A stretch of 64,000 nucleotides of DNA from Stutzerimonas nosocomialis (GTDB taxonomy: Bacteria; Pseudomonadota; Gammaproteobacteria; Pseudomonadales; Pseudomonadaceae), in assembly GCF_005876855.1 (NCBI RefSeq), contig NZ_QLAE01000019.1, forward strand, positions 26,279-90,278, read 5' to 3'. Both the position numbers and the translations under genes were made by a program. A model generated the notes under the pieces. That model did no database searches and was not told where the DNA came from. It saw only the letters and a list, made by a program, of their open reading frames with translations. This document shows, piece after piece, positions 1 to 64,000 of the stretch. Position 1 is the first letter of the stretch, and each line of letters opens with the position of its first letter.

Positions 1-1
1 G

Positions 2-277
2 TCAGAGGTTTCCAAGCTCTTCCTGGACTCGTTTGAACAGTTGCTCGATGGTCATTGATCTATCGCGCAGTAAGTAACTGTGGACAAGGATCGACACGGG
101 GTGCACCTCCATGACATATGCAATCTCGTCAAGCTTATCGAGGGTCGGGCTCTTCAGGCCTCGCTCAAGCGTGCTGAGATAGGTTCTACTGCTTACGTCG
201 GAAAAATCCTCCTGAGTGAGCCCTTGGCTCATTCTGAGCTGCTTAAGAGCCTGCCCGAATGCTTGTTTCAGTTCCAT
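2..277 (-). CDS. XRE-family helix-turn-helix regulator, 91 aa
   Basis: This is a short DNA-binding protein that is almost entirely one Cro/C1-type HTH domain: residues about 5-60 contain LRMSQGLTQEDF, SSRTYLSTLERG and SPTLDKLDEIAYVM, the normal helix pattern. The start at 277 (MELKQAF) gives the usual XRE length. The open frame runs further upstream, but that part has no recognisable domain and overlaps the divergent gene at 362. An alternative start at 346 would add 23 residues. It probably represses its own promoter and that of the divergent genes at 362 and 804. Its targets are not known. Confidence 0.75.
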   Translation of the reverse strand: MELKQAFGQALKQLRMSQGLTQEDFSDVSSRTYLSTLERGLKSPTLDKLDEIAYVMEVHPVSILVHSYLLRDRSMTIEQLFKRVQEELGNL

Positions 278-361
278 TTGCCAGCCTCGCAAAAGGAACG
301 ATGAGGCCTGCGTGAGCTCTTTAGAGCTACAATCTATAGTGTTCATATCCGGAGCTGCGGC

Positions 362-787
362 ATGTTCAGAACACATCTGCAGGCAGAGGTGAAAGGAGCC
401 GTTGCGTTCGGCGATGGTCTTCGCGTGTGGCGCTACGTCGAGCAGGCAATCCAGTGCCCATGGCTCTATGTCTGCTGGACGGAGAAGAGTGGCGAGGTAA
501 CCCTCAGCAGCATGCTGATGGTTGCAGACATGTCGTTGTTCGAAGACATGTTGACCCGGCAGACCGAGAGGCTGCGCGTGGAGAATGTCCTGCTTGTAAG
601 CCCAAAGCATCTCAATCGAAGCGCTAGCTGGCTGATGGAGGGGCTTGTGGAGTTATCCGAGGCAATCGGCCCTGCATGCGAGCACCTGGCTTATGTCTAT
701 AGGCTGGAAGGTGGTGGCAGCTACTGGGACGGATACGTGCAGGATGCGCAGCATACTCCGCTTCGAGTGATTTACTCGCGGAGCTGA
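362..787 (+). CDS. Hypothetical protein, 141 aa
   Basis: I do not recognise this protein. It is a soluble-looking 141-residue product (MFRTHLQAEVKG at the start, VIYSRS at the end) with no signal peptide, membrane segment or catalytic motif that I can see. It starts 84 bases from the divergent XRE gene and is followed, 16 bases after its stop, by another unknown gene on the same strand. The two probably form a small operon controlled by the XRE protein. Codon use is mixed rather than strongly GC-rich, in line with accessory DNA. Confidence 0.6.
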   Translation: MFRTHLQAEVKGAVAFGDGLRVWRYVEQAIQCPWLYVCWTEKSGEVTLSSMLMVADMSLFEDMLTRQTERLRVENVLLVSPKHLNRSASWLMEGLVELSEAIGPACEHLAYVYRLEGGGSYWDGYVQDAQHTPLRVIYSRS

Positions 788-803
788 TTGTGCGGAGGTG
801 GCA

Positions 804-1277
804 ATGAATCTAGACCAACAGGATGAAGTGTCTGTCCTTCAGCTAATGAGCGCGATCTGTTCGCGGAGCCCACGAGAGGTTCCTGAAGATGCCCTAGCCG
901 AATTTGCAAAACAGATCTGGTATGGAGAGCTGAATCTAGCTGCTCTGCTTAGAAGGCTCCTTGTGCGATCAGACATGGCCGACGAGCAACGGCGAAGGCT
1001 GCTCTACGTTATAGATCGGTTGATTTGTTACCCCTGCATCCTGCGTTCGAAGGCAACCCTGCTACGGACGATTCTGATGGAATGGGCTGAGCTGAAGCCC
1101 ACACAACCAACCACCAACGCTATCGAACTCGCTGCCCGGCACATGCTGGATAAGAAGGCCCTCGAGTGGGGGCTAGAGGAGGACATTACACCGCAGATGA
1201 AATCTGTGCTGCAGTACCAGACTCGCCATTACGCGGCATCCTTGGGAAAAACCACGGGTTATAGCGAGAAGGGTTGA
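804..1277 (+). CDS. Hypothetical protein, 157 aa
   Basis: This is a 157-residue, largely helical-looking protein of unknown function (MNLDQQDEVSVLQLMSAI at the start). The ATG at 804 is preferred to the in-frame GTG at 798 because a GGAGG at 794-798 sits five bases upstream of it. No catalytic or DNA-binding motif is evident. It follows the gene at 362 by 16 bases and is probably co-transcribed with it. It converges with the small gene at 1282-1497, leaving only four bases between their stops. Confidence 0.6.
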   Translation: MNLDQQDEVSVLQLMSAICSRSPREVPEDALAEFAKQIWYGELNLAALLRRLLVRSDMADEQRRRLLYVIDRLICYPCILRSKATLLRTILMEWAELKPTQPTTNAIELAARHMLDKKALEWGLEEDITPQMKSVLQYQTRHYAASLGKTTGYSEKG

Positions 1278-1281
1278 GGAA

Positions 1282-1497
1282 TTAGTCTTCTGGAACACGA
1301 AAGCGCCAGTACCTATCCGGTTTAACCCAGACAACAATAGTCTCAGTCAACTTGCGGAATGCAGCTAGGACAGCTTTACCGATGACGAGATTGCTATCGC
1401 TACTCTCAGAAACCAGATAATCGCGCTTCGCGTTAGATAAAAGATCTACTACCTCATCCAGATAAATGAGCTTTTCTCGCTCAAGCTGGGCGACCAT
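1282..1497 (-). CDS. Hypothetical small protein, 71 aa
   Basis: This small ORF (MVAQLEREKLIYLDEVVDLL at the start) encodes a charged protein with no recognised domain. It lies 67 bases downstream of the DUF6602-like gene on the same strand, so it could be the last gene of that unit. It ends four bases from the convergent gene at 804-1277. Its length and charge would fit a small partner or antitoxin-like protein, but nothing in the sequence shows this. Confidence 0.4.
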   Translation of the reverse strand: MVAQLEREKLIYLDEVVDLLSNAKRDYLVSESSDSNLVIGKAVLAAFRKLTETIVVWVKPDRYWRFRVPED

Positions 1498-1564
1498 CTA
1501 CTGTGCGGTTGAGCTGAGGGTGGCTGACATTAGAGTGTTAAGTAATTAAGTGTATTGGAGTTTA

Positions 1565-2908
1565 TCACTTCACCCTCCAGGAATCTGTTACACCAGCAAG
1601 CCAGTTTTGAACAGCGATGATACGTTGCTCCACTTCATGGACGTAAGCATCTGCATCGGCATCTGCCACATAGCCATTAGCGACATCAAAATAAGGTCCC
1701 CACTCCAATTCGGCAATGTCTTGGTATCTCTTCTCAAGAGTGTCTGTACCTAAAATCTCATTCATAGATGGGGAAAAGCTGTCTTTTGCCGCATTGTAGC
1801 GCAAATGCGCTAATAGCTCTTGCATAAACCAAGCAACTTGGCTAGGTAGTCCCGTATTGCTCTGTTTGCTGTATACAGTTGGTATGAGTTCATCATATTT
1901 TGTTTTACTGTAACGGGTGTGCACGTAGTGCTTTCCATATACACACACGCACGTGAAATGGCTGAACGGGTGGCTTACGATGCCGTGAGGCCGAGCCTGG
2001 TAGTAGTAGCCATTCATGTAGAAGTCATAAATGTGCTTGCAAATGGTTTTTTCAGTAAGTTTGCTTTCGAATGCAAAAACACCCTTGAACATCGGTGGGT
2101 AGCCATCGTCAAGACGGCCGGCATGATGCAGAATATCCAAACTATTCTTTAGTTGCCTTGCATCCAGTTGAGTCTTTACTTCGATTACGGCTCGCACGGA
2201 GTTTGCTGGAACGACGACTAAGTCTCCCTCTCTGAACAGTGGCGCGTAATCAATTCGGTCATAAATTAGTACATCAAATTGCCTAGCGCAGTCGTAAATG
2301 AAGCCTGAAGCAACGTGATATCTCTCAGGTAGATGCTTGCGAAGCATACTGGTCAGCAATTTTTCGCGATACCCTCCGACAGTGGCACCATGTGAGATAA
2401 TTAAGCGAACTCGCTGACTAAGAGCTTCGAGTTCACCAGCCATTGATGCAGCGAAAATTCTTCTCTTCTCAATTTCCTTCTGATGTTTACCATGCTCTAA
2501 GTAAACCGCTTGTTTAGCGAGGTTTTTACCTGTGGTGGCTTTAAGATGGCCTTCGGAGATTAAAGCCTTGAGCATGAATGCTATTTGCTCATTAGAGGCA
2601 TTAATTCTCTTATCGTTGCTAACCTTCTCGAGAATCTGGGTCAAAGAGATTTTTTGAGTGTGGCTTATCAGAGAGCTTGTGACGTCCAGTACGAATCGAT
2701 AAAGCTCAAGATCTGGAGGGCATTCTAGATGGGCGCGTATGGAAAAGGGGTGAAGTTCAATCTTTTCCGTACTCGTCAGTTTTCGTTTGAAAGACGATCG
2801 GACGTCCTTGATTAGTAAAGAGCCACTTTCATCTTGCCCCGCGAAACGGTAGAGTTTGAGATCTTCCCATGCATCAGTACTAACGAAGCAAAGGTCATCC
2901 AAATTCAT
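1565..2908 (-). CDS. DUF6602-like putative PD-(D/E)XK nuclease, 447 aa
   Basis: This 447-residue protein has an N-terminal regulatory-looking half and a central DUF6602-like domain. That domain shows GGYREKLLTSMLRKHLPE, then ASGFIYD, QFDVLIYD, and finally RAVIEVKTQL. The late D...EVK arrangement is the PD-(D/E)XK nuclease core pattern. DUF6602 proteins are common near defence genes, and cleavage of nucleic acid is inferred from that fold rather than shown. The gene starts 84 bases downstream of the ABC-3C ATPase gene on the same strand, so it could be read from the same transcript. Composition is AT-rich like the ABC-3C genes. Confidence 0.65.
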   Translation of the reverse strand: MNLDDLCFVSTDAWEDLKLYRFAGQDESGSLLIKDVRSSFKRKLTSTEKIELHPFSIRAHLECPPDLELYRFVLDVTSSLISHTQKISLTQILEKVSNDKRINASNEQIAFMLKALISEGHLKATTGKNLAKQAVYLEHGKHQKEIEKRRIFAASMAGELEALSQRVRLIISHGATVGGYREKLLTSMLRKHLPERYHVASGFIYDCARQFDVLIYDRIDYAPLFREGDLVVVPANSVRAVIEVKTQLDARQLKNSLDILHHAGRLDDGYPPMFKGVFAFESKLTEKTICKHIYDFYMNGYYYQARPHGIVSHPFSHFTCVCVYGKHYVHTRYSKTKYDELIPTVYSKQSNTGLPSQVAWFMQELLAHLRYNAAKDSFSPSMNEILGTDTLEKRYQDIAELEWGPYFDVANGYVADADADAYVHEVEQRIIAVQNWLAGVTDSWRVK

Positions 2909-2992
2909 ATCTGTTTCCTTAAAGATAGATATTGCCTGTTAGAGTAGGATTTTGGCCGTGATATGTGTTGGCTAGACTGTCGCCTACTCCAA

Positions 2993-5320
2993 CTAACTGG
3001 CTTCTCTGCTCAGGGCTTGCATGTTGAATGTTAGAGGCAATAGGCCGGCTCTTGTGAATCGATACCTCATATACGAGGAGATTTCATCCTCGTGAGATGA
3101 GACAATTAATTGCCTATCTTTAAGTTCGCAGCGCAGAAGATCCGTCAAAGATGCAATGTTTACCTCGTCCAGGGATTGAGACGGATCGTCGATCATAATT
3201 ATGGGGACGCCTGAGTAGACTCTATTCAATGAGAGGAAGAAGGCGAGACTCAATGCCGATATCTGGCCAGAGCTCATGGATAACATTGCATCGTGATCTG
3301 AATATTCAGCAGTCGCAAACCTGAGTTGATTGCCGTCTTTGCTTTCAATGAATAGCCCAAGTCCGCGCTGATAGTTCTGAATTAGCCTTCCGCTGTATAC
3401 GTGGAATACCAGTTCTATTTCAGATATTGTGTGGTCGGAGTAAGCTTTTTCTACTCGCTCCAAGGTTCCGCGCAAGGATGCAACTCGCTCCTTGATTCTG
3501 GTTGTCGCTTTATTTTCCTTTCGGATAGTATCCAGTCTTTGAGTGATGCCTATCAGTGTTGCACTCTTTGCTTCGTTTGCTTTAAGTGAGATGTACTTTA
3601 GTTTTGTCTCTAGCGCGTCGCGCTCTAATACATAGAAATCTGCCTCGTCCTTGAAAGCGGTGGATATTACAGAGCTCCACTGATCTGGAATGTCTGCAAT
3701 TTCTTCTTGCTTTTGAGCGCGAAACAAAGCAATCAAATCCGCTAACCGCTTCTCCTCTTCCTCAGGATCTATCGTGTACGTGTCTGGGTAGAGGATCCCT
3801 CTTTTGGTAAGCTGGTCGCCGAGATCTTGTATTCGTTGAATTATCTCTTTATGCCGGCGAAGCACCTGGTGAAGATCTGGATCATAGTTTGATCTTTCGA
3901 ACTTTAGATCGCTAGTTACACGCGCAGTCAAAACTGATATAGCCTTTGCTATCGATTCGATTACCTGTACAAGTTTTTTACCGTCCTCGCTTAGGCTCTC
4001 AGATAGCTTTTGGGCTCTTTTCTCTATTGCAGAGAGTAACTCTTCGTGCGTCTTCCAATCCTGCGAACACAGTGGACAGGTATTGTCATTAGGATAAATT
4101 TTGAAATGCTTTTCAAGGAGTTCGCTTTTTAGCCTGCTAATTTCGGCAATAGCTGCGGCGTTCGCTGCTGAGGAAGAGTTTAGTAGGTCACGACTTTTAA
4201 TCTGCTCTTCAAGGTCGGGAAACTCGTCAGGTTGCCAGCCAGGAGTTGTACGAATTTCATCAAACACAATGCTCGCTGCACCCTTTTCCAGAGTCGACAG
4301 AGACAATGACAAAGAGTCGACATTGGATTTTGTTACGGATAGCGCGGTGAGCTCTCCTGTGGTCTTGCCAACTTGGATTAGAGCTCGTAATAGATTGTTG
4401 TTTTTGGAGATGTAGTTCTCGATTTTTTCATTGGATATTCTAATCTTGATAGCTTGCTTTAAAGGCAGTAAATCGATTATGTTGCGTATCTCTGTGACAT
4501 AATTGTCGTGAATTTCTTTTGAGTATCCAGAAAATAATACTTCCTTGTCCCAGCTCGGTTGAATGTCGGCAGTGCTAAGCTTCTCGTATGCGGCACCTTC
4601 CAGTCCGTTCTCTAGCATTGCGCGGAGTGCTTGGCCTTCTCTATCAAGTCGAGACTCTTCTTCCTGGCGCTCTTTGCTGAGCCTCTGAGTTAATTTCTTT
4701 TCCAGGCGCTTGCACTTGCTAATTTATGCAACTATAGCGCCTGATTGGATTAGGCTTTCAAGCGCCTTCTTTCGGTTATTTAGGCTGGTCGAAAAAAGAT
4801 ACTCATTCTGGCCTTGCTCTAGGTAGTTCAGAAAGGAGTAATTTTCTTGGAAATTTTGTCCAAAAAGCTCGGCTATTAAATCATCGCTTTTCAGGTTCTC
4901 ATCAGTAAAGTCGGTTGATTCAAAGCTGTCTAACTTATAGAGCTTGAATAGTGAGAAATCGTTCGCCTTATTTTTGTCTTTTGGCCAGAGGCTTTCGCTT
5001 GGCGCATGTCTAGCGAGAACTATTTTTTCATCGTCTGACTTGAACTCAATTTTTATGTGGAGATCGTTGCCTTGAGATCGCACATTCCAGAATAAGTTGT
5101 CCTCATACTTCTTCTTCGTTCCAATCATTACTTTATCGAAAAGGCGCTCAATTCTCGCTATTTTTCCTGTCAGGAGCAGTTCGATAGCATCAAAAATACT
5201 GGTCTTCCCAAAGCCGTTTGGGCCGTCTAAAGTTAAGAGTGAAGCGGACTCTAAATTCAGAGATATATTTTTGAATGCCTTAAAGCTGGCAATCTCAATT
5301 CGGGATATTTTCCAGTTCAT
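2993..5320 (-). pseudogene. ABC-3C Rad50-like ATPase, interrupted by an in-frame TAA
   Basis: This is the ATPase of a three-component ABC (ABC-3C) conflict system, an SMC/Rad50-type protein that would be about 774 aa. The first 198 residues carry Walker A (GPNGFGKT, residues 33-40) and a Q-loop (YLEQGQNEY). A TAA at 4726-4724 then stops translation. The same frame stays open through 34 more codons and continues into 541 residues with a zinc-hook CPLC, coiled-coil-like stretches, signature LSMSSGQ, Walker B IIMIDDP and an H-loop SSHED. One base change would restore the gene. It overlaps the middle-component gene by 26 bases. Reinitiation at the ATG at 4618 could give a two-part head, but loss of function is the simpler reading. 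Confidence 0.8.
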
Positions 5321-5969
5321 TTTTAATCAATTCCTTGATTAGATCGTCTGTGGCAATGTCATCGCTTTCGGGGATATTTTGGATTTTTTTATAAAGCTCT
5401 GTTAGCTCTGACTCTGCTACCGCAGCCTCTGCCTGAAGCTTTAATGGAACCAGTTCGCGCTTTTCATGGTTCAGTATGAGGAATGGGATCTTTATGAATA
5501 TTTTTGCGGCAATGCTGTAGGTAGACGAGGAGAGAGGAGAGTCTTTGTAAGAGTCAAATTGGTTCTTGTCTGATATGGTGCGTAGAAGGTCTGCAAACTC
5601 GAATCCAGCTAAGCAATCCTCCTCCTCTTTTGTGTAGTAAAGTACGTACTTCTTGTAGTGGTACGCGTCTTCTTCAATTGCGAAGATTTTATCTTCTAGC
5701 TCTTTGAAGTCCGCGAGTTTTTCTAATCTTAGCAAACAAATTAAGTCGCAATTTTTCTTGAAGGCGGGGTGCTCGACGAACTCCCTAGGGGCGCTAAAAG
5801 AGGCCGCTTCATTTAGTGATTCTGGAGGCCGCAGCACCGTCATTTCATGCACAATCGCGAAGCGGGCTGCTTCCCCATGCAGGCGAAGAAAGTAAGAGGA
5901 TTGCTCCGACTCATGAGCCAAAGAAAATCCTTGCTCATTTAATGCGTTGCTGATTATTCCTCTAAGCAT
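5295..5969 (-). CDS. ABC-3C system middle component, 224 aa
   Basis: This 224-residue protein lies between the effector gene and the ATPase gene of the ABC-3C system, which is where the middle component (MC) sits in these loci. It begins MLRGIISNALNEQGFSLAHE and includes a region of alternating hydrophobic strands (NCDLICLLRLEKLADF). It overlaps the upstream gene by 8 bases and the ATPase gene by 26, so translation is likely coupled. MC proteins are thought to link the ATPase to the effector. The assignment leans on position as well as on general resemblance. Confidence 0.7.
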   Translation of the reverse strand: MLRGIISNALNEQGFSLAHESEQSSYFLRLHGEAARFAIVHEMTVLRPPESLNEAASFSAPREFVEHPAFKKNCDLICLLRLEKLADFKELEDKIFAIEEDAYHYKKYVLYYTKEEEDCLAGFEFADLLRTISDKNQFDSYKDSPLSSSTYSIAAKIFIKIPFLILNHEKRELVPLKLQAEAAVAESELTELYKKIQNIPESDDIATDDLIKELIKNELENIPN

Positions 5970-7185
5970 TTAACTTTCCTTCTGCATCCAGTTTTGTTAT
6001 GACGTTTATGCTCAGTTCGCGAGTGATTTTGTTGTCTTGACTGTCCGCTTCGTATTTTGGGTCTGAACCATCATTCTCTGTAATCTTTGTTTCGACTCGG
6101 AATGAGTTGAGAGATGAGAATGCAATCAAGTTGCGGTATTCAAAAAGGAGTGGTTGGAGTCTTCTGTTATTCTTCATCTCCTCCCTGATCCTGTCTATGC
6201 ATGCGCGGCATTCGCGATCGCTTAACAATGTTAGTGCGGTAGGTAGGTAGAAATTTGAGTCAGAGTCTATGTAATGGGGCAGGCGCTGGAGAATAGGGTC
6301 GATACAGAAGTCCTGAATTAACTCAGAGTATCTTCCGATGTCTTCGTGTTGTATCTTTGAAAAACTTTCGGAAGGCTTCATGACTTGGCAGAGACGTAGG
6401 AGATCTTCTGGGTATAATTTGTGCAGGTGTTTGAATAGATCTTGAGCTCTTAGATACTGCTTGTCATTTATTTCCGGTAGCAGGTCGTCAAGTGTTTTTT
6501 CGAGATGGTTGAAGAGGTTCTTTCTTAGCTCTGTTGCAAAGTATTCGACATCATTTTGCAGCCCTTCGGATAGTATGGCGGCTAGAAGTTTGGAGGCGTG
6601 TATACGATTCTCAAAAGCTGCCTTATTCTCAGAAATTCCATCGATTTGATTAATTTTATGGATTTCTATGGCCTTGCTACTGATGCTTTCCGAAATTAAG
6701 CAATAATTTTGGTCGGTGAGGCGTTCGCTTGGTGGAAAGCCCTTGGTGTCATTAAATATGTTTTTTATAAGATCTTTGGTGATCCCTTCTATTTGACCGA
6801 GCTCGCAGTATTTTTGGTCGTTATACTTATAAAAACTTACGGTCTCGCCGTTCCCCGGGCTGTAGTCCGATGTGTCATCTATTTTTACTGATACGTGGAA
6901 ATACCGTTTGGTCCCGGCCTTTCTGTGATTATCAATCTCTGCGGATTTTTTTAGCGCTTTAGCGTAGCTGCCTCTGGTTGAGCCAACCTTTGCTTTGACT
7001 TGATGGGCGCTAAGAAGCTTTCCATCTTTATATATTGCAAAGTCATCGGTGCTGTCTAGCTGCAGCTCGAATTCTCTTTCGCCCTCAAGGATTAATTTTA
7101 AACAGTGATAAAGGGCGACCTTTCCTTGATATACAAACCCACTCCATGAGGAGATTGCGCTATCTGGCTCAGTTAATTCGCTCAA
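5962..7185 (-). CDS. ABC-3C effector: Cap4-like nuclease domain plus ABC-3C C-terminal domain, 407 aa
   Basis: This is the first gene of the ABC-3C operon. Residues about 12-75 show the Cap4/DUF4297-type nuclease pattern, with GFVYQGKVALYHCLKL, then ELQLDSTDDFAIY and LLSAHQVKAK. The conserved Gln, Asp and Q-x-K are those of this PD-(D/E)XK-like family. The C-terminal half (about 240-370) is helical and resembles the ABC-3C CTD that docks to the other components. The inferred role is a DNA-degrading effector released or activated when the ATPase senses invading DNA. The gene is AT-rich. The partner ATPase carries a nonsense codon, so this toxin-like gene may now be uncoupled or silent. Confidence 0.75.
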   Translation of the reverse strand: MSELTEPDSAISSWSGFVYQGKVALYHCLKLILEGEREFELQLDSTDDFAIYKDGKLLSAHQVKAKVGSTRGSYAKALKKSAEIDNHRKAGTKRYFHVSVKIDDTSDYSPGNGETVSFYKYNDQKYCELGQIEGITKDLIKNIFNDTKGFPPSERLTDQNYCLISESISSKAIEIHKINQIDGISENKAAFENRIHASKLLAAILSEGLQNDVEYFATELRKNLFNHLEKTLDDLLPEINDKQYLRAQDLFKHLHKLYPEDLLRLCQVMKPSESFSKIQHEDIGRYSELIQDFCIDPILQRLPHYIDSDSNFYLPTALTLLSDRECRACIDRIREEMKNNRRLQPLLFEYRNLIAFSSLNSFRVETKITENDGSDPKYEADSQDNKITRELSINVITKLDAEGKLNA

Positions 7186-7474
7186 TGCGGAGTCCCTTCA
7201 GTTTTCGCTAATGTTGCGATGATATCATTATGCGATTGGATGCCAACTGCAGCTTTGGTTGGAGGGGGGGCTTGGCATGTGGCGCTGCAAGGAGGTGAGC
7301 GCACAGGCACATTCGCAGCTGAGGTAAGCATGCATTCCCTGCAGTATTTGGCACGACATGGTGGAGTACTGCCGACGACTAATCCCAACGAGGCCAATGT
7401 GCCCCGAGGCCGGATAGGGCGTAACGAAAGGCTTCTGCGTGCATTAACTGCCCCAAGGCCGTGGAATGTAGTGG
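7186..7474. other. Gene-free stretch upstream of the ABC-3C operon
   Basis: I see no supportable gene here. It probably holds the promoter of the ABC-3C operon near 7190-7230, where the sequence is AT-rich. The part at 7250-7474 is more GC-rich and may be debris linked to the IS3 remnant that begins at 7475. Open frames on both strands here have no recognisable protein features. Confidence 0.5.
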
Positions 7475-7921
<447 letters not shown>

Positions 7922-7997
7922 CTAGGCCGCGCATTGTAGCGCTAGCGTTTGCTTAGAAGCGGTGGTTCTGCGGATAGGCTTTCCTGGCCCAACCGCA

Positions 7998-8330
7998 TTA
8001 TCTGAAGGTGAGTTCCTCCAGTGCCAAGACCAAACTTTCAATCGCGTGTGCGCTGGTTTGCGACGACGCGATTAATCGTTCGACTCGGGACAGCAGATGT
8101 TGAGGTGGCCCCATGCTGCACGGATAGATCGCTATTTGCAGATATGTGCAAATTCTCTCAACATTCTTGCTAATGCGCACAATCTTTCCCTGCTCAATCC
8201 TGGACAGTTGAGAGTGATGTACGCCGCACGCAGATCCCAGCTGTACAAGGGTCAAGCTACGGGCTGTGCGCGCTTCCCGAATCTGTTTTGCGATCTGGGT
8301 GGCAGATAATGTATGGAATTTTTCGGTCAT
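7998..8330 (-). CDS. XRE-family HTH regulator of the DUF4031-MazG-UDG operon, 110 aa
   Basis: This is a Cro/C1-type repressor-like protein. The HTH lies at about residues 13-60, with AKQIREARTARSLTLVQLG, HHSQLSRIEQGK and VERICTYLQ. A helical tail follows. MTEKFH at 8330 is taken as the start; an in-frame ATG at 8339 is possible. The gene is divergent from the DUF4031-MazG-UDG operon, and an 11-bp perfect inverted repeat at 8328-8356 overlaps its start codon. The protein therefore probably represses itself and that operon. What signal would relieve the repression is not visible. Confidence 0.8.
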   Translation of the reverse strand: MTEKFHTLSATQIAKQIREARTARSLTLVQLGSACGVHHSQLSRIEQGKIVRISKNVERICTYLQIAIYPCSMGPPQHLLSRVERLIASSQTSAHAIESLVLALEELTFR

Positions 8331-8356
8331 AATGTGCATAATATTTGCACATTATG
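8328..8356. promoter_or_regulatory. Palindromic operator between divergent XRE and DUF4031 genes
   Basis: CATAATGTGCA at 8328-8338 and TGCACATTATG at 8346-8356 form a perfect 11-bp inverted repeat with a 7-base AT-rich spacer. It covers the start codon of the XRE gene and lies 17 bases before the DUF4031 start codon. This is a typical position and size for a dimeric XRE repressor site controlling both directions. Confidence 0.75.
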
Positions 8357-8372
8357 CACAGGGAAGCCAGTC

Positions 8373-8741
8373 ATGGCCGTCTACGTAGATTCTGAAGAGA
8401 TCCGCTGGAAAGGGCGCGTGTGGTGCCATCTGGTTGCTGATTCTCTTGACGAGCTTCACAGCTTTGCGGCTCGATTGGGTCTTCAGCGTAAGTGGTTCCA
8501 GAGCAAGAGCTTTTACCCCCACTACGATGTGACGCTGTCAGTCAAAGCTCAAGCTATGCGGCTAGGAGCCATTCACGCAGATCGCAGGAAGATCATCGGG
8601 TGCTGCAAGCAGATGCGAGCACAGTTGCTGGCGCAAAGGGTGCAGCAGCAATCGCCGCTCGATTCAGGAGGAATGCATGGCACCTATTGCCAGACAGCAG
8701 GAGCGACCCTTATCGCTGCCGGAGTACGCGCTCAAGGCTAG
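8373..8741 (+). CDS. DUF4031 domain protein, 122 aa
   Basis: The N-terminal 75 residues match DUF4031: MAVYVDSEE, then GRVWCHLVADSLDELHSFA, LGLQRKWFQ, PHYDVTLS and AMRLGA. The conserved H, D/E and HYD residues suggest an enzyme or metal-binding fold, but its reaction is unknown. The start at 8373 gives the family's usual MAVYVD beginning; the longer frame from 8313 runs through the operator and is rejected. It is the first gene of a three-gene unit and overlaps the MazG-like gene by 65 bases, so the two are translated together. Confidence 0.8.
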   Translation: MAVYVDSEEIRWKGRVWCHLVADSLDELHSFAARLGLQRKWFQSKSFYPHYDVTLSVKAQAMRLGAIHADRRKIIGCCKQMRAQLLAQRVQQQSPLDSGGMHGTYCQTAGATLIAAGVRAQG

Positions 8742-9903
8742 CAACAGCTCTCGCTTCAAAGAAGATCCCAAAGCGCTGCAGGTTTTACGTTTTGGCTTCT
8801 TCGGTGAAGTGGGAGGATTGCTGTCTTCGGTGAAGAAGGCAGAGCGTGACCGGCTTGAGGAAACTCAAAGCGAAGTCGCAGCTGAGGAGCTTGGAGATGC
8901 TTTGTGGTACTTGGTAAGGGCTGCCTCGATCCTGCGGTTCACGCCAGATGAGCTGGGGGAAAGTTGCCTGACGGTGCTGAGGCAACGTTTCAAGGAGGGC
9001 GAGTGCCCTCCTATTGCGACGGTGAATTTCAGGCACATTGATGCACTGATCAATACGCGCCGCCAGGAGGACGGCTCCTCTGCAAGGGCCATCCAGCTTG
9101 GCGCGCTAGCTCATGCGGCCGGCATCTTCTGCAATATGCCTGATGGGCAATTGAGGTCCGGTCCGACTCCCACGCTTAGGGATCACCTTGGCGGTCTGCT
9201 GGCGGATTTGGCCCTCAGCTGTGCGAGTTTCGATCTTCACCTTGAAGATGTGGCCCGATACAACCTGGAAAAGATCAAAAGCCGGTGGCCAGGCGAAGAT
9301 CGGCAGTTCACCCCGTACTTCGATCCGGAGCCCGACTTCCCTCGCTACGAGCGGCTGCCTAGGGAGCTGAAGATGGACTTCATCGAGCTGCCGGGGCGCA
9401 ATGGGCCTTATGTCGTGCAGCAGCTGAACGGTGTCTTCATCGGCGATCGTTTGACGGATAATAGCAATCAGCCCGACGATTACCGTTTCCACGACGTCTT
9501 TCATCTTGCCTATATGGCGTATCTTGGATGGTCGCCAGTTTTGCGTGGTTTGCTGAAGCTCAAGCGTAAGTCGAATCCCGTCATCGATGAGAATGAGGAT
9601 GGGGCTCGGGCCATGATCATCGAGGAAGGGATCGCAACTTGGATCTTCAACCACGCGAAGCGCAGAAGATTTTACAAGGGCATCGAAGAAGGGGCCCTTG
9701 AATATGGCCTGCTCAAGCAGATCCATTCCATGGTTGAGGGATATGAGGTTTACCAGTGCCCGTTATGGCAGTGGGAGCTGGCCATCCTGAAAGGGTTCGA
9801 GGTATTTCGAGAGCTTCGTACCAAGCGATCCGGGACCGTAGTGGTCGATATGGTCAACCACCAGCTGACCTTCCAACCTCTCATCGAAAAGAATCTTGTG
9901 TGA
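8677..9903 (+). CDS. MazG-like nucleotide pyrophosphohydrolase-type protein, two-part, 408 aa
   Basis: Residues about 28-100 look like an all-alpha NTP pyrophosphohydrolase (MazG-like) domain, with FGFFGEVGGLLSSVKK and EELGDALWYLVRAASIL. The EExxD half of the metal site is kept, but the usual ExxE reads GEVGG, so the site may be altered. A second, weaker copy may lie at about 140-210 (LGGLLADLALSC). The C-terminal half is different: YRFHDVFHLAYMAYLGW followed by ARAMIIEEGIATWIFNHA, resembling the C-terminal domain found behind MazG in some accessory proteins. A GGAGG at 8667-8671 supports this start. It overlaps DUF4031 and meets the UDG-like gene in a TGATG junction. Confidence 0.7.
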   Translation: MAPIARQQERPLSLPEYALKASNSSRFKEDPKALQVLRFGFFGEVGGLLSSVKKAERDRLEETQSEVAAEELGDALWYLVRAASILRFTPDELGESCLTVLRQRFKEGECPPIATVNFRHIDALINTRRQEDGSSARAIQLGALAHAAGIFCNMPDGQLRSGPTPTLRDHLGGLLADLALSCASFDLHLEDVARYNLEKIKSRWPGEDRQFTPYFDPEPDFPRYERLPRELKMDFIELPGRNGPYVVQQLNGVFIGDRLTDNSNQPDDYRFHDVFHLAYMAYLGWSPVLRGLLKLKRKSNPVIDENEDGARAMIIEEGIATWIFNHAKRRRFYKGIEEGALEYGLLKQIHSMVEGYEVYQCPLWQWELAILKGFEVFRELRTKRSGTVVVDMVNHQLTFQPLIEKNLV

Positions 9904-10577
9904 TGACTCCCACCTCTTTCGTGAAAGCCTTAGCCAGCTTGAGTCTGGACGATGTTTTCAACCCGTATGCGGATACATGCCCCCTGCATGACCGGACAGA
10001 TGCGGCTTCGTACCGGCGGGCAAACCTGCGGACATATCTCAGCGCCGCGGCAGACATCGGGGTCGATACCATTTGGATGGGACGAGATCTCGGCTATCGG
10101 GGTGGGCGCAGGACTGGCTTGGCACTGACGGACGAGTTCCATTTGGCGGAGATGGCTAAGGTGTACCCAGGTTGTACGTCCCGGCAGGCCACAAAAGGCC
10201 CTGTTATTTCCGAGCGAACAGCCGCGGAGATCTGGAGGGTCTTGAAGGTGATTGAAAAGCCACCTCTGCTTTGGAATGTCTTCCCATTTCATCCGCACGA
10301 GGCGGATAACCCTTTGACCAACCGACGCTTCAAAGCGAAGGAGCTCGCTCTGGTGAGCGAACTGAACAATGCATTGATCAAATGGCTGAAGGTTCGGAGG
10401 ATCATCGCAATCGGTCAAGATGCCGCCAGTTATGCGACAGCCTTTGGGGTGGAGGTTCTGACTGTCCGACATCCGAGCTACGGTGGGGTGCGAGACTTCC
10501 GGGATGGCATGAGACAGATCTATGGAATTCCGGAAGGCCTCTTGGGGGCTAGGTCGCCGCAAGGGGTGCTTTTATAA
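9903..10577 (+). CDS. Uracil-DNA glycosylase superfamily protein, 224 aa
   Basis: This is a UDG-fold protein: TIWMGRDLGYRGGRRTGLAL fits motif 1 with its glycine-rich loop, PLLWNVFPFHPHE the central strand, RIIAIGQDAASYA the next strand, and VRHPSYGG the HPS base-flipping motif 2. It would remove a damaged or modified base from DNA, but which base cannot be read from the sequence. The ATG at 9903 overlaps the MazG-like stop codon (TGATG). The longer frame from 9756 lies inside the upstream gene and is rejected. Its 3' end overlaps the convergent TS-like gene by 29 bases. Defence glycosylases such as Brig1, which excises modified phage bases, are a precedent. Confidence 0.75.
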   Translation: MTPTSFVKALASLSLDDVFNPYADTCPLHDRTDAASYRRANLRTYLSAAADIGVDTIWMGRDLGYRGGRRTGLALTDEFHLAEMAKVYPGCTSRQATKGPVISERTAAEIWRVLKVIEKPPLLWNVFPFHPHEADNPLTNRRFKAKELALVSELNNALIKWLKVRRIIAIGQDAASYATAFGVEVLTVRHPSYGGVRDFRDGMRQIYGIPEGLLGARSPQGVLL

Positions 10578-11388
10578 GCGTTTCATCGATTGGAAACGTT
10601 TCAAGCAGCCTGCTCGCTGCGCGGATGCCGCCGAAGCCGTCATCCAGCTTGGCGTATGTCGATATGCAGGTCAGCGTCCCAGCTTCGTAGCCCGACTCCG
10701 TTGCGACGTACTGCTGCAGCTGGGCCAACCCGATCAAATTGCCCAAGGCCCTTTGAGCGTAGTGGTGGGATCTGTAGATGGCCGTTAGGTCGATTTTCCC
10801 GTGCATCAGCTTGAAGGTCACATGGCTCAGGCAGGCTGAACCGTAATACTTATGCCGGTCAGAGCTCGGGTCGTAGGTAGGCAGCTCAAACCCGACGCCA
10901 TTGAGATCTTCTGCAAGGTCCACAGCTGGATCGCAAACACCCAGCTCATAAGCTGCCACGTAACGATTTAAATTTTTTGTGCGGATAGCGGCCAGTTTTT
11001 CAATAATTTTTTCAAGTGGGTTGAACGTTACGCCACTTTCATCCTTTCGCTCAATCATGCGTAGCGCATAGGTGCCCCAGCTGCGAGGAGCCATACCGCG
11101 CGCCATAATCGTTTTATAATGCGCGTACCACCCCGGGCGTCCGTAGCGCTTGTAAATGGTCTGCGGGAAGATCGTCCCCGCTGCAGTCATCACCGTGCGC
11201 TCTGCATTGCGCTGCCGCAGGGCCTGACTTACTGAGATGACTACCTGGCGGTCTTCGCTCGTTGCCGCCTGAGGCGAGGTGACTTCCAGGATGACATTGG
11301 TGGCATCGTGGTTTTTCTGGCTTTCCAGGTAACGGATACCGGCCAACCACGCTTGTACTACACGAGACCTCTGGAACACTTCCGTCAT
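10549..11388 (-). CDS. Thymidylate-synthase-like protein, 279 aa
   Basis: The C-terminal half aligns by eye with thymidylate synthase/dCMP hydroxymethylase. SACLSHVTFKL stands for the PCHVLFQF region, AIYRSHHYAQRALGNLIGLA for the Y-QRS-D---G-PFNIA region, and WGTYALRM (105-111) for the earlier GxxYG part. The phosphate-binding RS and the nucleotide-binding Asn are kept. The catalytic Cys position reads Ser188, with a Cys two residues before it, so normal TS chemistry is doubtful. It ends a five-gene operon and overlaps the peptidase gene by 4 bases. A role in making or sensing a pyrimidine nucleotide is inferred. Confidence 0.65.
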   Translation of the reverse strand: MTEVFQRSRVVQAWLAGIRYLESQKNHDATNVILEVTSPQAATSEDRQVVISVSQALRQRNAERTVMTAAGTIFPQTIYKRYGRPGWYAHYKTIMARGMAPRSWGTYALRMIERKDESGVTFNPLEKIIEKLAAIRTKNLNRYVAAYELGVCDPAVDLAEDLNGVGFELPTYDPSSDRHKYYGSACLSHVTFKLMHGKIDLTAIYRSHHYAQRALGNLIGLAQLQQYVATESGYEAGTLTCISTYAKLDDGFGGIRAASRLLETFPIDETLIKAPLAAT

Positions 11389-12002
11389 CTATCAGCTCCG
11401 TAAATACATGATGCATGGTTCGTCAGGTAAGAATGCGGTACCCATGCGTGACCGTTAACCCCCCAAGACAATCCCCAGCTATTGCAGATCAGGTAATGCT
11501 CGGTGCCCGCTTGGTCGTCACCGTAGCCCACGATCACTACTGCATGCCGACCTGGGAAAACATTCATTTCGAATGACACAACACCATCCACGGGGGACAT
11601 GAAAGACCTGGTCAATGAAACCAGAACGCCTACAGGCCTGCCGAGATTCAGCCATTGCTTGATTTTGCCCAGGTCTGCTGCGGCCAGTGTCATATGAGGG
11701 CCATAAAGTGAGAGGCCTGTGGGCAACTCTGGTAGCGGATGGCTTGGCTCATCCTGTTGGTACGGGACGTCATGGTCTTCCGGCAGCCCTGCCGCTGTCG
11801 CCGCAATGGCGATTCTTACGTCTAGGCCTTCGTTGGGCTTCCAGGTGGGGCTTTGGTGTACGGTGGCTAGGTATGCGTATTCGGGACTGAGCAGGTAGTT
11901 CGAAAGGTTGCCTTTGATCCCAGCGAGCGAGAAAGCTACGCACGAACCTCTGCTTCCTTGGTCCCTAGCGCTCATCGATATCATTACGCGCGGTTGAATC
12001 AC
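11385..12002 (-). CDS. Papain-like (C1-family) cysteine peptidase, 205 aa
   Basis: The catalytic layout of a C1 peptidase is complete. RDQGSRGSCVAFSLAG has the oxyanion Gln15 and nucleophile Cys21, GRHAVVIVGYGDD the catalytic His, and ICNSWGLSWGVNGHAWVP the catalytic Asn with the NSWG motif. No signal peptide is present, so it acts in the cytoplasm. The GTG at 12002 is chosen because it forms a GTGA overlap with the ImmA stop and has GAGGA upstream; ATG at 11984 is the alternative. It sits between an ImmA/IrrE peptidase and a TS-like gene, so it may process one of these or a host target. That role is inferred. Confidence 0.8.
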   Translation of the reverse strand: MIQPRVMISMSARDQGSRGSCVAFSLAGIKGNLSNYLLSPEYAYLATVHQSPTWKPNEGLDVRIAIAATAAGLPEDHDVPYQQDEPSHPLPELPTGLSLYGPHMTLAAADLGKIKQWLNLGRPVGVLVSLTRSFMSPVDGVVSFEMNVFPGRHAVVIVGYGDDQAGTEHYLICNSWGLSWGVNGHAWVPHSYLTNHASCIYGADR

Positions 12003-13015
12003 AGTCGGCCACTTCCTCGAAGCAAGGCTTCCTTGGCAGCGGAAGAAAGACCGTTCGCTAAACTTTCGAATTGTGCCTGTGTGTCGAAACTGTCGAGCGG
12101 CTGCGCCGAGCGATCCCACTGTTTGCGCTCACTAAGCTGGAGCTTCGAGGGGCCGGTTTGTAGAGCGGGAGCAGGGCAAATCAGATACTCCTGGTAGTGC
12201 TCGCCACCAGCGATCAGCGCACCTTCATCTGTGGCGCCTTGCTGCGGCAGCAACACCGGCTTAATCATGAAGCCTTCTGAGGATGCCTCGCTGGTATCCC
12301 AGACGTAACCGGCACCGGAGTGGTTTTTTAACCGCACCAGCATTTGATCATCGATGCGCGGTTCGAGAATGAGGTCTCGATCGGCTTCATCCAGCAACCA
12401 CACATCTCGTTGGGAATTCTCCAACGGCTTGGACAGTAGAGCCTTCTTGATTGCCGCCGGTTGGACGCGCAGCACCTCGTCAACGACTGAGCGATCAAGT
12501 AATCGAAGCCTCTGAAGTGACCAGGCGGTAGCTGAATAGCTGATACCGAGCCTCAGGGAAAGCTGATAAAGGTTGAACGGGTGCGCGAGATCTGCCACTC
12601 CCCAGCCTTTTCGCTTCATAATCTTTGCGACAGCCCAGCGGGGCGCCACGAGGCTGTAGGCGAACCAATCGGCTTCCAATTCTTTCTTTGCGGCGGTATT
12701 GCTGTAGTCGAGCCGCTCGTCTGTCGTCGTGCCGTGATCCAGGTAGAAGTGTCCGAGCTCATGAGCACAGGTCATTTGGATAACACCGGCCGGACGCTCG
12801 GAATTTACGAGAATTCCTGGATGGCTCTCGCTGATGAAGGCCCCCCAGAGCTTTTCCAGCGGCCGGAGCATGACGACCACCCCGGCGGATTGGGCAATCC
12901 GGAATGGATCAATACGCGTGTAGCCGTCTTCCTCGATGCGGCGCTTCGAACCTGACTCTCTAACAACCTCTGCGGCACGCGTGGTAACAGCTCTGATTTG
13001 ACTTGCAGAGAGCAT
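11999..13015 (-). CDS. ImmA/IrrE-family metallopeptidase, 338 aa
   Basis: This is a zinc metallopeptidase of the ImmA/IrrE (COG2856) type. TCAHELGHFYLDH at residues 83-94 gives the HExxH motif, and ELEADWFAYSL supplies the third ligand Glu. Family members cleave or inactivate XRE repressors (ImmA with ImmR; IrrE with DdrO). The gene lies directly behind an XRE gene with a 9-base gap, which is the classic pairing. The C-terminal 140 residues have no known domain and may recognise the inducer or the downstream peptidase. It overlaps that peptidase by 4 bases. It is probably the derepression switch of this operon. Confidence 0.85.
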   Translation of the reverse strand: MLSASQIRAVTTRAAEVVRESGSKRRIEEDGYTRIDPFRIAQSAGVVVMLRPLEKLWGAFISESHPGILVNSERPAGVIQMTCAHELGHFYLDHGTTTDERLDYSNTAAKKELEADWFAYSLVAPRWAVAKIMKRKGWGVADLAHPFNLYQLSLRLGISYSATAWSLQRLRLLDRSVVDEVLRVQPAAIKKALLSKPLENSQRDVWLLDEADRDLILEPRIDDQMLVRLKNHSGAGYVWDTSEASSEGFMIKPVLLPQQGATDEGALIAGGEHYQEYLICPAPALQTGPSKLQLSERKQWDRSAQPLDSFDTQAQFESLANGLSSAAKEALLRGSGRL

Positions 13016-13024
13016 CCCTATCTC

Positions 13025-13375
13025 CTAATTGGCTTTTTTAGCCCTCAAGAAATCAGCAAATCGAGCGACTTCATCTACGTCCTTCTGAGTCAGTCCTTTG
13101 ACTGCCCTGGCTAGGAAAGCAAATTGCTCGGGGCCGGAGTAGCTGGGCTCGCAGCCTGTGAGCAGGTACTCGACTGACCGCCGATAGATGCTTGAAAGCC
13201 GTTTGAGCTCTGTTACCTCAATTTTGCGAGCACCGGACTCGATTCCAGTTATTGCTGTACGGGGAAGCCCTACGAGCTGGGCAATTTCGGCTTGCGAAAG
13301 CCCCAAATACTCCCGAGCAGACCTCAATCTCTCTGCGATCTGGAGCCGTTCTTCATCATTCTCAGTTTCACTCAT
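13025..13375 (-). CDS. XRE-family repressor paired with ImmA/IrrE, 116 aa
   Basis: The HTH runs from about residue 9 to 65, with RLRSAREYLGLSQAEIAQLV, LPRTAITGIESGARK and LSSIYRRSVEYLL. A C-terminal part (QKDVDEVARFADFLRAKKAN) is likely used for dimerisation. The start at 13375 (MSETENDE) overlaps the upstream gene's stop by 8 bases, so translation is coupled. By analogy with ImmR/ImmA it should repress the operon and be cut by the adjacent metallopeptidase. The unrelated extension of the frame to 13486 is rejected. Confidence 0.85.
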   Translation of the reverse strand: MSETENDEERLQIAERLRSAREYLGLSQAEIAQLVGLPRTAITGIESGARKIEVTELKRLSSIYRRSVEYLLTGCEPSYSGPEQFAFLARAVKGLTQKDVDEVARFADFLRAKKAN

Positions 13376-13643
13376 CTTCCTTCGCCAGGTACGTGAGTAC
13401 CCCCTCAGTGACTTGTTGAATGAATTGATCGCGTGACTCGTAACCGCCGTTACGGATGATGACTTCCACCGGAATTTTCTGGCCAACGAGCACGTCGATA
13501 TCGATCATCGCTTCACAAGCGGTCAACGAGTCCATAGGTGCGCCCAGGTCATCAATAGATGTGGGGTCGCTGGCTATGGCAATTTCTCGCTCATCCCAGA
13601 ACACACCCAGCAAATCTTCGATTTGGTTTTGAAGTGACGTCAT
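13368..13643 (-). CDS. Small protein resembling an acyl-carrier fold, 91 aa
   Basis: This is a 91-residue acidic protein that begins MTSLQNQIEDLLGVF and is the first gene of the five-gene operon. The middle reads SIDDLGAPMDSLTACEAMID. The DSL with flanking hydrophobics is the pattern around the phosphopantetheine serine of acyl carrier proteins, and the spacing to the later helices (KIPVEVIIRNGGY, DQFIQQVTEGVLTYL) also fits an ACP-like four-helix fold. This is resemblance by eye only, and no acyltransferase lies nearby. It may instead be an unrelated small regulator. Confidence 0.5.
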   Translation of the reverse strand: MTSLQNQIEDLLGVFWDEREIAIASDPTSIDDLGAPMDSLTACEAMIDIDVLVGQKIPVEVIIRNGGYESRDQFIQQVTEGVLTYLAKEDE

Positions 13644-13980
13644 TATAGGTGTCTGAAAATCGAACGGTGGCTGTGTCGAAATACAACCATAAGCCGTGGG
13701 GTATGGCAACCAGCTAGCATCTGCTTTCCTCTGCAAGCCTCGTATGAGATCGGCTGCTCGAGCATGAAAGGGGGAGCGGACGGTTGGCTGCGAGAGAACA
13801 AGGCAGAGTGCGTAATCCTTCTGGCGCACGGCCAGTACGTGAATCGCCCGTTTAACACATCATGGAATTTCTTTTTGCAGAGCATTTGCCTCGCTCCCCC
13901 TCCCGGTGGGGAAAATCACTCTAATATCTCCGTCGCGGTACTGAAGACGGGGCCGGTCAGAGTCACCGGGATTCGTTTTC
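13644..13980. other. Gene-free stretch between two same-strand units
   Basis: No supportable gene is seen here. The part next to 13644 should contain the promoter of the XRE-ImmA-peptidase-TS operon. No clear long inverted repeat, terminator or transposon end was found. Short open frames in it overlap each other on both strands and lack start signals. Confidence 0.5.
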
Positions 13981-15105
13981 TCACATTCTTAGCTCAAAAA
14001 GCTCGTCTACGAACTGGTTAACCTCGGCTGCCGCGTAAGAGTTAGGTGCTACATCCAAGACAGAGTGGAAGTAGCTAAATCTGGTCCATAGGCTACGATT
14101 GCGATTGTAATCGTGAGTTACTGTCTCATGCGCCGATGTGAAATTGGACTTTAGTAGTGGAATGCCCAGCTTGGTGATATTAAACAGTATGCTTTCACGC
14201 TTTTCCTTCTCGTCGGCTTTGGATTGATCCAGCTCCATTGCAATTTCTTCGCTGATTTCAACGTAGTCGCCAACGTATTCTTCTAGCTCTATGCTTCTGC
14301 CTCCAACATCGCATCTTGTAATAAGGCCGAATAGCATTGGGTTTTTCTTCTTCTTGAGTAGGCGCTTGAAGTGAGCAATAAAGTTTTCCGCGCTATAAAT
14401 GGACTGCTGGCAATTGCTGTCTAGAACTAACACCACGAGATCAACGAGGTCTCGTACTTTTTCTAGGCTACGGTTTATATCGAAAAGAACGTAGTCATAG
14501 TTTTTTTTCAGTTGCTCGTAGGTTTTCTTCGCATTTCTCTTTCGCTCAAGCCTTTCGGATAGTTCGCTATGGATCAGTGGCCTGAGGTCTATGGTTGATA
14601 TTGGTTTGTGCGCTCTATTGCGGTTTAATTCTTTCTCTAGTTTTCTGATTTCAGACTTGGAGAAGAGAATATCTAGCTCATCATAAAAGCTAATTTGGCT
14701 TACCAATGAACCAGGTTCTGGGCTATCCCCTTTCTCAATTTTGCACGTATAAACAATATCGTTGGTCACAATAGCCACCTTAAAACCGCGCTGTACCAAG
14801 CAGGCGGCTACATCCACAGTGATCGGGGACTTTCCTACGCCACCTTTGTAGGCTGTTATGGATAGGGTTTGCCCAGACTCAGATTCAAAAATGTAATCTT
14901 TCAGTTCAGGCGGGATAGCTATGCCTGAACGGTGAAAGAAGCACCACAGAGACCTGCGCGTTGGATTCCTTGATGACGAGTCAAAGGCCGATTCATACGA
15001 TCTCCATGTGCGGTCTTTCACTCCCGCCCAGTAGGCGGCCTGAGGCACGCTGATGAAGTTCGACTCGCGTGCATGTTTCAGGCATTTACGAAGATGATTT
15101 TCCAT
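13981..15105 (-). CDS. ParA/MinD-type ATPase with N-terminal HTH-like segment, 374 aa
   Basis: Residues about 1-55 look like a DNA-binding or adaptor segment (SVPQAAYWAGVKDRTWRSYE). A deviant Walker A ATPase follows, with SITAYKGGVGKSPITVDVAA, then YDYVLFDINRS in the Walker B position and LVVLVLDSN. In normal ParA proteins the loop is KGGVGKTT; here the last two residues are S-P, so nucleotide handling may differ. The family positions plasmids, ICEs or chromosomal islands. GAGGAAA sits 7 bases before the start. The gene is AT-rich and is the last island gene before the core. No parB was found beside it. Confidence 0.75.
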   Translation of the reverse strand: MENHLRKCLKHARESNFISVPQAAYWAGVKDRTWRSYESAFDSSSRNPTRRSLWCFFHRSGIAIPPELKDYIFESESGQTLSITAYKGGVGKSPITVDVAACLVQRGFKVAIVTNDIVYTCKIEKGDSPEPGSLVSQISFYDELDILFSKSEIRKLEKELNRNRAHKPISTIDLRPLIHSELSERLERKRNAKKTYEQLKKNYDYVLFDINRSLEKVRDLVDLVVLVLDSNCQQSIYSAENFIAHFKRLLKKKKNPMLFGLITRCDVGGRSIELEEYVGDYVEISEEIAMELDQSKADEKEKRESILFNITKLGIPLLKSNFTSAHETVTHDYNRNRSLWTRFSYFHSVLDVAPNSYAAAEVNQFVDELFELRM

Positions 15106-15361
15106 GGTGTTTCCTCATGCGTTTCATCAGAGGATATGGGGAGGGCGAGCGCAGCAACAGTTGAGCTTTGTGCCACGTTCGTGGGCAGCGTCCCTTAGAG
15201 GCCTGCTCAGCTAGATCCGCTGGGAGCCATTGATTTGCATGAGTCGGCCGGTGGTGGGGATGAGCGTCTGGGGGCTCTTCCACGAGTTTGATGGCTGCCG
15301 ATTGGGATGGCACTGCTTTACGGGGTGACGATTGCCGCTGAAACAAGCAAAATGTAAACAA
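15086..15361 (-). CDS. Possible small ORF upstream of the ParA-like gene
   Basis: A 91-codon frame begins with TTG inside one arm of an inverted repeat and ends 20 bases inside the ParA-like gene. The overlap would suit translational coupling, and its proline- and histidine-rich text (EPPDAHPHHRPTHANQWLP) is not obviously random. However, the rare start codon, the lack of a clear ribosome site and the lack of a recognisable domain leave it doubtful. The stretch may simply be the ParA promoter and leader. Confidence 0.25.
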   Translation of the reverse strand: MFTFCLFQRQSSPRKAVPSQSAAIKLVEEPPDAHPHHRPTHANQWLPADLAEQASKGRCPRTWHKAQLLLRSPSPYPLMKRMRKHHGKSSS

Positions 15362-15393
15362 CCCGCCTGTAGCTTGGGCTTTGTTTACATTTT
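15349..15393. promoter_or_regulatory. 13-bp perfect inverted repeat at the island's right edge
   Basis: AAAATGTAAACAA at 15349-15361 and TTGTTTACATTTT at 15381-15393 are perfect reverse complements, separated by 19 GC-rich bases. It lies upstream of the ParA-like gene and about 110 bases before the core rmlD-like gene. It could be an operator, a partition (parS-like) site or a recombination end. The rest of 15106-15502 shows no firm gene. Confidence 0.5.
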
Positions 15394-15502
15394 TTCTGTT
15401 CGGAGATCGTTATGTGTGTCCAAGGCCTTGATTTTCAAAGGGTATGCGACCTGTTTACGCTCTCCATGTATACAGAACCGTTCTAAGGAGCCGTTCTAGC
15501 CA

Positions 15503-16387
15503 ATGCGAATGCGCCTGATGCTGTTGGGCGGCGGCAATGCCCTGGGTCAGGCGCTGATCCGCCTCGGCGCGGAGGAAGACATCGGATTCCTCGCGCCGCG
15601 CCCGCCAGAGCAGGGCTGGGATGCGCCCAGCCTGACCCAGCTGCTGGACATCAATCGGCCCGATGTGGTCGTCAACCTCGCCTATTACTTCGACTGGTTC
15701 CAGCGCGGACAGGCCGACGAACGCTCGCTGGCCGCCCAGGAGCGCGCCGTCGAGCGCCTGGCCGAGCTGTGCCAGCACTACGGGCTGGTGCTGCTGCAGC
15801 CTTCGAGCTACCGGGTGTTCGACGGTTCGCGAGCGACCGCCTACAGCGAGAAGGACGAGCCGGCGCCGCTCGATGCCCGTGGGCGTGCCCTGTGGCGTCT
15901 CGAGCAAAGCGTGCGGGCGCTGTGCCCCCGGCACGTGCTGCTGCGCTTCGGCTGGCTGCTCGACGACAGTGCCGACGGCTTGCTGGGGCGATTCCTCGAG
16001 CGCCTGGAGCACGACGAGCCGTTGCACCTGGCGGATGACCGGCGCGGCAACCCGACACCGGTCGACGACGCGGCGCGGGTGATCCTGGCGGTCCTCAAGC
16101 AGCTCGACTGCGAGGCGCCGCTCTGGGGCACCTACCATTACGGCGGCCACGAAGCGGCGACACCGCTGGTGGTGGGGCAGGCGATCTACAGCGAGGCGGG
16201 GCAGTTCCGCCGGCCCAGATTGCAGGAGCTCACGCCGATGGCGCACGCCGACCTGCCCGACGCGGCAACCGAGCCGCAGCACGGCGTGCTTGCCTGCAAG
16301 AAGATCTTCAATACCTTCGGTATCAAGCCCCGCGCCTGGCGCGCGGGCCTGCCGAGCCTGCTGGATCGCTACTATCGCCATGACTGA
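15503..16387 (+). CDS. RmlD-like NAD(P)-dependent sugar-nucleotide reductase, 294 aa
   Basis: This is a short-chain dehydrogenase of the extended, RmlD-like (dTDP-4-dehydrorhamnose reductase related) type. It has an N-terminal nucleotide-binding turn MLLGGGNALGQALIRLG and then DVVVNLAYYFDW. The region at about 95-105 reads LLQPSSYRVFDG in place of the usual SSDYVFDG. The active-site YxxxK is not evident, so its substrate is unclear. The epimerase gene downstream starts inside its last codons (8-base overlap), so the two form one unit. It is the first core gene to the right of the island and corresponds in position to PA4069. Confidence 0.7.
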   Translation: MRMRLMLLGGGNALGQALIRLGAEEDIGFLAPRPPEQGWDAPSLTQLLDINRPDVVVNLAYYFDWFQRGQADERSLAAQERAVERLAELCQHYGLVLLQPSSYRVFDGSRATAYSEKDEPAPLDARGRALWRLEQSVRALCPRHVLLRFGWLLDDSADGLLGRFLERLEHDEPLHLADDRRGNPTPVDDAARVILAVLKQLDCEAPLWGTYHYGGHEAATPLVVGQAIYSEAGQFRRPRLQELTPMAHADLPDAATEPQHGVLACKKIFNTFGIKPRAWRAGLPSLLDRYYRHD

Positions 16388-17306
16388 CGCACCTATCCTG
16401 GTTACCGGCGGCGCCGGTTTCATCGGCTCGAACCTGGTCGACGCGCTCCTCGCGCAAGGGCATCGGATACGCGTGCTCGACGACCTGTCCACCGGCAAGC
16501 GCAGCAATCTGCCGGATGACGCCCGCGTGCAGTTCATCGAGGGCAGCGTGGCCGATGCTTCGCTGGTCGAGCGGGCGGTCGATGGCTGCCGGGCCGTGGT
16601 CCACCTGGCCGCGGTGGCTTCGGTGCAGGCTTCGGTGGACGATCCGGTCGGTACCCACCAGAGCAATTTCATCGGGACGCTCAACGTCTGCGAGGCCATG
16701 CGCAAGGCCGGCGTGCGCCGCGTGCTGTTCGCCTCCAGCGCGGCGGTCTACGGCAACAACGGCGACGGCGGCGCGGTTGACGAGGACACGCCCAAGGCGC
16801 CCTTGACGCCCTATGCGGCAGACAAGCTGGCCAGCGAGCATTACCTGGAGTTCTACCGGCGTCAGCATGGACTGGAGCCGGCGATCTTCCGCTTCTTCAA
16901 TATCTACGGACCCCGGCAGGACCCGTCTTCGCCCTATTCCGGGGTGATCAGCATCTTCACCGAGCGTGCGCAGAAGGGCCTGCCGATCAGCGTCTTCGGC
17001 GATGGCGAGCAGACGCGGGACTTTCTTTATGTCGCCGACCTGGTGGCGATACTTCAGCAGGCGCTGGACGTGCCAGTGGTGGAGGAGGGGGCGGTCAATG
17101 TCGGGCTCAACCGCGCGACCAGCCTCAATCAGCTGCTGGCCGATATCGGGGCGGTTTCCGGGGGGCTTCCTTCGGTGGAGCATTTGCCGGCCCGCCTGGG
17201 CGATATCCGCCACTCCCGCGCCAACAACGCGCGGCTGCTGCAGCGCTACCGGATGCCGCCTGCCACGCAGATGAGAGAAGGGCTGACGCGTCTGCTGTCG
17301 TCCTGA
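16380..17306 (+). CDS. NAD-dependent sugar-nucleotide epimerase/dehydratase, 308 aa
   Basis: This is an extended SDR of the UDP-glucose 4-epimerase type. It has NAD motif ILVTGGAGFIGSNLVDALL at residues 5-23, then HLAAVASVQASV, the Ser-Ser-Ala catalytic strand FASSAAVYG, and PYAADKLASEHY with the YxxxK-type pair in the normal place (here YAADK). FFNIYGPRQDP completes the substrate pocket. It would interconvert UDP-hexoses for envelope or polysaccharide sugars in the cytoplasm. The exact sugar cannot be read. It overlaps the upstream RmlD-like gene and ends just before a shared terminator with oprG. Confidence 0.8.
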   Translation: MTDAPILVTGGAGFIGSNLVDALLAQGHRIRVLDDLSTGKRSNLPDDARVQFIEGSVADASLVERAVDGCRAVVHLAAVASVQASVDDPVGTHQSNFIGTLNVCEAMRKAGVRRVLFASSAAVYGNNGDGGAVDEDTPKAPLTPYAADKLASEHYLEFYRRQHGLEPAIFRFFNIYGPRQDPSSPYSGVISIFTERAQKGLPISVFGDGEQTRDFLYVADLVAILQQALDVPVVEEGAVNVGLNRATSLNQLLADIGAVSGGLPSVEHLPARLGDIRHSRANNARLLQRYRMPPATQMREGLTRLLSS

Positions 17307-17328
17307 TCCGGAAAATTCCCCCAAACGA

Positions 17329-17355
17329 AAACAGGCGCCTCGAGGGCGCCTGTTT
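17329..17355. terminator. Bidirectional terminator between epimerase gene and oprG
   Basis: AAACAGGCGCC (17329-17339) and GGCGCCTGTTT (17345-17355) form an 11-bp perfect stem with a 5-base loop. A and T runs on either side let it work in both directions, serving the two convergent genes. Confidence 0.85.
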
Positions 17356-17372
17356 CATTTTTGCGGGCGGGC

Positions 17373-18056
17373 TCAGAACTTGTAGCCCAGGCCGACCATG
17401 TAGACCATCGGGTCGACATCGACGTCGACCTTCAGGCGCCCGACCCCGTCGAGGTGGGTATAGCCGGTGGTGTCGATATCGATGTAGCGCACCTGTGCGT
17501 TGATCATCAGGTTGTCGGTGAGCATGTAGTCCATGCCGACCTGGGCGGCGAGGCCCCAGGAGTTCTTCAGGCTCAGCCCGTCGAAGCCCTTGGCTTGCGC
17601 GCTGCTGGAGACCGACTCGTCGAAGAACCAGGTGTAGTTGATGCCGGCGCCGACATAAGGCTGGAAGGCCGACTTGGTGTCGAGTGGGTAGTAGACCAGG
17701 CTCAGGGTCGGCGGCAGGTGCTTGATGTCCCCGAGCTTGCCGTTGAGCGCGTCCAGGCCCGCCGGAGAGCCCTTGACGCCCACGCTGTGGCTGAACGGCG
17801 TGGCGGCCAGCAGTTCGATACCGACCCGGTCGGTCAGCATGTAGGCGAAGTTCAGGCCCATTTGGGTATCGCTGTCCAGCGTGGCCTGCCCGCCGAGGTC
17901 GCCGAGCGCGCCGTGCTTGATGCCCGAGCTGTCCTCGCGAGCGTCGACGGTGACGGCGCCCGCCCGAACGATGATGTCGCCGGCCTGGTGTGCCTGGGCC
18001 AGAGAGGCGGTAAGTGCCATGGCGAGCACGGAAAGGGTGAGCAGGGGCTTGCGCAT
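17373..18056 (-). CDS. oprG: OmpW-family outer membrane protein OprG
   Basis: This is a small outer-membrane beta-barrel of the OmpW/OprG family, 227 aa with a cleavable signal peptide (MRKPLLTLSVLAMALTASLA-QA). The mature part begins HQAGDIIVRAGAVTV and includes the family's YPLDTKSAFQPYVGAGINYTW (trimmed here to the motif) and the terminal aromatic GLGYKF for barrel assembly. The start at 18056 is chosen because the signal peptide begins there and GGAG precedes it. OmpW proteins pass small hydrophobic molecules. In P. aeruginosa oprG responds to low oxygen through ANR, and an ANR-like box lies at 18123-18136. Confidence 0.9.
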   Translation of the reverse strand: MRKPLLTLSVLAMALTASLAQAHQAGDIIVRAGAVTVDAREDSSGIKHGALGDLGGQATLDSDTQMGLNFAYMLTDRVGIELLAATPFSHSVGVKGSPAGLDALNGKLGDIKHLPPTLSLVYYPLDTKSAFQPYVGAGINYTWFFDESVSSSAQAKGFDGLSLKNSWGLAAQVGMDYMLTDNLMINAQVRYIDIDTTGYTHLDGVGRLKVDVDVDPMVYMVGLGYKF

Positions 18057-18122
18057 AGTGAACTCCATCGAGCAGGTGTGTTGCGACTGAGGCTCATGGT
18101 AGGTCGCTGCGTTTGGAGCAAC

Positions 18123-18136
18123 TTGATCCAGCTCAA
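18123..18136. promoter_or_regulatory. ANR/FNR-like box upstream of oprG
   Basis: TTGATCCAGCTCAA matches the FNR/ANR consensus TTGAT-N4-ATCAA at nine of ten fixed positions. It lies about 67-80 bases upstream of the oprG start codon, which would put a start site at the usual -41.5 spacing about 30 bases before the gene. Confidence 0.65.
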
Positions 18137-18272
18137 TAAAGCCTGCCGGCCCGCGCACAGGGAGTCGGTTGCGCTGAGCTCTGCTTGCAGATGATAATGT
18201 TTCTCTTTCTGAATCTGCTGCCGCATCCCATTGTCAGTAATCGATGCAGTAGGCAATGCGCTCGCCAATATT

Positions 18273-18285
18273 GTTATAACATAAC
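18273..18285. promoter_or_regulatory. Zur-like box upstream of the DUF3450/Ton operon
   Basis: GTTATAACATAAC has perfect GTTAT/ATAAC arms around three bases, as in the gammaproteobacterial Zur core GTTATANNATAAC. It sits 33 bases before the start codon at 18318, where it would block the promoter when zinc is plentiful. Confidence 0.65.
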
Positions 18286-18317
18286 GCTTTGATCGCGAAA
18301 CCGAGGGTCCACTCCGC

Positions 18318-19088
18318 ATGAATCTGTACCCGACTCGCTTGCTCGCAGGCGTCCTGTTGTCGTTCTGCCTGCCGTTGCAGGCTGCCCCGCTGGACGAGGC
18401 CCTCGACGAGAGTCAGCGCCTGGCGGCCGAGGCGAAGGCCTCCCAGGCACGGATCGAACAACTGGACGATGCCGCCCGGCAGGCGCTTCTCGACTACCGC
18501 AGCGCCGTCCAGCAGGCCGAGGCCTTGAAGGCCTACAACGAGCAGCTTCGCGAATTGACCGCGGCGCAGCGCAAGGAGCTCGAAGGTTTCCAGCGTCAGC
18601 TCGACAGCATCGAACGCACCCAGGAAGCGGTCACGCCGCAAATGAGCCGGATGGTGCAGGTGCTGGGCGAGTTCATCGCGGCGGATCTGCCGTTCCTGCC
18701 GGACGAGCGCGCCGACCGGCTGGCGCAGTTGCAGGACATGCTGCCCCGTGCGGACATCAGCCTGGCCGATAAATACCGCCGCATCCTCGAGGCCTATCAG
18801 ATCGAAAGCGACTACGGCCGTACGCTGGAGGCCTGGCGCGGCGAGCTTGGCCAAGGTGACGCGGCGCGCAGCGTCGAGTTCTTCAGGCTCGGCCGCACGA
18901 TGCTCTACTACCAGACCCTCGATGCCCACGAGAGCGGCTGGTGGAATCCCAAGGCCCAGCGCTGGGAAGTGCTCGACGGCGGAGCCCGGCGACCCCTTAC
19001 CCAGGCCATCGCCATCGCCCGGCAACAACAGGCGCCCGCCTATCTGCAGCTGCCGGTGAAAACCCTGGGCCAGGAGGCCGCGCAATGA
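18318..19088 (+). CDS. DUF3450-family periplasmic protein, 256 aa
   Basis: This is a secreted protein (signal peptide MNLYPTRLLAGVLLSFCLPLQA) made mostly of a long alpha-helical coiled coil at residues about 25-110, followed by the DUF3450 conserved part (YQIESDYGRTLEAWRGEL, VEFFRLGRTMLYYQTLD, GWWNP). Such proteins sit at the head of TonB2-type energy-transduction operons and probably act in the periplasm with the TolQ-like protein. The next gene begins in an ATGA overlap. A Zur-like box precedes it, suggesting that the whole operon is made under zinc limitation. Confidence 0.8.
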   Translation: MNLYPTRLLAGVLLSFCLPLQAAPLDEALDESQRLAAEAKASQARIEQLDDAARQALLDYRSAVQQAEALKAYNEQLRELTAAQRKELEGFQRQLDSIERTQEAVTPQMSRMVQVLGEFIAADLPFLPDERADRLAQLQDMLPRADISLADKYRRILEAYQIESDYGRTLEAWRGELGQGDAARSVEFFRLGRTMLYYQTLDAHESGWWNPKAQRWEVLDGGARRPLTQAIAIARQQQAPAYLQLPVKTLGQEAAQ

Positions 19089-20431
19089 GTCGTCTGTTCT
19101 ACCTGCTGTTCGTCGGCCTGATCCCTGCCCTGGCGCAGGCCGCCGATCCCCTCACGCCCGACCAGCTGTTGCAGCGCATCCGCAGCGATCGCGCCGCCGA
19201 AGTCAGCGCCATGCAGCAGCGCGAGCAGGCATTCCTCGCCGATCGCGGCGAGCAGTCCCGTCTGCTGGCCCAGGCCCAGGCGGAACTGAACAAGCAAAAG
19301 GCCGAGGCCGAGCGGCTGAAGGCCGATTTCGATCGCCAGGAGTCCGAGCTGGCCGAACAGGAAAAACTGCTGTCGCAGCGGGTTGGTCATCTGGGCGAGC
19401 TGTTCGGCGTGGTGCGCCAAAGCGCCGGGGATATCTCCGGCCAGTGGCAGGACAGCATGCTCAACGTGCAGTACCCCGAGCGCGTGAGGCAGTTGCGCGC
19501 TCTGGCCGAGAGCCGCGCGCTGCCGTCGGCCGAAGACCTGGACGGCTTCTGGATGACCCTGCTCGAAGACCTGGCGGCCAGCGGCCGCGTCGAGCGCGTC
19601 GAGCTTCCGGTGGTCTCCGCCGATGGCAGCCGAAGCCGCCAGCCGGTGCTTCGCGTCGGCACCTTCTCGGCATTTACCGATGACAGCTTCCTGCGTTACG
19701 ACGCCGACACCGGCGAGCTGCTGGCGCCGGCGCGTCAGCCGTCCGGACAGGGCATGGTGCGCGATTACCTGAGCAGCAACGCCGAGCTTGCCACATTGCC
19801 GGTCGACCCCAGCCGCGGCACCTTGCTGGCCCAGCTGCAGCGCCAGCCGAATCTCTGGGATCGGGTCCAGCAGGGCGGTCTGGTGGGTTGGGTGATCATC
19901 GCCCTAGGCGTGTTCGGCCTGCTGCTGGCGGCCTGGCGGATGGTCTATCTCGCGGGCGTAGGCCGCAAGGTCAGCCGCCAGGTCCGCGAACTGAGTACGC
20001 CGCGCGACGACAACCCGCTGGGCCGAGTCATCGGCGTGCTGGGTCCCAAGCCGCAGCTGGCGGACCTGGAGACCTTAGAGCTCAAGCTGGACGAGGCGAT
20101 CCTGCAGGAAACACCGCCGCTCGAACGGGGCCAGCCGCTGCTCAAGCTGCTCAGCGCCGTGGCGCCGCTGCTCGGGTTGCTGGGCACCGTGACCGGCATG
20201 ATCGTCACCTTCCAGGCCATCACCCAGAGCGGTGGCGGCGACTCCCGGCTGATGGCCGACGGCATCTCCCAGGCCCTGGTGACCACCGTGCTCGGCCTGG
20301 TGGTGGCCATTCCGCTGCTGTTCCTGCACAGCCTGCTGGCCAGCCGCAGCAAGGCGCTGATCCAGATGCTCGAACAGCAGAGCGCCGGCCTGATCGCGCT
20401 GCACCTGTCCGGAGCGCCGCGCCGTGACTGA
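19085..20431 (+). CDS. TtpC-like TolQ/ExbB-family proton channel with periplasmic N-terminus, 448 aa
   Basis: This is a two-part protein: a signal peptide and a coiled-coil periplasmic part (about 20-260) followed by a MotA/TolQ/ExbB domain. The domain has three membrane segments: GWVIIALGVFGLLLAAW, then LLKLLSAVAPLLGLLGTVTG and ALVTTVLGLVVAIPLLFL. The LGLLGTVTGMI and the TT.LGLVVAIP motifs are the family's channel signatures. This architecture matches Vibrio TtpC, which is needed for TonB2 function. The start at 19085 overlaps the upstream stop (ATGA). It would help convert proton-motive force into TonB movement for an outer-membrane receptor. Confidence 0.85.
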   Translation: MSRLFYLLFVGLIPALAQAADPLTPDQLLQRIRSDRAAEVSAMQQREQAFLADRGEQSRLLAQAQAELNKQKAEAERLKADFDRQESELAEQEKLLSQRVGHLGELFGVVRQSAGDISGQWQDSMLNVQYPERVRQLRALAESRALPSAEDLDGFWMTLLEDLAASGRVERVELPVVSADGSRSRQPVLRVGTFSAFTDDSFLRYDADTGELLAPARQPSGQGMVRDYLSSNAELATLPVDPSRGTLLAQLQRQPNLWDRVQQGGLVGWVIIALGVFGLLLAAWRMVYLAGVGRKVSRQVRELSTPRDDNPLGRVIGVLGPKPQLADLETLELKLDEAILQETPPLERGQPLLKLLSAVAPLLGLLGTVTGMIVTFQAITQSGGGDSRLMADGISQALVTTVLGLVVAIPLLFLHSLLASRSKALIQMLEQQSAGLIALHLSGAPRRD

Positions 20432-20966
20432 TTTCCACATCCACTGGCTGCGGCTGGTCGACAGCGGCTATGCGCTGCTCGACTTCATGTCCGCGGGCGG
20501 CATGGTGATGTGGGCCCTGGCGGCACTCTGCGTGGTCTATTGGACGCTGGTGTTCGAGCGGCTGTGGTTCATGCGCCGGGTGTTCCCGCGCTGGGTCGAG
20601 GAGCGCCGCGCCGCCTGGCATCGACTCGAGCTCAGCCACAGTCGCCAGCGTGCCGTGCGCAGTGCCTGGCTGGCCCAGGCCCAGCAGCAGCTGACCATGC
20701 CGCTGCGGCTGAGCAAGACGCTGGTGGCGATGTATCCGCTGCTTGGCCTGCTCGGCACCGTCACCGGCATGATCGCGGTGTTCGACGTGCTGGCGCTCAA
20801 CGGCACCGGCAACCCGCGCGGAATGGCCGCGGGCGTGTGGCAAGCGACCTTGCCGACCATGGCCGGCATGGTGCTGGCCATTACCGGACTTTTCAGCCTG
20901 GCGCGTCTCGAGCGAAACGCGCGGCAGGCCCTCGACCGGCTGGCCGACCAGCTGCGTCACGATTGA
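20424..20966 (+). CDS. ExbB-family proton channel subunit (ExbB2-like), 180 aa
   Basis: This is a short ExbB/TolQ protein with three membrane segments: MVMWALAALCVVYWTLVFE, LVAMYPLLGLLGTVTGMI and ATLPTMAGMVLAITGLF. The LGTVTGM motif is conserved. Its length (180 aa) fits the small ExbB2 type found in TonB2 systems. It overlaps the TtpC-like gene by 8 bases and is followed 10 bases later by exbD. It would form the inner-membrane proton-driven stator with the ExbD-like protein and energise the TonB encoded two genes downstream. Confidence 0.85.
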   Translation: MTDFHIHWLRLVDSGYALLDFMSAGGMVMWALAALCVVYWTLVFERLWFMRRVFPRWVEERRAAWHRLELSHSRQRAVRSAWLAQAQQQLTMPLRLSKTLVAMYPLLGLLGTVTGMIAVFDVLALNGTGNPRGMAAGVWQATLPTMAGMVLAITGLFSLARLERNARQALDRLADQLRHD

Positions 20967-20976
20967 GGATGTTCTG

Positions 20977-21390
20977 ATGCGAATGCGTCGTCACCATTAC
21001 CAGCAGGAAGAAGACACCGGCATCGACCTCACGCCGATGCTCGACGTGGTCTTCATCATGCTGATCTTCTTCATCGTCACCAGCTCCTTCATCAGGGAGT
21101 CGGGTGTCGAAGTGCAGCGGCCCCAGGCCGATACGGCCAGCGCCCAGGACAAGGGCAACATCCTGATCGCGGTGACCGCCGACGGGCAGGTCTGGATCGA
21201 CAAGCAGCCGGTCGACGTTCGCAGCGTCCGCGCCCACGTCGAGAAGATGCGGGTCGATCAGCCCGATGGTGCCGTGGTGGTCCAGGCCGATCAGGACGCG
21301 CGCACCGGGCTGGTGGTCCAGGTCATGGATCAGGCGCGCCTGGCTGGTGTGCAGGACGTCGCGCTGGCGGCCAGCGCAGGAGGGCGATGA
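20977..21390 (+). CDS. ExbD/TolR-family stator protein, 137 aa
   Basis: This is a single-pass inner-membrane protein. After a charged start come DTGIDLTPMLDVVFIMLIFF and IVTSSFI, the ExbD/TolR transmembrane helix with its conserved Asp in LDVVF, which carries protons. A periplasmic domain follows (NILIAVTADGQVWID, VVVQADQDARTGLVVQVMD, the family's peptidoglycan/partner-binding fold). It overlaps the TonB gene by 4 bases. With the ExbB-like protein it forms the proton-driven motor of this Ton system. Confidence 0.9.
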   Translation: MRMRRHHYQQEEDTGIDLTPMLDVVFIMLIFFIVTSSFIRESGVEVQRPQADTASAQDKGNILIAVTADGQVWIDKQPVDVRSVRAHVEKMRVDQPDGAVVVQADQDARTGLVVQVMDQARLAGVQDVALAASAGGR

Positions 21391-22091
21391 TGCGCCTGGG
21401 GTTGTCCTTCGCCGGCGCCTGCCTCATGGCGCTGGCGCTCTTCGCCCTGATGCTGAGCATGGTCTCGCCACCGCGCAGCAAGGTCGAGGACGATCCGGTG
21501 GCGGTCGCCAATTTCGTGCGCATGGACAACCGCAGCAGCGAAAGCTCGCCGCGCTCCCGGCAACAGGCACCCGAACCGCCACAGCCGAAGGCGCCGCAGC
21601 CGCCGACACCTCCGACCCCGGCGATGAGCACGCCCAACGCCAGCCTGCCGAAGCTCGACCTGGACATGCCGAGTATCGATACCGGCATCGCCGTCGCGGC
21701 GGCGCCCACGCCGAGCCTTTCCGGATTGACCGCCGCTGCGCCGGCTCCCGCACCGGCCCCCGCGCCGGCGGCGCCGTCCAGCCCGGCGGCGCCCGCGGCA
21801 CAGTCCGGCGGCCCCGAGCAGGAAGTCACGCCGCTCAACGACATACGGCCGGAATATCCCTACCGCGCCCGGCAGCAGGGGATCGAGGGCCATATCAAGC
21901 TGGCGTTCACCATCACGCCCCAGGGCCGGGTCGAAAATATCCGCGTGCTCGAAGCGTCGCCGCGCAACGTCTTCGATCGCGAGGCCCGGCGTGCCGCGGC
22001 GCGCTGGCGTTTCGCGCCGCGCACCGAGGGCGGCGCTGCGGTGTCGCGAGAAGCGGTCAAAACCCTGCACTTCAAACTCGAAGGAGGTTGA
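21387..22091 (+). CDS. TonB-family energy transducer, 234 aa
   Basis: This is a TonB-type protein with one N-terminal membrane anchor (LSFAGACLMALALFALMLSM), a long Pro/Ala-rich periplasmic spacer (residues about 60-145, with repeated PAPAP), and a C-terminal TonB domain with PLNDIRPEYPYRARQQGIEG, VKLAF-like strands, and the usual AARRAAARWRF and KTLHFKLEG ending. It would span the periplasm and push on outer-membrane receptors. A Zur-like box before the operon and a zinc ABC-type operon to the right suggest that zinc uptake is its job. No receptor gene lies inside the operon. Confidence 0.85.
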   Translation: MMRLGLSFAGACLMALALFALMLSMVSPPRSKVEDDPVAVANFVRMDNRSSESSPRSRQQAPEPPQPKAPQPPTPPTPAMSTPNASLPKLDLDMPSIDTGIAVAAAPTPSLSGLTAAAPAPAPAPAPAAPSSPAAPAAQSGGPEQEVTPLNDIRPEYPYRARQQGIEGHIKLAFTITPQGRVENIRVLEASPRNVFDREARRAAARWRFAPRTEGGAAVSREAVKTLHFKLEGG

Positions 22092-22092
22092 A

Positions 22093-23184
22093 ATGACACG
22101 TTTGCTGCCTTTGCTGATGCTGGTCGCGTCCTTCTCCTGTGCGGCGCAGAGCATCGATCCGGGCGTGTTCCGCGCCCTCGACACCGCCCAGTCCGCCCAG
22201 CAGAAGGGTGACTACGCGGCCGCCCGGCGTGCGCTGGAAGGCGCCACGCCGCGTCCCGGCAGCCTCGAGGAAGCGCTGTTGTGGCGCAGTCGTGGCTATC
22301 TCGCCTGGGCCGAGGGCAACAACGCCCAGGCGCTGGATTTCCTGGGCAGGGCGTTCGCCAGCGGCAAGCTCGACGATGAGTCGCAGGCGCGTGAGCGCCT
22401 CAACCTGGCGCGCCTGAACCTGGGTGAGCGCCGCTACGCCCAGGTGGTCAGCCTGCTGTCGGCGCAGGCGGCCAATGCCGACGAGGACGTACTGCAGATG
22501 CTGGTGCAGGCCTATCAGGGGCTCGGCCAGCACACCAAGGCCCTGCCACTGGCCGAGCGCTACGTGCAGCGCAATCCGAAAGCGGCCGACACCTGGTACC
22601 AGCTGTTGGTCGCCGGCAACGCCGAGCTCAAGCGCTACCAGGCCGCCGAGCGCTGGCAGCGCGTGCTGCTGGCGCGTCATCCCGACCGTCCCCGGGACTG
22701 GCGTCAGCTTGCCGCGTTGCAGCAAATGGCCGGTGACGACGACAAGGCGCTGGCGACCTTGCGGGCGGCGCAGGTCAAGGGCATCGCCTTCAGCGAGTCG
22801 GAGCTGGACAACCTGGTGCTGCTGGCCAGCGCCGCAGGGCAACCCTGGCAGGGCGCTAGGCTGCTGGACGGCATGCTGAAGTCCGGTCTGCTGGCGGGCA
22901 ACGCGACCCGCGAGGAGCGGCTGGGCATGCTCTGGTGGCAGGCCCGCGAGCGCGGCGCCGCGGCGTCCATCTACCGCAACCTCGCGGGGCGTTCCGGCAA
23001 TTCCAAGCATTGGCTGAACCTGGCTCAGCTGGAGCTCGAACAGGCCCACTGGCAGGCAGGGCTCGATGCCTTGCGGCAGGCCGAACGAGCCGGTGCGGAA
23101 CGTCGCCAGGTGCGTGCGTGGCGCGAATGGGCCGAGAGCGAACTGAGCTTCGAGCGCGAGCGCCAGGTGGCTCAGGTGCGCTGA
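22093..23184 (+). CDS. Periplasmic TPR-repeat protein of the Ton operon, 363 aa
   Basis: This is a secreted protein (MTRLLPLLMLVASFSCAAQ) built of tetratricopeptide-like helical repeats through most of its length: AQQKGDYAAARRALEG, YLAWAEGNNAQALDFLGRA, AYQGLGQHTKALPLAERYV, LQQMAGDDDKALATLRAAQ. The ATG at 22093 is chosen because AAGGAGG lies six bases before it, and the frame's upstream extension overlaps tonB. It is the last gene of the DUF3450-TtpC-ExbB-ExbD-TonB unit, as in other TonB2 operons. There it probably scaffolds the complex in the periplasm. No enzyme motif is seen. Confidence 0.8.
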   Translation: MTRLLPLLMLVASFSCAAQSIDPGVFRALDTAQSAQQKGDYAAARRALEGATPRPGSLEEALLWRSRGYLAWAEGNNAQALDFLGRAFASGKLDDESQARERLNLARLNLGERRYAQVVSLLSAQAANADEDVLQMLVQAYQGLGQHTKALPLAERYVQRNPKAADTWYQLLVAGNAELKRYQAAERWQRVLLARHPDRPRDWRQLAALQQMAGDDDKALATLRAAQVKGIAFSESELDNLVLLASAAGQPWQGARLLDGMLKSGLLAGNATREERLGMLWWQARERGAAASIYRNLAGRSGNSKHWLNLAQLELEQAHWQAGLDALRQAERAGAERRQVRAWREWAESELSFERERQVAQVR

Positions 23185-23202
23185 AGCCCACGGACGAGTC
23201 GA

Positions 23203-23721
23203 TCAGCTGTCCGGCAGCTCGTAGGGATAGATTTTCTGGGCGTCCATCTGGTAGCCGGCCTCGGCCAGTTCGCTGCTGGCATGCTCGACCCGCAGCGGGC
23301 CCTCGATCCAGAAGGGCTCGTAGAGCACGTCCACCATGACGCCGACCTTGCTGGTCGCATGCACGATCTGGTTCGACGGTGGCGGCGGAACGTGGATGCA
23401 CGCCCCGAAGTAGGGAACCAGCAGGAACTCGATCACCCGCCCTTCGTCCGTCATGTCCAGCGGCACGATGTACCCCGGAAGCTTCACGCGCTGACCGTCC
23501 AGTTCCTTGACCACCGGGGCCGAGGGCGACTGCTGCAGGGCGGCGGGGCCGCTCTCGCCTAGCACGTCGGACAGCTGCGAGAAGTCGTGCACCGGAATCG
23601 GTGGCGGAGGGGGCGGCGCGTCGGCCGGTACCAGCTCGGACCAGTTCAGTTCGCGCGGCGAGTCGGCCGCCCAGAGCGGGGCGGCGAAGGCCAGTAGCAG
23701 GATCAGAAAAACGCGCGGCAT
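23203..23721 (-). CDS. DUF3299 periplasmic protein, 172 aa
   Basis: This is a secreted protein (MPRVFLILLLAFAAPLWAAD) of the DUF3299 family, with GQRVKLPGYIVPLDM, VIEFLLVPYFGACIHVPPPP and NQIVHATSK. The conserved Cys and His in GACIHVPPPPSN suggest metal or cofactor binding. It is the last gene of the DUF2796-ABC operon read leftwards, equivalent to PA4066. That operon is zinc-repressed in P. aeruginosa, so the protein probably helps with zinc handling in the periplasm. The start at 23721 gives a proper signal peptide; the longer frame does not. Confidence 0.8.
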   Translation of the reverse strand: MPRVFLILLLAFAAPLWAADSPRELNWSELVPADAPPPPPPIPVHDFSQLSDVLGESGPAALQQSPSAPVVKELDGQRVKLPGYIVPLDMTDEGRVIEFLLVPYFGACIHVPPPPSNQIVHATSKVGVMVDVLYEPFWIEGPLRVEHASSELAEAGYQMDAQKIYPYELPDS

Positions 23722-23728
23722 GGGGTCC

Positions 23729-24994
23729 TCACAGTCGGATCGATAGGCCATCGGCCAGCGACTGCCGATAGGCGCGCCAGGCCGGTACGCAGCCCATCAG
23801 CAGGGCGGCGCCCAGAATAGCGCCGAGCAGGCGCCACTCATAGGGGCTCGGCAGCGCCAGCGGCAGGTACAGGCCGTAGCCGCTCTGCAGCGGGCCCTGG
23901 GCGAGGGCTATGCCTGCATAGAGCAGGACGAGCCCCAGCACGACACCGGCCAGGGACAGGGCGAACGCCTCGAGCACGAGCAGGCCGGCGATGTGCCAGG
24001 GCCGCGCGCCGACCGAGCGCAGGATGGCCATCTCCCGGCGTCGCTCGTTGAGGCTGGTGAGGATCGCGGTGAGCATGCCGATCAGGCCGGTCAGCACCAC
24101 GAACAGCGAGACCACGAAGAGTGCCTGTTCGGCGGTGCCCATCAGGCTCCACAGCTCCTGCAGCGCCACGCCCGGCAGGATCGCCAGCAGGGGTTCGCCG
24201 CGGAACTCATTGATTTCACGCTGCAGGCTGAAGGTCGCCACCTTGCTGTTGAGACCGAGCAGGAAGGCGGTGATCTGCTTGGGTTGCAGGTCCATGTGGC
24301 GGGCCTGTTCGGCATCGATGCGGGCATTGCCGCGCGCCGGCATGCCGTTCTGCCAGTCGATGTGCAGCGCCTCCATGCCGGCCAGCGAGATGTGCAGCGT
24401 GCGGTCCACCGGCGTGCCGGTGCGCTTCAGGATACCGACGACCCTGAAGGGCTTGTCGTCGTGCTGGACCAGGCTCACCCGGGCCACGCCATGGGCCAGC
24501 ACGATCTCTTCGCCGAGCCTGTAGCGCAGCGCATCGGCCACTTCGGCGCCCAGCACCACTTCGAACGGGTCCTCTTCGAACCTGCGGCCTTCGGCGATCT
24601 CCAGCGGCTGCTGGCGGGCGTAGCGGTAGTGTTCGAAATAGCTCTGGCTGGTGCCCAGCACCCGATATCCGCGATGGGAGTCCCCGAGCGACAGCGGTAT
24701 CGCCCAGCTCACCCGCGGGTGTTCGGCGAAGTGCTGGAAATGTTCCCAGCGAATGTTGTTGGTCGCGTTGCCGATGCGAAACACCGAGTACAGCAGCAGG
24801 TTGACCGAGCCGGAGCGGGCGCCCACCACCAGGTCGGTGCCACTGATGGTGCTGGCGAAGCTGGCGCGGGCTTCGGTGCGCACCCGCTCGACCGCCAGCA
24901 ACAGACAGACGGACAGGGCGATGGCGAAGACGGTGAGCAGCGCGGTGAAACGGCGATTGTTCAGGCTCGCCAGGGCCAGGCGTAGCAGGTGCAT
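23729..24994 (-). CDS. FtsX/MacB-type ABC permease, 421 aa
   Basis: This is an ABC permease of the MacB/FtsX/LolC type. It has an N-terminal membrane helix (FTALLTVFAIALSVCLLLAV), a large periplasmic domain (about 45-270), then three further helices (ALFVVSLFVVLTGLIGMLTA, LLVLEAFALSLAGVVLGLVL, LLGAILGAALLMGC). LNERRREMAILRSVGARPW is the family's cytoplasmic coupling motif. It is adjacent to the ATPase gene and matches PA4065. Such permeases do mechanical work on periplasmic partners rather than transport through a pore. The partner is probably the His-rich DUF2796 protein encoded first in the operon. Confidence 0.85.
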   Translation of the reverse strand: MHLLRLALASLNNRRFTALLTVFAIALSVCLLLAVERVRTEARASFASTISGTDLVVGARSGSVNLLLYSVFRIGNATNNIRWEHFQHFAEHPRVSWAIPLSLGDSHRGYRVLGTSQSYFEHYRYARQQPLEIAEGRRFEEDPFEVVLGAEVADALRYRLGEEIVLAHGVARVSLVQHDDKPFRVVGILKRTGTPVDRTLHISLAGMEALHIDWQNGMPARGNARIDAEQARHMDLQPKQITAFLLGLNSKVATFSLQREINEFRGEPLLAILPGVALQELWSLMGTAEQALFVVSLFVVLTGLIGMLTAILTSLNERRREMAILRSVGARPWHIAGLLVLEAFALSLAGVVLGLVLLYAGIALAQGPLQSGYGLYLPLALPSPYEWRLLGAILGAALLMGCVPAWRAYRQSLADGLSIRL

Positions 24995-25702
24995 TCAGAT
25001 CTCCGAGGGCCGCGCGGCGCGGTTGAGTTCCAACAGCGACAGGTTGCGGTCGAACAGCGGCGCCAGGCTCTGGTCGTGGCTGACGAACAGGAGGCTGGAG
25101 CCGGCTGCCCGGCATTCGGCGAACAGCAGCTGCAGGAAGGCTTCCCGGGTGTCGGCGTCGAGCGCCGAGGTGGGTTCGTCGGCGATCACCAGCTCCGGCT
25201 GGCCGATCAGGGCGCGGGCTGCGGCGACGCGCTGCTGCTGGCCGATCGACAGCGCTTCGGCGCGTCTGTCGAGCAGTGCCGACGGCAGTCCCAGGTGGGC
25301 CAGCAGTTCGGTGGCGGCTGCATCCACGCTGCCGTGGCGGGCGATGGCGCGCTGGCTGCGCTGATGGGAGAAACTGCACGGCAGCGTGACGTTCTCGCGC
25401 ACCGAGAGAAAGGGCAGCAGGTTGAACTGCTGAAAGATGTAGCCGGTATGGTCGACGCGAAAACGGTCGCGCGCGCTGGCCGAGAGCTTCTCCAGCTCGC
25501 GCCCGAGCAGCCGTACGCTGCCGCGCCCGGGGACCTGGACGCCGCCGAGGAGGCCGAGCAGGGTGGTCTTGCCGCTGCCCGACGGGCCCTTGAGAAAAAG
25601 GCTCTCGCCGGCGTGCAGCTGAAAGTGGGGAATATCCAGCAGCTCCGCCTGGCCAGGCCAGGCGAAACCGAGGTCGTGCAGCTCGATCAGTGGTTGAGTC
25701 AT
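24995..25702 (-). CDS. ABC transporter ATP-binding protein (LolD/MacB type), 235 aa
   Basis: This is a complete ABC ATPase: Walker A LKGPSGSGKTTLLGLL, Q-loop FQQFNLLPFLSVREN, signature LSIGQQQRVAAARAL, Walker B PELVIADEPTSALD, and H-loop LLFVSHDQ. The signature and the NLLPFLSV stretch place it with the LolD/MacB/FtsE group that works with FtsX-like permeases. Its stop directly abuts the permease start. It corresponds to PA4064 in the zinc-responsive PA4063-4066 operon. It powers the permease from the cytoplasmic side. Confidence 0.9.
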   Translation of the reverse strand: MTQPLIELHDLGFAWPGQAELLDIPHFQLHAGESLFLKGPSGSGKTTLLGLLGGVQVPGRGSVRLLGRELEKLSASARDRFRVDHTGYIFQQFNLLPFLSVRENVTLPCSFSHQRSQRAIARHGSVDAAATELLAHLGLPSALLDRRAEALSIGQQQRVAAARALIGQPELVIADEPTSALDADTREAFLQLLFAECRAAGSSLLFVSHDQSLAPLFDRNLSLLELNRAARPSEI

Positions 25703-25733
25703 GCGTTACCGCTTAGGGCCAAGGCTCGAGGTG

Positions 25734-26339
25734 TCAGAAGTTCAGACGCGGATTGCCCGGGGTCAGCTCGACGCCTTGCTGCCCGCTCGGGCCGATCAGT
25801 TGTACCTGAATTGTCCGGGTATCGGGGAAACGCTGGAACACTGCGTTCAAGTCCAAAGTTTTCAGCGCGCCCGGCGTGGAGCAACTCAGCTGGTAGTGCG
25901 CGCTGATGTCGCTGTGCTCGTGATCGTGCTCGCCATGCTGGTGATCATGGCCGTGTTCCTCGGCATGCGTGTGCCCATGCGCCTTGCCGCCGAACAGCGG
26001 GCTCTCCAGCTCCGTGGACGCTACGCTGCAGCCGGCCTGGGCAGGCAGGGAAAACAGCGCCAGCGGTTGCTCCAGCGATTCGCGCGCAGCGTTCAGCGTG
26101 GCCTTGTCCGCATCGCTGGTGGCGGCATGCTCGAAGCCGAGCAGATTCATCGCCGGGCTTTCCAGTTCCAGCTCCAGGGTCTGGCCGTCCAGGGCAACGT
26201 TGAGTCGAGCGACGCCATGCTCGTGAGCGGAAAGGCTGCCGTGCTCATGGTCATGGTCGTGATCATGAGCGTGGCTGTGCTCGGCCGCATGGGCCAGGGG
26301 CATGAGGGCGAAGGGGAGCGCTAGCAGCAGGCGACGCAT
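25734..26339 (-). CDS. His-rich periplasmic DUF2796 protein, probable zinc binder, 201 aa
   Basis: This is a secreted protein (MRRLLLALPFALMPLAHAAE) with two histidine-rich metal-binding stretches, HSHAHDHDHDHEHG near residue 21 and another at about 120-142 (HGHTHAEEHGHDHQ). The DUF2796 body has AHEHGVARLNVALDG and LELESPAMNLLGFEH. It heads the operon with the ABC ATPase, permease and DUF3299 gene and equals PA4063, which is induced by zinc starvation. It probably captures zinc in the periplasm. A Zur-like box lies 20 bases upstream. Confidence 0.85.
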   Translation of the reverse strand: MRRLLLALPFALMPLAHAAEHSHAHDHDHDHEHGSLSAHEHGVARLNVALDGQTLELELESPAMNLLGFEHAATSDADKATLNAARESLEQPLALFSLPAQAGCSVASTELESPLFGGKAHGHTHAEEHGHDHQHGEHDHEHSDISAHYQLSCSTPGALKTLDLNAVFQRFPDTRTIQVQLIGPSGQQGVELTPGNPRLNF

Positions 26340-26358
26340 GGGGAATCTCCTTGGTTTG

Positions 26359-26371
26359 GTAATGTTATAAC
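26359..26371. promoter_or_regulatory. Zur-like box upstream of the DUF2796-ABC operon
   Basis: Read on the minus strand, GTTATAACATTAC differs at one base from the perfect site at 18273 (GTTATAACATAAC). It ends 20 bases before the DUF2796 start codon, overlapping the likely promoter. Zinc-loaded Zur would repress the operon here. Confidence 0.65.
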
Positions 26372-26442
26372 AACTTTACCGCTGCACTGGCGTTTGCTCA
26401 ATCGGCATGTAGCATGGCGTCAATGCAGGGGAGGCCGTAGCG

Positions 26443-26781
26443 ATGATCAGAATCAGGGGACGCATAGGGGACTGGCCGGTGGACCTCAGCGTCGAGCTGG
26501 AGCCCGAGGACTGGGCGCGATTGAGCGCCGAAGGGCCGGTGGCCGCGCCGCAACCGCAGCCGCAACCGGCTGCGCGCCCGGTCGACGCGCTTTGGGAGGC
26601 GGCGCAGCAGGTGCTGCGCCAGGCCGGAGAGATGGAGGGGCCGCAGTTGCTGGCGGCCCTTGAAGCCCTGGCGGGAAATGCTCAGGCGGGAAAGCGGCTG
26701 ATGGTTCGCCTGCGCCACAGCGACCGGGTACGCCTGGAAACCGGCAAGGACGCGCCGACCTTTTTCTGGGTCGAGCCGTAG
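26443..26781 (+). CDS. Hypothetical protein, 112 aa
   Basis: This is a small soluble protein of unknown function (MIRIRGRIGDWPVDLSVEL at the start). It has a Pro/Gln/Ala linker at about 36-48 and a helical middle part. It ends VRLETGKDAPTFFWVEP. It is divergent from the zinc operon and convergent with the thioredoxin-like gene, as PA4062 is in P. aeruginosa. The high GC in its third codon positions supports real coding. No motif reveals a role. Confidence 0.7.
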   Translation: MIRIRGRIGDWPVDLSVELEPEDWARLSAEGPVAAPQPQPQPAARPVDALWEAAQQVLRQAGEMEGPQLLAALEALAGNAQAGKRLMVRLRHSDRVRLETGKDAPTFFWVEP

Positions 26782-26794
26782 CCCGGTCGATGGC

Positions 26795-27667
26795 TCAGTA
26801 CAGCGCCTGGTACAGCTTGCGCCGGTAGAGGGTCACCAGCGGGTGTTCGGTGCCCAGCAGGTCGAACACCTGCAGCAGCGTCTTGTGCGGCAGGCCGTCG
26901 GCATAGCTGCGGTTGCGCACGAACAACTGGAGCAGGGCTTCGAGTGCCGGCTCGTATTGCTGGCGCGCCAGCTGATGGATGGCCAGCTGATATGCGGCCT
27001 CGTCATCCTGGGCATTGGCCGCCAGGCGGCTTTTCAGGTCGGCGGCTTCCGGCAGTTCGGCGACCTGGCGCAGGAAGGTCAGCTGCGCCCGCGCGCCGGC
27101 CAGTGCCTGCTTGTGCTCGTCGCCCTTGACGGCACCGAGTACGGTCTCGGCTTCGCCAAGCTCACCGCGTTCGGCCAGGCAGCGCGCGTAGAGGATCAGC
27201 GCGGCGCCGTTTTCGTTGTCTTCGCCGAGCAATTGCTTGAGCAGGGCTTCGGCCTCGGCGATCCGCCCCTCGGCGAACGCGGCCTGGGCGGTCTCCAGCA
27301 GATCGGCCTGCGGCGCGGCGGGGAGCTGCACGTGCGGCTGCAGCATGGCGCGGATGGCCGATTCGGGCTGCGCGCCGGCGAAGCCGTCCACCGGCTGGCC
27401 ATCCTTGAACAGCACCACGGTCGGCAGGCTGCGGATGCCGAAGCGCGCCACGATGTCCTGCTCGATGTCGCAGTTGACCTTGGCCAGCAGCAGTTCGCCC
27501 TGGAACTCCTCGGTGATCTTGGCCAGCAGCGGCATCAGCGCCTTGCAAGGGGCGCACCACTCGGCCCAGAAATCCACCAGCACCGGCTTGTGGAAGGAGT
27601 TCTCGACCACCAGCTGCTCGAAAGCGGCGGCGCCGGATACCTCGAAGATGTAGGGGGTATCGTTCAT
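26795..27667 (-). CDS. cnoX: Thioredoxin-domain co-chaperone CnoX (YbbN)
   Basis: The N-terminal thioredoxin fold (residues about 8-110) carries FWAEWCAPCKALMPLL. The WCAPC active site is intact, unlike E. coli CnoX, which has lost one Cys. The cis-proline loop is SLPTVVLF. The C-terminal 170 residues are TPR-like (YARCLAERGELGEAETVL, YQLAIHQLARQQYEPALEAL). The protein protects other proteins from oxidative aggregation and hands them to GroEL and DnaK. The start at 27667 (MNDTPYIF) is chosen because the longer frame reads back through the thpR gene. Confidence 0.9.
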   Translation of the reverse strand: MNDTPYIFEVSGAAAFEQLVVENSFHKPVLVDFWAEWCAPCKALMPLLAKITEEFQGELLLAKVNCDIEQDIVARFGIRSLPTVVLFKDGQPVDGFAGAQPESAIRAMLQPHVQLPAAPQADLLETAQAAFAEGRIAEAEALLKQLLGEDNENGAALILYARCLAERGELGEAETVLGAVKGDEHKQALAGARAQLTFLRQVAELPEAADLKSRLAANAQDDEAAYQLAIHQLARQQYEPALEALLQLFVRNRSYADGLPHKTLLQVFDLLGTEHPLVTLYRRKLYQALY

Positions 27668-27747
27668 GGGAATACTCGACACGTCGGGACGACTGAAAGT
27701 GGGTGCATGGTAAATGGAGGCGCCTGGGCAGGAAACAAGGGGCGCGG

Positions 27748-28278
27748 TCAGCGGGTATCGGGGGGCAGGGGCCAGCTGTCCATCTCGCGGTAGCGTACGC
27801 CGCCGGGCAGGTTTTCGGACAGACAGAGAACGACCCGTTCGGCAGGCCAGCGCAGCGAGACCTGCGGGTGTCGTGCGATCGGCGCGGCCTGCCGGAACAG
27901 CGTCACGTGGGGGCGAAAGTCGGGGTTGTCCTGGGCCAGCCCCTGCGCCACGAGGCGTTGGCCCAGGTCGCGCTGCAGCTCCAGCAAGGCCTGCGGTGGC
28001 GCGTCGGGCATGAGGACGGTAAGGCCGTGTTTCCATTGCTCGAGCCGCTGCAGGTGTAGCTCGAAGCGGTGATGGCACTGCAGCGCGGCGCCGATCCGGC
28101 GCAGCTGCGGCAGGCGTGTCGACGGCAGGCTGCCGAGAAACGCCAGGGTCAGGTGCAGGTTGGCGGGCGCGGCCGGGCGGCCGTCCAGGCCCAGGCCGTC
28201 GCGCCAGGCGGACAGAACCGGGCGCAGCGGATCGGGACAGGGCAGGGCGAAGAACAGGCGCAGGGTCGGATCGCTCAT
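27748..28278 (-). CDS. thpR: RNA 2',3'-cyclic phosphodiesterase ThpR
   Basis: This is a 2H phosphoesterase of the ThpR/LigT family. The two catalytic HxTx motifs are NLHLTLAFLG (His about residue 41) and RPHVTLFRQ (His about 126). At 176 aa it has the usual length. It opens a 2',3'-cyclic phosphate on RNA to a 2'-phosphate and can join tRNA half-molecules in vitro. It follows the methyltransferase gene by 17 bases on the same strand and is probably in that unit. Confidence 0.9.
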   Translation of the reverse strand: MSDPTLRLFFALPCPDPLRPVLSAWRDGLGLDGRPAAPANLHLTLAFLGSLPSTRLPQLRRIGAALQCHHRFELHLQRLEQWKHGLTVLMPDAPPQALLELQRDLGQRLVAQGLAQDNPDFRPHVTLFRQAAPIARHPQVSLRWPAERVVLCLSENLPGGVRYREMDSWPLPPDTR

Positions 28279-28295
28279 GGCCGCTGCGCAAGCCC

Positions 28296-28949
28296 TCAGC
28301 TATAGGCCTGGTACAGGCTCACCCGGCGAAATTCGACGGGTTCGGCAAGGTCCGGCCAGGTGCAGGCGTCGAGCACGGCCAGGCGTCTGTAGGCCGGATG
28401 GGCGAAGTTCCGTACGCGCGAGTCCGCCACCAGTATTTCGCGTCCCCGGCCGAGGAAGTCGTCGAGCAGCGGCAGGTTGGCGCGGTCGTAGAGCACGTCG
28501 GCGACGATGAGCAGGTCGTAGCGCGTGGTCTCGGCGAAAAAGTCCGCCGAGTAATCGAGCGTCACGTTATTGAGGGCCGCATTGGCGCGGCAGGCCTCGA
28601 GTGCCACAGGGTCGAGGTCGCAGGCCACGACCTGCGCTGCGCCGGCCTTTGCCGCGGCGATCGCGGCGACCCCCGAACCGCTCCCGAAATCCAGTACCCG
28701 CTTGCCTGCCAGTCGTTCCGGGTGTTCGGCCAGCCAGCGCGCCAGCGCCAGTCCGCTGGCCCAGCAGAAGCACCAGTACGGCGGCTCTTCCAGGATTCGT
28801 CGGGTTTCATCGGGGCTGAAGGCGCGGTCCATGTTGGCCCCGTCGATCAACCACAGCTGCAGCTCGGTGCCCGGCAGCGTCTCGACCACCAGGCGGGCGT
28901 CGCCCAACCGTTCATTCAGGGCCGCCTGCAGGGCCGCGGGAGCCGTCAC
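28296..28949 (-). CDS. SAM-dependent protein methyltransferase (ETFB-lysine type), 217 aa
   Basis: This is a class I methyltransferase. [20 protein letters not shown] at about residues 85-104 is the SAM-binding motif [10 protein letters not shown] motif II, and [12 protein letters not shown] the post-motif region typical of family-16 protein lysine methyltransferases. The N-terminal [18 protein letters not shown] matches the same group, whose members methylate ETF-beta and related proteins. The substrate here is inferred. It starts in a 4-base overlap with the upstream lipoprotein gene. Confidence 0.8.
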
Positions 28950-29371
28950 GGCGCCGGTTCCAGCCTGAGCGGGCCGAGTGCCTGGCTGGCGCTGCTGCGG
29001 ATCTGGCGGGCGGGCAGGCGCATGATCAGCTGACCGGACTGGGTGACGCGTCCGCGCAGCTCCACGCGCTGGCTCTTGGCGAAGGTCTCGGGGTTGAAGC
29101 TGAGAATGAACGGCAGGTCGGTGCCGCGGCCGTTGAGCTTGACGTTGGCCAGCAGGCGATCCGGCTGCTCGTGGTCGACATCGAGCAGGGCGAGCTCGAC
29201 TTCGCTGCCGGCCGGCGCGCCGACCAGGGTCCCGCTGAGTTCATGCAGCAGCTTGCTGTCGGCCACCGGCAGTTCAGCCACGGGCGGGGTGGTCGGTGGT
29301 TCGGCAGGCGGGCTTGCGCAGCCGGCGAGAAGCACCAGGAGACCGGACAGGACTGCGGGAAATAACGGCAC
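28946..29371 (-). CDS. YbaY-family lipoprotein, 141 aa
   Basis: This is a small lipoprotein: a short signal sequence ends in a lipobox ([11 protein letters not shown]), after which a Pro-rich linker leads to a YbaY-like beta domain with [20 protein letters not shown] and [13 protein letters not shown] at 29371 is the start because GAGGAG lies six bases upstream and it gives a compact signal peptide; the track-length extension has none. It would be anchored in the outer or inner membrane facing the periplasm. Its stop overlaps the methyltransferase start. Function unknown. Confidence 0.75.
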
Positions 29372-29487
29372 GGAAGGCTCCTCGAAACAGGTGGGATGGC
29401 CGCTGTATAGCAGCAAATCCCTCCGCTTGTCTTGACGGTCGGATGCGCTACCATGGCTTTCCCGACGTTCTGACTCCCGCCTTTCCC

Positions 29488-29952
29488 ATGCATTGTCCCT
29501 TCTGTAGTGCGAACGATACCAAGGTCATCGATTCGCGCCTGGTTGCCGAGGGTGACCAGGTCCGGCGTCGCCGCGAGTGCCTCGCTTGCGGCGAGCGTTT
29601 CACCACCTTCGAGACCGCCGAACTGGTGATGCCGAGGCTGATCAAGCAGGACGGCAGTCGCCAGCCGTTCGACGAGGACAAGCTGCGCGCCGGCATGCAG
29701 CGCGCGCTGGAAAAGCGGCCGGTGAGCGTGGAGCGCCTCGAGGAAGCCATCGCCCACATCAAGAGCAAGCTGCGCGCCACCGGCGAGCGGGAAGTCAAGT
29801 CGCTGGTGCTCGGCGAGCTGGTGATGGCCGAGCTGCAGAAGCTCGACGAAGTGGCCTACATCCGCTTCGCTTCGGTCTACCGGCGCTTCCAGGACCTCAA
29901 CGAGTTCCGCGAGGAAATCGAGCGGCTGTCCCGCGAGCCGTCCAAGGCCTGA
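29488..29952 (+). CDS. nrdR: Transcriptional repressor NrdR
   Basis: NrdR is a zinc-ribbon and ATP-cone protein that represses ribonucleotide reductase genes when dATP or ATP is bound. The zinc ribbon is [17 protein letters not shown] with [13 protein letters not shown], and the ATP-cone begins [20 protein letters not shown]. At 154 aa it has the normal length. It overlaps ribD in a TGATG junction, as in many Pseudomonas and other proteobacteria, so it is the first gene of the riboflavin run. Confidence 0.97.
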
Positions 29953-31061
29953 TGGACGCCGCCGATCTCCAGCCGATGGCGCGCGCCCTGCAGCTGGCGC
30001 GCCAGGGCCTGTATTCGACCCACCCCAATCCCCGTGTCGGCTGCGTCATCGTGCGTGACGGCCAGGTCGTGGGCGAGGGATGGCACCAGCGTGCCGGCGA
30101 GCCCCATGCCGAAGTGCATGCCCTGCGCATGGCCGGCGACCGCGCGCGTGGTGCGACCGCCTACGTCACGCTCGAGCCGTGCAGCCATCACGGGCGCACG
30201 CCGCCTTGCGCCGATGCGCTGGTGAAGGCCGGCGTGTCCCGTGTGGTCGCGGCGATGCAGGACCCCAATCCCGAGGTGGGCGGGCGCGGCCTGCAGCGGC
30301 TGCGTGACGCCGGGATCGACGTGGTCTGCGGCGTGCTCGAGGCCGAGGCGCGCGAACTCAATCCCGGTTTCATCAAGCGCATGGAGGGCGGCCTGCCGTT
30401 CGTCCGGGTCAAGCTGGCGATGAGTCTGGACGGGCGCACGGCCATGGCCTCGGGCGAGAGCCAGTGGATCACCGGACCCGCCGCGCGCGCCGATGTGCAG
30501 GCGCTGCGGGCGCGGTCGAGCGTGGTGCTCACTGGCGCCGATACGGTGCTGATCGACGGCGCGCGGCTGACCGTGCGTGCCGAGGAGCTGCGACTGGAAC
30601 CGTCGCTCGCGGCGCTGGCGCTGCAACGTCCGCCGTTGCGCGTGCTGGTCGATGGCCGCCTGCGGGTGCCGCTCGATGCGCCATTCTTCCAGGCCGGCCC
30701 CGCGCTGGTGGCGACCCTCGACGACACCGGGGCGGCGCGTTACCGGGCCGCCGGTCACGAACTGCTGGCGCTGGCCGGCCACGAGCGGGTCGACCTGCCG
30801 GCATTGCTGGCGGCGCTCGGTGCGCGCGGCGCCAATGAGGTGCTGGTCGAGGCCGGCCCGCGACTGGCGGGCGCGTTCGCCGCGCAAGGGCTGGTCGACG
30901 AGTACCGGATCTACGTTGCCGCCAAGCTGCTCGGTTCCTCGGCGCGCCCGCTGCTGGAGCTGCCGCTGGAGCGCATGGCCGAGGCGCGGGAGCTGCGCAT
31001 CGTCGATCTGCGGGCCGTGGGCGACGACTGGCGGATCACCGCCCGACCCGTCGCGCACTAG
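29952..31061 (+). CDS. ribD: Bifunctional deaminase/reductase RibD
   Basis: RibD carries out steps two and three of riboflavin synthesis. The N-terminal deaminase has PHAEVHALRMAGD and EPCSHHGRTPPCADAL, the zinc site His, Cys and Cys with catalytic Glu. The C-terminal reductase starts near LPFVRVKLAMSLDGRTAM and has ITGPAARADVQALRARS and LVEAGPRLAGAF for NADPH and substrate. At 369 aa it is full length. It follows nrdR directly. The FMN riboswitch lies after it, so ribD is not under that control unless from another promoter. Confidence 0.97.
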   Translation: MDAADLQPMARALQLARQGLYSTHPNPRVGCVIVRDGQVVGEGWHQRAGEPHAEVHALRMAGDRARGATAYVTLEPCSHHGRTPPCADALVKAGVSRVVAAMQDPNPEVGGRGLQRLRDAGIDVVCGVLEAEARELNPGFIKRMEGGLPFVRVKLAMSLDGRTAMASGESQWITGPAARADVQALRARSSVVLTGADTVLIDGARLTVRAEELRLEPSLAALALQRPPLRVLVDGRLRVPLDAPFFQAGPALVATLDDTGAARYRAAGHELLALAGHERVDLPALLAALGARGANEVLVEAGPRLAGAFAAQGLVDEYRIYVAAKLLGSSARPLLELPLERMAEARELRIVDLRAVGDDWRITARPVAH

Positions 31062-31135
31062 GCGCCGGCCCGGCGGCGGCTGCACGAACCCCCGGAGTGT
31101 GGTAAAAACGCCGTCGGCCGCGATGCGGCCACGTT

Positions 31136-31282
31136 CTCAGGGCGGGGTGCGATTCCCCACCGGCGGTGATGCGCGGCAGGCCAGGCCTGCGCGCTAGCCC
31201 GCGAGCGCTTGCCCAGCGGCAAGGTCAGCAGACCCGGTGCGATCCCGGGGCCGACGGTATAGTCCGGATGAGAGAGAGCGGG
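31136..31282 (+). promoter_or_regulatory. FMN riboswitch (RFN element) upstream of ribE
   Basis: The conserved RFN parts are all present. AGGGCGGGGTGCGATTCCCC and CCGGCGGT open the element, CAGCAGACCCGGTGCGAT is in the middle, and TAGTCCGGATGAGAGAGAGC closes it. FMN binding would lower expression of ribE and the genes behind it. Two small hairpins follow before the ribE start (31340-31358 and 31384-31399), and the second could cover the ribosome site. Confidence 0.95.
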
Positions 31283-31367
31283 ATGCCTCGACGGGCGCCG
31301 TTCGCGCGCGCGTCACGATCCCTATCGATCTGCAGCGCCCTGTTTTTCATAAACAGGAGTTCGTCAC

Positions 31368-31418
31368 ATGCCTCACCCACGTTGCCTCTACACGGAGGCT
31401 CTATGTTCACTGGAATAA
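31368..31418 (+). CDS. Possible 16-codon upstream ORF overlapping the ribE start
   Basis: An ATG at 31368, with AGGAG eight bases before it, opens a 16-residue frame (MPHPRCLYTEALCSLE) that ends at 31418, overlapping the ribE start codon at 31403 in another frame. It lies after the FMN riboswitch. Translation of it could open or block the ribE ribosome site. It may also be chance; no homologue is known to me. Confidence 0.25.
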   Translation: MPHPRCLYTEALCSLE

Positions 31419-32065
31419 TCGAAGCGATCGGCAGCATCAAGGCGCTGACCCCCAAGGGGGGCGACGTGCGCGTGCACGTCGCGACCGGCAAGCTGGACCT
31501 GGCCGACGTCAAGCTCGGCGACAGCATCGCGGTCAACGGCGTCTGCCTGACGGCGGTGGCGCTGCCCAGCGATGGCTTCTGGGCCGACGTCAGCCGCGAA
31601 ACCTTGGCGCGAACCGCCTTCATCGACCTCAAGGCCGGCAGCCCGGTCAACCTGGAAAAGGCCCTGACGCCCACCAGCCGCCTGGGCGGGCACCTGGTCA
31701 GCGGCCATGTCGACGGCGTCGGCGAGGTCGTTTCCCGGCAGGACAATGCCCGAGCGGTGCAATTTCGCATCCGCGCGCCCCGCGAACTCGCCAGGTACAT
31801 CGCCCTCAAGGGTTCGATCACGGTCGACGGCACCAGCCTGACCGTCAACGCGGTCAATGGCGCCGAGTTCGAGCTGACCATCGTGCCGCACACGCTGGCC
31901 GAAACCATCATGGCCGACTACCGCCCCGGTCGGCAGGTGAACCTGGAGGTCGACCTGCTGGCGCGCTACATCGAGCGCCTGCTGCTGGGCGACAAGGCCG
32001 CCGAGCCCAGTGCATCCGGTATCAGCGAAGGTTTTCTGGCCGAACACGGCTACCTGAAGAATTGA
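31403..32065 (+). CDS. ribE: Riboflavin synthase, alpha subunit
   Basis: RibE (also called ribC in Pseudomonas) dismutates two 6,7-dimethyl-8-ribityllumazine into riboflavin and a pyrimidine. The two tandem lumazine-binding halves are visible: MFTGIIEAIGSI and GDSIAVNGVCLTAV, then LGGHLVSGHVDGVG and KGSITVDGTSLTVN with a C-terminal VNLEVDLLARYIERLL. At 220 aa it is full length. GGAGG sits four bases before the start. It is the first gene behind the FMN riboswitch and is followed by ribBA. Confidence 0.96.
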   Translation: MFTGIIEAIGSIKALTPKGGDVRVHVATGKLDLADVKLGDSIAVNGVCLTAVALPSDGFWADVSRETLARTAFIDLKAGSPVNLEKALTPTSRLGGHLVSGHVDGVGEVVSRQDNARAVQFRIRAPRELARYIALKGSITVDGTSLTVNAVNGAEFELTIVPHTLAETIMADYRPGRQVNLEVDLLARYIERLLLGDKAAEPSASGISEGFLAEHGYLKN

Positions 32066-32079
32066 AGGAATCTGCCACG

Positions 32080-33168
32080 ATGGCACTCAACAGCATTGAT
32101 GAACTGATCGAAGACATTCGCGCCGGCAAGATGGTCATCCTGATGGATGACGAGGATCGCGAGAACGAAGGCGACCTGATCATGGCCGCCGAATGCGTCA
32201 AGCCCGAGCACATCAACTTCATGGCCCGCTTCGCGCGCGGCCTGATCTGCATGCCGATGAGCCGCGAACGCTGCGAGACGCTGAAGCTGCCGCTGATGGC
32301 GCCGCGCAACGGCTCGGGCTTCGGCACCAAGTTCACCGTCTCGATCGAGGCCGCCGAGGGTGTGACCACCGGCATTTCCGCTGCCGACCGGGCGCGTACC
32401 GTGCAAGCCGCCGCGGCGCGCAACGCCAGGGCCGAAGACATCGTCAGCCCCGGGCATATCTTCCCGCTGATGGCCCAGCCCGGTGGCACCCTGGCACGCG
32501 CGGGGCACACCGAGGCCGCGTGCGACCTGGCGCGGATGGCCGGTTTCGAGCCGGCCGGGGTGATCTGCGAGATCATGAACGACGACGGCACCATGGCGCG
32601 TCGTCCGGAGCTGGAAGTGTTCGCCGAGCAGCATGGCATCAAGATCGGCACCATCGCCGACCTGATCCACTACCGCCTGCTGCACGAGCGCACCATCGAG
32701 CGCGTCGCCGAGCAGCCGCTCGACAGCGAGCTGGGCCAGTTCAACCTGGTCACCTACCGCGATTCGGTCGAAGGCGAAGTCCATCTGGCGCTGACCCTCG
32801 GGCAGATCCAGGGCGACACGCCGACGCTGGTGCGGGTGCACAACATGGACCCGCTGCGCGACCTGCTGATGGTTCGCCAGCCGGGGCGCTGGAGCCTGCG
32901 TGCGGCCATGGCGACGGTCGCCGAGGCGGGCAGCGGCGTGGTCCTGCTGCTCGGCCATCCGCTGGACAGCGAGGATCTGCTGGCCCACGTACGCGAAGGG
33001 ACCAGCGGTCAGGCGAAAACGCCGGGCACCTACAGCACCGTCGGCGCGGGTTCGCAGATCCTGCGCGACCTGGGCGTGCGGCAGATGCGCCTGATGAGCT
33101 CGCCGATGAAGTTCAACGCGATATCCGGCTTCGACCTGGAAGTTGTAGAATACCTGTCCGCCGAATGA
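32080..33168 (+). CDS. ribB: DHBP synthase RibB with a degenerate GTP cyclohydrolase II domain
   Basis: The N-terminal half (about 1-205) is 3,4-dihydroxy-2-butanone-4-phosphate synthase, with [18 protein letters not shown] and its acidic metal-binding cluster, then [25 protein letters not shown] and the ICEIMND strand. The C-terminal half is like GTP cyclohydrolase II but lacks the zinc-binding CxxGDxxxSxxCDC residues (it reads [18 protein letters not shown]), so it is probably not catalytic. A separate ribA at 36568 keeps those cysteines. This bipartite but degenerate form is usual in Pseudomonas. It lies 14 bases after ribE. Confidence 0.93.
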
Positions 33169-33176
33169 CCGATGCC

Positions 33177-33203
33177 AAGGCGCCGCACTGCTCGCGGCGC
33201 CTT
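33177..33203 (+). terminator. Hairpin between ribB and ribH, possible attenuator
   Basis: AAGGCGCCG and CGGCGCCTT form a 9-bp GC-rich stem with a 9-base loop, followed by the short CGTTCTTT. The T-run is weak, so it may reduce or process the transcript rather than end it completely. Confidence 0.5.
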
Positions 33204-33217
33204 CGTTCTTTAAAGAG

Positions 33218-33706
33218 ATGAGTAACGATATGACCCTGAAGACCATCGAAGGTACCTTCATCGCCCCCCGCGGCAAGTTCGCCCTGGTGGTTGGCCGCTT
33301 CAACAGCTTCGTCGTCGAGAGCCTGGTGAGCGGCGCCGTCGATACCCTGCTGCGCCACGGCATCAACGAAAGCGACATCACCCTCATTCGCGCGCCGGGT
33401 GCTTTCGAGATTCCGCTGGTGTCGCAGAAGGTCGCCCAGCAGGGCGAGTACGACGCCATCATCGCCCTCGGCGCGGTCATTCGTGGCGGCACCCCGCACT
33501 TCGAATACGTGGCGGGCGAGTGCACCAAGGGCCTGGCTCAGGTTTCCATGGAATTCGGCGTACCGGTCGCCTTTGGCGTGCTGACCGTCGACTCCATCGA
33601 ACAGGCCATCGAGCGCTCGGGCACCAAGGCCGGCAACAAGGGCGCCGAAGCCGCGCTTTCTGCACTTGAAATGGTGAGCCTGCTGGCGCAGCTGGAGGCC
33701 AAGTGA
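33218..33706 (+). CDS. ribH: 6,7-dimethyl-8-ribityllumazine synthase
   Basis: RibH (lumazine synthase) joins the RibB and RibD products. Features are [54 protein letters not shown] (with the catalytic His) and [20 protein letters not shown]. At 162 aa it is full length. A second ATG at 33230 is possible. Its last codons overlap the nusB start by 4 bases, so the two are translationally coupled. Confidence 0.97.
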
Positions 33707-34191
33707 GCCTGAATCGCGACGACAGTCCCGACGCCCAGCCGGCCAAGCCGGCCAAAGGGCGCATCGCCACCCGCCGTGTGGCCCGCAGCCTGGCGATGCA
33801 GGCGCTGTATCAGTGGCATATGGCCGGGCAGAGCCTCAATGAAATCGAGGCGCAGTTTCGCGTCGACAACGATTTCGCCGGCGTCGACGGCGCCTACTTC
33901 CATGAGCTGCTCACCGGCGTCGCGCGCAGCAAGACCGAGCTCGATCAGGCCATCGCGCCGCTGCTCGACCGTCCGCTGGAGGAACTCGACCCGGTGGAGC
34001 TGGCCATTCTGCGCCTGTCCACCTACGAGCTGATGCAGCGTCTGGACGTGCCCTACCGCGTGGTGATCAACGAAGGCATCGAGCTGGCCAAGGTCTACGG
34101 CGCCACCGACGGGCACAAGTTCGTCAACGGCGTGCTGGACAAGCTGGCGCCGAGCCTGCGTAGCGCCGAAGTGCGCGGCGAGCGTCGCTGA
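33703..34191 (+). CDS. nusB: Transcription antitermination protein NusB
   Basis: NusB helps RNA polymerase read through terminators in rRNA operons with NusE (S10). The all-helical NusB pattern is present: [53 protein letters not shown], and [28 protein letters not shown] with the conserved NGVLD. An extra 20 or so residues precede it, as in other pseudomonads. It starts with GTG overlapping ribH, and thiL follows 13 bases later. Confidence 0.96.
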
Positions 34192-34204
34192 GCGCTGTCG
34201 CACG

Positions 34205-35164
34205 GTGGGCGAGTTCGAGCTGATCCGTCACTACTTCGCCGCCGCGACCTGTGCAAGGTCCGGCGGCGAAGTGCTGCTCGGGATCGGCGACGACTGCGCC
34301 CTGCTGGCCTTGCCGGCCGGTGAAGTGCTGGCCGTTTCCACCGATACGCTGGTCGAGACCGTGCATTTTCCCGGCGGCTGCGACCCCGAGCTGCTGGCGC
34401 AACGGGCATTGGGCGTATCGGCCAGCGATCTCGCGGCGATGGGCGCCACGCCGATCGGTTTCACCCTGGCGTTGACCCTGCCCGAGGCCCGGCCATCCTG
34501 GCTGGAGGCGTTTTCCCGAGGGCTGGATGCCATGGCGGCCCGCTGCGCCATGCGGCTGCTCGGCGGCGACACCACCCGTGGCCCGCTCAGCCTGACACTT
34601 ACCGTCTTCGGCCGCCTGCCGCGCGGCGCTGCGCTGACCCGCAGCGGCGCGCGGCCGGGCGACCTGCTCTGCGTCGGCGGCCCGCTCGGCGATGGCGCGG
34701 GCGCGCTGGCACTGGTGCTCGGCCAGCGCCAGGCGCCGCCGTCCGTGGCCGATGCCTTGCTGGCCCGCTACTGGGCGCCACGGCCGCAGCTCGAACTGGG
34801 CCAGGCCTTGCGTGGCCGCGCCAGTGCCGCGCTGGATATCTCCGACGGGTTGCTCGGCGATTGCGGCCATATCGCGACGGCCTCCGGCGTGGCGCTGCGT
34901 ATCGAGTCCGAGCGCATCCCGCTGTCGGCGCCGCTGCTGCAGCTCCTCGGACACGAGCAGGCCCTGGCTGCCGCGCTGGCGGGTGGCGACGACTATCTGC
35001 TGGCCTTTACCCTGCCGCCCGATCAGCTGCCGTCGCTTCAGGCGCAGGGCTGGCCTGTCCACCCGATCGGCACGGTCGAGGCGGGCAGCGGCGTGCGGTT
35101 GGTCGACAGCGCTGGCGCGCCCGTGGCCTTCGCCGACCAGGGGTATCGGCATTTTTCCAGCTGA
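34205..35164 (+). CDS. thiL: Thiamine-monophosphate kinase ThiL
   Basis: ThiL phosphorylates thiamine monophosphate to the active diphosphate. Family marks are LGIGDDCALL (metal-binding Asp pair), VSTDTLVETVHF, LGVSASDLAAMGATP, RLLGGDTTRGP, LDISDGLLGD and LAGGDDYLLAFT. At 319 aa it is full length. GTG at 34205 is the start, 13 bases after nusB. The 42 bases before pgpA contain the pgpA ribosome site. Confidence 0.95.
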   Translation: MGEFELIRHYFAAATCARSGGEVLLGIGDDCALLALPAGEVLAVSTDTLVETVHFPGGCDPELLAQRALGVSASDLAAMGATPIGFTLALTLPEARPSWLEAFSRGLDAMAARCAMRLLGGDTTRGPLSLTLTVFGRLPRGAALTRSGARPGDLLCVGGPLGDGAGALALVLGQRQAPPSVADALLARYWAPRPQLELGQALRGRASAALDISDGLLGDCGHIATASGVALRIESERIPLSAPLLQLLGHEQALAAALAGGDDYLLAFTLPPDQLPSLQAQGWPVHPIGTVEAGSGVRLVDSAGAPVAFADQGYRHFSS

Positions 35165-35206
35165 GGTGCTCGGCTGGTCTCGCTTTTACAACAATAAGGA
35201 TCCGGT

Positions 35207-35707
35207 TTGACTGATTCGCTGCAGGCGCCCGCTACGCCGGTGCCACCCTCGGTATGGAGCAATCCCTGGCACAACCTGGCATTCGGTTTCGGCTCCGGTA
35301 CCTTGCCCAAGGCGCCCGGAACCTGGGGCTCGCTGGTGGCGCTGCCGTTCGTTCCGCTCTGGCAGCTGTTGCCGGACTGGGGTTACTGGTTGTTGCTCGG
35401 CGTAGCCATGCTGTTCGGCTGCTGGCTGTGCGGCAAGGTCGCCCGGGATCTGGGCGTGCATGACCACGAAGGCATCGTCTGGGACGAGATGGTGGGTATC
35501 TGGATCACCCTGTGGCTGGTGCCCGAGGGCTGGTACTGGCTGCTGGCCGGTTTCGTGGTGTTCAGGGTGATGGATATCGCCAAGCCCTGGCCGATCAGCT
35601 GGGTCGACCGCAAGGTGCACGGCGGCCTGGGCATCATGCTCGACGATGTCCTCGCCGGGGTCGCCGCCTGGCTGGTCATGCAGGGGCTGGTCTGGGCGCT
35701 GGTCTGA
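35207..35707 (+). CDS. pgpA: Phosphatidylglycerophosphatase A
   Basis: PgpA removes the phosphate from phosphatidylglycerophosphate in the inner membrane, the last step of phosphatidylglycerol synthesis. The family signature is GFGSGTLPKAPGTWGSLVAL, followed by membrane segments (WGYWLLLGVAMLFGCWL, LLAGFVVFRVMDIAKPWP) and the catalytic HDHEGIVWDEMVGIW. At 166 aa it is normal. A TTG start with AAGGA six bases before it gives the right N-terminus. It ends the nrdR-to-pgpA run of genes. Confidence 0.93.
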   Translation: MTDSLQAPATPVPPSVWSNPWHNLAFGFGSGTLPKAPGTWGSLVALPFVPLWQLLPDWGYWLLLGVAMLFGCWLCGKVARDLGVHDHEGIVWDEMVGIWITLWLVPEGWYWLLAGFVVFRVMDIAKPWPISWVDRKVHGGLGIMLDDVLAGVAAWLVMQGLVWALV

Positions 35708-35817
35708 GGCCTGCGCGCGATGCCGTTAACCTGACCTGTTACCCGGAATCGGTTGCACCCCGACGCTATGCTTGGCCGCGTGGCGGCGAAGCCGGATATT
35801 TTCTGCGGAGTGAGACG

Positions 35818-36459
35818 ATGCGTTCGATGCTGTTTGCCGGCCTGCTGCTGGCGATGCCGCTGGCGACTGCGGCAGCGACCCAGGTCCAGGTGGTCGGATT
35901 GTTTCCAAACGCGGCCGTGCTGTTCGTCGACGGGCAGCGCAAGCTGGTCCGGGCCGGGCAGACGGGGCCGGGCGGCGTCCAGGTGATCAGCGCCGACTCG
36001 CGCGGCGCGGTGCTGCGTGTCGATGGCGTCGAACGTCGATACGAACTCAGCCGCGAGTACAGTGCCGGCTTCGCGGCGCCCAGTCGCGCGCAGATGAGCA
36101 TCGCCCAGGGCGCGGGCGGTCATTACTGGGTCGCCGGCTCGATCGATTCCCAGTCGGTGCAGTTCCTGGTGGATACCGGCGCTTCCTCCGTCGCCATGAA
36201 CGAGGCGCAGGCGCGGCGACTGGGCATCGACTACCGGGTGAGCGGCAAGCCGATGGTGGTCAGCACGGCCAGCGGCACCGCCAATGCCTGGCGCGTGCAT
36301 CTGAGCAGCGTCAAGGTCGGCCCGCTCGAGGTGCTGGGTGTCGAAGCCGTGGTGATCGAAGGCGGCTCGCCCACCGAGGCGCTGCTGGGCATGAGCTTCC
36401 TCAATCGCATCAGCTGGCGCGAGGACCAGGGCATGCTGCGGCTGGAGTCCAAGCTCTAG
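35818..36459 (+). CDS. Secreted retropepsin-like aspartic protease, 213 aa
   Basis: This is a secreted protein (MRSMLFAGLLLAMPLATAAA) with a C-terminal clan AA aspartic protease domain. FLVDTGASSVAMNEAQAR gives the DTGA active-site loop, and IEGGSPTEALLGMSFLNRI is the flap/second conserved part. Such proteins dimerise to form the two-Asp active site. The N-terminal domain (about 20-90) is a small beta part seen in this Pseudomonas family. Its substrate is unknown. The gene stands alone between pgpA and ribA. Confidence 0.8.
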   Translation: MRSMLFAGLLLAMPLATAAATQVQVVGLFPNAAVLFVDGQRKLVRAGQTGPGGVQVISADSRGAVLRVDGVERRYELSREYSAGFAAPSRAQMSIAQGAGGHYWVAGSIDSQSVQFLVDTGASSVAMNEAQARRLGIDYRVSGKPMVVSTASGTANAWRVHLSSVKVGPLEVLGVEAVVIEGGSPTEALLGMSFLNRISWREDQGMLRLESKL

Positions 36460-36567
36460 CGCCCCCCAGTGCGCTGATCGGCCGGATCAGCGCACGCACC
36501 ACATGCAGCCGGTGGCCTGCTCAGCTGTTACAATATTGCCCTTTCCTGCCTTTCTGGAGTCTCTCCG

Positions 36568-37185
36568 GTGCCTGTCGTCTTCGTCGCCGCCTCCCAACTG
36601 CCGACGCCTTTCGGGGTCTTCACCATGCACGGTTTTCTCGACCAGGAAACTGGCAAGGAGCATGTGGTCCTGACGATGGGGGACGTGGCCGATGGCAAAC
36701 CGGTGCTGGGCCGCCTGCATTCGGAGTGTCTGACGGGCGATGCGCTGTTCAGCCTGCGCTGCGATTGCGGATTCCAGCTCGAGGCGGCGCTGCGGGCGAT
36801 CGCCCAGGAAGGCCGCGGCGCCTTGCTCTATCTGCGTCAGGAGGGGCGCGGCATCGGGCTCTTGAACAAGATTCGCGCCTACGCCCTGCAGGACACCGGA
36901 GCCGACACGGTCGAGGCCAACGAGCGGCTGGGCTTCGCTCCCGACATGCGCGACTACGCCATTTGCCTGCCGATGCTCGAGCATCTGGGCATCGCCGAGA
37001 TCAAGCTGATGACCAACAACCCGCGCAAGGTGAGGGCATTGCAGGGCTACGGAATCCGCGTGGTGGAGCGCAAGCCGCTGCAGATCGCGCACAACCCCCA
37101 CAACGAGAAGTACCTGGCCACCAAGGCCGGCAAGCTGGGACACATGCTCGGCGAGATCCACCAGGGCGAAGCCGAGCAGTCATGA
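36568..37185 (+). CDS. ribA: GTP cyclohydrolase II RibA
   Basis: RibA is the first enzyme of riboflavin synthesis. The zinc-binding residues are intact in [20 protein letters not shown], and [20 protein letters not shown] is the GTP-binding loop. [17 protein letters not shown] matches the C-terminal part. At 205 aa with a GTG start at 36568 it is full length. It lies apart from the ribDE-B-H block, and its last codons overlap the small membrane-protein gene behind it. The C-terminal half of RibB lacks these cysteines, so RibA is the working enzyme. Confidence 0.96.
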
Positions 37186-37598
37186 TGCGCGAGGCGGCTC
37201 GGCGCCAGCTCGCGCGTGACGGCTGGCTGCAATGGCCGTTGGTGCTGCTTCCGGTGCTGATCAGCAGGCTGCTGTTCGCCGACCTTCAGTTCTTCCCGCA
37301 ACTGGCGATGCCGCTGTTCTGCGCGAGCCTGCTGACTTTCTTCTTCAGCCTGGCACGCTTCACCGCCTTCAAGCATGCCCTGATCGCCACCGAGCGTGCG
37401 CTCGACACCGATGCCGAACCCGCTGCCTGGGCCGACTTGCGACGGGTGCGTCGCCGTGCGCTGATCGGTGCGGCACTGCCTGCCTGGCTCGCGGCGACCG
37501 GCGTGCCCCTGGGGCTCGAGCCGGTGGCCCAGTGGCTGCTGGTCGTCGGCAGCCTGGCATTGCTGGTGCTCTACCGCATACCGCGACAGCTGGACTGA
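37182..37598 (+). CDS. Small membrane protein, 138 aa
   Basis: This is an integral membrane protein with three or four hydrophobic segments: [53 protein letters not shown] and [18 protein letters not shown]. No enzyme motif is visible and its function is unknown. It overlaps ribA by 4 bases and btuF by 1 base, so all three are probably co-translated. The same gene sits between ribA and the B12-binding protein gene in P. aeruginosa. Confidence 0.75.
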
Positions 37599-38404
37599 TG
37601 CGCAGGCGGCTGCTGCTGTCGCTGGCCCTGCTGGGCGCGTTCACCGCTGATGCGGCCGAGCGCGTGGTCAGTCTGGCGCCCTCGATGAGTGAAGTCATGC
37701 TCGAACTGGGCGCAGGTGAACTGCTGGTCGGCGTGCTCGATGGCGGCGAGCGGCCCGCGGCACTCGCGGGGATTCCCTCGGTGGGCCGCTACGGCAAGCT
37801 GGAGCTGGAAACCCTGCTGAGCCTGCGCCCGGACCTGATCCTGCTCTGGCCGGACAGCATCAGCAGCGCCCAGCGCGAACAGCTGGCCGGTTTCGGCATC
37901 CCGCTCTACCAGGCGACCCCGAGGCGGTTGGACGATCTCGCCGACCAGCTCGAGGCGATCGGCGAGCGCATCGGTCGCGCCGAAGCCGGGCGCACACGGG
38001 CGGCGCATCTGCGCGACCGGCTGGCGCGGTTGCGGGAACGCTACCGCCGGGCGACGCCGATTCCGGTGTTCTATCAGATCTGGGACGAGCCGCTGTACAC
38101 CATCGGCGGGACGCAGGTGATATCCGATGCCTTGGCCACCTGCGGGGCCCGCAACCTGTTCGCCGACCTGCGGCTACCGGCACCCCAGGTTGGAATCGAA
38201 GCGGTACTGGCGCGCGACCCGGCCGTCATCCTGACCAGCGAGCCGGGCCAGCGCGACGCCTGGCAACGCTGGCCGCAGCTGACGGCGGTGCGCCGCGATC
38301 AGGTCTGGGCCGTTCCCGACCGCGGGATCGAGCGGCCCAGCCTGCAGATGCTCGATGCCACCGAGCGGCTGTGCGAGCGGCTCGCGGATGCACGCGTCGA
38401 CTAG
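37598..38404 (+). CDS. btuF: Vitamin B12 periplasmic binding protein BtuF
   Basis: BtuF is a type III periplasmic substrate-binding protein for cobalamin. A signal peptide ([20 protein letters not shown]) is followed by ERVVSLAPSMSEVMLELG, YGKLELETLLSLRPDLILLW and FYQIWDEPLYTIGGTQVISD, the usual BtuF strands with aromatic residues that touch the ligand. At 268 aa it is full length. No btuCD lies beside it. It converges with btuB, sharing 4 bases at the stop codons. Confidence 0.88.
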   Translation: MRRRLLLSLALLGAFTADAAERVVSLAPSMSEVMLELGAGELLVGVLDGGERPAALAGIPSVGRYGKLELETLLSLRPDLILLWPDSISSAQREQLAGFGIPLYQATPRRLDDLADQLEAIGERIGRAEAGRTRAAHLRDRLARLRERYRRATPIPVFYQIWDEPLYTIGGTQVISDALATCGARNLFADLRLPAPQVGIEAVLARDPAVILTSEPGQRDAWQRWPQLTAVRRDQVWAVPDRGIERPSLQMLDATERLCERLADARVD

Positions 38405-40305
38405 AGCGACGGCGTCCAGGTGAAGCCGACCATCAGGCTGCGCGGAATGGACTCGTAGCCGTAGTAGCTGTAACCGTTGGCCGTGGAGGAATACAGGGCG
38501 CGGCTGTAGTGCTTGTCCAGCAGGTTGCTCAGCTTGAGGTCCCAGCTCAGCTCGCTGCTCGCCTGCCAGCTGCCGCGCAGGTCGAGCACCCCGTAACCGG
38601 CCAGTTCGCGGGTATTGGCGGCATCGTCGTAGCTGCGGCTGACAGCCAGCCAGCTGGCACCCACCCCGACGGCGCCGAAACGACGGTCCAGGTCCAGGCT
38701 CAGCGTGCGCTTGGCGCGACGTGCCAGGGTCTTGCCGGATTCGCGGTTACGTGGATCGAGCACGCCGATCGCCAGATTGGCCTGCCAGCCGAGCAGTTCA
38801 TGCGCCAGCGCCGCCTCGAAGCCGTTGATCCTGGCCGTGGCGACGTTCTGGTTGTTCGACGAGGCGGTGTCATAGGCGATCAGGTCGCGAATGTCGGTAC
38901 GGTAGATCGAGGCCTCGAGGCGTGTGCGCTCGGCCAGCTGGCTGCGCCATTGCAGCTCGTAGCTCCTGGAGGTTTCGGGGGACAGGTCGGGGTTGCTGCT
39001 TCGGCCGAAGACGGGGCTGGCCGGGTAATACAGCTGGTTGAAGGTCGGCGCGCGGAAGCCTTCGGCGTATGACAGCACCAGCGTATTGGCCTCGTCGACC
39101 GGCAGCGTCAGCGCGGCGTTCCAGGTGTTCTCGCTGCCGTACTGCTGATTCTTGTCGTGGCGCAGGCCGAGCTCGGTGGAGAACCCCTGGCCGCGGTAGG
39201 TGTGCTGGATGAATCCGGCCTGGTTCCAGCGGCTCTGCTCGTCATAGACGGTGTTGCTGCGGAGCTTGTCGTTGAGGTAGTCGGCGCCGAGCAGCAGGCT
39301 GTGGCGCTCGCCGAGCCGGAGCGTGTTGAGCCAGGCGGCCGAATTCCGGTAGCTGTTGAAGCGGTCGCTCTGGGGGAACAGCTTGTCGCGGCTGTCGAGC
39401 TTGTCCTCGGAATGGCCGAGCTCCAGGCGGCTGGACCAGGTCCGGTTGATCTCGCCGTCCAGATAGACGCTGGCGTTACCCACCGCAAAGCGGTTGTAGG
39501 GGGCCTGGGCGAAAGTGTTCCAGGAGGCGTCCTCGCGCCCGTAGGGGTTGTCGTACTCGCTCTTGCCGCGCTGGTCGAGCAGGTTCAGCCCGCCCTCCAG
39601 GGCATCGCTGAAGCGGTGGACGAGCGAAAGCGCGAAGGACTGGTTGCGATAGGCGTCGTGGTCGGCATCGGTCTGGTAGGACGGGCCGGTATGGTCGATG
39701 CCCTGGGTCTCCTCGAGGCTGGCGTTGAGGCTGAAACGGGTGTGCTGGTCGCCGCCGGAAAGCCCCAGGCTGCGCTCCCAGGTGCCCTGGCTGCCGCCGG
39801 CGATGCGCAGGCGCGGTTCGAGCCCCTGACCGCCGCGGCGGGTGAAAATCTGCACCACGCCGCCAATGGCGTCGGCCCCGTAGAGCGCCGAGCGGGAGCC
39901 GCGCAGCACTTCCACCCGTTCGATCTGCTCGACGCTGAGGTATTGCAGGCTGCCGCCGCCGGAGGAAATCGGCCCGCTGCGCTGACCGTCGATCAGCAGG
40001 AGCGTCTGGTCGTTGCTAGTTCCGCGTACCAGCAGGGTGACGTTGCTGCCACGACCGCCGTTATGCACGACCTGCACGCCGGGCACGCGCTCGAGCAGCT
40101 CGGTGACGCTGGCTGGGCGCAGGCGCTCGATGTCCTCGCGGGTGAATACCGTGACGGCGGCGGAGCTTTCGCTGCGGGGCTGTGCGCTGCGGTTGGCGGT
40201 GATCACCACATCGTCGAGCAGCAGGTCGGGCCTGTCCTGGGCGCAGGCGTGATGGACGGCTGCGGGCAGAAGCGCCACGGCCAGGGCAACAGGGGACACT
40301 TTCAT
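38401..40305 (-). CDS. btuB: TonB-dependent vitamin B12 receptor BtuB
   Basis: BtuB is an outer-membrane TonB-dependent receptor, 634 aa. It has a signal peptide (MKVSPVALAVALLPAAVHHA), a TonB box region (LLLDDVVITANRS), a plug domain with VPGVQVVHNGGRGSNVTLLV and IDGQRS, and a 22-strand barrel ending in the aromatic MVGFTWTPSL. Cobalamin specificity rests mainly on the cobalamin riboswitch directly upstream and on the neighbouring btuF. Its energy comes from a TonB system; the one in this window is a candidate, but the main TonB may serve instead. Confidence 0.9.
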   Translation of the reverse strand: MKVSPVALAVALLPAAVHHACAQDRPDLLLDDVVITANRSAQPRSESSAAVTVFTREDIERLRPASVTELLERVPGVQVVHNGGRGSNVTLLVRGTSNDQTLLLIDGQRSGPISSGGGSLQYLSVEQIERVEVLRGSRSALYGADAIGGVVQIFTRRGGQGLEPRLRIAGGSQGTWERSLGLSGGDQHTRFSLNASLEETQGIDHTGPSYQTDADHDAYRNQSFALSLVHRFSDALEGGLNLLDQRGKSEYDNPYGREDASWNTFAQAPYNRFAVGNASVYLDGEINRTWSSRLELGHSEDKLDSRDKLFPQSDRFNSYRNSAAWLNTLRLGERHSLLLGADYLNDKLRSNTVYDEQSRWNQAGFIQHTYRGQGFSTELGLRHDKNQQYGSENTWNAALTLPVDEANTLVLSYAEGFRAPTFNQLYYPASPVFGRSSNPDLSPETSRSYELQWRSQLAERTRLEASIYRTDIRDLIAYDTASSNNQNVATARINGFEAALAHELLGWQANLAIGVLDPRNRESGKTLARRAKRTLSLDLDRRFGAVGVGASWLAVSRSYDDAANTRELAGYGVLDLRGSWQASSELSWDLKLSNLLDKHYSRALYSSTANGYSYYGYESIPRSLMVGFTWTPSL

Positions 40306-40312
40306 TGGAGAT

Positions 40313-40340
40313 CCTCAAAAAATCGAACAGCTTTTTGAGG
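40313..40340 (-). promoter_or_regulatory. Hairpin covering the btuB ribosome binding site
   Basis: CCTCAAAAA (40313-40321) and TTTTTGAGG (40332-40340) form a perfect 9-bp stem with a 10-base loop. On the transcript (minus strand) the downstream arm contains GAGG, which is the ribosome site seven bases before the ATG at 40305. Pairing would block translation, so it is likely the expression platform of the cobalamin riboswitch upstream. Confidence 0.65.
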
Positions 40341-40414
40341 AGGGCAGGGCAAGCGCAGGCCGTTATCGAGGGCTGCGCTTGACGGTGCAGCCCTCCGCAG
40401 CACCAGTCGCTACT

Positions 40415-40590
40415 GTCCGAGGCAGGTCTCCGGGCTTGCGACGCTCACGTTTCCACCTTCCCGGGCACGCCCAGTGGTTGTCGGAAACGCGGCGATCAAA
40501 GGATCGCGGTCACTTACCGTTGCGGGGGCAGCGCAGGCCTTGCCGATTGGCGCACCTGCTTCCCTTTTGACGCCCGCATGTCAGTACGGG
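40415..40590 (-). promoter_or_regulatory. Cobalamin (B12) riboswitch upstream of btuB
   Basis: Read on the minus strand, the conserved B12-box parts appear in order: AAGGGAAGCAGGTG, CTGCCCCCGCAACGGTAAG, CCACTG, GGGAAGG and finally AAGCCCGGAGACCTGCC. The element ends about 110 bases before the btuB start. Adenosylcobalamin binding would turn down BtuB synthesis. Confidence 0.95.
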
Positions 40591-40642
40591 CGACCTCGGT
40601 CAATCGAAACGCCGCGCACCATAAGGCGCGGTCGGATAAAAC

Positions 40643-42568
40643 TCAAGCGCCAGAGCCGGTGGCACGTGGCGTTGCGCTGTCGAGCGCGGCCAGTCGGGCA
40701 CGCACCGAGGCCTCGATGCCGGGGGCGTCGAGGCCGCACTCGGCGAGCATCTGGTTCGGCTTGGCATGCTCGACGTAGGTGTCCGGCAAACCCAGGTGCA
40801 GCAGCGGAACCACGATGCCCTGGGCGGCCAGGTATTCGCTGACCGCGCTGCCGGCACCGCCCATGATGCTGTTTTCCTCGAGGGTCACCAGCAGCTCGTG
40901 CTGCTCGGCCAGCGAACGCACCCGGTCTTCGTCCAACGGCTTGACGAAGCGCATATCGACGACCGTCGCATCGAGTTTCTCGGCCACTTCCATCGCCTGC
41001 GGCAGTTGCACGCCGAAGACCAGCAGCGCAGTCCGCTTGCCTTCGCGGCGAACCACCGACTTGCCGATTTCCAGTGGCTGCAGGCCCGGCTCGATCGCGG
41101 CGTTCGGTCCGTTGCCGCGCGGGTAGCGCACCGCTGCCGGGCCGGCGTAGTGGTAGCCGGTGGTGAGCATGCGGCGCATCTCGTTCTCGTCGCTGGGCGT
41201 CATCACCAGCATGCCCGGGATGCAGCGCAGGTAGGAGAGGTCGAAGCTGCCGGCGTGGGTCGGGCCGTCTTCGCCCACCAGGCCGGCGCGGTCGATGGCG
41301 AAGAGCACATCGAGGTGCTGCACCGCGACGTCGTGGATCAGCTGGTCGTAGGCGCGCTGGAGGAAGGTCGAGTAGATCGCCACCACCGGCTTGGCACCCT
41401 CGCAGGCCATGCCCGCGGCCAGGGTGACGGCGTGCTGCTCGGCGATCGCGACGTCGAAGTAGCGCTCCGGGAAGCGCTCGCTGAAGGCCACCAGGTCCGA
41501 GCCTTCCTTCATCGCCGGGGTGATGCCGGCAAGGCGCGGATCGGCTTCGGCCATGTCGCACAGCCACTGGCCGAAGACGTTGGAGTACTTCGGGCCGGTG
41601 ACGGGCTTGGGCGTGCTCGGGGCATCGACCGGGTCCAGCTTGCTGATCGCATGCCAGGTGATCGGGTCGACCTCGGCCGGCGCGAAGCCCTTGCCCTTCT
41701 TCGTCACCACGTGGAGGAACTGCGGACCCTTCAGGTCGCGCATGTTGCGCAGGGTGGCGATCAGGATCGGCAGGTCGTGGCCGTCGATGGGCCCGATGTA
41801 GTTCCAGCCCAGTTCCTCGAACAGGGTGCCCGGCACCAGCATGCCCTTGGCGTACTCCTCGGTGCGACGGGCGATTTCCCAGGCCCCGGGCAGCCGCGAA
41901 AGCACCTTCTTGCTGCCTTCGCGCATGCTGCTGTAGGTGCGGCTGGAGAGGATCTTGGCCAGGTAGTTGGACAGCCCGCCGACGTTGCGCGAGATCGACA
42001 TGTCGTTGTCGTTGAGCACCACCAGCATGTCGGCGCCGACTTCCGGCGCGTGATTGAGGGCCTCGAAGGCCATGCCGGCGGTCAGCGCGCCGTCACCGAT
42101 GACGGCGATCGCCTTGCGCGACTGACCCTGCAGGCGCGCCGCGATCGCCATGCCCAGGGCTGCGCTGATGGAGGTGCTCGAATGGCCGACGCCGAAGGTG
42201 TCGTACTCGCTTTCGCTGCGGCGCGGGAAGGCGGCCAGGCCATCCTTCTGGCGCAGGCTGGCCATGCGCTCGCGGCGTCCGGTGAGGATCTTGTGCGGAT
42301 AGGCCTGGTGGCCGACATCCCAGACCAGCCGGTCGTCGGGTGTATCGAAGACGTAGTGCAGGGCGATGGTCAGTTCGATGACGCCGAGCCCGGCACCGAA
42401 GTGCCCGCCGGTCTGGCCGACGCTGAACAGCAGCTCCTGGCGCAGCTCGTCGGCGAGGGTCTCGAGCTCCGTTTCGCCCAGCCGGCGCAGTTGCTCGGGT
42501 GTGGCCGCACGGTCAAGGACGGGCGTCGACGGGCGCACCCGAGGAATCTCATGAAACGTCTTGGGCAT
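40643..42568 (-). CDS. dxs: 1-deoxy-D-xylulose-5-phosphate synthase
   Basis: Dxs makes DXP from pyruvate and glyceraldehyde-3-phosphate, feeding isoprenoid, thiamine and pyridoxal synthesis. The thiamine-diphosphate site is [20 protein letters not shown] with [14 protein letters not shown]; the N-terminal catalytic His lies in [14 protein letters not shown] and [14 protein letters not shown]. The transketolase-type C-terminal half includes [17 protein letters not shown] and [16 protein letters not shown]. At 641 aa it is full length. It is the last gene behind xseB and ispA, with 131 bases between ispA and dxs. Confidence 0.97.
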
Positions 42569-42699
42569 CAGGCGAATCGTTTTATTTGGAAAAAGAGCGG
42601 CAGTTTAACCGATGGATTCCCCGATAAGAACGCCGCGCGACCTCAAGGTGCGGCGTGGACCGTGGGCTCTGGCAAAAGGCCGGTACCCGCGGCGCCGGT

Positions 42700-43587
42700 T
42701 CAGCTGCGTCGTTCGACGATGAAACGGGCCAGCTCGCGCAGCGGTTGGGCGGGGGCGCCCAGGGGTTCGATGGCCGCCAGCGCCTGGTCGCACAGCTCGG
42801 TGGCATAGGCCTTGGCGGGCGCGAGGCCGAGCAGTGCCGGGTAGGTGGGCTTGTCGCGGGCGATGTCCGCCCCCTGATGCTTGCCGAGGGTCAGGGTGTC
42901 GCTCTCGACATCCAGGATGTCGTCCTGCACCTGGAAGGCCAGCCCGATCGCCCGGGCGTAGAGGCCGAGCGCCGCCAGGACCTCGGGCGTGGCGTTGCCG
43001 CTCGACAGCGCGCCGAGATGGACGCTGGCTTCGATCAGCGCGCCGGTCTTGTGCCGGTGCATGGTCTCCAGTGCCTGGCGGTCGAGCTTGTGACCCACCG
43101 AGCCGAGGTCGATCGCCTGGCCGCCGACCATGCCGGCCGGCCCGGCGGCGCGTGCCAGGGCCACCAGCATCTCCAGGCGCAGGGCGGCGTCCGCGGGGTT
43201 GAAGTCCCTGGCGGCCAGCGCTTCGAAGGCCAGGCTCTGCAGCCCGTCGCCGGCGAGGATCGCGCAGGCTTCGTCGAAGGCCTTGTGGGTGGTCGGCTGG
43301 CCGCGGCGCAGGTCGTCGTCGTCCATCGCCGGCAGGTCGTCGTGCACCAGCGAATACGCATGAATCAGCTCGACGGCGCAGGCCGCGCCATCGGCCTGTG
43401 CCGGCTCGCCGCCGAGGGCTTCGCTGGCGGCGTAGACCAGCAGCGGCCGCACCCGCTTGCCGCCGTTCATCACGCTGTAGCGCATCGCCTCATAGAGCCG
43501 GGCGAGTTCGCTTCGCGGCGGTTGGAACAGGGCATCGAGGCAGCCGTCGACACGGGCCTGGCAGGCCTTCTGGTACTGGAGAATCAT
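42700..43587 (-). CDS. ispA: Farnesyl diphosphate synthase IspA
   Basis: IspA condenses IPP with DMAPP and GPP to make farnesyl diphosphate. Both aspartate-rich motifs are clear: [17 protein letters not shown] at about residues 82-98 (first, with the bacterial DDxxxxD spacing) and [14 protein letters not shown] (second). [15 protein letters not shown] lies between them. At 295 aa it is full length. Its start overlaps the xseB stop by 4 bases, and dxs follows, a common isoprenoid operon. Confidence 0.96.
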
Positions 43588-43826
43588 GCGTCGGTATCCG
43601 TCTCGAAGGGCGCTTCCTGCAATTCGCCGTCGCGCTCGAGGAGGATTTGCACCTTCTGCTCGGCCTGGGTCAGCGCGGCCTGGCAGTCGCGGGTCAGGCG
43701 GATGCCCTGCTCGAAGCAGGTCAGCGAGTCTTCGAGCGAGAGCTCCCCGCTCTCGAGGCGCTCGACCAGCTGCTGCAGGTCGGCGATGGACTGTTCGAAA
43801 TCGAGCGCGGCTTTCTTGCGGGCCAT
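43584..43826 (-). CDS. xseB: Exonuclease VII small subunit
   Basis: XseB is the small subunit of exonuclease VII, which degrades single-stranded DNA from both ends with XseA (not in this window). The pattern is [40 protein letters not shown] and [12 protein letters not shown], a two-helix coiled protein. The start at 43826 ([10 protein letters not shown]) gives the usual 80 aa; the longer frame runs into intergenic DNA. It is the first gene of the xseB-ispA-dxs unit. Confidence 0.93.
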
Positions 43827-43952
43827 GGGGGAAACCTGTGTGGGGCGGCTGAACCGGCGCGACACTAGCAGAGCTTGTCCACTACCGCCAACGCCGGGCT
43901 GTTGCAGGCTGCGACGAGCAGGACGTCCGAGTGCGCCGGCTGAAACGCGGGC

Positions 43953-43980
43953 AATAAAAAAGCCGGCTTGTGGCCGGCTT
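43953..43980 (-). terminator. Rho-independent terminator of ppa
   Basis: AAGCCGGC (43960-43967) and GCCGGCTT (43973-43980) form an 8-bp stem with a 5-base loop. On the minus strand this is followed by TTTTTATT. It begins 18 bases after the ppa stop codon. Confidence 0.85.
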
Positions 43981-43997
43981 CAGGGGGTGGCGCAGGC

Positions 43998-44525
43998 TTA
44001 CTTCTGGTAAGCCGCAACCGCCTTGGTGATTTCGGCGCGGGCGGCGTCGGCGTTGCCCCAGCCTTCTACCTTGACCCACTTGCCCTTCTCCAGATCCTTG
44101 TAGTTCTCGAAGAAGTGCTTGATCTGCTCGAGCAGCAGGGCCGGCAGGTCGGTGTATTCCTTGATGTCCACGTACAGCTGGCTGAGCTTGTCGTGGGGAA
44201 CGGCGATCAGCTTGGCGTCGCCGCCGGCTTCGTCGGTCATGTGCAGCACGCCGACGGGACGGGCGCGGATGACCGAGCCGGGCGCGACGGGGTAGGGGGT
44301 GACCACGAGCACGTCGAGCGGGTCGCCGTCGTCGGCCAGGGTGTTGGGGATGTAGCCGTAGTTGGCCGGGTAGAACATCGGAGTGGCCATGAAACGGTCG
44401 ACGAACAGGCAGTCGCTGTCCTTGTCGATTTCGTACTTGATCGGCGCGTGGTTGGCCGGGATCTCGATGGCGACGTAGATGTCGTTAGGCAGGTCCTTGC
44501 CGGCCGGGATCTTGCTGTAGCTCAT
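43998..44525 (-). CDS. ppa: Inorganic pyrophosphatase
   Basis: Ppa hydrolyses pyrophosphate and so drives nucleotide and polymer synthesis. The type I active site is complete: YKYEIDK-like [36 protein letters not shown] and [11 protein letters not shown], with the catalytic [25 protein letters not shown] lies behind it, here as [13 protein letters not shown]. At 175 aa it is full length. The gene stands alone with its own terminator. Confidence 0.97.
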
Positions 44526-44669
44526 GGATGAAGGCTCCGTGGTCGGCCAGCGCTGGCCTGGTGGGGCGGAAAAAGTGGCCGCGATTATAGGCAGATTCCC
44601 GATGCGTTGCCACGACCGAGGGGGCTAGCCAATGGTCGTGGTTGCGGGTCGCCATTCGACGCGCACAAG

Positions 44670-45494
44670 TCAGGCGGGTTCCGTCGGCGGCACGGCATAG
44701 TCGGGATGACCGGCCTGCAAGTGGCGCAGGCGCGCCGCCGGGTCCTGCCGATAGAAGCGGTGCAGCTGCTCGTAGACGGCCGGAAAGGCCTCCAGCAGCA
44801 GGTCTGGCGCGCTGAAGAAATACTCGCTGGTGACGGCGAAGAACTCGGCGGGATCTTCCGCGGCATAGGGGTCGATCGGCGTCTGCGCGTCGGGGTCGGC
44901 GTCGAGCGTGGCGTTGAGCGCGTCATAGGCGCTCTGCATGGCCTGCGCCCAGTCCGCGATGCGCATGTCGGCATGCAGGGGCGGCAGGCCGTTGGCGTCG
45001 CCGTTGAGCATGTCGAGCTTGTGGGCCAGCTCGTGGATGATCAGGTTGTAGGCCTCCCAGCCGCCGCTCTCCTGCACCCCGGGCGCGGCGAGGATCACCG
45101 GCCCCTGCAGCCAGGCTTCGCCGCTGTGCTCGGCATCCCACTCGTGGACGACGCCCGCCGAGTCGCGGTGTTTCTGCGGGCTGCGGAAGTCGTCGGGGTA
45201 GATCACGATTTCATGGAAGCCCTGGTACCAGTTGAGGTCGGCCAGGTGCAGCAGCGGCAGCTGCGCCTGGGCGGCCAGGCGCAGGTGATCGGCGATGTCG
45301 AGTTCGACGCCGGGCAGGGCGGTCAGGCGTTTGGCATGCAGGAACAACAGGCTGCGCTCACGCAGGCGCTCGGTTTCGTCGGGGGTGAGGCCATCGAGAA
45401 TCGGCAGGCTGTCGAGCACGCTTTGCCAGAGCGCGGGTTCGACCGCCAGGCGAGCGAGGGTGCGCTTGCGGCGCCATTGACGAAATGACCACAT
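44670..45494 (-). CDS. mtfA: Zinc peptidase MtfA (Mlc-titration factor family)
   Basis: MtfA is a cytoplasmic zinc metallopeptidase that in E. coli binds the glucose repressor Mlc and so adjusts PTS genes. NLIIHELAHKLDMLNG at about residue 160 supplies HExxH, and EDPAEFFAVTSEYFF the third Glu ligand. The start at 45494 (MWSFRQWRRKR) matches the family; the track extension has none of its features. At 274 aa it has the usual length. What it regulates in a Pseudomonas background is not clear. Confidence 0.88.
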   Translation of the reverse strand: MWSFRQWRRKRTLARLAVEPALWQSVLDSLPILDGLTPDETERLRERSLLFLHAKRLTALPGVELDIADHLRLAAQAQLPLLHLADLNWYQGFHEIVIYPDDFRSPQKHRDSAGVVHEWDAEHSGEAWLQGPVILAAPGVQESGGWEAYNLIIHELAHKLDMLNGDANGLPPLHADMRIADWAQAMQSAYDALNATLDADPDAQTPIDPYAAEDPAEFFAVTSEYFFSAPDLLLEAFPAVYEQLHRFYRQDPAARLRHLQAGHPDYAVPPTEPA

Positions 45495-45582
45495 GGACGA
45501 GTTTCCAGCCGGGAAGGCGACCACCTTAAGCGGGCCGCCGGAGAGCGGCAAGCCGAAGCCGAAGCGTTGATGACGGGCCGCT

Positions 45583-46389
45583 CTAGCCCAGCAGGAAATT
45601 GCCGTGCTTCGGTGCGTCGTCGTCGACGCTGAGCATCTGGGCGTCGTCCTTGAGCTTCACGCCCGACAGCTGCCGCCGGCAGGCCTCGCGCATCAGGTAG
45701 AGGAGGCGGTGAGCGGCCAGGTTGTAGCTCAGCCCTTCGAGGCGGATGTTGGAGATGCAGTTGCGGTCGGCGTCGGTGCGCCCCACTTTCGGCGCATAGG
45801 TGAAGTACAGGCCCAGGCTGTCCGGCGAACTGAGGCCGGGGCGTTCGCCCAGGAGCATGACCGTCATCTTCGCGCCGAGCCGCTCGCCGATTTCGTCGCC
45901 CAGCGCCACGCGGCCCTGCTGCACCAGGCAGATCGGTGCCAGGCGCCAGCCATCGGCCGCGGCCTGCTCGGTGAAACGGGTGAGCAGGGCCAGGGCGTGG
46001 CGCTCGACGGCGAGGGCGGACAGGCCGTCGGCGATCACCACGGCCAGGTCATGACCGTCGGGGTGTGCCGTGGCATGGCGGTCCAGCGTGGCGGCCGAGG
46101 CTTCGTCCAGCCGCCGGCCGAGATCGGGTCGTTGCAGGTAGGTGTTGCGGTCCGCGGCGGCGCTGTGCAGCTGCAGGCAGTCGAAGCCGGCCTGCGCGAG
46201 GCGCTCGGCAAGCGCCTCGGTGTCCAGCGCCAGGTGCACCGCGTCGCGCGCCTGGGCGTGGGCGAACTGGAAGTCCAGCTGGGCGTCGGTGGGCAGGCTG
46301 GCGCCGGCGCGTCCCAGGGCGATGCGGGCCGGGGTGAGCTGGCGCAGGTGGTTCCAGGGGTTGGCGACGGTGGTGGGTCTGTCGGGCAT
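45583..46389 (-). CDS. eutC: Ethanolamine ammonia-lyase small subunit EutC
   Basis: EutC is the light chain of the adenosylcobalamin-dependent ammonia-lyase that splits ethanolamine to acetaldehyde and ammonia. Features are [58 protein letters not shown] and [20 protein letters not shown], a B12-binding face. [11 protein letters not shown] lies near the end. At 268 aa it is full length. It follows eutB by 89 bases. No microcompartment genes are present, as in other pseudomonads. Confidence 0.95.
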
Positions 46390-46478
46390 GCTGGCCTCGG
46401 GTCGCTTGGGTTGGCGAGCTTGCTAGGCGCAAGCGATGGAATGGGGCGCAGCCGGCCGGCTGGATGGCCCGGGGCCGT

Positions 46479-47873
46479 TCATGCCATGCGCTCCAGTGCC
46501 TGGCGGAACGCGGTCGGCAACTGCTCTCCCAGGTGGAGGCGGCCGCCGTCCTGGCGCAGGATTTCCATCTTCGCCAGCCACGCCTCGAATTCCGGCGCGG
46601 GCCTGAGCCCCAGGCTCTGGCGCAGGTAGAGCGCGTCGTGGAACGAGGTGGTCTGGTAGTTGAGCATCACGTCGTCCGAGCCGGGAATGCCCATGATGAA
46701 GTTGATGCCGGCGGTTCCGAGCAGGGTCAGCAGCATGTCCATGTCGTCCTGGTCGGCTTCGGCATGGTTGGTGTAGCAGATGTCGCAGCCCATGGGGACG
46801 CCGAGCAGCTTGGCGCAGAAGTGGTCTTCGAGCCCGGCGCGGATGATCTGCTTGCCGTTGTAGAGGTATTCCGGGCCGATGAAGCCGACCACGGTGTTCA
46901 CCAGCAGCGGTTTGAAGCGACGCGCCACGGCGTAGGCGCGGGCCTCGCAGGTCTGCTGGTCGACGCCGTGGTGGGCGTTGGCCGACAGCGCGCTGCCCTG
47001 GCCCGTCTCGAAGTACATCAGGTTGTCGCCGACGGTGCCGCGCTTCTGCGACAGGCCCGCCTCGTAGCCTTCCTGAAGCACGGCGAGGTCGATGCCGAAG
47101 CTGGCGTTGGCCGCCTCGGTGCCGGCGATGGACTGGAACACCAGGTCCAGCGGCGCGCCTCGCTCGATGGCCTCGATCGAGGTGGTGACGTGGGTCAGGA
47201 TGCATCCCTGGGTTGGGATCTCGTAGCGCTGGATGATGGCGTCGAGCATCTTCAGCAGTTCGCAGATCCCGCTGGTGCTGTCGGTGGCCGGGTTGATGCC
47301 GATCACCGCGTCGCCGTTGCCGTAGAGCAGCCCGTCGACGATGCTGGCGGCGATGCCCGCGCCGTCGTCGGTGGGGTGGTTGGGCTGCAGGCGGGTGGAC
47401 ATGCGTCCGCGCAGGCCGATGGTGTTGCGAAAGCGGCTGACCACCCGAACCTTCTGCGCCACCAGGATCAGGTCCTGCACCCGCATGATCTTCGACACCG
47501 CGGCGACCATCTCGGGCGTGAGCCCGGGGGCCAGGGCCCTGAGCGAGGCTTCGTCGGCCTCGTCGCCCAGCAGCCAGTTGCGAAAATCGCCCACGGTCAG
47601 GTGGCTGACCGGGGCGAAGGCCGCGGCGTCGTGGCTGTCGATGATCAGGCGGGTGACCTCGTCCTTTTCGTAGGGGACCAGAGCCTCGTTGAGGAAGCGC
47701 TTGAGCGGCAGCTGCGCCAGGCACATCTGCGCGGCGACCCGCTCGGCGTCGCTGCCGGCCGCGATTTCGGCGAGGTAGTCGCCCGAGCGCGCCGGGCTGG
47801 CCTTGGCCAGCACCTCCCGCAGGCTGTCGAAGCGCCAGGTGATGCCGCCTACGCTGTGGGTAAGACCCGCCAT
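46479..47873 (-). CDS. eutB: Ethanolamine ammonia-lyase large subunit EutB
   Basis: EutB is the catalytic TIM-barrel chain of ethanolamine ammonia-lyase. Family parts include KVRVVSRFRNTIGLRGRMST, RLQPNHPTDDGAGIAASIVD, GNGDAVIGINPATDSTSGIC, FETGQGSALSANAHHGVDQQ and MGCDICYTNHAEADQDDMD. At 464 aa it is full length. ATG at 47873 is the start; the frame upstream is inside the permease gene. It lies 11 bases behind the eat permease gene. The B12 cofactor it needs fits with btuB and btuF nearby. Confidence 0.96.
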   Translation of the reverse strand: MAGLTHSVGGITWRFDSLREVLAKASPARSGDYLAEIAAGSDAERVAAQMCLAQLPLKRFLNEALVPYEKDEVTRLIIDSHDAAAFAPVSHLTVGDFRNWLLGDEADEASLRALAPGLTPEMVAAVSKIMRVQDLILVAQKVRVVSRFRNTIGLRGRMSTRLQPNHPTDDGAGIAASIVDGLLYGNGDAVIGINPATDSTSGICELLKMLDAIIQRYEIPTQGCILTHVTTSIEAIERGAPLDLVFQSIAGTEAANASFGIDLAVLQEGYEAGLSQKRGTVGDNLMYFETGQGSALSANAHHGVDQQTCEARAYAVARRFKPLLVNTVVGFIGPEYLYNGKQIIRAGLEDHFCAKLLGVPMGCDICYTNHAEADQDDMDMLLTLLGTAGINFIMGIPGSDDVMLNYQTTSFHDALYLRQSLGLRPAPEFEAWLAKMEILRQDGGRLHLGEQLPTAFRQALERMA

Positions 47874-47884
47874 TGCCGTCTCCG

Positions 47885-49333
47885 TCAGTTGAGCGATGCC
47901 TCGGCCTTCTCGATGGCCGCGAACTCCTCCTCGGGCGTGCCCGCGACGAGGTGGTGGCGGCTGTAGAAGGCGAAGTAGGCGATGAAGATGCCATAGATGA
48001 TCGCCGCGCCGACGATCACCCGCGGATCGACCAGAAAGCCCGCGATGACCGCGATGCAGGCCAGCACCAGGGCGACGCTCGAGGTCAGGATGCCGCCGGG
48101 CGTCTTGTAGGGGCGATGCATGTCGGGCCGACGCAGGCGCAGGACGATGTGCGAGGCCATCATCAGCACGTAGGAGATGGTCGCGCCGAACACCGCCACC
48201 AGGATCAGCAGGTCGCCCTGCCCGGTCAGCGAGAGCAGGAAGCCGATCACGCCCGGAATGATGAGCGCCATCACCGGCGCCTTGTTCTTGTTGGTCAGCG
48301 AGAGCCTGCGCGGCAGGTAGCCGGCTCGCGACAGCGCGAAGATCTGCCGCGAATAGGCGTAGATGATCGAGAAGAAGCTGGCGATCAGGCCGGCCAGACC
48401 GACCAGGTTGACGAAGCCGCTCATCCAGGTCGAGGAGCCGTAGGCGGTGGTCAGCGCCTCGACCAGCGGGTTGCCGGACGCGACCAGGGTGCTGGAGCCC
48501 GCGCCACCCGGCCCGACCAGCAGGATCAGGCCGGCGAAGGCGACCAGGATCAGCATCGCGCCGATCAGCCCGCGCGGCATGTCGCGCTGCGGGTTCTTGG
48601 TTTCCTCGGCGGCCAGCGGCACGCCTTCGACGGCGAGGAAGAACCAGATGGCGTAGGGGATCGCCGCCCAGATGCCGACGTAGCCGAATGGCAGGAAGGC
48701 GCTGGCGCCGGCCGCCGTGGTGGGGGCGATGTCCAGCAGCTTGTCGACGGAGAAGTGCGGCACCATCGCCACGATGAACACGGCCAGCGCCAGCGCGGCG
48801 ACGGCAGTGATGACGAACATCAGCTTGAGCGCCTCGCCGACACCGAAAATGTGGATGCCGATGAAGACAATGTAGAAGGCCAGGTAGATCGCCCAGCCGC
48901 CGATGCCGAACAGCGACTCGCAATAGGCGCCGATGAACACGGCGATGGCGGCCGGGGCGATGGCGTATTCGATGAGGATCGCCGTGCCGGTGAGGAATCC
49001 GCCCAGCGGGCCGAACGCACTGCGGGCGAAGCCGTAGCCGCCCCCGGCGGTGGGAATCATCGAGGAGAGTTCGGCCAGCGAGAAGCACATGCACAGGTAC
49101 ATGGTCGCCATCAGCAGCGTGGCGATGAACAGCCCGCCCCAGCCGCCCTGGGCCAGGCCGAAGTTCCAGCCGGCGTAGTCGCCGGAAATCACATAGGCGA
49201 CGCCGAGGCCGACCAGCAGCACCCAGCCGGCGGCCCCCTTTTTCAGTTCACGCTGCTGGAAGTACTGGCTGCCTACCGCTTCGAAATCGATGGCAGCGCC
49301 GGGGGATGTCGAACTGCCGTGTTCAATAGCCAT
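47885..49333 (-). CDS. eat: Ethanolamine permease Eat
   Basis: Eat is an APC-family amino acid/amine transporter with 12 membrane segments (for example YISVGVAY-like LLVGLGVAYVISGDYAGWNF, LFIATLLMATMYLCMCFSLA, IWAAIPYAIWFFLAVEGVPL). The PTAGGGYGFARSAFGPLGGF loop is the conserved APC substrate site. At 482 aa it matches the ethanolamine permease family. It brings ethanolamine into the cell for EutBC, encoded directly behind it. A sigma-54-type promoter lies 44 bases upstream. Confidence 0.93.
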   Translation of the reverse strand: MAIEHGSSTSPGAAIDFEAVGSQYFQQRELKKGAAGWVLLVGLGVAYVISGDYAGWNFGLAQGGWGGLFIATLLMATMYLCMCFSLAELSSMIPTAGGGYGFARSAFGPLGGFLTGTAILIEYAIAPAAIAVFIGAYCESLFGIGGWAIYLAFYIVFIGIHIFGVGEALKLMFVITAVAALALAVFIVAMVPHFSVDKLLDIAPTTAAGASAFLPFGYVGIWAAIPYAIWFFLAVEGVPLAAEETKNPQRDMPRGLIGAMLILVAFAGLILLVGPGGAGSSTLVASGNPLVEALTTAYGSSTWMSGFVNLVGLAGLIASFFSIIYAYSRQIFALSRAGYLPRRLSLTNKNKAPVMALIIPGVIGFLLSLTGQGDLLILVAVFGATISYVLMMASHIVLRLRRPDMHRPYKTPGGILTSSVALVLACIAVIAGFLVDPRVIVGAAIIYGIFIAYFAFYSRHHLVAGTPEEEFAAIEKAEASLN

Positions 49334-49376
49334 GCGGGGATCCTCTGGAGAAGGTTGGGCTTACGACGGTTCTGCT

Positions 49377-49392
49377 AGCAAGCGGTGTGCCC
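49377..49392 (-). promoter_or_regulatory. Sigma-54-type promoter of eat-eutBC
   Basis: Read on the minus strand, GGGCACACCGCTTGCT has the invariant GG and GC separated by ten bases, and matches TGGCACGN4TTGCW closely. It lies 44-59 bases before the eat start. In P. aeruginosa this operon needs RpoN and the enhancer-binding protein EatR. Confidence 0.65.
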
Positions 49393-49560
49393 TGGGCTGG
49401 ACGGGCCGATTCGCACCGGCCGGCGCGGGGTGGAATGCGTGGTGCTGCACGGTTTTGGGGCGTTGACGGGCGCAGGCGAGGCGCACCTGGTGCGCCAGTC
49501 CGATGGTCGATTGCGCAGACACAGGCGGGCGCCCCTGCGGGCACCCGCCTCGCCGTGGCT

Positions 49561-51081
<1,521 letters not shown>

Positions 51082-51273
51082 GGGAAGTCTCCTGATCTTG
51101 TAATTGTGAGGACTGCTGTGCATCAAGCGTAGATCACCGGCCGGCGAGCGGCGAACGAAGTGATGCACGGATCGCCGCCGGGCCCTGTGTTAATCTGCGG
51201 CCCATTCCTGGCTGCCTTCGGCGGCCTCAGCCGCGCCTCTGGAGCGCGCCTCACTCCTGTGCAGAGAGACGAC

Positions 51274-52623
51274 ATGCATATCCATATTCTCGGCATCTGC
51301 GGCACCTTCATGGGGTCGCTTGCGGTGCTGGCCAAGGAGCTTGGCCACCGGGTCACCGGTTCGGATGCCAACGTCTATCCCCCGATGAGCACCCAGCTCC
51401 AGGCCCAGGGCATCGAGCTGATGCAGGGCTACGAGCCGGCTCACCTGGAGCCCGCGCCCGACCTGGTGGTCGTCGGCAACGCCATGACCCGCGGTAACCC
51501 GGCCGTCGAATACGTGCTGAACAAGGGGCTGCCCTACGTGTCCGGCCCGCAGTGGCTGGCCGACCATGTGCTGCAAGGGCGCTGGGTCCTCGCGGCGGCC
51601 GGGACCCACGGCAAGACCACCACCAGCAGCATGCTGGCCTGGGTGCTGGAACACGCCGGCATGAGCCCGGGCTTCCTCATCGGCGGGGTGCCGCAGAACT
51701 TCGGCATCTCGGCGCGCCTGGGCGGCACGCCGTTCTTCGTGGTCGAGGCGGACGAATACGACAGCGCCTTCTTCGACAAGCGCAGCAAATTCGTCCACTA
51801 CCGCCCGCGCACGGCGATCCTGAACAATCTCGAGTTCGACCATGCCGATATCTTCCCGGATCTCGCGGCGATCGAGCGGCAATTCCATCATCTGGTGCGC
51901 ACCATCCCGAGCGAGGGGCTGGTCATCCACCCGCAAGCGGAAGAAGCGCTCAAGCGGGTGATCGGCATGGGCTGCTGGACGCCGGTGCAGACCACCGGTG
52001 ACGGCGGGCAGTGGCGGGCCCATCTGCTCAGCGCCGACGGCTCGCGCTTCGAGGTGATCTTCGACGGCGCCGTGCAGGGTGTGGTGGACTGGGAGCTGAC
52101 CGGGCTGCACAACGTCAGCAATGCCCTGGCGACCCTGGCGGCGGCACGCCACGTCGGCGTCTTGCCCCGGCAGGGCGCCGAGGCGCTGAGCGCATTCAAG
52201 AGCGTCAAGCGGCGCATGGAGAAGGTCGCCGAGATCAGGGGCATCACGCTCTACGACGATTTCGCCCATCACCCGACCGCCATCGCCACGACCCTCGATG
52301 GCCTGCGCAAGCGTGTCGGCGACGCGCCGATCATCGCGGTGGTCGAGCCGCGCTCCAACTCCATGAAGCTGGGCGCGCACCGCGAAGGCCTGGCCGAATC
52401 GGTGGCGCTGGCCGATCAGGCCATCTGGTACGCGCCGCCGAACCTCGGCTGGGACCTGGCCGCGACCGTGGCCGGCTCGCCCGTGGAGACGACCGTATGC
52501 GATTCGCTCGAAGCGATCATCGCCAAGGTCAAGGCCGATGCGAAGCCGGGTACCCAGGTGGTGATCATGAGCAACGGCGGCTTCGGCGGCTTGCACGTCA
52601 AGCTCGCCGCCGCCCTGGCGTAG
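51274..52623 (+). CDS. mpl: Murein tripeptide ligase Mpl
   Basis: Mpl (UDP-N-acetylmuramate:L-Ala-gamma-D-Glu-meso-DAP ligase) recycles the cell-wall tripeptide in the cytoplasm. It is a Mur ligase: N-terminal [19 protein letters not shown]-loop [50 protein letters not shown] with the catalytic Glu and His area, then [17 protein letters not shown] and [15 protein letters not shown] in the C-terminal domain. At 449 aa it is full length. It is divergent from exaC, and a repeat unit begins at its stop codon. Confidence 0.96.
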
Positions 52624-52693
52624 GGTGGAAAACGCCGAAGGCTTTTCCACGCGTGAACATGCCGGTGGAAACGCTTCGCGGTTTCCACCCTAC
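52621..52693. repeat. Imperfect inverted-repeat element after mpl
   Basis: TAGGGTGGAAAACGCCGAAG at 52621-52640 and its near reverse complement ending GGTTTCCACCCTA at 52693 bracket inner copies CTTTTCCAC and GTGGAAACGC. It resembles intergenic repeats I know from Pseudomonas stutzeri-group genomes. A shorter related unit, CGCCGAAGGCTTTCCCACG, follows at 52722-52740. It starts at the mpl stop codon and may act as a terminator or mobile palindromic unit. Confidence 0.6.
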
Positions 52694-52814
52694 GGAAGCA
52701 GGGCGGTCGTGTGGCGGGAATCGCCGAAGGCTTTCCCACGTATTTTCAGACAGACGCGGGTGCCTCCCGCATGAACGAATGGGCGTGGCTGCGCTCGCCC
52801 GACGGAGCAGATCG

Positions 52815-53444
52815 ATGAGCGGACCGGAACGCATCACCCTAGCCATGACCGGCGCGTCCGGCGCGCAATACGGCCTGCGCCTGCTCGATTGCCTGGTGCA
52901 GGAAGACCGCGAGGTGCACTTCCTCATTTCCAAGGCGGCGCAGCTGGTGATGGCCACCGAGACCGACGTGACGCTGCCGGCCAAGCCGCAGGCGATGCAG
53001 GCGTTTCTCTCGGAGTACACCGGCGCCGCCGCCGGGCAGATCCGGGTGTTCGCCAAGGAAGACTGGATGGCGCCGCCGGCCTCCGGTTCCGGCGCGCCGA
53101 CCGCCATGGTGGTAGTGCCCTGTTCCACCGGAACCCTGTCGGCCATCGCCACCGGCGCCTGCAACAACCTCATCGAGCGCGCGGCGGACGTGGCCCTCAA
53201 GGAGCGCCGTCAGCTGATCCTGGTGCCGCGCGAGGCGCCGTATTCGAGCATCCACCTGGAAAACATGCTCAAGCTGTCGAACCTCGGCGCGGTGATCCTG
53301 CCGGCATCGCCCGGCTTCTACCACCAGCCGCAGACGCTGGACGACCTGATCGACTTCGTCGTCGCGCGCATCCTCAACCTGCTCAATATCCCCCAGAACA
53401 TGCTGCCGCGCTGGGGCGAGCACCATCTGGTCAGCGACGAGTAG
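52815..53444 (+). CDS. ubiX: Flavin prenyltransferase UbiX
   Basis: UbiX joins a prenyl group to FMN, making the cofactor for the UbiD decarboxylase in ubiquinone synthesis. The flavin site is [20 protein letters not shown], the phosphate site [20 protein letters not shown], and [20 protein letters not shown] with [20 protein letters not shown] complete the family. At 209 aa it is full length. It follows mpl at the same spacing as in P. aeruginosa, with the repeat in between. Confidence 0.96.
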
Positions 53445-53628
53445 CGGGGAGGGCCGCCGGATACTCTGGATCGCGGCCCCTGACATCACTCGCTTGCCCA
53501 TCCGGGCGGACAGGCCTCGTTGCGTAGCGATACGCCGTGCATGCCCGGAACTGGGCGACGGGGCGTGGTCCATAGTCGACGAGTCGAAGACGAAATCACC
53601 GCGCGCAACTCGATTGGGAGGCAGCACC

Positions 53629-53925
53629 ATGCAACGATTCCCCAGGATCGCAGTGGCCCTTGCCGCATCGCTGTTGCTCAACGGCTGCGCCACCGTGCGG
53701 ACCCTGGATGCTTCGAAGCCGGGCGCGCCGATCGTCTATTCCGGCACCCGGCTGGACTGGTACTCGCTCAACGGCGGCTGTTGCCCGCTGGACCGCTTCG
53801 GTGCCGAGGCCCCGCGCCACGCGGCGCTCGATCTGCCGGGCAGCCTGTTGCTCGATACCCTGTTGTTGCCGTTTTCCCTCGCGGCGGTGCTCGGGGTGGG
53901 GCTCAACGTCCAGGGCGGTCGCTGA
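53629..53925 (+). CDS. YceK/YidQ-family lipoprotein, 98 aa
   Basis: This is a small lipoprotein (MQRFPRIAVALAASLLLNGC-A lipobox) with the YceK/YidQ body: GAPIVYSGTRLDWYSLNGGC, then LDLPGSLLLDTLLLPFSLA. It would be anchored on the periplasmic side of a membrane. The function of the family is unknown. A ribosome site GGGAGG lies before the start. It is convergent with the hydroxyacid dehydrogenase gene. Confidence 0.8.
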   Translation: MQRFPRIAVALAASLLLNGCATVRTLDASKPGAPIVYSGTRLDWYSLNGGCCPLDRFGAEAPRHAALDLPGSLLLDTLLLPFSLAAVLGVGLNVQGGR

Positions 53926-53944
53926 GCCCGCCGGGCCGCTCGTG

Positions 53945-54877
53945 CTAGACGGGCGTGAGCGGCGGCTCGCCGGCGAAATGGCGGCCTATGTTCTGCAAGA
54001 ACAGCTGGACCGATTGCTCCAGTGCCTGGGGCGAGCGCCCTCCGACGTGGGGCGTGAGGATCAGGTTGTCCAGGTGCAGCAGCGCCTGCGGGGGTTCTGG
54101 TTCGCTTTCGTAGACATCCAGTGCCGCTCCGGCGATTCGCTTTTCTTCCAGTGCGTGGGCCAGCGCCGTGCTGTCGACGACGCTGCCGCGCGCCACATTC
54201 ACCAGGTAACCCGCCGGTCCCAGGGCATGCAGCACCGCGGCGTCGACCAGGTGGTGCGTGGCGGCGCCGCCGGGAACCGCCACTACCAGGCAGTCGCACC
54301 AGCGCGCCAGGGCCTCCACGTCGGAGAAGTAGCGGTACGCGCAGTCGCTGCGGGGGTGGCGGCTGTGGTAGCCGATGCTCATATCGAACGCCACGGCGCG
54401 GCGCGCCAGTTGCTCGCCGATGCTGCCCAGGCCGAGGATGCCCAGCCGCTTGCCGGTCACGCTGTCCTGCATCGGCAGCGCATCGCGCCACACGCCTTCG
54501 CGGCAGAGGCGGTCGAGCCGGTTGAGGTCGCGGATCACCGCAAGCAGCAGCGCCATGGCGTGGTCGGCGACGCAGGCGGCGTTGCTGCCGGCCCCGTTGG
54601 CGACGACGATGCCGCGGGCGCGGGCGGCGTCCAGGTCGATCTTCTCGTAGCCCACCCCTAGCGCCGCGACGAAGGACAGCCGTGGCATCCGCTCGATTTC
54701 GTCGGCGCTCAGTCCGAGGGTGCCGATGGTCAGCACCGCCTGGATCGCCGCGCCGTGCTCGCTCACCGCCTTGTCCCGGCTGATGGCATCCGGTGCGTAG
54801 AGCGTGTCGTAGTCTTGGCTGATGCGCTCGAGGCTGTCGGCGGAAAGGGGCGCGAGAATCAGTAGCTGCGGTTTCAT
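53945..54877 (-). CDS. D-2-hydroxyacid dehydrogenase, 310 aa
   Basis: This is an NAD(P)-dependent D-2-hydroxyacid dehydrogenase, probably a glyoxylate/hydroxypyruvate reductase. The Rossmann motif is LGILGLGSIGEQLARRAVAF at about residue 145. Catalytic Arg lies in VNVARGSVVD, Glu in YESEPEPP and His in LILTPHVGGRSP. At 310 aa it fits the family. It overlaps the LysR gene by 4 bases, so that regulator and this enzyme are co-expressed. The substrate cannot be named, though the sugar-acid cluster to the right suggests carbohydrate metabolism. Confidence 0.82.
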   Translation of the reverse strand: MKPQLLILAPLSADSLERISQDYDTLYAPDAISRDKAVSEHGAAIQAVLTIGTLGLSADEIERMPRLSFVAALGVGYEKIDLDAARARGIVVANGAGSNAACVADHAMALLLAVIRDLNRLDRLCREGVWRDALPMQDSVTGKRLGILGLGSIGEQLARRAVAFDMSIGYHSRHPRSDCAYRYFSDVEALARWCDCLVVAVPGGAATHHLVDAAVLHALGPAGYLVNVARGSVVDSTALAHALEEKRIAGAALDVYESEPEPPQALLHLDNLILTPHVGGRSPQALEQSVQLFLQNIGRHFAGEPPLTPV

Positions 54878-55827
54878 GGGCGGTCCTCGGAGGTGGCATC
54901 GCTTGCGCTTTCACGCTGCAGTTCTTCGAGCAGCAGCTGCGCCGGTGGCGCGAGGCTGGCGCCGTTGCGGGTCACCACGCCGTAGGGTTCGCTGCGTGAC
55001 TGCAGGCTCAGGGGGAGGCGGCGGATCATGCCGAAACCTTCGCTGAACTGGGCGACATCGCGCGGCATCAGGGCCACCAGTTCGGGGTCTTCGCGCAGCA
55101 GGCTGAGGGTGGTGAAGGTGGAGGCGGTCTCCAGCGGGTAGCGCGGAAACTCGAGGCCCGCCTGGATGAATTCGCGTTCGAGCAGCAGGCGCATCGGCAT
55201 GTTGCTGGGGAAGATCACCCAGCGATAGCCCTGCAGCTGGTGCAGTTCGAGCCGGGTGCTGCCGGCCAGTGGATGCTCGGGATGGGCGACCAGCACCAGC
55301 GGCTCCTCGTGCAGGCTGACGCAGGTGTAGGCGTCGGGCCTGCGGCTGACGCTGTTGCGGCAGATGGCCAGGTCCAGGCGGCCCTGGTCGATCAGCCCGA
55401 GCAGGCGCGCGCTGGTGTCTTCGATGATTTCCACCGACAGCTCCGGCTGCTTGGCCCGCAGACGGGTGAGCGCCCGCATCAGCAGCGGCACCGCGCCCAT
55501 GATGATGCCCACCGCCAGCCGGCCTCCATAGCCCTGGCTGATGCCCACCATTTCCTCGCGCAGGTGGGCCAGGTCGCTGTGGATCAGCCGCGCGTAGCGG
55601 ATCACGCAGCGCCCCAGGTCGTTGGCCACCAGCCCTTGGCTGGTGCGGGTGAACAGCGGGGTGCCGAAGGTGCTTTCGATCTCGTGCAGCGCCTTGGTCG
55701 CACCCGGCTGGCTGATGGCGACCTGCTCGGCGGCGCGGTGCAGCGAACCCTGCTCGTCGAGGGCGATGAGCAGGCGCAGCTGCTTGATGCGCAGTCGTGA
55801 AGCGAGGGTGGCAAGCGGTGCGATCAT
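54874..55827 (-). CDS. LysR-family transcriptional regulator, 317 aa
   Basis: This is a LysR-type regulator. The N-terminal winged HTH is RLRIKQLRLLIALDEQGSLH, then AAEQVAISQPGATKALHEIE and TFGTPLFTRTSQGLVAND. The effector domain runs from about residue 95, with GGRLAVGIIMGAVPLLMRAL and LDLAICRN. The sequence resembles the GbpR type that controls sugar uptake in other proteobacteria. It shares an operon with the hydroxyacid dehydrogenase and is divergent from the GntR gene of the galactose-type cluster, so it may respond to a sugar. That is inference. Confidence 0.85.
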   Translation of the reverse strand: MIAPLATLASRLRIKQLRLLIALDEQGSLHRAAEQVAISQPGATKALHEIESTFGTPLFTRTSQGLVANDLGRCVIRYARLIHSDLAHLREEMVGISQGYGGRLAVGIIMGAVPLLMRALTRLRAKQPELSVEIIEDTSARLLGLIDQGRLDLAICRNSVSRRPDAYTCVSLHEEPLVLVAHPEHPLAGSTRLELHQLQGYRWVIFPSNMPMRLLLEREFIQAGLEFPRYPLETASTFTTLSLLREDPELVALMPRDVAQFSEGFGMIRRLPLSLQSRSEPYGVVTRNGASLAPPAQLLLEELQRESASDATSEDRP

Positions 55828-55964
55828 GGGATAAGCGCCGGTTATCGCTCAATCAGCAGCTGTCATTAGGCAGCAACGACCCCGATTTTTAAAGTGGACC
55901 TGTGGTCGCGGTCCTGGCAAGGGTGTTCGCGAAGGAGCGTTTCGAGGGCGGTCGTGTTTGACAG

Positions 55965-55983
55965 CTAATCATATGATGATTAG
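55965..55983. promoter_or_regulatory. Palindromic operator candidate upstream of the GntR gene
   Basis: CTAATCA (55965-55971) and TGATTAG (55977-55983) form a 7-bp inverted repeat with five bases between. The inner ATCATATGAT at 55968-55977 is itself a perfect palindrome. It lies 42 bases before the GntR gene's start, a good place for autorepression. Confidence 0.55.
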
Positions 55984-56024
55984 GCTCAAATACCATGCAG
56001 TGATCGTTACCCCGAGGGATGTGG

Positions 56025-56738
56025 ATGTCCAGCAGTTTCCATGCGGCGACCGTGGATCGCCTAGGCTTGTTGATCGCGTCCGGAGTGGTGGCGGCCGGGC
56101 AGACCCTCAAGGTCGAGGCGGCGCTCTGCGAGGAACTGGGCGTGAGCCGGACGGTTGTCCGCGAGGCGATCAAGACGCTGGTGGCCAAGGGCATGCTGGA
56201 CGTCGGGCCCAAGGTGGGGACGCGGGTGCTGCCGGTGCGCAGCTGGAATCTGTTCGACCCGCAGGTCGTGGGTTGGCTGGCGGCCAAGGGGCTGCCGGAG
56301 AATTTCGTGATGGACCTGCTGGACCTGCGCCGCAGTATCGAGCCGATGGCGGTGCGCTGGGCGTGCGAGCGCGCCACGCCGGCGCAGATCGAGGAGATCC
56401 AGGCGGCCTATCGGATGCTCGAGGCCTCGCTGGGCGACAAGGGTGATTACAACCTGGCCGACCGGCGGTTTCACGAGGCGGTGCTGGCGGCCAGCCACAA
56501 CCAGTTCATCGAGCAGATGCTGCCGGCACTCGGCGCGCTGCTGGCGGTGTCCTTCGAGGTGTCCTCCACGGTGCCTGAGGAGTTGGGCAAGACCCTGCCG
56601 CTGCACAAGGATCTGGCCGACGCGATCGCGACACGCGACGCGGCGCGCGGGGTCTGGGCCTGCATGAGCCTGATCGAGCGGGCGGCGGTGACCATCGCTC
56701 AGTTCTATCCGGAGCTGGTGGCCCGGCGCCGCGAATGA
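56025..56738 (+). CDS. FadR/GntR-family regulator of the sugar-acid cluster, 237 aa
   Basis: This is a FadR-subfamily GntR repressor. The winged HTH (about 10-70) reads VVAAGQTLKVEAALCEELGV and SRTVVREAIKTLVAKGMLDV, and the all-helical FCD effector domain has DLLDLRRSIEPMAVRWACER and YNLADRRFHEAVLAASHNQF with metal-binding Asp and His residues. ATG at 56025 is chosen because GAGGG sits six bases before it; ATG at 56019 is possible. It lies at the head of lactonase, dehydrogenase and transporter genes and probably responds to galactonate or a keto-deoxy sugar acid. Confidence 0.88.
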   Translation: MSSSFHAATVDRLGLLIASGVVAAGQTLKVEAALCEELGVSRTVVREAIKTLVAKGMLDVGPKVGTRVLPVRSWNLFDPQVVGWLAAKGLPENFVMDLLDLRRSIEPMAVRWACERATPAQIEEIQAAYRMLEASLGDKGDYNLADRRFHEAVLAASHNQFIEQMLPALGALLAVSFEVSSTVPEELGKTLPLHKDLADAIATRDAARGVWACMSLIERAAVTIAQFYPELVARRRE

Positions 56739-56765
56739 GCAGAACAACAAGAATCGGAGGCTGCT

Positions 56766-57644
56766 ATGCGCTGGCTGCCCGTCTCGGAACACCGCTTCAA
56801 GCTGGCCGAAGGTCCCTTCTGGGACGATGCCCGGCAGGCCCTGTACTGGGTCGATATCGCGGCGCACCTGGCCTGCCGGCTGTGCGAGAGCCGGTTCGAG
56901 CAATGGCGGTTTCGCGAGCCGATCTCCGCCTTCATCCCGACCGATCGGGGCGATGCCCTCGTCACCTTGCCCAGTGGCGTTTACCGCTTCGATCCTGATG
57001 CCAGTGGCGATGCCCGAAGGCTGAGCCTGCTGTGCGTGCCGGACCCGGTGCCGGACAACCGCGCCAACGAGGCGCGCTGCGACAGCCGCGGACGCCTGTG
57101 GCTGGGCAGCATGCAGAACAACTTCGACCCCCAGGGCGGCGACCTGCCGGTCACCCGTCGCTCCGGCGGCCTGTTCCGGATCGACGTCGACGCCTCGGTC
57201 ACGCAACTGGCCAGCGATTTCGGCATCGTCAACACGCTGCTCTGGAACGATTCGCCGCCGCTTCTCTACTGCGCCGATACGCTGGACGGCGTCATCTACC
57301 GTTATCCGATCGAGCCGGACGGCACCCTGGGGGCGCGTCAGGCCTGGGCGGGCGGGCACCCGCGCGGGGCGCCCGACGGTTCGGCGCTCGATGCCGAAGG
57401 TTTCGTCTGGAACGCCCGCTGGGGCGGTCACTGCCTGCTCAGGTTCGCGCCGGACGGCAGCCTCGATCGGGTGGTCGAGCTGCCGGTCAGCCACCCGACC
57501 AGTTGTGTCTTCGGTGGCCCCGAGCTGGATCGGCTGTATGTCACCAGCGCGGCGCCGCCGGACAGCGCCGGCCCCCTGGATGGCGCGGTGCTGGTGGCCG
57601 ACGTCGGCGTCGCCGGCACGCCCTGTACCCGTTTCGCCGGTTGA
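56766..57644 (+). CDS. SMP-30/gluconolactonase-family sugar lactonase, 292 aa
   Basis: This is a six-bladed beta-propeller lactonase. EHRFKLAEGPFWDDARQALY carries the first metal-binding Glu, RANEARCDSRGRLWLGSM (with N and D) the next, WNDSPPLLYCADTLDGVIYR another, and GAPDGSALDAEGFVWNARWG the catalytic Asp. Divalent metal is used to open a sugar lactone. The cluster's SDR makes a lactone from galactose (or arabinose), and this enzyme would hydrolyse it to the acid. GGAGG lies six bases before the start. It follows the GntR gene by 27 bases. Confidence 0.9.
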   Translation: MRWLPVSEHRFKLAEGPFWDDARQALYWVDIAAHLACRLCESRFEQWRFREPISAFIPTDRGDALVTLPSGVYRFDPDASGDARRLSLLCVPDPVPDNRANEARCDSRGRLWLGSMQNNFDPQGGDLPVTRRSGGLFRIDVDASVTQLASDFGIVNTLLWNDSPPLLYCADTLDGVIYRYPIEPDGTLGARQAWAGGHPRGAPDGSALDAEGFVWNARWGGHCLLRFAPDGSLDRVVELPVSHPTSCVFGGPELDRLYVTSAAPPDSAGPLDGAVLVADVGVAGTPCTRFAG

Positions 57645-57705
57645 GTCCTTCGTCGTGCGCCGACTCGTCGGCGCGTCCCATCACTTTCGCAGGAGCGTAT
57701 CGATA

Positions 57706-58524
57706 ATGGCGACACCTCTTTCCTTACCACCGGTTCCCGAGCCGCTGCGCGGCGAGCGTCTTAAAGACAAGGTGGTGGTGATCACCGGCGGTGCCCAGGG
57801 CATCGGCGAAGCGATCGTGGCGTGCTTCCAGGCCCAGCAGGCCCGCGTGGTGGTCGGCGATATCCAGGGTGAGAAGGTCGAGCGGGTCGCCGCCGGCTGG
57901 CGCGAGCGGGGCGGGGAGGTCTGGGCCCTGCAGGTCGATGTCACCCAGCCGGCCCAGCTCGAGGCATTGATCGGCATGGCCATCGAGCGCTACGGACGCG
58001 TCGACGTGCTGGTCAACTGCGCCGGGGTCAACGTGTTCCGCGACCCGCTGGAGATGACCGAGGAGGACTGGCGCCGCTGCTTCGCCATCGATCTGGACGG
58101 CGTCTGGTACGGCTGCAAGGCAGCGCTGCCGCACATGCTCGAGCGTGGCGTCGGCAACATCATCAACATCGCCTCGGTGCACTCGACCAACATCATCCCT
58201 GGCTGTTTTCCCTACCCGGTCGCCAAGCACGGTCTGCTGGGGCTGACCCGGGCGCTGGGCGTCGAGTACGCGCCCAGGGGCATCCGGGTCAACGCCATCG
58301 CGCCCGGCTACATCGAAACCCAGCTCAACATCGACTACTGGAACGGCTTCGACGACCCCCATGCCGAGCGCCAGCGGGCCCTGGACATGCATCCGCCCCG
58401 GCGTATCGGTCAGCCGGTCGAAGTGGCCATGACGGCCCTGTTTTTGGCGACCGACGAAGCCCCGTTCATCAACGCGTCCTGCATCACCATCGACGGTGGT
58501 CGTTCGGTGATGTACCACGAGTGA
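57706..58524 (+). CDS. SDR-family sugar 1-dehydrogenase, 272 aa
   Basis: This is a classical short-chain dehydrogenase. VVITGGAQGIGEAIVACFQA is the NAD(P) site, VNCAGVNVF the NNAG-type strand, IASVHSTNIIPGCFPYPVAK the Ser-Tyr-Lys active site, and INASCITIDGGRSVMYHE the ending. Members beside SMP-30 lactonases and AraFGH importers oxidise D-galactose or L-arabinose at C1 to the lactone. The dgo genes to the right favour galactose. An AGGAG ribosome site lies about ten bases before the start. Confidence 0.85.
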   Translation: MATPLSLPPVPEPLRGERLKDKVVVITGGAQGIGEAIVACFQAQQARVVVGDIQGEKVERVAAGWRERGGEVWALQVDVTQPAQLEALIGMAIERYGRVDVLVNCAGVNVFRDPLEMTEEDWRRCFAIDLDGVWYGCKAALPHMLERGVGNIINIASVHSTNIIPGCFPYPVAKHGLLGLTRALGVEYAPRGIRVNAIAPGYIETQLNIDYWNGFDDPHAERQRALDMHPPRRIGQPVEVAMTALFLATDEAPFINASCITIDGGRSVMYHE

Positions 58525-58547
58525 CACTACGTTACGTTGCGCCATTG

Positions 58548-58557
58548 ATAATATGAT
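58548..58557. promoter_or_regulatory. Second GntR-type motif upstream of the ABC importer
   Basis: ATAATATGAT differs at one base from the palindrome ATCATATGAT in front of the GntR gene. It lies 90 bases before the araF-like start, in the 122-base gap after the SDR gene. It is a likely second operator for the same repressor. Confidence 0.4.
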
Positions 58558-58646
58558 ATGACTTAGTGAAGCGCCGTTGCCGATGGGCAATCCCGCGCTT
58601 CCACCGCTGGACGCTGTAGCTATTCAATAAAAATAAGGAGGTAGCT

Positions 58647-59648
58647 ATGTTTCGTCGCCATGGGGTTCGCGCCCTGTTCCTTGCCGCAGTGACCGCAGGC
58701 GCGGTCGGCTTCTCCACGCTCTGCTCTGCCGAAGAGGTGAAGATCGGTTTTCTGGTCAAGCAGCCGGAAGAACCCTGGTTCCAGACCGAATGGGCCTTCG
58801 CCGAGAAGGCCGGCAAGGAGCACGGCTTCACCGTCCTCAAGATCGCGGTGCCCGATGGCGAGAAAACCCTCGCCGCCATCGACAGCCTGGCCGCCAACGG
58901 CGCCAAGGGTTTCGTCATCTGCCCGCCCGACGTGGCGCTCGGCCCGGCCATCGTCGCCAAGGCCAGGCTCAACGACCTCAAGGTCATGGCCGTGGACGAC
59001 CGTTTCGTCGATGCCAAGGGCGAGTTCATGGAAGAGGTGCCCTACCTCGGCATGGCGGCCTTCGAGGTCGGCCAGAAGCAGGGCGCGGCCATGGCCGAGG
59101 AAGCCAAGAAACGCGGCTGGGACTGGAACGAGACCTACGCGGTGATCAACACCTACAACGAACTCGACACCGGCAAGCGGCGCACGGACGGCTCGGTCGA
59201 TGCGCTGAAGAAGGCCGGCTTTCCCGAGGACCACATCCTGTTCACCGCGCAGAAGACCCTCGATGTGCCGGGCAGCATGGATGCGACCAACTCGGCCCTG
59301 GTCAAGCTGCCGCGCGGCGCGAAGAACCTGATCATCGGCGGGATGAACGACAACACCGTGCTCGGCGGCGTGCGCGCCACCGAAAGCGCGGGGTTCAAGC
59401 CCGAGAACGTGATCGGCATCGGCATCAACGGCACCGACGCCATCGGCGAGCTGAAGAAGCCCAACAGCGGCTTCTTCGGCTCGATGCTGCCCAGCCCCCA
59501 CATCGAGGGCTACGAAACCGCGCGGATGATGTTCGAGTGGGTCACCACCGGCAAGGAGCCGCCCAAGTACACCGCCATGGATGAAGTCACCCTGATCACC
59601 CGCGAGAACTTCCAGCAGGAGCTGGAAAAGATCGGCCTCTGGAACTGA
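58647..59648 (+). CDS. Sugar ABC importer binding protein (AraF type)
   Basis: This is a periplasmic pentose/hexose-binding protein (type I fold) with a signal peptide (MFRRHGVRALFLAAVTAGAV). It then shows KIGFLVKQPEEPWFQTEWAF, KGFVICPPDVALGPAIVAKA, VNTYNELDTGKRRTDGSVDA-like INTYNELDTGKRRT, and the hinge and C-terminal LIIGGMNDNTVLGGVRATES. These are the AraF sugar-contact features (residues around NELDTG and MNDN). AraF binds L-arabinose and D-galactose. AAGGAGG lies five bases before the start, and the ATPase and permease genes follow. Confidence 0.9.
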   Translation: MFRRHGVRALFLAAVTAGAVGFSTLCSAEEVKIGFLVKQPEEPWFQTEWAFAEKAGKEHGFTVLKIAVPDGEKTLAAIDSLAANGAKGFVICPPDVALGPAIVAKARLNDLKVMAVDDRFVDAKGEFMEEVPYLGMAAFEVGQKQGAAMAEEAKKRGWDWNETYAVINTYNELDTGKRRTDGSVDALKKAGFPEDHILFTAQKTLDVPGSMDATNSALVKLPRGAKNLIIGGMNDNTVLGGVRATESAGFKPENVIGIGINGTDAIGELKKPNSGFFGSMLPSPHIEGYETARMMFEWVTTGKEPPKYTAMDEVTLITRENFQQELEKIGLWN

Positions 59649-59726
59649 AGGTCGTCACACGCTCCCGGATGGCCTGAACAGGCCTGGATCGGATAGCTCG
59701 CCCAGCGGGCGAGGGGTGGAGGCAGC

Positions 59727-61241
59727 ATGTTCGAACACGTCAAGACGGGCGACAGCCTGCACTTCAATGGCATCGGCAAGAACTTTCCGGGCGTGCGTGC
59801 GCTGTCGGACATCAGCTTCGTCGCCCGGCCCGGCACGGTGCATGCTCTGATGGGCGAGAACGGCGCCGGCAAGTCGACGCTGCTGAAGATCCTCGGCGGC
59901 GCCTATGCGCCCAGCAGCGGGAATCTGCAGATCGGCGAGCGTTGCCTGTCCTTCAGGTCCGCTGGCGAGAGCATCGCCAGCGGCATCGCGGTGATCCACC
60001 AGGAGCTGCACCTGGTGCCGGACATGACCGTGGCCGAGAACCTGTTGCTCGGCCACATGCCGGCGCGTTTCGGGCTGGTCAACCGCGGCGCCATGCATCG
60101 TCAGGCACGTGAGCTGCTCAAGGGGCTGGCCGACGAGATCGACCCGAACACCCGGCTCGGCAGCCTGTCGCTCGGGCAGCGGCAACTGGTCGAGATCGCC
60201 AAGGCCATGTCGCGCAACGCCCACGTCATTGCGTTCGACGAGCCCACCAGCAGCCTGTCCTCGCGCGAGATCGAGCGGCTGATGGCGATCATCGCCCGGC
60301 TGCGCGACGAGGGGCGGGTGGTGCTCTACGTCTCGCACCGGATGGAAGAGATCTTCCGCATCTGCGACGCGGTCACGGTGTTCAAGGACGGCCGCTTCGT
60401 GCGCACCTTCGAGCAGATGAGCGAGCTCACCCACGACCAGCTCGTCACCTGCATGGTCGGCCGCGACATCCAGGACATCTACGACTACCGCCCCCGCGAA
60501 CATCAGGGCGAAGCGCTGCGGGTCGACGGTCTGCTCGGGCCCGGCCTGCAGGAGCCGGTGAGCTTTTCGGTCAGCCGTGGCGAAGTGCTCGGCTTCTTCG
60601 GCCTGGTCGGTGCCGGGCGTACCGAGCTGCTGCGCCTGCTGGCGGGGCTCGCCCCCCACAAGGCCGGCACGCTCGCGCTCGACGGCCAGGCGCTGGCGCT
60701 GCGTTCGCCTCGCGATGCCATCGAGGCCGGCATCCTGCTTTGCCCGGAGGATCGCAAGAAGGAAGGCATCGTGCCGCTGGCCAGCGTCGCGGAGAACATC
60801 AACATCGGCGCGCGCCGGCGCCATGCCCGCATGGGCTGCCTGGTGCAGGGGCGCTGGGAGCGCGACAACGCCGAGCGGCAGATCCGCGCCCTGAACATCA
60901 AGACCCCTTCGCCCGAGCAGCAGATCATCTTTCTCTCCGGCGGCAACCAGCAGAAGGTCATCCTCGGCCGCTGGCTCTCGATGGAGATGAAGGTGCTCCT
61001 GCTCGACGAGCCGACCCGGGGCATCGACATCGGCGCCAAGGCCGAGATCTACCAGATCATCCACAACCTCGCCGCCAGCGGTATCGCGGTGATCGTGGTG
61101 TCCAGCGACCTGATGGAAGTGATCGGCATCTCCGACCGCATCCTGGTGATGAGCGAGGGCGCCATCACCGGGGAAGTCCCGCGGGCGCAGGCCGAGGAAT
61201 CCCGCCTGTTGCAACTGGCACTCCCGCGTACGCGCGGCTGA
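59727..61241 (+). CDS. Sugar ABC importer ATPase (AraG type), 504 aa
   Basis: This is a double ABC ATPase of the AraG/MglA family. Domain 1 (about 10-245) has Walker A MGENGAGKSTLLKIL, signature LSLGQRQLVEIAKAM, Walker B HVIAFDEPTSSLS and SHRMEE. Domain 2 (about 255-500) has the altered first loop GLVGAGRTELLRLL, signature LSGGNQQKVILGRWL and VLLLDEPTRGIDIG. The difference between the two nucleotide sites is usual for sugar importers. At 504 aa it is full length. It powers uptake with the AraH-like permease encoded 21 bases later. Confidence 0.93.
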   Translation: MFEHVKTGDSLHFNGIGKNFPGVRALSDISFVARPGTVHALMGENGAGKSTLLKILGGAYAPSSGNLQIGERCLSFRSAGESIASGIAVIHQELHLVPDMTVAENLLLGHMPARFGLVNRGAMHRQARELLKGLADEIDPNTRLGSLSLGQRQLVEIAKAMSRNAHVIAFDEPTSSLSSREIERLMAIIARLRDEGRVVLYVSHRMEEIFRICDAVTVFKDGRFVRTFEQMSELTHDQLVTCMVGRDIQDIYDYRPREHQGEALRVDGLLGPGLQEPVSFSVSRGEVLGFFGLVGAGRTELLRLLAGLAPHKAGTLALDGQALALRSPRDAIEAGILLCPEDRKKEGIVPLASVAENINIGARRRHARMGCLVQGRWERDNAERQIRALNIKTPSPEQQIIFLSGGNQQKVILGRWLSMEMKVLLLDEPTRGIDIGAKAEIYQIIHNLAASGIAVIVVSSDLMEVIGISDRILVMSEGAITGEVPRAQAEESRLLQLALPRTRG

Positions 61242-61262
61242 ACGACAAGAACGAGGTGCTTT

Positions 61263-62231
61263 ATGTCCGCTCAACAAAACGCCCTGGCCGCGCCACGGCA
61301 GGGTCTGAACATGCGCCGCTTTCTCGATGACTGGGTGATGCTGCTGGCGGCGCTGGGGATCTTCGCGCTGTCGGCGCTGTTCATCGACAACTTCCTCTCG
61401 CCGCTGAACATGCGCGGGCTGGGGCTGGCGATCTCCACCGTGGGCATCGCCGCCTGCACCATGCTGTTCTGCCTGGCGTCCGGGCACTTCGACCTGTCGG
61501 TGGGCTCGGTGATCGCCTGCGCCGGGGTGGTCGCGGCGGTGGTGATGCGCGACACCGAAAGCGTGATGCTGGGCGTCGGCGCCGCACTCGCCCTGGGGCT
61601 GGTGGTCGGGCTGATCAATGGCATCGTCATCGCCAAGCTGCGCATCAATGCGCTGATCACGACGCTGGCGACGATGCAGATCGTCCGCGGGCTGGCCTAC
61701 ATCTTCTCCAACGGCAAGGCGGTCGGGGTGATGCAGGAAGACTTCTTCATCTTCGGCAACGGCCAGCTGCTCGGCGTGCCGGTGCCGATCCTGATCACAA
61801 TCGCCTGCTTCATCTTCTTCGGCTGGCTGCTCAACTACACCACCTACGGGCGCAACACCATGGCCATCGGCGGCAACCAGGAAGCCGCGCTGCTGGCCGG
61901 GGTCAACGTCGACCGCACCAAGATCATCATCTTCGCGGTTCACGGCCTGGTCGGCGCGCTGGCCGGTGTGGTGCTGGCCTCGCGGATGACCTCGGGGCAA
62001 CCGATGATCGGCCAGGGCTTCGAGTTGACGGTGATTTCCGCCTGCGTGCTCGGCGGCGTCTCCCTCAGCGGCGGCATCGGCATGATCCGCCACGTGATTG
62101 CCGGGGTGCTGATCCTCGCGATCATCGAGAACGCGATGAACCTCAAGAACATCGACACCTTCTACCAGTACGTCATCCGCGGGACGATCCTGCTGCTGGC
62201 GGTGATCATCGATCGGCTCAAGCAGCGCTGA
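61263..62231 (+). CDS. Sugar ABC importer permease (AraH type), 322 aa
   Basis: This is an inner-membrane permease with about ten membrane segments, among them WVMLLAALGIFALSALFIDN, GLAISTVGIAACTMLFCLAS, GVGAALALGLVVGLINGIVI and VLIIACFIFFGWLL-like ITIACFIFFGWLL. The AIGGNQEAALLAGVNVDRTK loop is the EAA-type coupling motif that contacts AraG. SASRMTSGQPMIGQGFEL-like ASRMTSGQPMIGQGFEL is also typical. At 322 aa it is full length. It completes the AraFGH-type importer for arabinose/galactose. Confidence 0.92.
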   Translation: MSAQQNALAAPRQGLNMRRFLDDWVMLLAALGIFALSALFIDNFLSPLNMRGLGLAISTVGIAACTMLFCLASGHFDLSVGSVIACAGVVAAVVMRDTESVMLGVGAALALGLVVGLINGIVIAKLRINALITTLATMQIVRGLAYIFSNGKAVGVMQEDFFIFGNGQLLGVPVPILITIACFIFFGWLLNYTTYGRNTMAIGGNQEAALLAGVNVDRTKIIIFAVHGLVGALAGVVLASRMTSGQPMIGQGFELTVISACVLGGVSLSGGIGMIRHVIAGVLILAIIENAMNLKNIDTFYQYVIRGTILLLAVIIDRLKQR

Positions 62232-62267
62232 CACCGCGCCGCGAGGGCGGCGCCTGGGAGATTCCCC

Positions 62268-63230
62268 GTGAAGACAGAACTGATCGCGCTGGACTGGGGC
62301 ACCAGTTCACTGCGCGCGTATCGGCTGGGCGCGGCTGGCCAGCCGATCGAGGAACGCAGCCTGGCGCTCGGCATCATGCAGCTGGACGGCAGCGACGCAG
62401 GCTTCGAGGGCGCGCTGCAACAGGCCTGCGGCGACTGGCAGAAGGCCGACCCGCATGCGCCCCTGATCGCCTGCGGCATGGTTGGCAGCCAGCAGGGTTG
62501 GCGCGAGGCGGCCTATGTGCAGGCGCCGCTGACCGCTGCGGACCTCGGCGCCGCGTTGCGGCCGGTCGAGCGCACCGCCGGCATGCCGCTGTGGCTGGTG
62601 CCCGGGGTGATTCAGCGCGGCGCGCTGCCCAACGTGATGCGCGGCGAGGAAACCCAGGTGTTCGGCCTGCTCGAGGAGCGGTCGCAGGAACAGGGCTCGC
62701 TGCTGATCGGTTTGCCCGGCAGCCACAGCAAGTGGGTGACGGTGGAGCAGGGGCGCCTCAGCCGCTTCCATACTTTCATGACCGGCGAGGTCTACGGCGC
62801 CTTGCTCGCCCATACGATCCTCGGCCGCACGGCGGTCACGAGGGACGCCTTCGACGCCCAGGCGTTCGAGCGTGGCCTGCGGGTGGCGCAGTCGAGCGAC
62901 GGCCGGGGCGGCCCGCTGTCGACCATCTTCAGCAGCCGCACGCTGGTGCTCACCGGTGCCCTGAGCGGCGAGGCGCAGCCCGATTACCTCTCCGGGCTGC
63001 TGATCGGTCATGAGCTGATGGCGATGCGCGCGCTGTGCCAGGCGTCGGCGGACCAGCCCATCGTGCTGATCGGCAACGGCGCGCTCTGCTCGCGTTATCT
63101 CTGGGCGCTGGAGCACTGCGGTTTCGAGTCGCTCAGCTTTGCGCCGCAGGCCACCGTGGCGGGACTGTGGACGATCGCTGTCAACGCCGGCCTGGTGGGC
63201 GTCGCATCAGGGGGTTACGGCCATGTTTGA
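62268..63230 (+). CDS. dgoK: 2-dehydro-3-deoxygalactonokinase DgoK
   Basis: DgoK phosphorylates 2-dehydro-3-deoxy-D-galactonate at C6 in galactonate breakdown. The ASKHA-type kinase start is IALDWGTSSLRAYRLG. ACGMVGSQQGWREAAYVQAP, NVMRGEETQVFGLL, LPGSHSKWVTVEQGRLSRFH and FMTGEVYGALLAHTIL are family parts with the phosphate loops. At 320 aa it is full length. It starts with GTG and overlaps dgoA by 8 bases. With DgoD and DgoA it links galactose oxidation to glycolysis. Confidence 0.93.
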   Translation: MKTELIALDWGTSSLRAYRLGAAGQPIEERSLALGIMQLDGSDAGFEGALQQACGDWQKADPHAPLIACGMVGSQQGWREAAYVQAPLTAADLGAALRPVERTAGMPLWLVPGVIQRGALPNVMRGEETQVFGLLEERSQEQGSLLIGLPGSHSKWVTVEQGRLSRFHTFMTGEVYGALLAHTILGRTAVTRDAFDAQAFERGLRVAQSSDGRGGPLSTIFSSRTLVLTGALSGEAQPDYLSGLLIGHELMAMRALCQASADQPIVLIGNGALCSRYLWALEHCGFESLSFAPQATVAGLWTIAVNAGLVGVASGGYGHV

Positions 63231-63846
63231 GACGGCTCTGGCTCACAACGGGCTGATCGCCATCCTGCGCGGGCTCGGGCCGGACGAGGCCGAGGCGGTC
63301 GGCCAGGCGCTGTATGCGGCCGGGGTGCGCATCATCGAGGTCCCGTTCAACTCGCCAGAGCCGCTGCGCAGCATCGAGACGCTGCGCCGGACCCTGCCGG
63401 GGGATTGCCTGGTCGGTGCCGGCACGGTGCTGCGCGTGGAACAGGTGCGACAGCTGAAGGACGCCGGCGGGCAACTGGTGGTCATGCCCCATTGCGATGA
63501 AACGGTGATACGGGTCACGGTGGCCGCTGGCCTGTTCTGCACGCCGGGCGTGGCGACGCCGGGCGAGGCCTTCGCGGCGCTGGCGGCTGGCGCCAGTGCG
63601 CTCAAGGTGTTTCCCGCCGAACAGGTCGGCCCCGGCGCGCTCAAGGCCTGGCTGACGGTGCTGCCGACCGGCACCGCGCTGCTGCCGGTCGGCGGCATCA
63701 CGCCCGAAGGCATGGCGCCTTATCTGGCCGCGGGTGCGGTCGGGTTCGGCCTCGGCAGCGCGCTCTACCGTCCGGGCATGTCGCCCGCCGAGGTCGGACG
63801 TCGGGCGCAAACCTTCATCCAGGCTCGCCGCTCGACGGCGGGCTGA
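63223..63846 (+). CDS. dgoA: 2-dehydro-3-deoxy-6-phosphogalactonate aldolase DgoA
   Basis: DgoA splits 2-dehydro-3-deoxy-6-phosphogalactonate into pyruvate and glyceraldehyde-3-phosphate. It is a class I aldolase of the KDPG family. GLIAILRGLGPDEAEAVGQA is the start, RIIEVPFNSPEPLRSIETLR has the catalytic Glu, FCTPGVATPGEAFAALAAGA leads to ASALKVFPAEQVGPGALKAW with the Schiff-base Lys, and VGGITPEGMAPYLAAGAVGF the phosphate site. At 207 aa it is full length. It is translationally coupled to dgoK, and dgoD follows after 24 bases. Confidence 0.94.
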   Translation: MFETALAHNGLIAILRGLGPDEAEAVGQALYAAGVRIIEVPFNSPEPLRSIETLRRTLPGDCLVGAGTVLRVEQVRQLKDAGGQLVVMPHCDETVIRVTVAAGLFCTPGVATPGEAFAALAAGASALKVFPAEQVGPGALKAWLTVLPTGTALLPVGGITPEGMAPYLAAGAVGFGLGSALYRPGMSPAEVGRRAQTFIQARRSTAG

Positions 63847-63870
63847 TCGCAACCTTTCGAGAGAACGACG

Positions 63871-64000
63871 ATGAAAATCACACGCCTGACCACCCATGTG
63901 GTGCCGCCGCGCTGGCTGTTTCTGAAGATCGAGACCGACGAGGGCATCGCCGGCTGGGGAGAACCGGTGGTCGAGGGCAGGGCGCAGAGTGTCGCGGCCG
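63871..64000 (+). CDS. dgoD: D-galactonate dehydratase DgoD (5' part only)
   Basis: Only the first 43 codons are in the window. They read [38 protein letters not shown], the N-terminal capping domain of an enolase-superfamily dehydratase. [11 protein letters not shown] is typical of galactonate dehydratase, which makes 2-dehydro-3-deoxygalactonate, the DgoK substrate. GAGA lies before the start. Position after dgoK-dgoA supports the name. The catalytic barrel lies beyond the window. Confidence 0.85.

Follow-up and report, generated by a model that had tools for sequence, protein, structure and literature searches.

A conserved pair of convergent gene units joining thymidylate synthase-like, carrier-like and glycosylase-like proteins to a putative ImmA/XRE switch in Stutzerimonas nosocomialis

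Overview

In the stretch of 64,000 nucleotides of Stutzerimonas nosocomialis analysed here (hereafter the window), two convergent gene units have been found whose conservation in other genomes supports their being the halves of a single module, for which a role in defence is likely to judge from the sequences. Tentatively, the module may be a mobile and inducible conflict system, most probably directed against phages or plasmids, that works through the chemistry of pyrimidine deoxynucleotides and is triggered by proteolysis. The sequence basis of this proposal is established and consists of one conserved unit, catalytic residues that have been kept, a predicted thymidylate synthase (TS) fold and the exchange of a uracil-DNA glycosylase (UDG)-like protein with HMUDK_hel. 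From this we infer that the module makes or handles a modified pyrimidine, and that the glycosylase-like enzyme acts on that base in DNA.

Layout of the locus

Positions 7998-13643 of the window hold nine intact open reading frames, that is, eight named proteins and a divergent XRE gene, together with the following features.

7998-8339, minus strand: XRE1, helix-turn-helix regulator of 113 aa (HTH_31, E 5e-10); accessory
8328-8360: probable operator, inverted repeats over the XRE1 start codon, between XRE1 and DUF4031
8373-8741, plus strand: DUF4031 protein of 122 aa (PF13223, E 6e-27; phrog_4887, E 2e-19); accessory
8677-9903, plus strand: MazG + MazG_C protein of 408 aa (PF03819, E 2e-5; PF18722, E 7e-78)
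9903-10577, plus strand: UDG-superfamily-like protein of 224 aa (motifs and annotation of relatives)
10549-10577: convergent overlap of the UDG-like and TS-like 3' ends, 29 bp
10549-11388, minus strand: TS-like enzyme of 279 aa (partial TIGR03283; predicted thymidylate synthase fold)
11385-12002, minus strand: C1 papain-fold protein of 205 aa, GTG start (PF00112, E 2.5e-14)
11999-13015, minus strand: ImmA/IrrE metallopeptidase of 338 aa (PF06114, E 4e-12; PADLOC capP, E 3.5e-13)
13025-13375, minus strand: XRE2, putative repressor of 116 aa (HTH_3, E 3e-12; PADLOC capH, E 1.7e-12)
13368-13643, minus strand: ACP-like carrier protein of 91 aa (sub-threshold NF005079; Ser39 in a DSL motif)

The sequence-only reading of this DNA had described two convergent units whose last genes overlap by 29 bases, and this proved exact. 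The crowding of genes that it reported inside each unit was also found, with overlaps of 1 to 65 nt and a single gap, of 9 nt, between ImmA and XRE2; the GTG start of C1 and the stop of ImmA overlap by 4 nt, and an AGGAGG stands directly 5' of the MazG ATG. The forward unit does lie, as had been claimed, behind the divergent XRE1 gene and a candidate operator, which consists of a perfect 11-bp inverted repeat (CATAATGTGCA-7nt-TGCACATTATG, 8328-8356) overlapped by a second one of 10 bp. In the nearest relatives an XRE gene is present beside DUF4031. In the window, each half of the module comes with a separate regulator. Regarding protein identities, those given for DUF4031, MazG, C1, ImmA and XRE2 have been confirmed by Pfam, and the UDG-like, TS-like and ACP-like proteins have weak or no curated matches. 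The proposed gene set holds for a core of ACP-like, XRE, ImmA, C1, TS-like, MazG and UDG genes; DUF4031 and the divergent XRE1 turned out to be accessory and not part of it.

Conservation as one module

A genome scan returned 224 relatives of the TS-like protein, the best 80 of which were taken as loci; 61 of these, with at least 4 kb on both sides, were counted, and the 19 with short flanks were left out. The 61 loci include near relatives, many of them from Sphingomonadales, and therefore do not represent 61 independent events. The ACP-like, XRE, ImmA, C1 and TS-like genes were each present in all 61 fully flanked loci (from the best 80 of 224) and MazG in 59; UDG was found in 53 and HMUDK_hel in the other 8, with no locus having both and none having neither. 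MazG together with one of these two partners was thus present in 59/61, DUF4031 in 11/61 and a dCTP deaminase-like gene in 3/61. The 3' ends of the TS-like and UDG genes overlap in 55 of the 70 loci measured, by a median of 16 nt. In addition, the pairwise identities of six proteins correlate across 49 loci, with r of 0.89-0.96 for the 15 protein pairs, and in none of 500 permutations for each pair was the observed r reached. The flanks are mostly unrelated to one another: 142 flank proteins from 79 loci fall into 116 families, 101 of them singletons and the largest with 5 members. Conserved neighbourhoods among unrelated flanks had been named beforehand as the mark of a module, and the two halves behave in this way. 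Alignments were drawn from larger picks (65/71 TS-like, 30/56 UDG-like and 15/18 HMUDK_hel sequences), the PADLOC scan of the flanks covered 92/142 flank proteins after equal-length flanks and flanks >900 aa had been dropped, and the sampled controls were 50/121.

Plasmids offer another example of the same arrangement. Searches with tblastn of 72,556 plasmid records gave 20 matching records for the TS-like protein, 34 for MazG and 45 for the UDG-like protein, and the order ACP, XRE, ImmA, C1, TS-like, followed by convergent UDG and MazG, recurs in plasmid neighbourhoods, including one with no annotated UDG in which tblastn locates it. On one cyanobacterial and one Rhizobium plasmid, the small gene that takes the place of ACP runs in the same direction as XRE, ImmA, TS, HMUDK_hel and MazG; these single-direction runs lack C1 and UDG and have HMUDK_hel.

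Genomic setting and distribution

The left neighbours of the module match Lamassu, with LmuA at 5962-7185, LmuC at 5295-5969 and LmuB in two broken parts at 2993-4618 and 4724-5320. Further on the left is a DUF6602/NucC-like gene (1565-2908), an integrase-core remnant lies in between among these left neighbours, and on the right a ParA-like gene is followed by an RmlD-like gene. The GC content is 0.548 in the module, 0.676 in 15503-64000 and 0.469 in 1-7997. Near plasmid members there are caspase-like and CHAT genes, with a SIR2 gene near locus L154, and a lone MazG-UDG pair has a CBASS phospholipase, TIR and SIR2 nearby. The TS-like gene was found in one of 97 genomes searched, the window's own; 56 of the 97 belong to the window's genus, that genome counted. 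Among the genome loci the gene set spans five bacterial phyla, and plasmid-borne sets occur in actinomycetes, a cyanobacterium and a haloarchaeon. The earlier proposal of a defence or mobile-element module combining nucleotide chemistry with a protease switch is upheld in part, as regards the single module, its mostly unrelated flanks and its defence-type neighbours on plasmids and in the window; the chemistry and the switch themselves are discussed below as a proposal.

The TS-like enzyme

The TS-like protein matches TIGR03283 partially (E 6e-12, below the model cut-off), and its predicted model (pLDDT 87) has a TS fold, with structural Z scores of 17.0 to 9iqc, 16.8 to 9iqu and 16.3 to MilA, which are tied within 1, and of about 14.7 to ThyA. 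Its predicted catalytic set is formed by Cys186 (65/65 sequences), Arg206 (64/65) and Asn217 (65/65), which we take to be the counterparts of the nucleophile C146 and of the dUMP-binding R166 and N177 in E. coli ThyA, where the folate-binding residue is D169. At the folate-Asp position, Asp is present in 1/65 sequences, and Tyr (32), Phe (15), His (9) and Trp (4) are found instead; position 213 is Lys or Arg in 65/65. The residues were placed in register by aligning profiles with ThyA, which gave E 3e-4 as against 0.09 and 0.46 for the controls. By its modelled fold and its Cys, Arg and Asn, the protein is a predicted member of the thymidylate synthase superfamily; since the folate Asp is kept in 1/65 sequences, it is described as a TS-fold enzyme and not classed as a folate-dependent thymidylate synthase. 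The residues suggest that it acts on pyrimidine C5 with a donor or cofactor other than folate. That the ACP-like protein is the donor is a guess drawn from the constant linkage of the two, and the title of 9iqc offers flavin as an alternative cofactor. At E 0.01, none of 50,697 records from phages matched either the TS-like or the UDG-like protein.

The ACP-like and C1 proteins

The ACP-like protein scores 16.9 of 83 bits against NF005079 (E 0.006, below cut-off) and has no Pfam match. As the score of the curated family is not reached, it is named ACP-like and not a member of the acyl carrier proteins. Of 79 ACP-like sequences, at least 90% retain Ser39, the phosphopantetheine serine of the DSx motif. 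For the protein at the ACP position, PF00550 gave E 0.026, below cut-off, with the cyanobacterial member, and no match with that of L154. The positional homologue is annotated as 'acyl carrier protein' in L006, L011, L012 and L015, and as 'hypothetical protein' in L002-L005, L007-L010, L016 and L154. The ACP-like profile did not detect the four annotated homologues, and the link to them is therefore one of position. Genes for a phosphopantetheinyl transferase (5) or a holo-ACP synthase (4) lie near 9/61 loci. Made by motif and position, this is the weakest assignment of the module. In the C1 protein, the papain-site Gln, Cys, His and Asn are kept (88 sequences).

MazG, the UDG-like protein and HMUDK_hel

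Of 69 MazG sequences, at least 90% retain E44, E71, D74, H272, D273, H276, E316 and E317. For the UDG-like protein, Pfam gave no match; its identity rests on its motifs and on the records of its relatives, which are annotated 'uracil-DNA glycosylase'. The motifs RDLGYRGGRRTG (D62) and RHPSYGG (H190) are invariant in 30/30 aligned sequences, and by-eye comparison with PF03167 members places in them UDG-superfamily motif 1, with its polar catalytic residue, and the HPS of motif 2. Profile matches to solved UDGs are weak (E 0.86-0.97); with three UDG sets, local hhalign gave E 0.0044, 0.03 and 0.15, and with the controls 0.13 and 0.22.

On the TS-like tree, the exchange of UDG and HMUDK_hel requires 4 changes; the tree was made without L029, L034, L036, L060 and L082, in which neither partner was seen and each of which runs into a contig end on one or both sides. 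MazG-UDG also recurs with ThsB-TIR and Nmad2, in the absence of TS, and in this second gene set UDG and HMUDK_hel alternate too. This strict either/or, repeated in the TIR and Nmad2 set, suggests that the two partners have a substrate in common. Many relatives of HMUDK_hel are found in phages, and in the Haloarcula member a dTMP kinase gene adjoins it. A Pfam search found no HMUDK_hel gene in the window.

Comparison with known systems

When searched against PADLOC 2.0.0, a check called for at the outset, the DUF4031, MazG, UDG, TS-like, C1 and ACP-like proteins matched no family at E 0.1, and the best matches of XRE2 and ImmA were capH and capP. In ImmA, H85ExxH89 and the third Glu ligand, E112, are conserved in 85 sequences, and there is an extra C-terminal region. 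The CapH-CapP type of layout, a helix-turn-helix repressor beside an HExxH peptidase with a third Glu ligand, is thus present, and in this adjacency of an XRE-type repressor and an ImmA/IrrE peptidase the module resembles CBASS CapH-CapP and Deinococcus DdrO-PprI. PprI is activated by single-stranded DNA, and CapP likewise cleaves CapH with single-stranded DNA, according to the portion of PMC10904395 considered here. Unlike CBASS, the module has no nucleotide cyclase or effector among its nine proteins, and, unlike Thoeris with its ThsB-TIR and ThsA, the module of the window has neither a TIR nor a SIR2 domain.

The presence of TS and 5hmdU-kinase domains in defence has a direct precedent in DefensePredictor, where, in the parts of the source used, domains of thymidylate synthase and 5-hydroxymethyluracil kinase occur in validated units of E. 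coli, dNMP kinase and NMAD are further named in the legend, and systems with MazG, MazG-C, UDG and NMAD are predicted with reference to Burroughs et al. (2015); MazG and MazG-C are stated there not to be experimentally validated, and UDG appears in the legend of predicted systems (PMC13092281). The likeness extends to the TS, MazG, MazG-C and UDG folds and, for the HMUDK_hel variant of the module, to the 5-hmdU kinase-type domain. However, acyl carrier protein and ImmA have 0 occurrences each in the main text of that source, the window is without HMUDK_hel, and the comparison is one of content and not of gene order. In the literature compared, with Burroughs et al. (2015) outside the comparison, no description of the gene set was found.

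Another example is Brig1, a UDG-superfamily antiviral glycosylase that, in the part of the source drawn on, excises alpha-glucosyl-hmC of T4 and is found near a Thoeris ThsA-like gene (PMC11078745). In both cases a protein like those of the UDG superfamily occurs in a defence context close to genes of Thoeris type, a likeness taken from description; Brig1 confers immunity alone, whereas the UDG-like protein of the module comes linked with MazG and a TS-like/ACP operon. With phage thymine hypermodification (5-hmdU kinase, aGPT-PPlase/PUGT), HMUDK_hel variants have in common a Pfam family and probable fold, and both include a TS-fold enzyme, although the module is borne by plasmids and chromosomes and also comprises ACP-like, ImmA/XRE and MazG proteins. 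Finally, the MilA CMP hydroxymethylase and the TS-fold dCMP hydroxylases (PDB 5b6e, 9iqc, 9iqu) have 15-16% identity with the TS-like protein and other partners.

Proposed function and alternatives

In the proposed mechanism, XRE2 would repress the ACP-XRE2-ImmA-C1-TS operon until an infection signal, such as single-stranded DNA, activates ImmA in the manner of CapP or PprI; activated ImmA would then cleave XRE2 and free the operon. The TS-like enzyme would attack the pyrimidine C5 of dUMP or dCMP via Cys186 and add a non-folate group, for which the ACP-like protein would be the likeliest carrier, and the papain-fold protein, where present, could be a transferase or processor. The altered nucleotide would enter actively replicating DNA, with the corresponding pool of triphosphates under the control of MazG-MazG_C. 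In DNA, the altered base would be acted on by the UDG-like protein or, in loci of the other variant, by HMUDK_hel, and its excision would leave abasic sites that ruin fast-replicating invader DNA. In its most specific form, this would be a carrier-dependent nucleotide weapon released by ImmA, in which a folate-free TS fixes an ACP-bound group to pyrimidine C5 and an interchangeable UDG- or HhH-type glycosylase fold makes the lethal lesion; so detailed a scheme is unlikely to be right in all its parts.

The alternative that survives best, although somewhat unlikely, is that the module does not make an odd base and attacks phages that carry one. MazG would then destroy modified dNTPs, UDG or HMUDK_hel would excise or block the modified pyrimidine in phage DNA, and the TS-like protein would bind or reverse phage-made 5-substituted dUMP and feed the ImmA/XRE switch. 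The excision of the T4 base by Brig1 near a ThsA-like gene, as described in the part of PMC11078745 used, is in line with such immunity, as are the MazG-UDG pairs with ThsB-TIR and Nmad2 without TS and the many phage relatives of HMUDK_hel; however, no role is left for the ACP-like protein, whose constancy in the 61 loci equals that of the TS-like one, and the TS-like protein retains the Cys-Arg-Asn set that a working synthase has.

Self-marking of DNA, in which the TS-like, ACP and HMUDK_hel or UDG proteins install or proof-read a hypermodified thymine in the carrier plasmid or host DNA and thus reproduce the phage pathway in the cell, appears rather improbable. In the HMUDK_hel variants a fold known from phage hypermodification does accompany the TS-fold enzyme, and the dTMP kinase gene in Haloarcula agrees with this, but the commonest variant (53/61) has a glycosylase-like protein, which would strip bases, and an inducible protease switch is ill-suited to constant marking. 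There is also little likelihood that the module encodes a pathway to a small toxin of nucleoside type, against which MazG and UDG would protect the producing cell, with a bacteriocin-like or plasmid-maintenance function instead of phage defence. MilA, to which the TS-like protein is near in fold, is part of mildiomycin synthesis, separate convergent units could be a toxin maker and its antidote, and some copies are plasmid-borne; against this, MazG-UDG is found without the synthesis half. Finally, the separate regulator of each half in the window would suit two unrelated operons side by side, a negligible prospect in view of MazG with UDG or HMUDK_hel in 59/61 loci, the r of 0.89-0.96 and the single-direction runs.

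Significance

We know of no immune system in which a carrier-like protein is coupled to a thymidylate synthase-fold enzyme, and this ACP-TS coupling, if borne out, would be categorically new. Given the precedents in the parts of PMC13092281 and PMC11078745 considered, the module is placed among the nucleotide- and base-centred conflict systems. The either/or relation of UDG and HMUDK_hel, which suggests a shared substrate, makes the question of which base it is a testable one.

Surroundings of the module

In the window, the module is bordered by the following features (window positions):

1565-7185: Lamassu-type system (LmuA, LmuC, LmuB) with a DUF6602/NucC-like gene, left of the module
7733-7918: remnant of an integrase-core (rve) transposase, right of the Lamassu genes and left of the module
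13981-15105: ParA-like ATPase (374 aa), right of the module

LmuA of this Lamassu-type system matches a Cap4-like nuclease, and LmuB is split into two frames.

Relatives and possible further partners

For the TS-like gene, the only relative on a viral contig is L097, the contig being putatively viral. This locus codes for XRE, ImmA, TS-like, MazG, and HMUDK_hel proteins; C1 and ACP gave no match there with the profiles built for this analysis. On rhizobial plasmids, a metallophosphoesterase gene, possibly a further partner, adjoins MazG at three loci:

L010:8846-11020
L005:9816-11999
L013:4389-5804

L010 also carries a second gene annotated as thymidylate synthase (11049-12101), about 4 kb away from the TS-like gene. 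In the Haloarcula member (L003:1618-3252), a dTMP kinase gene adjoins the HMUDK_hel gene, and a 4'-phosphopantetheinyl transferase gene lies upstream of the ACP position.

A second gene set with the same exchange

UDG-like relatives have been found on plasmids of Hydrogenophaga (L149, 61% identity), Variovorax (L150, 33%), and Pseudomonas putida (L151, 31%), in neighborhoods whose annotations include no MazG or TS-like gene. A second gene set combines TIR and Nmad2 genes with either DNA-base enzyme:

L152:1501-6574: ThsB-like TIR and Nmad2 adjoining MazG-UDG
L014:4897-10004: the same, with SIR2
L153:2130-6429: ThsB-like TIR and Nmad2 adjoining MazG-UDG
L156:3835-8477: TIR-Nmad2-HMUDK_hel-radical SAM

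The exchange between UDG (L152, L014, and L153) and HMUDK_hel (L156) is common to the module and to this second set.
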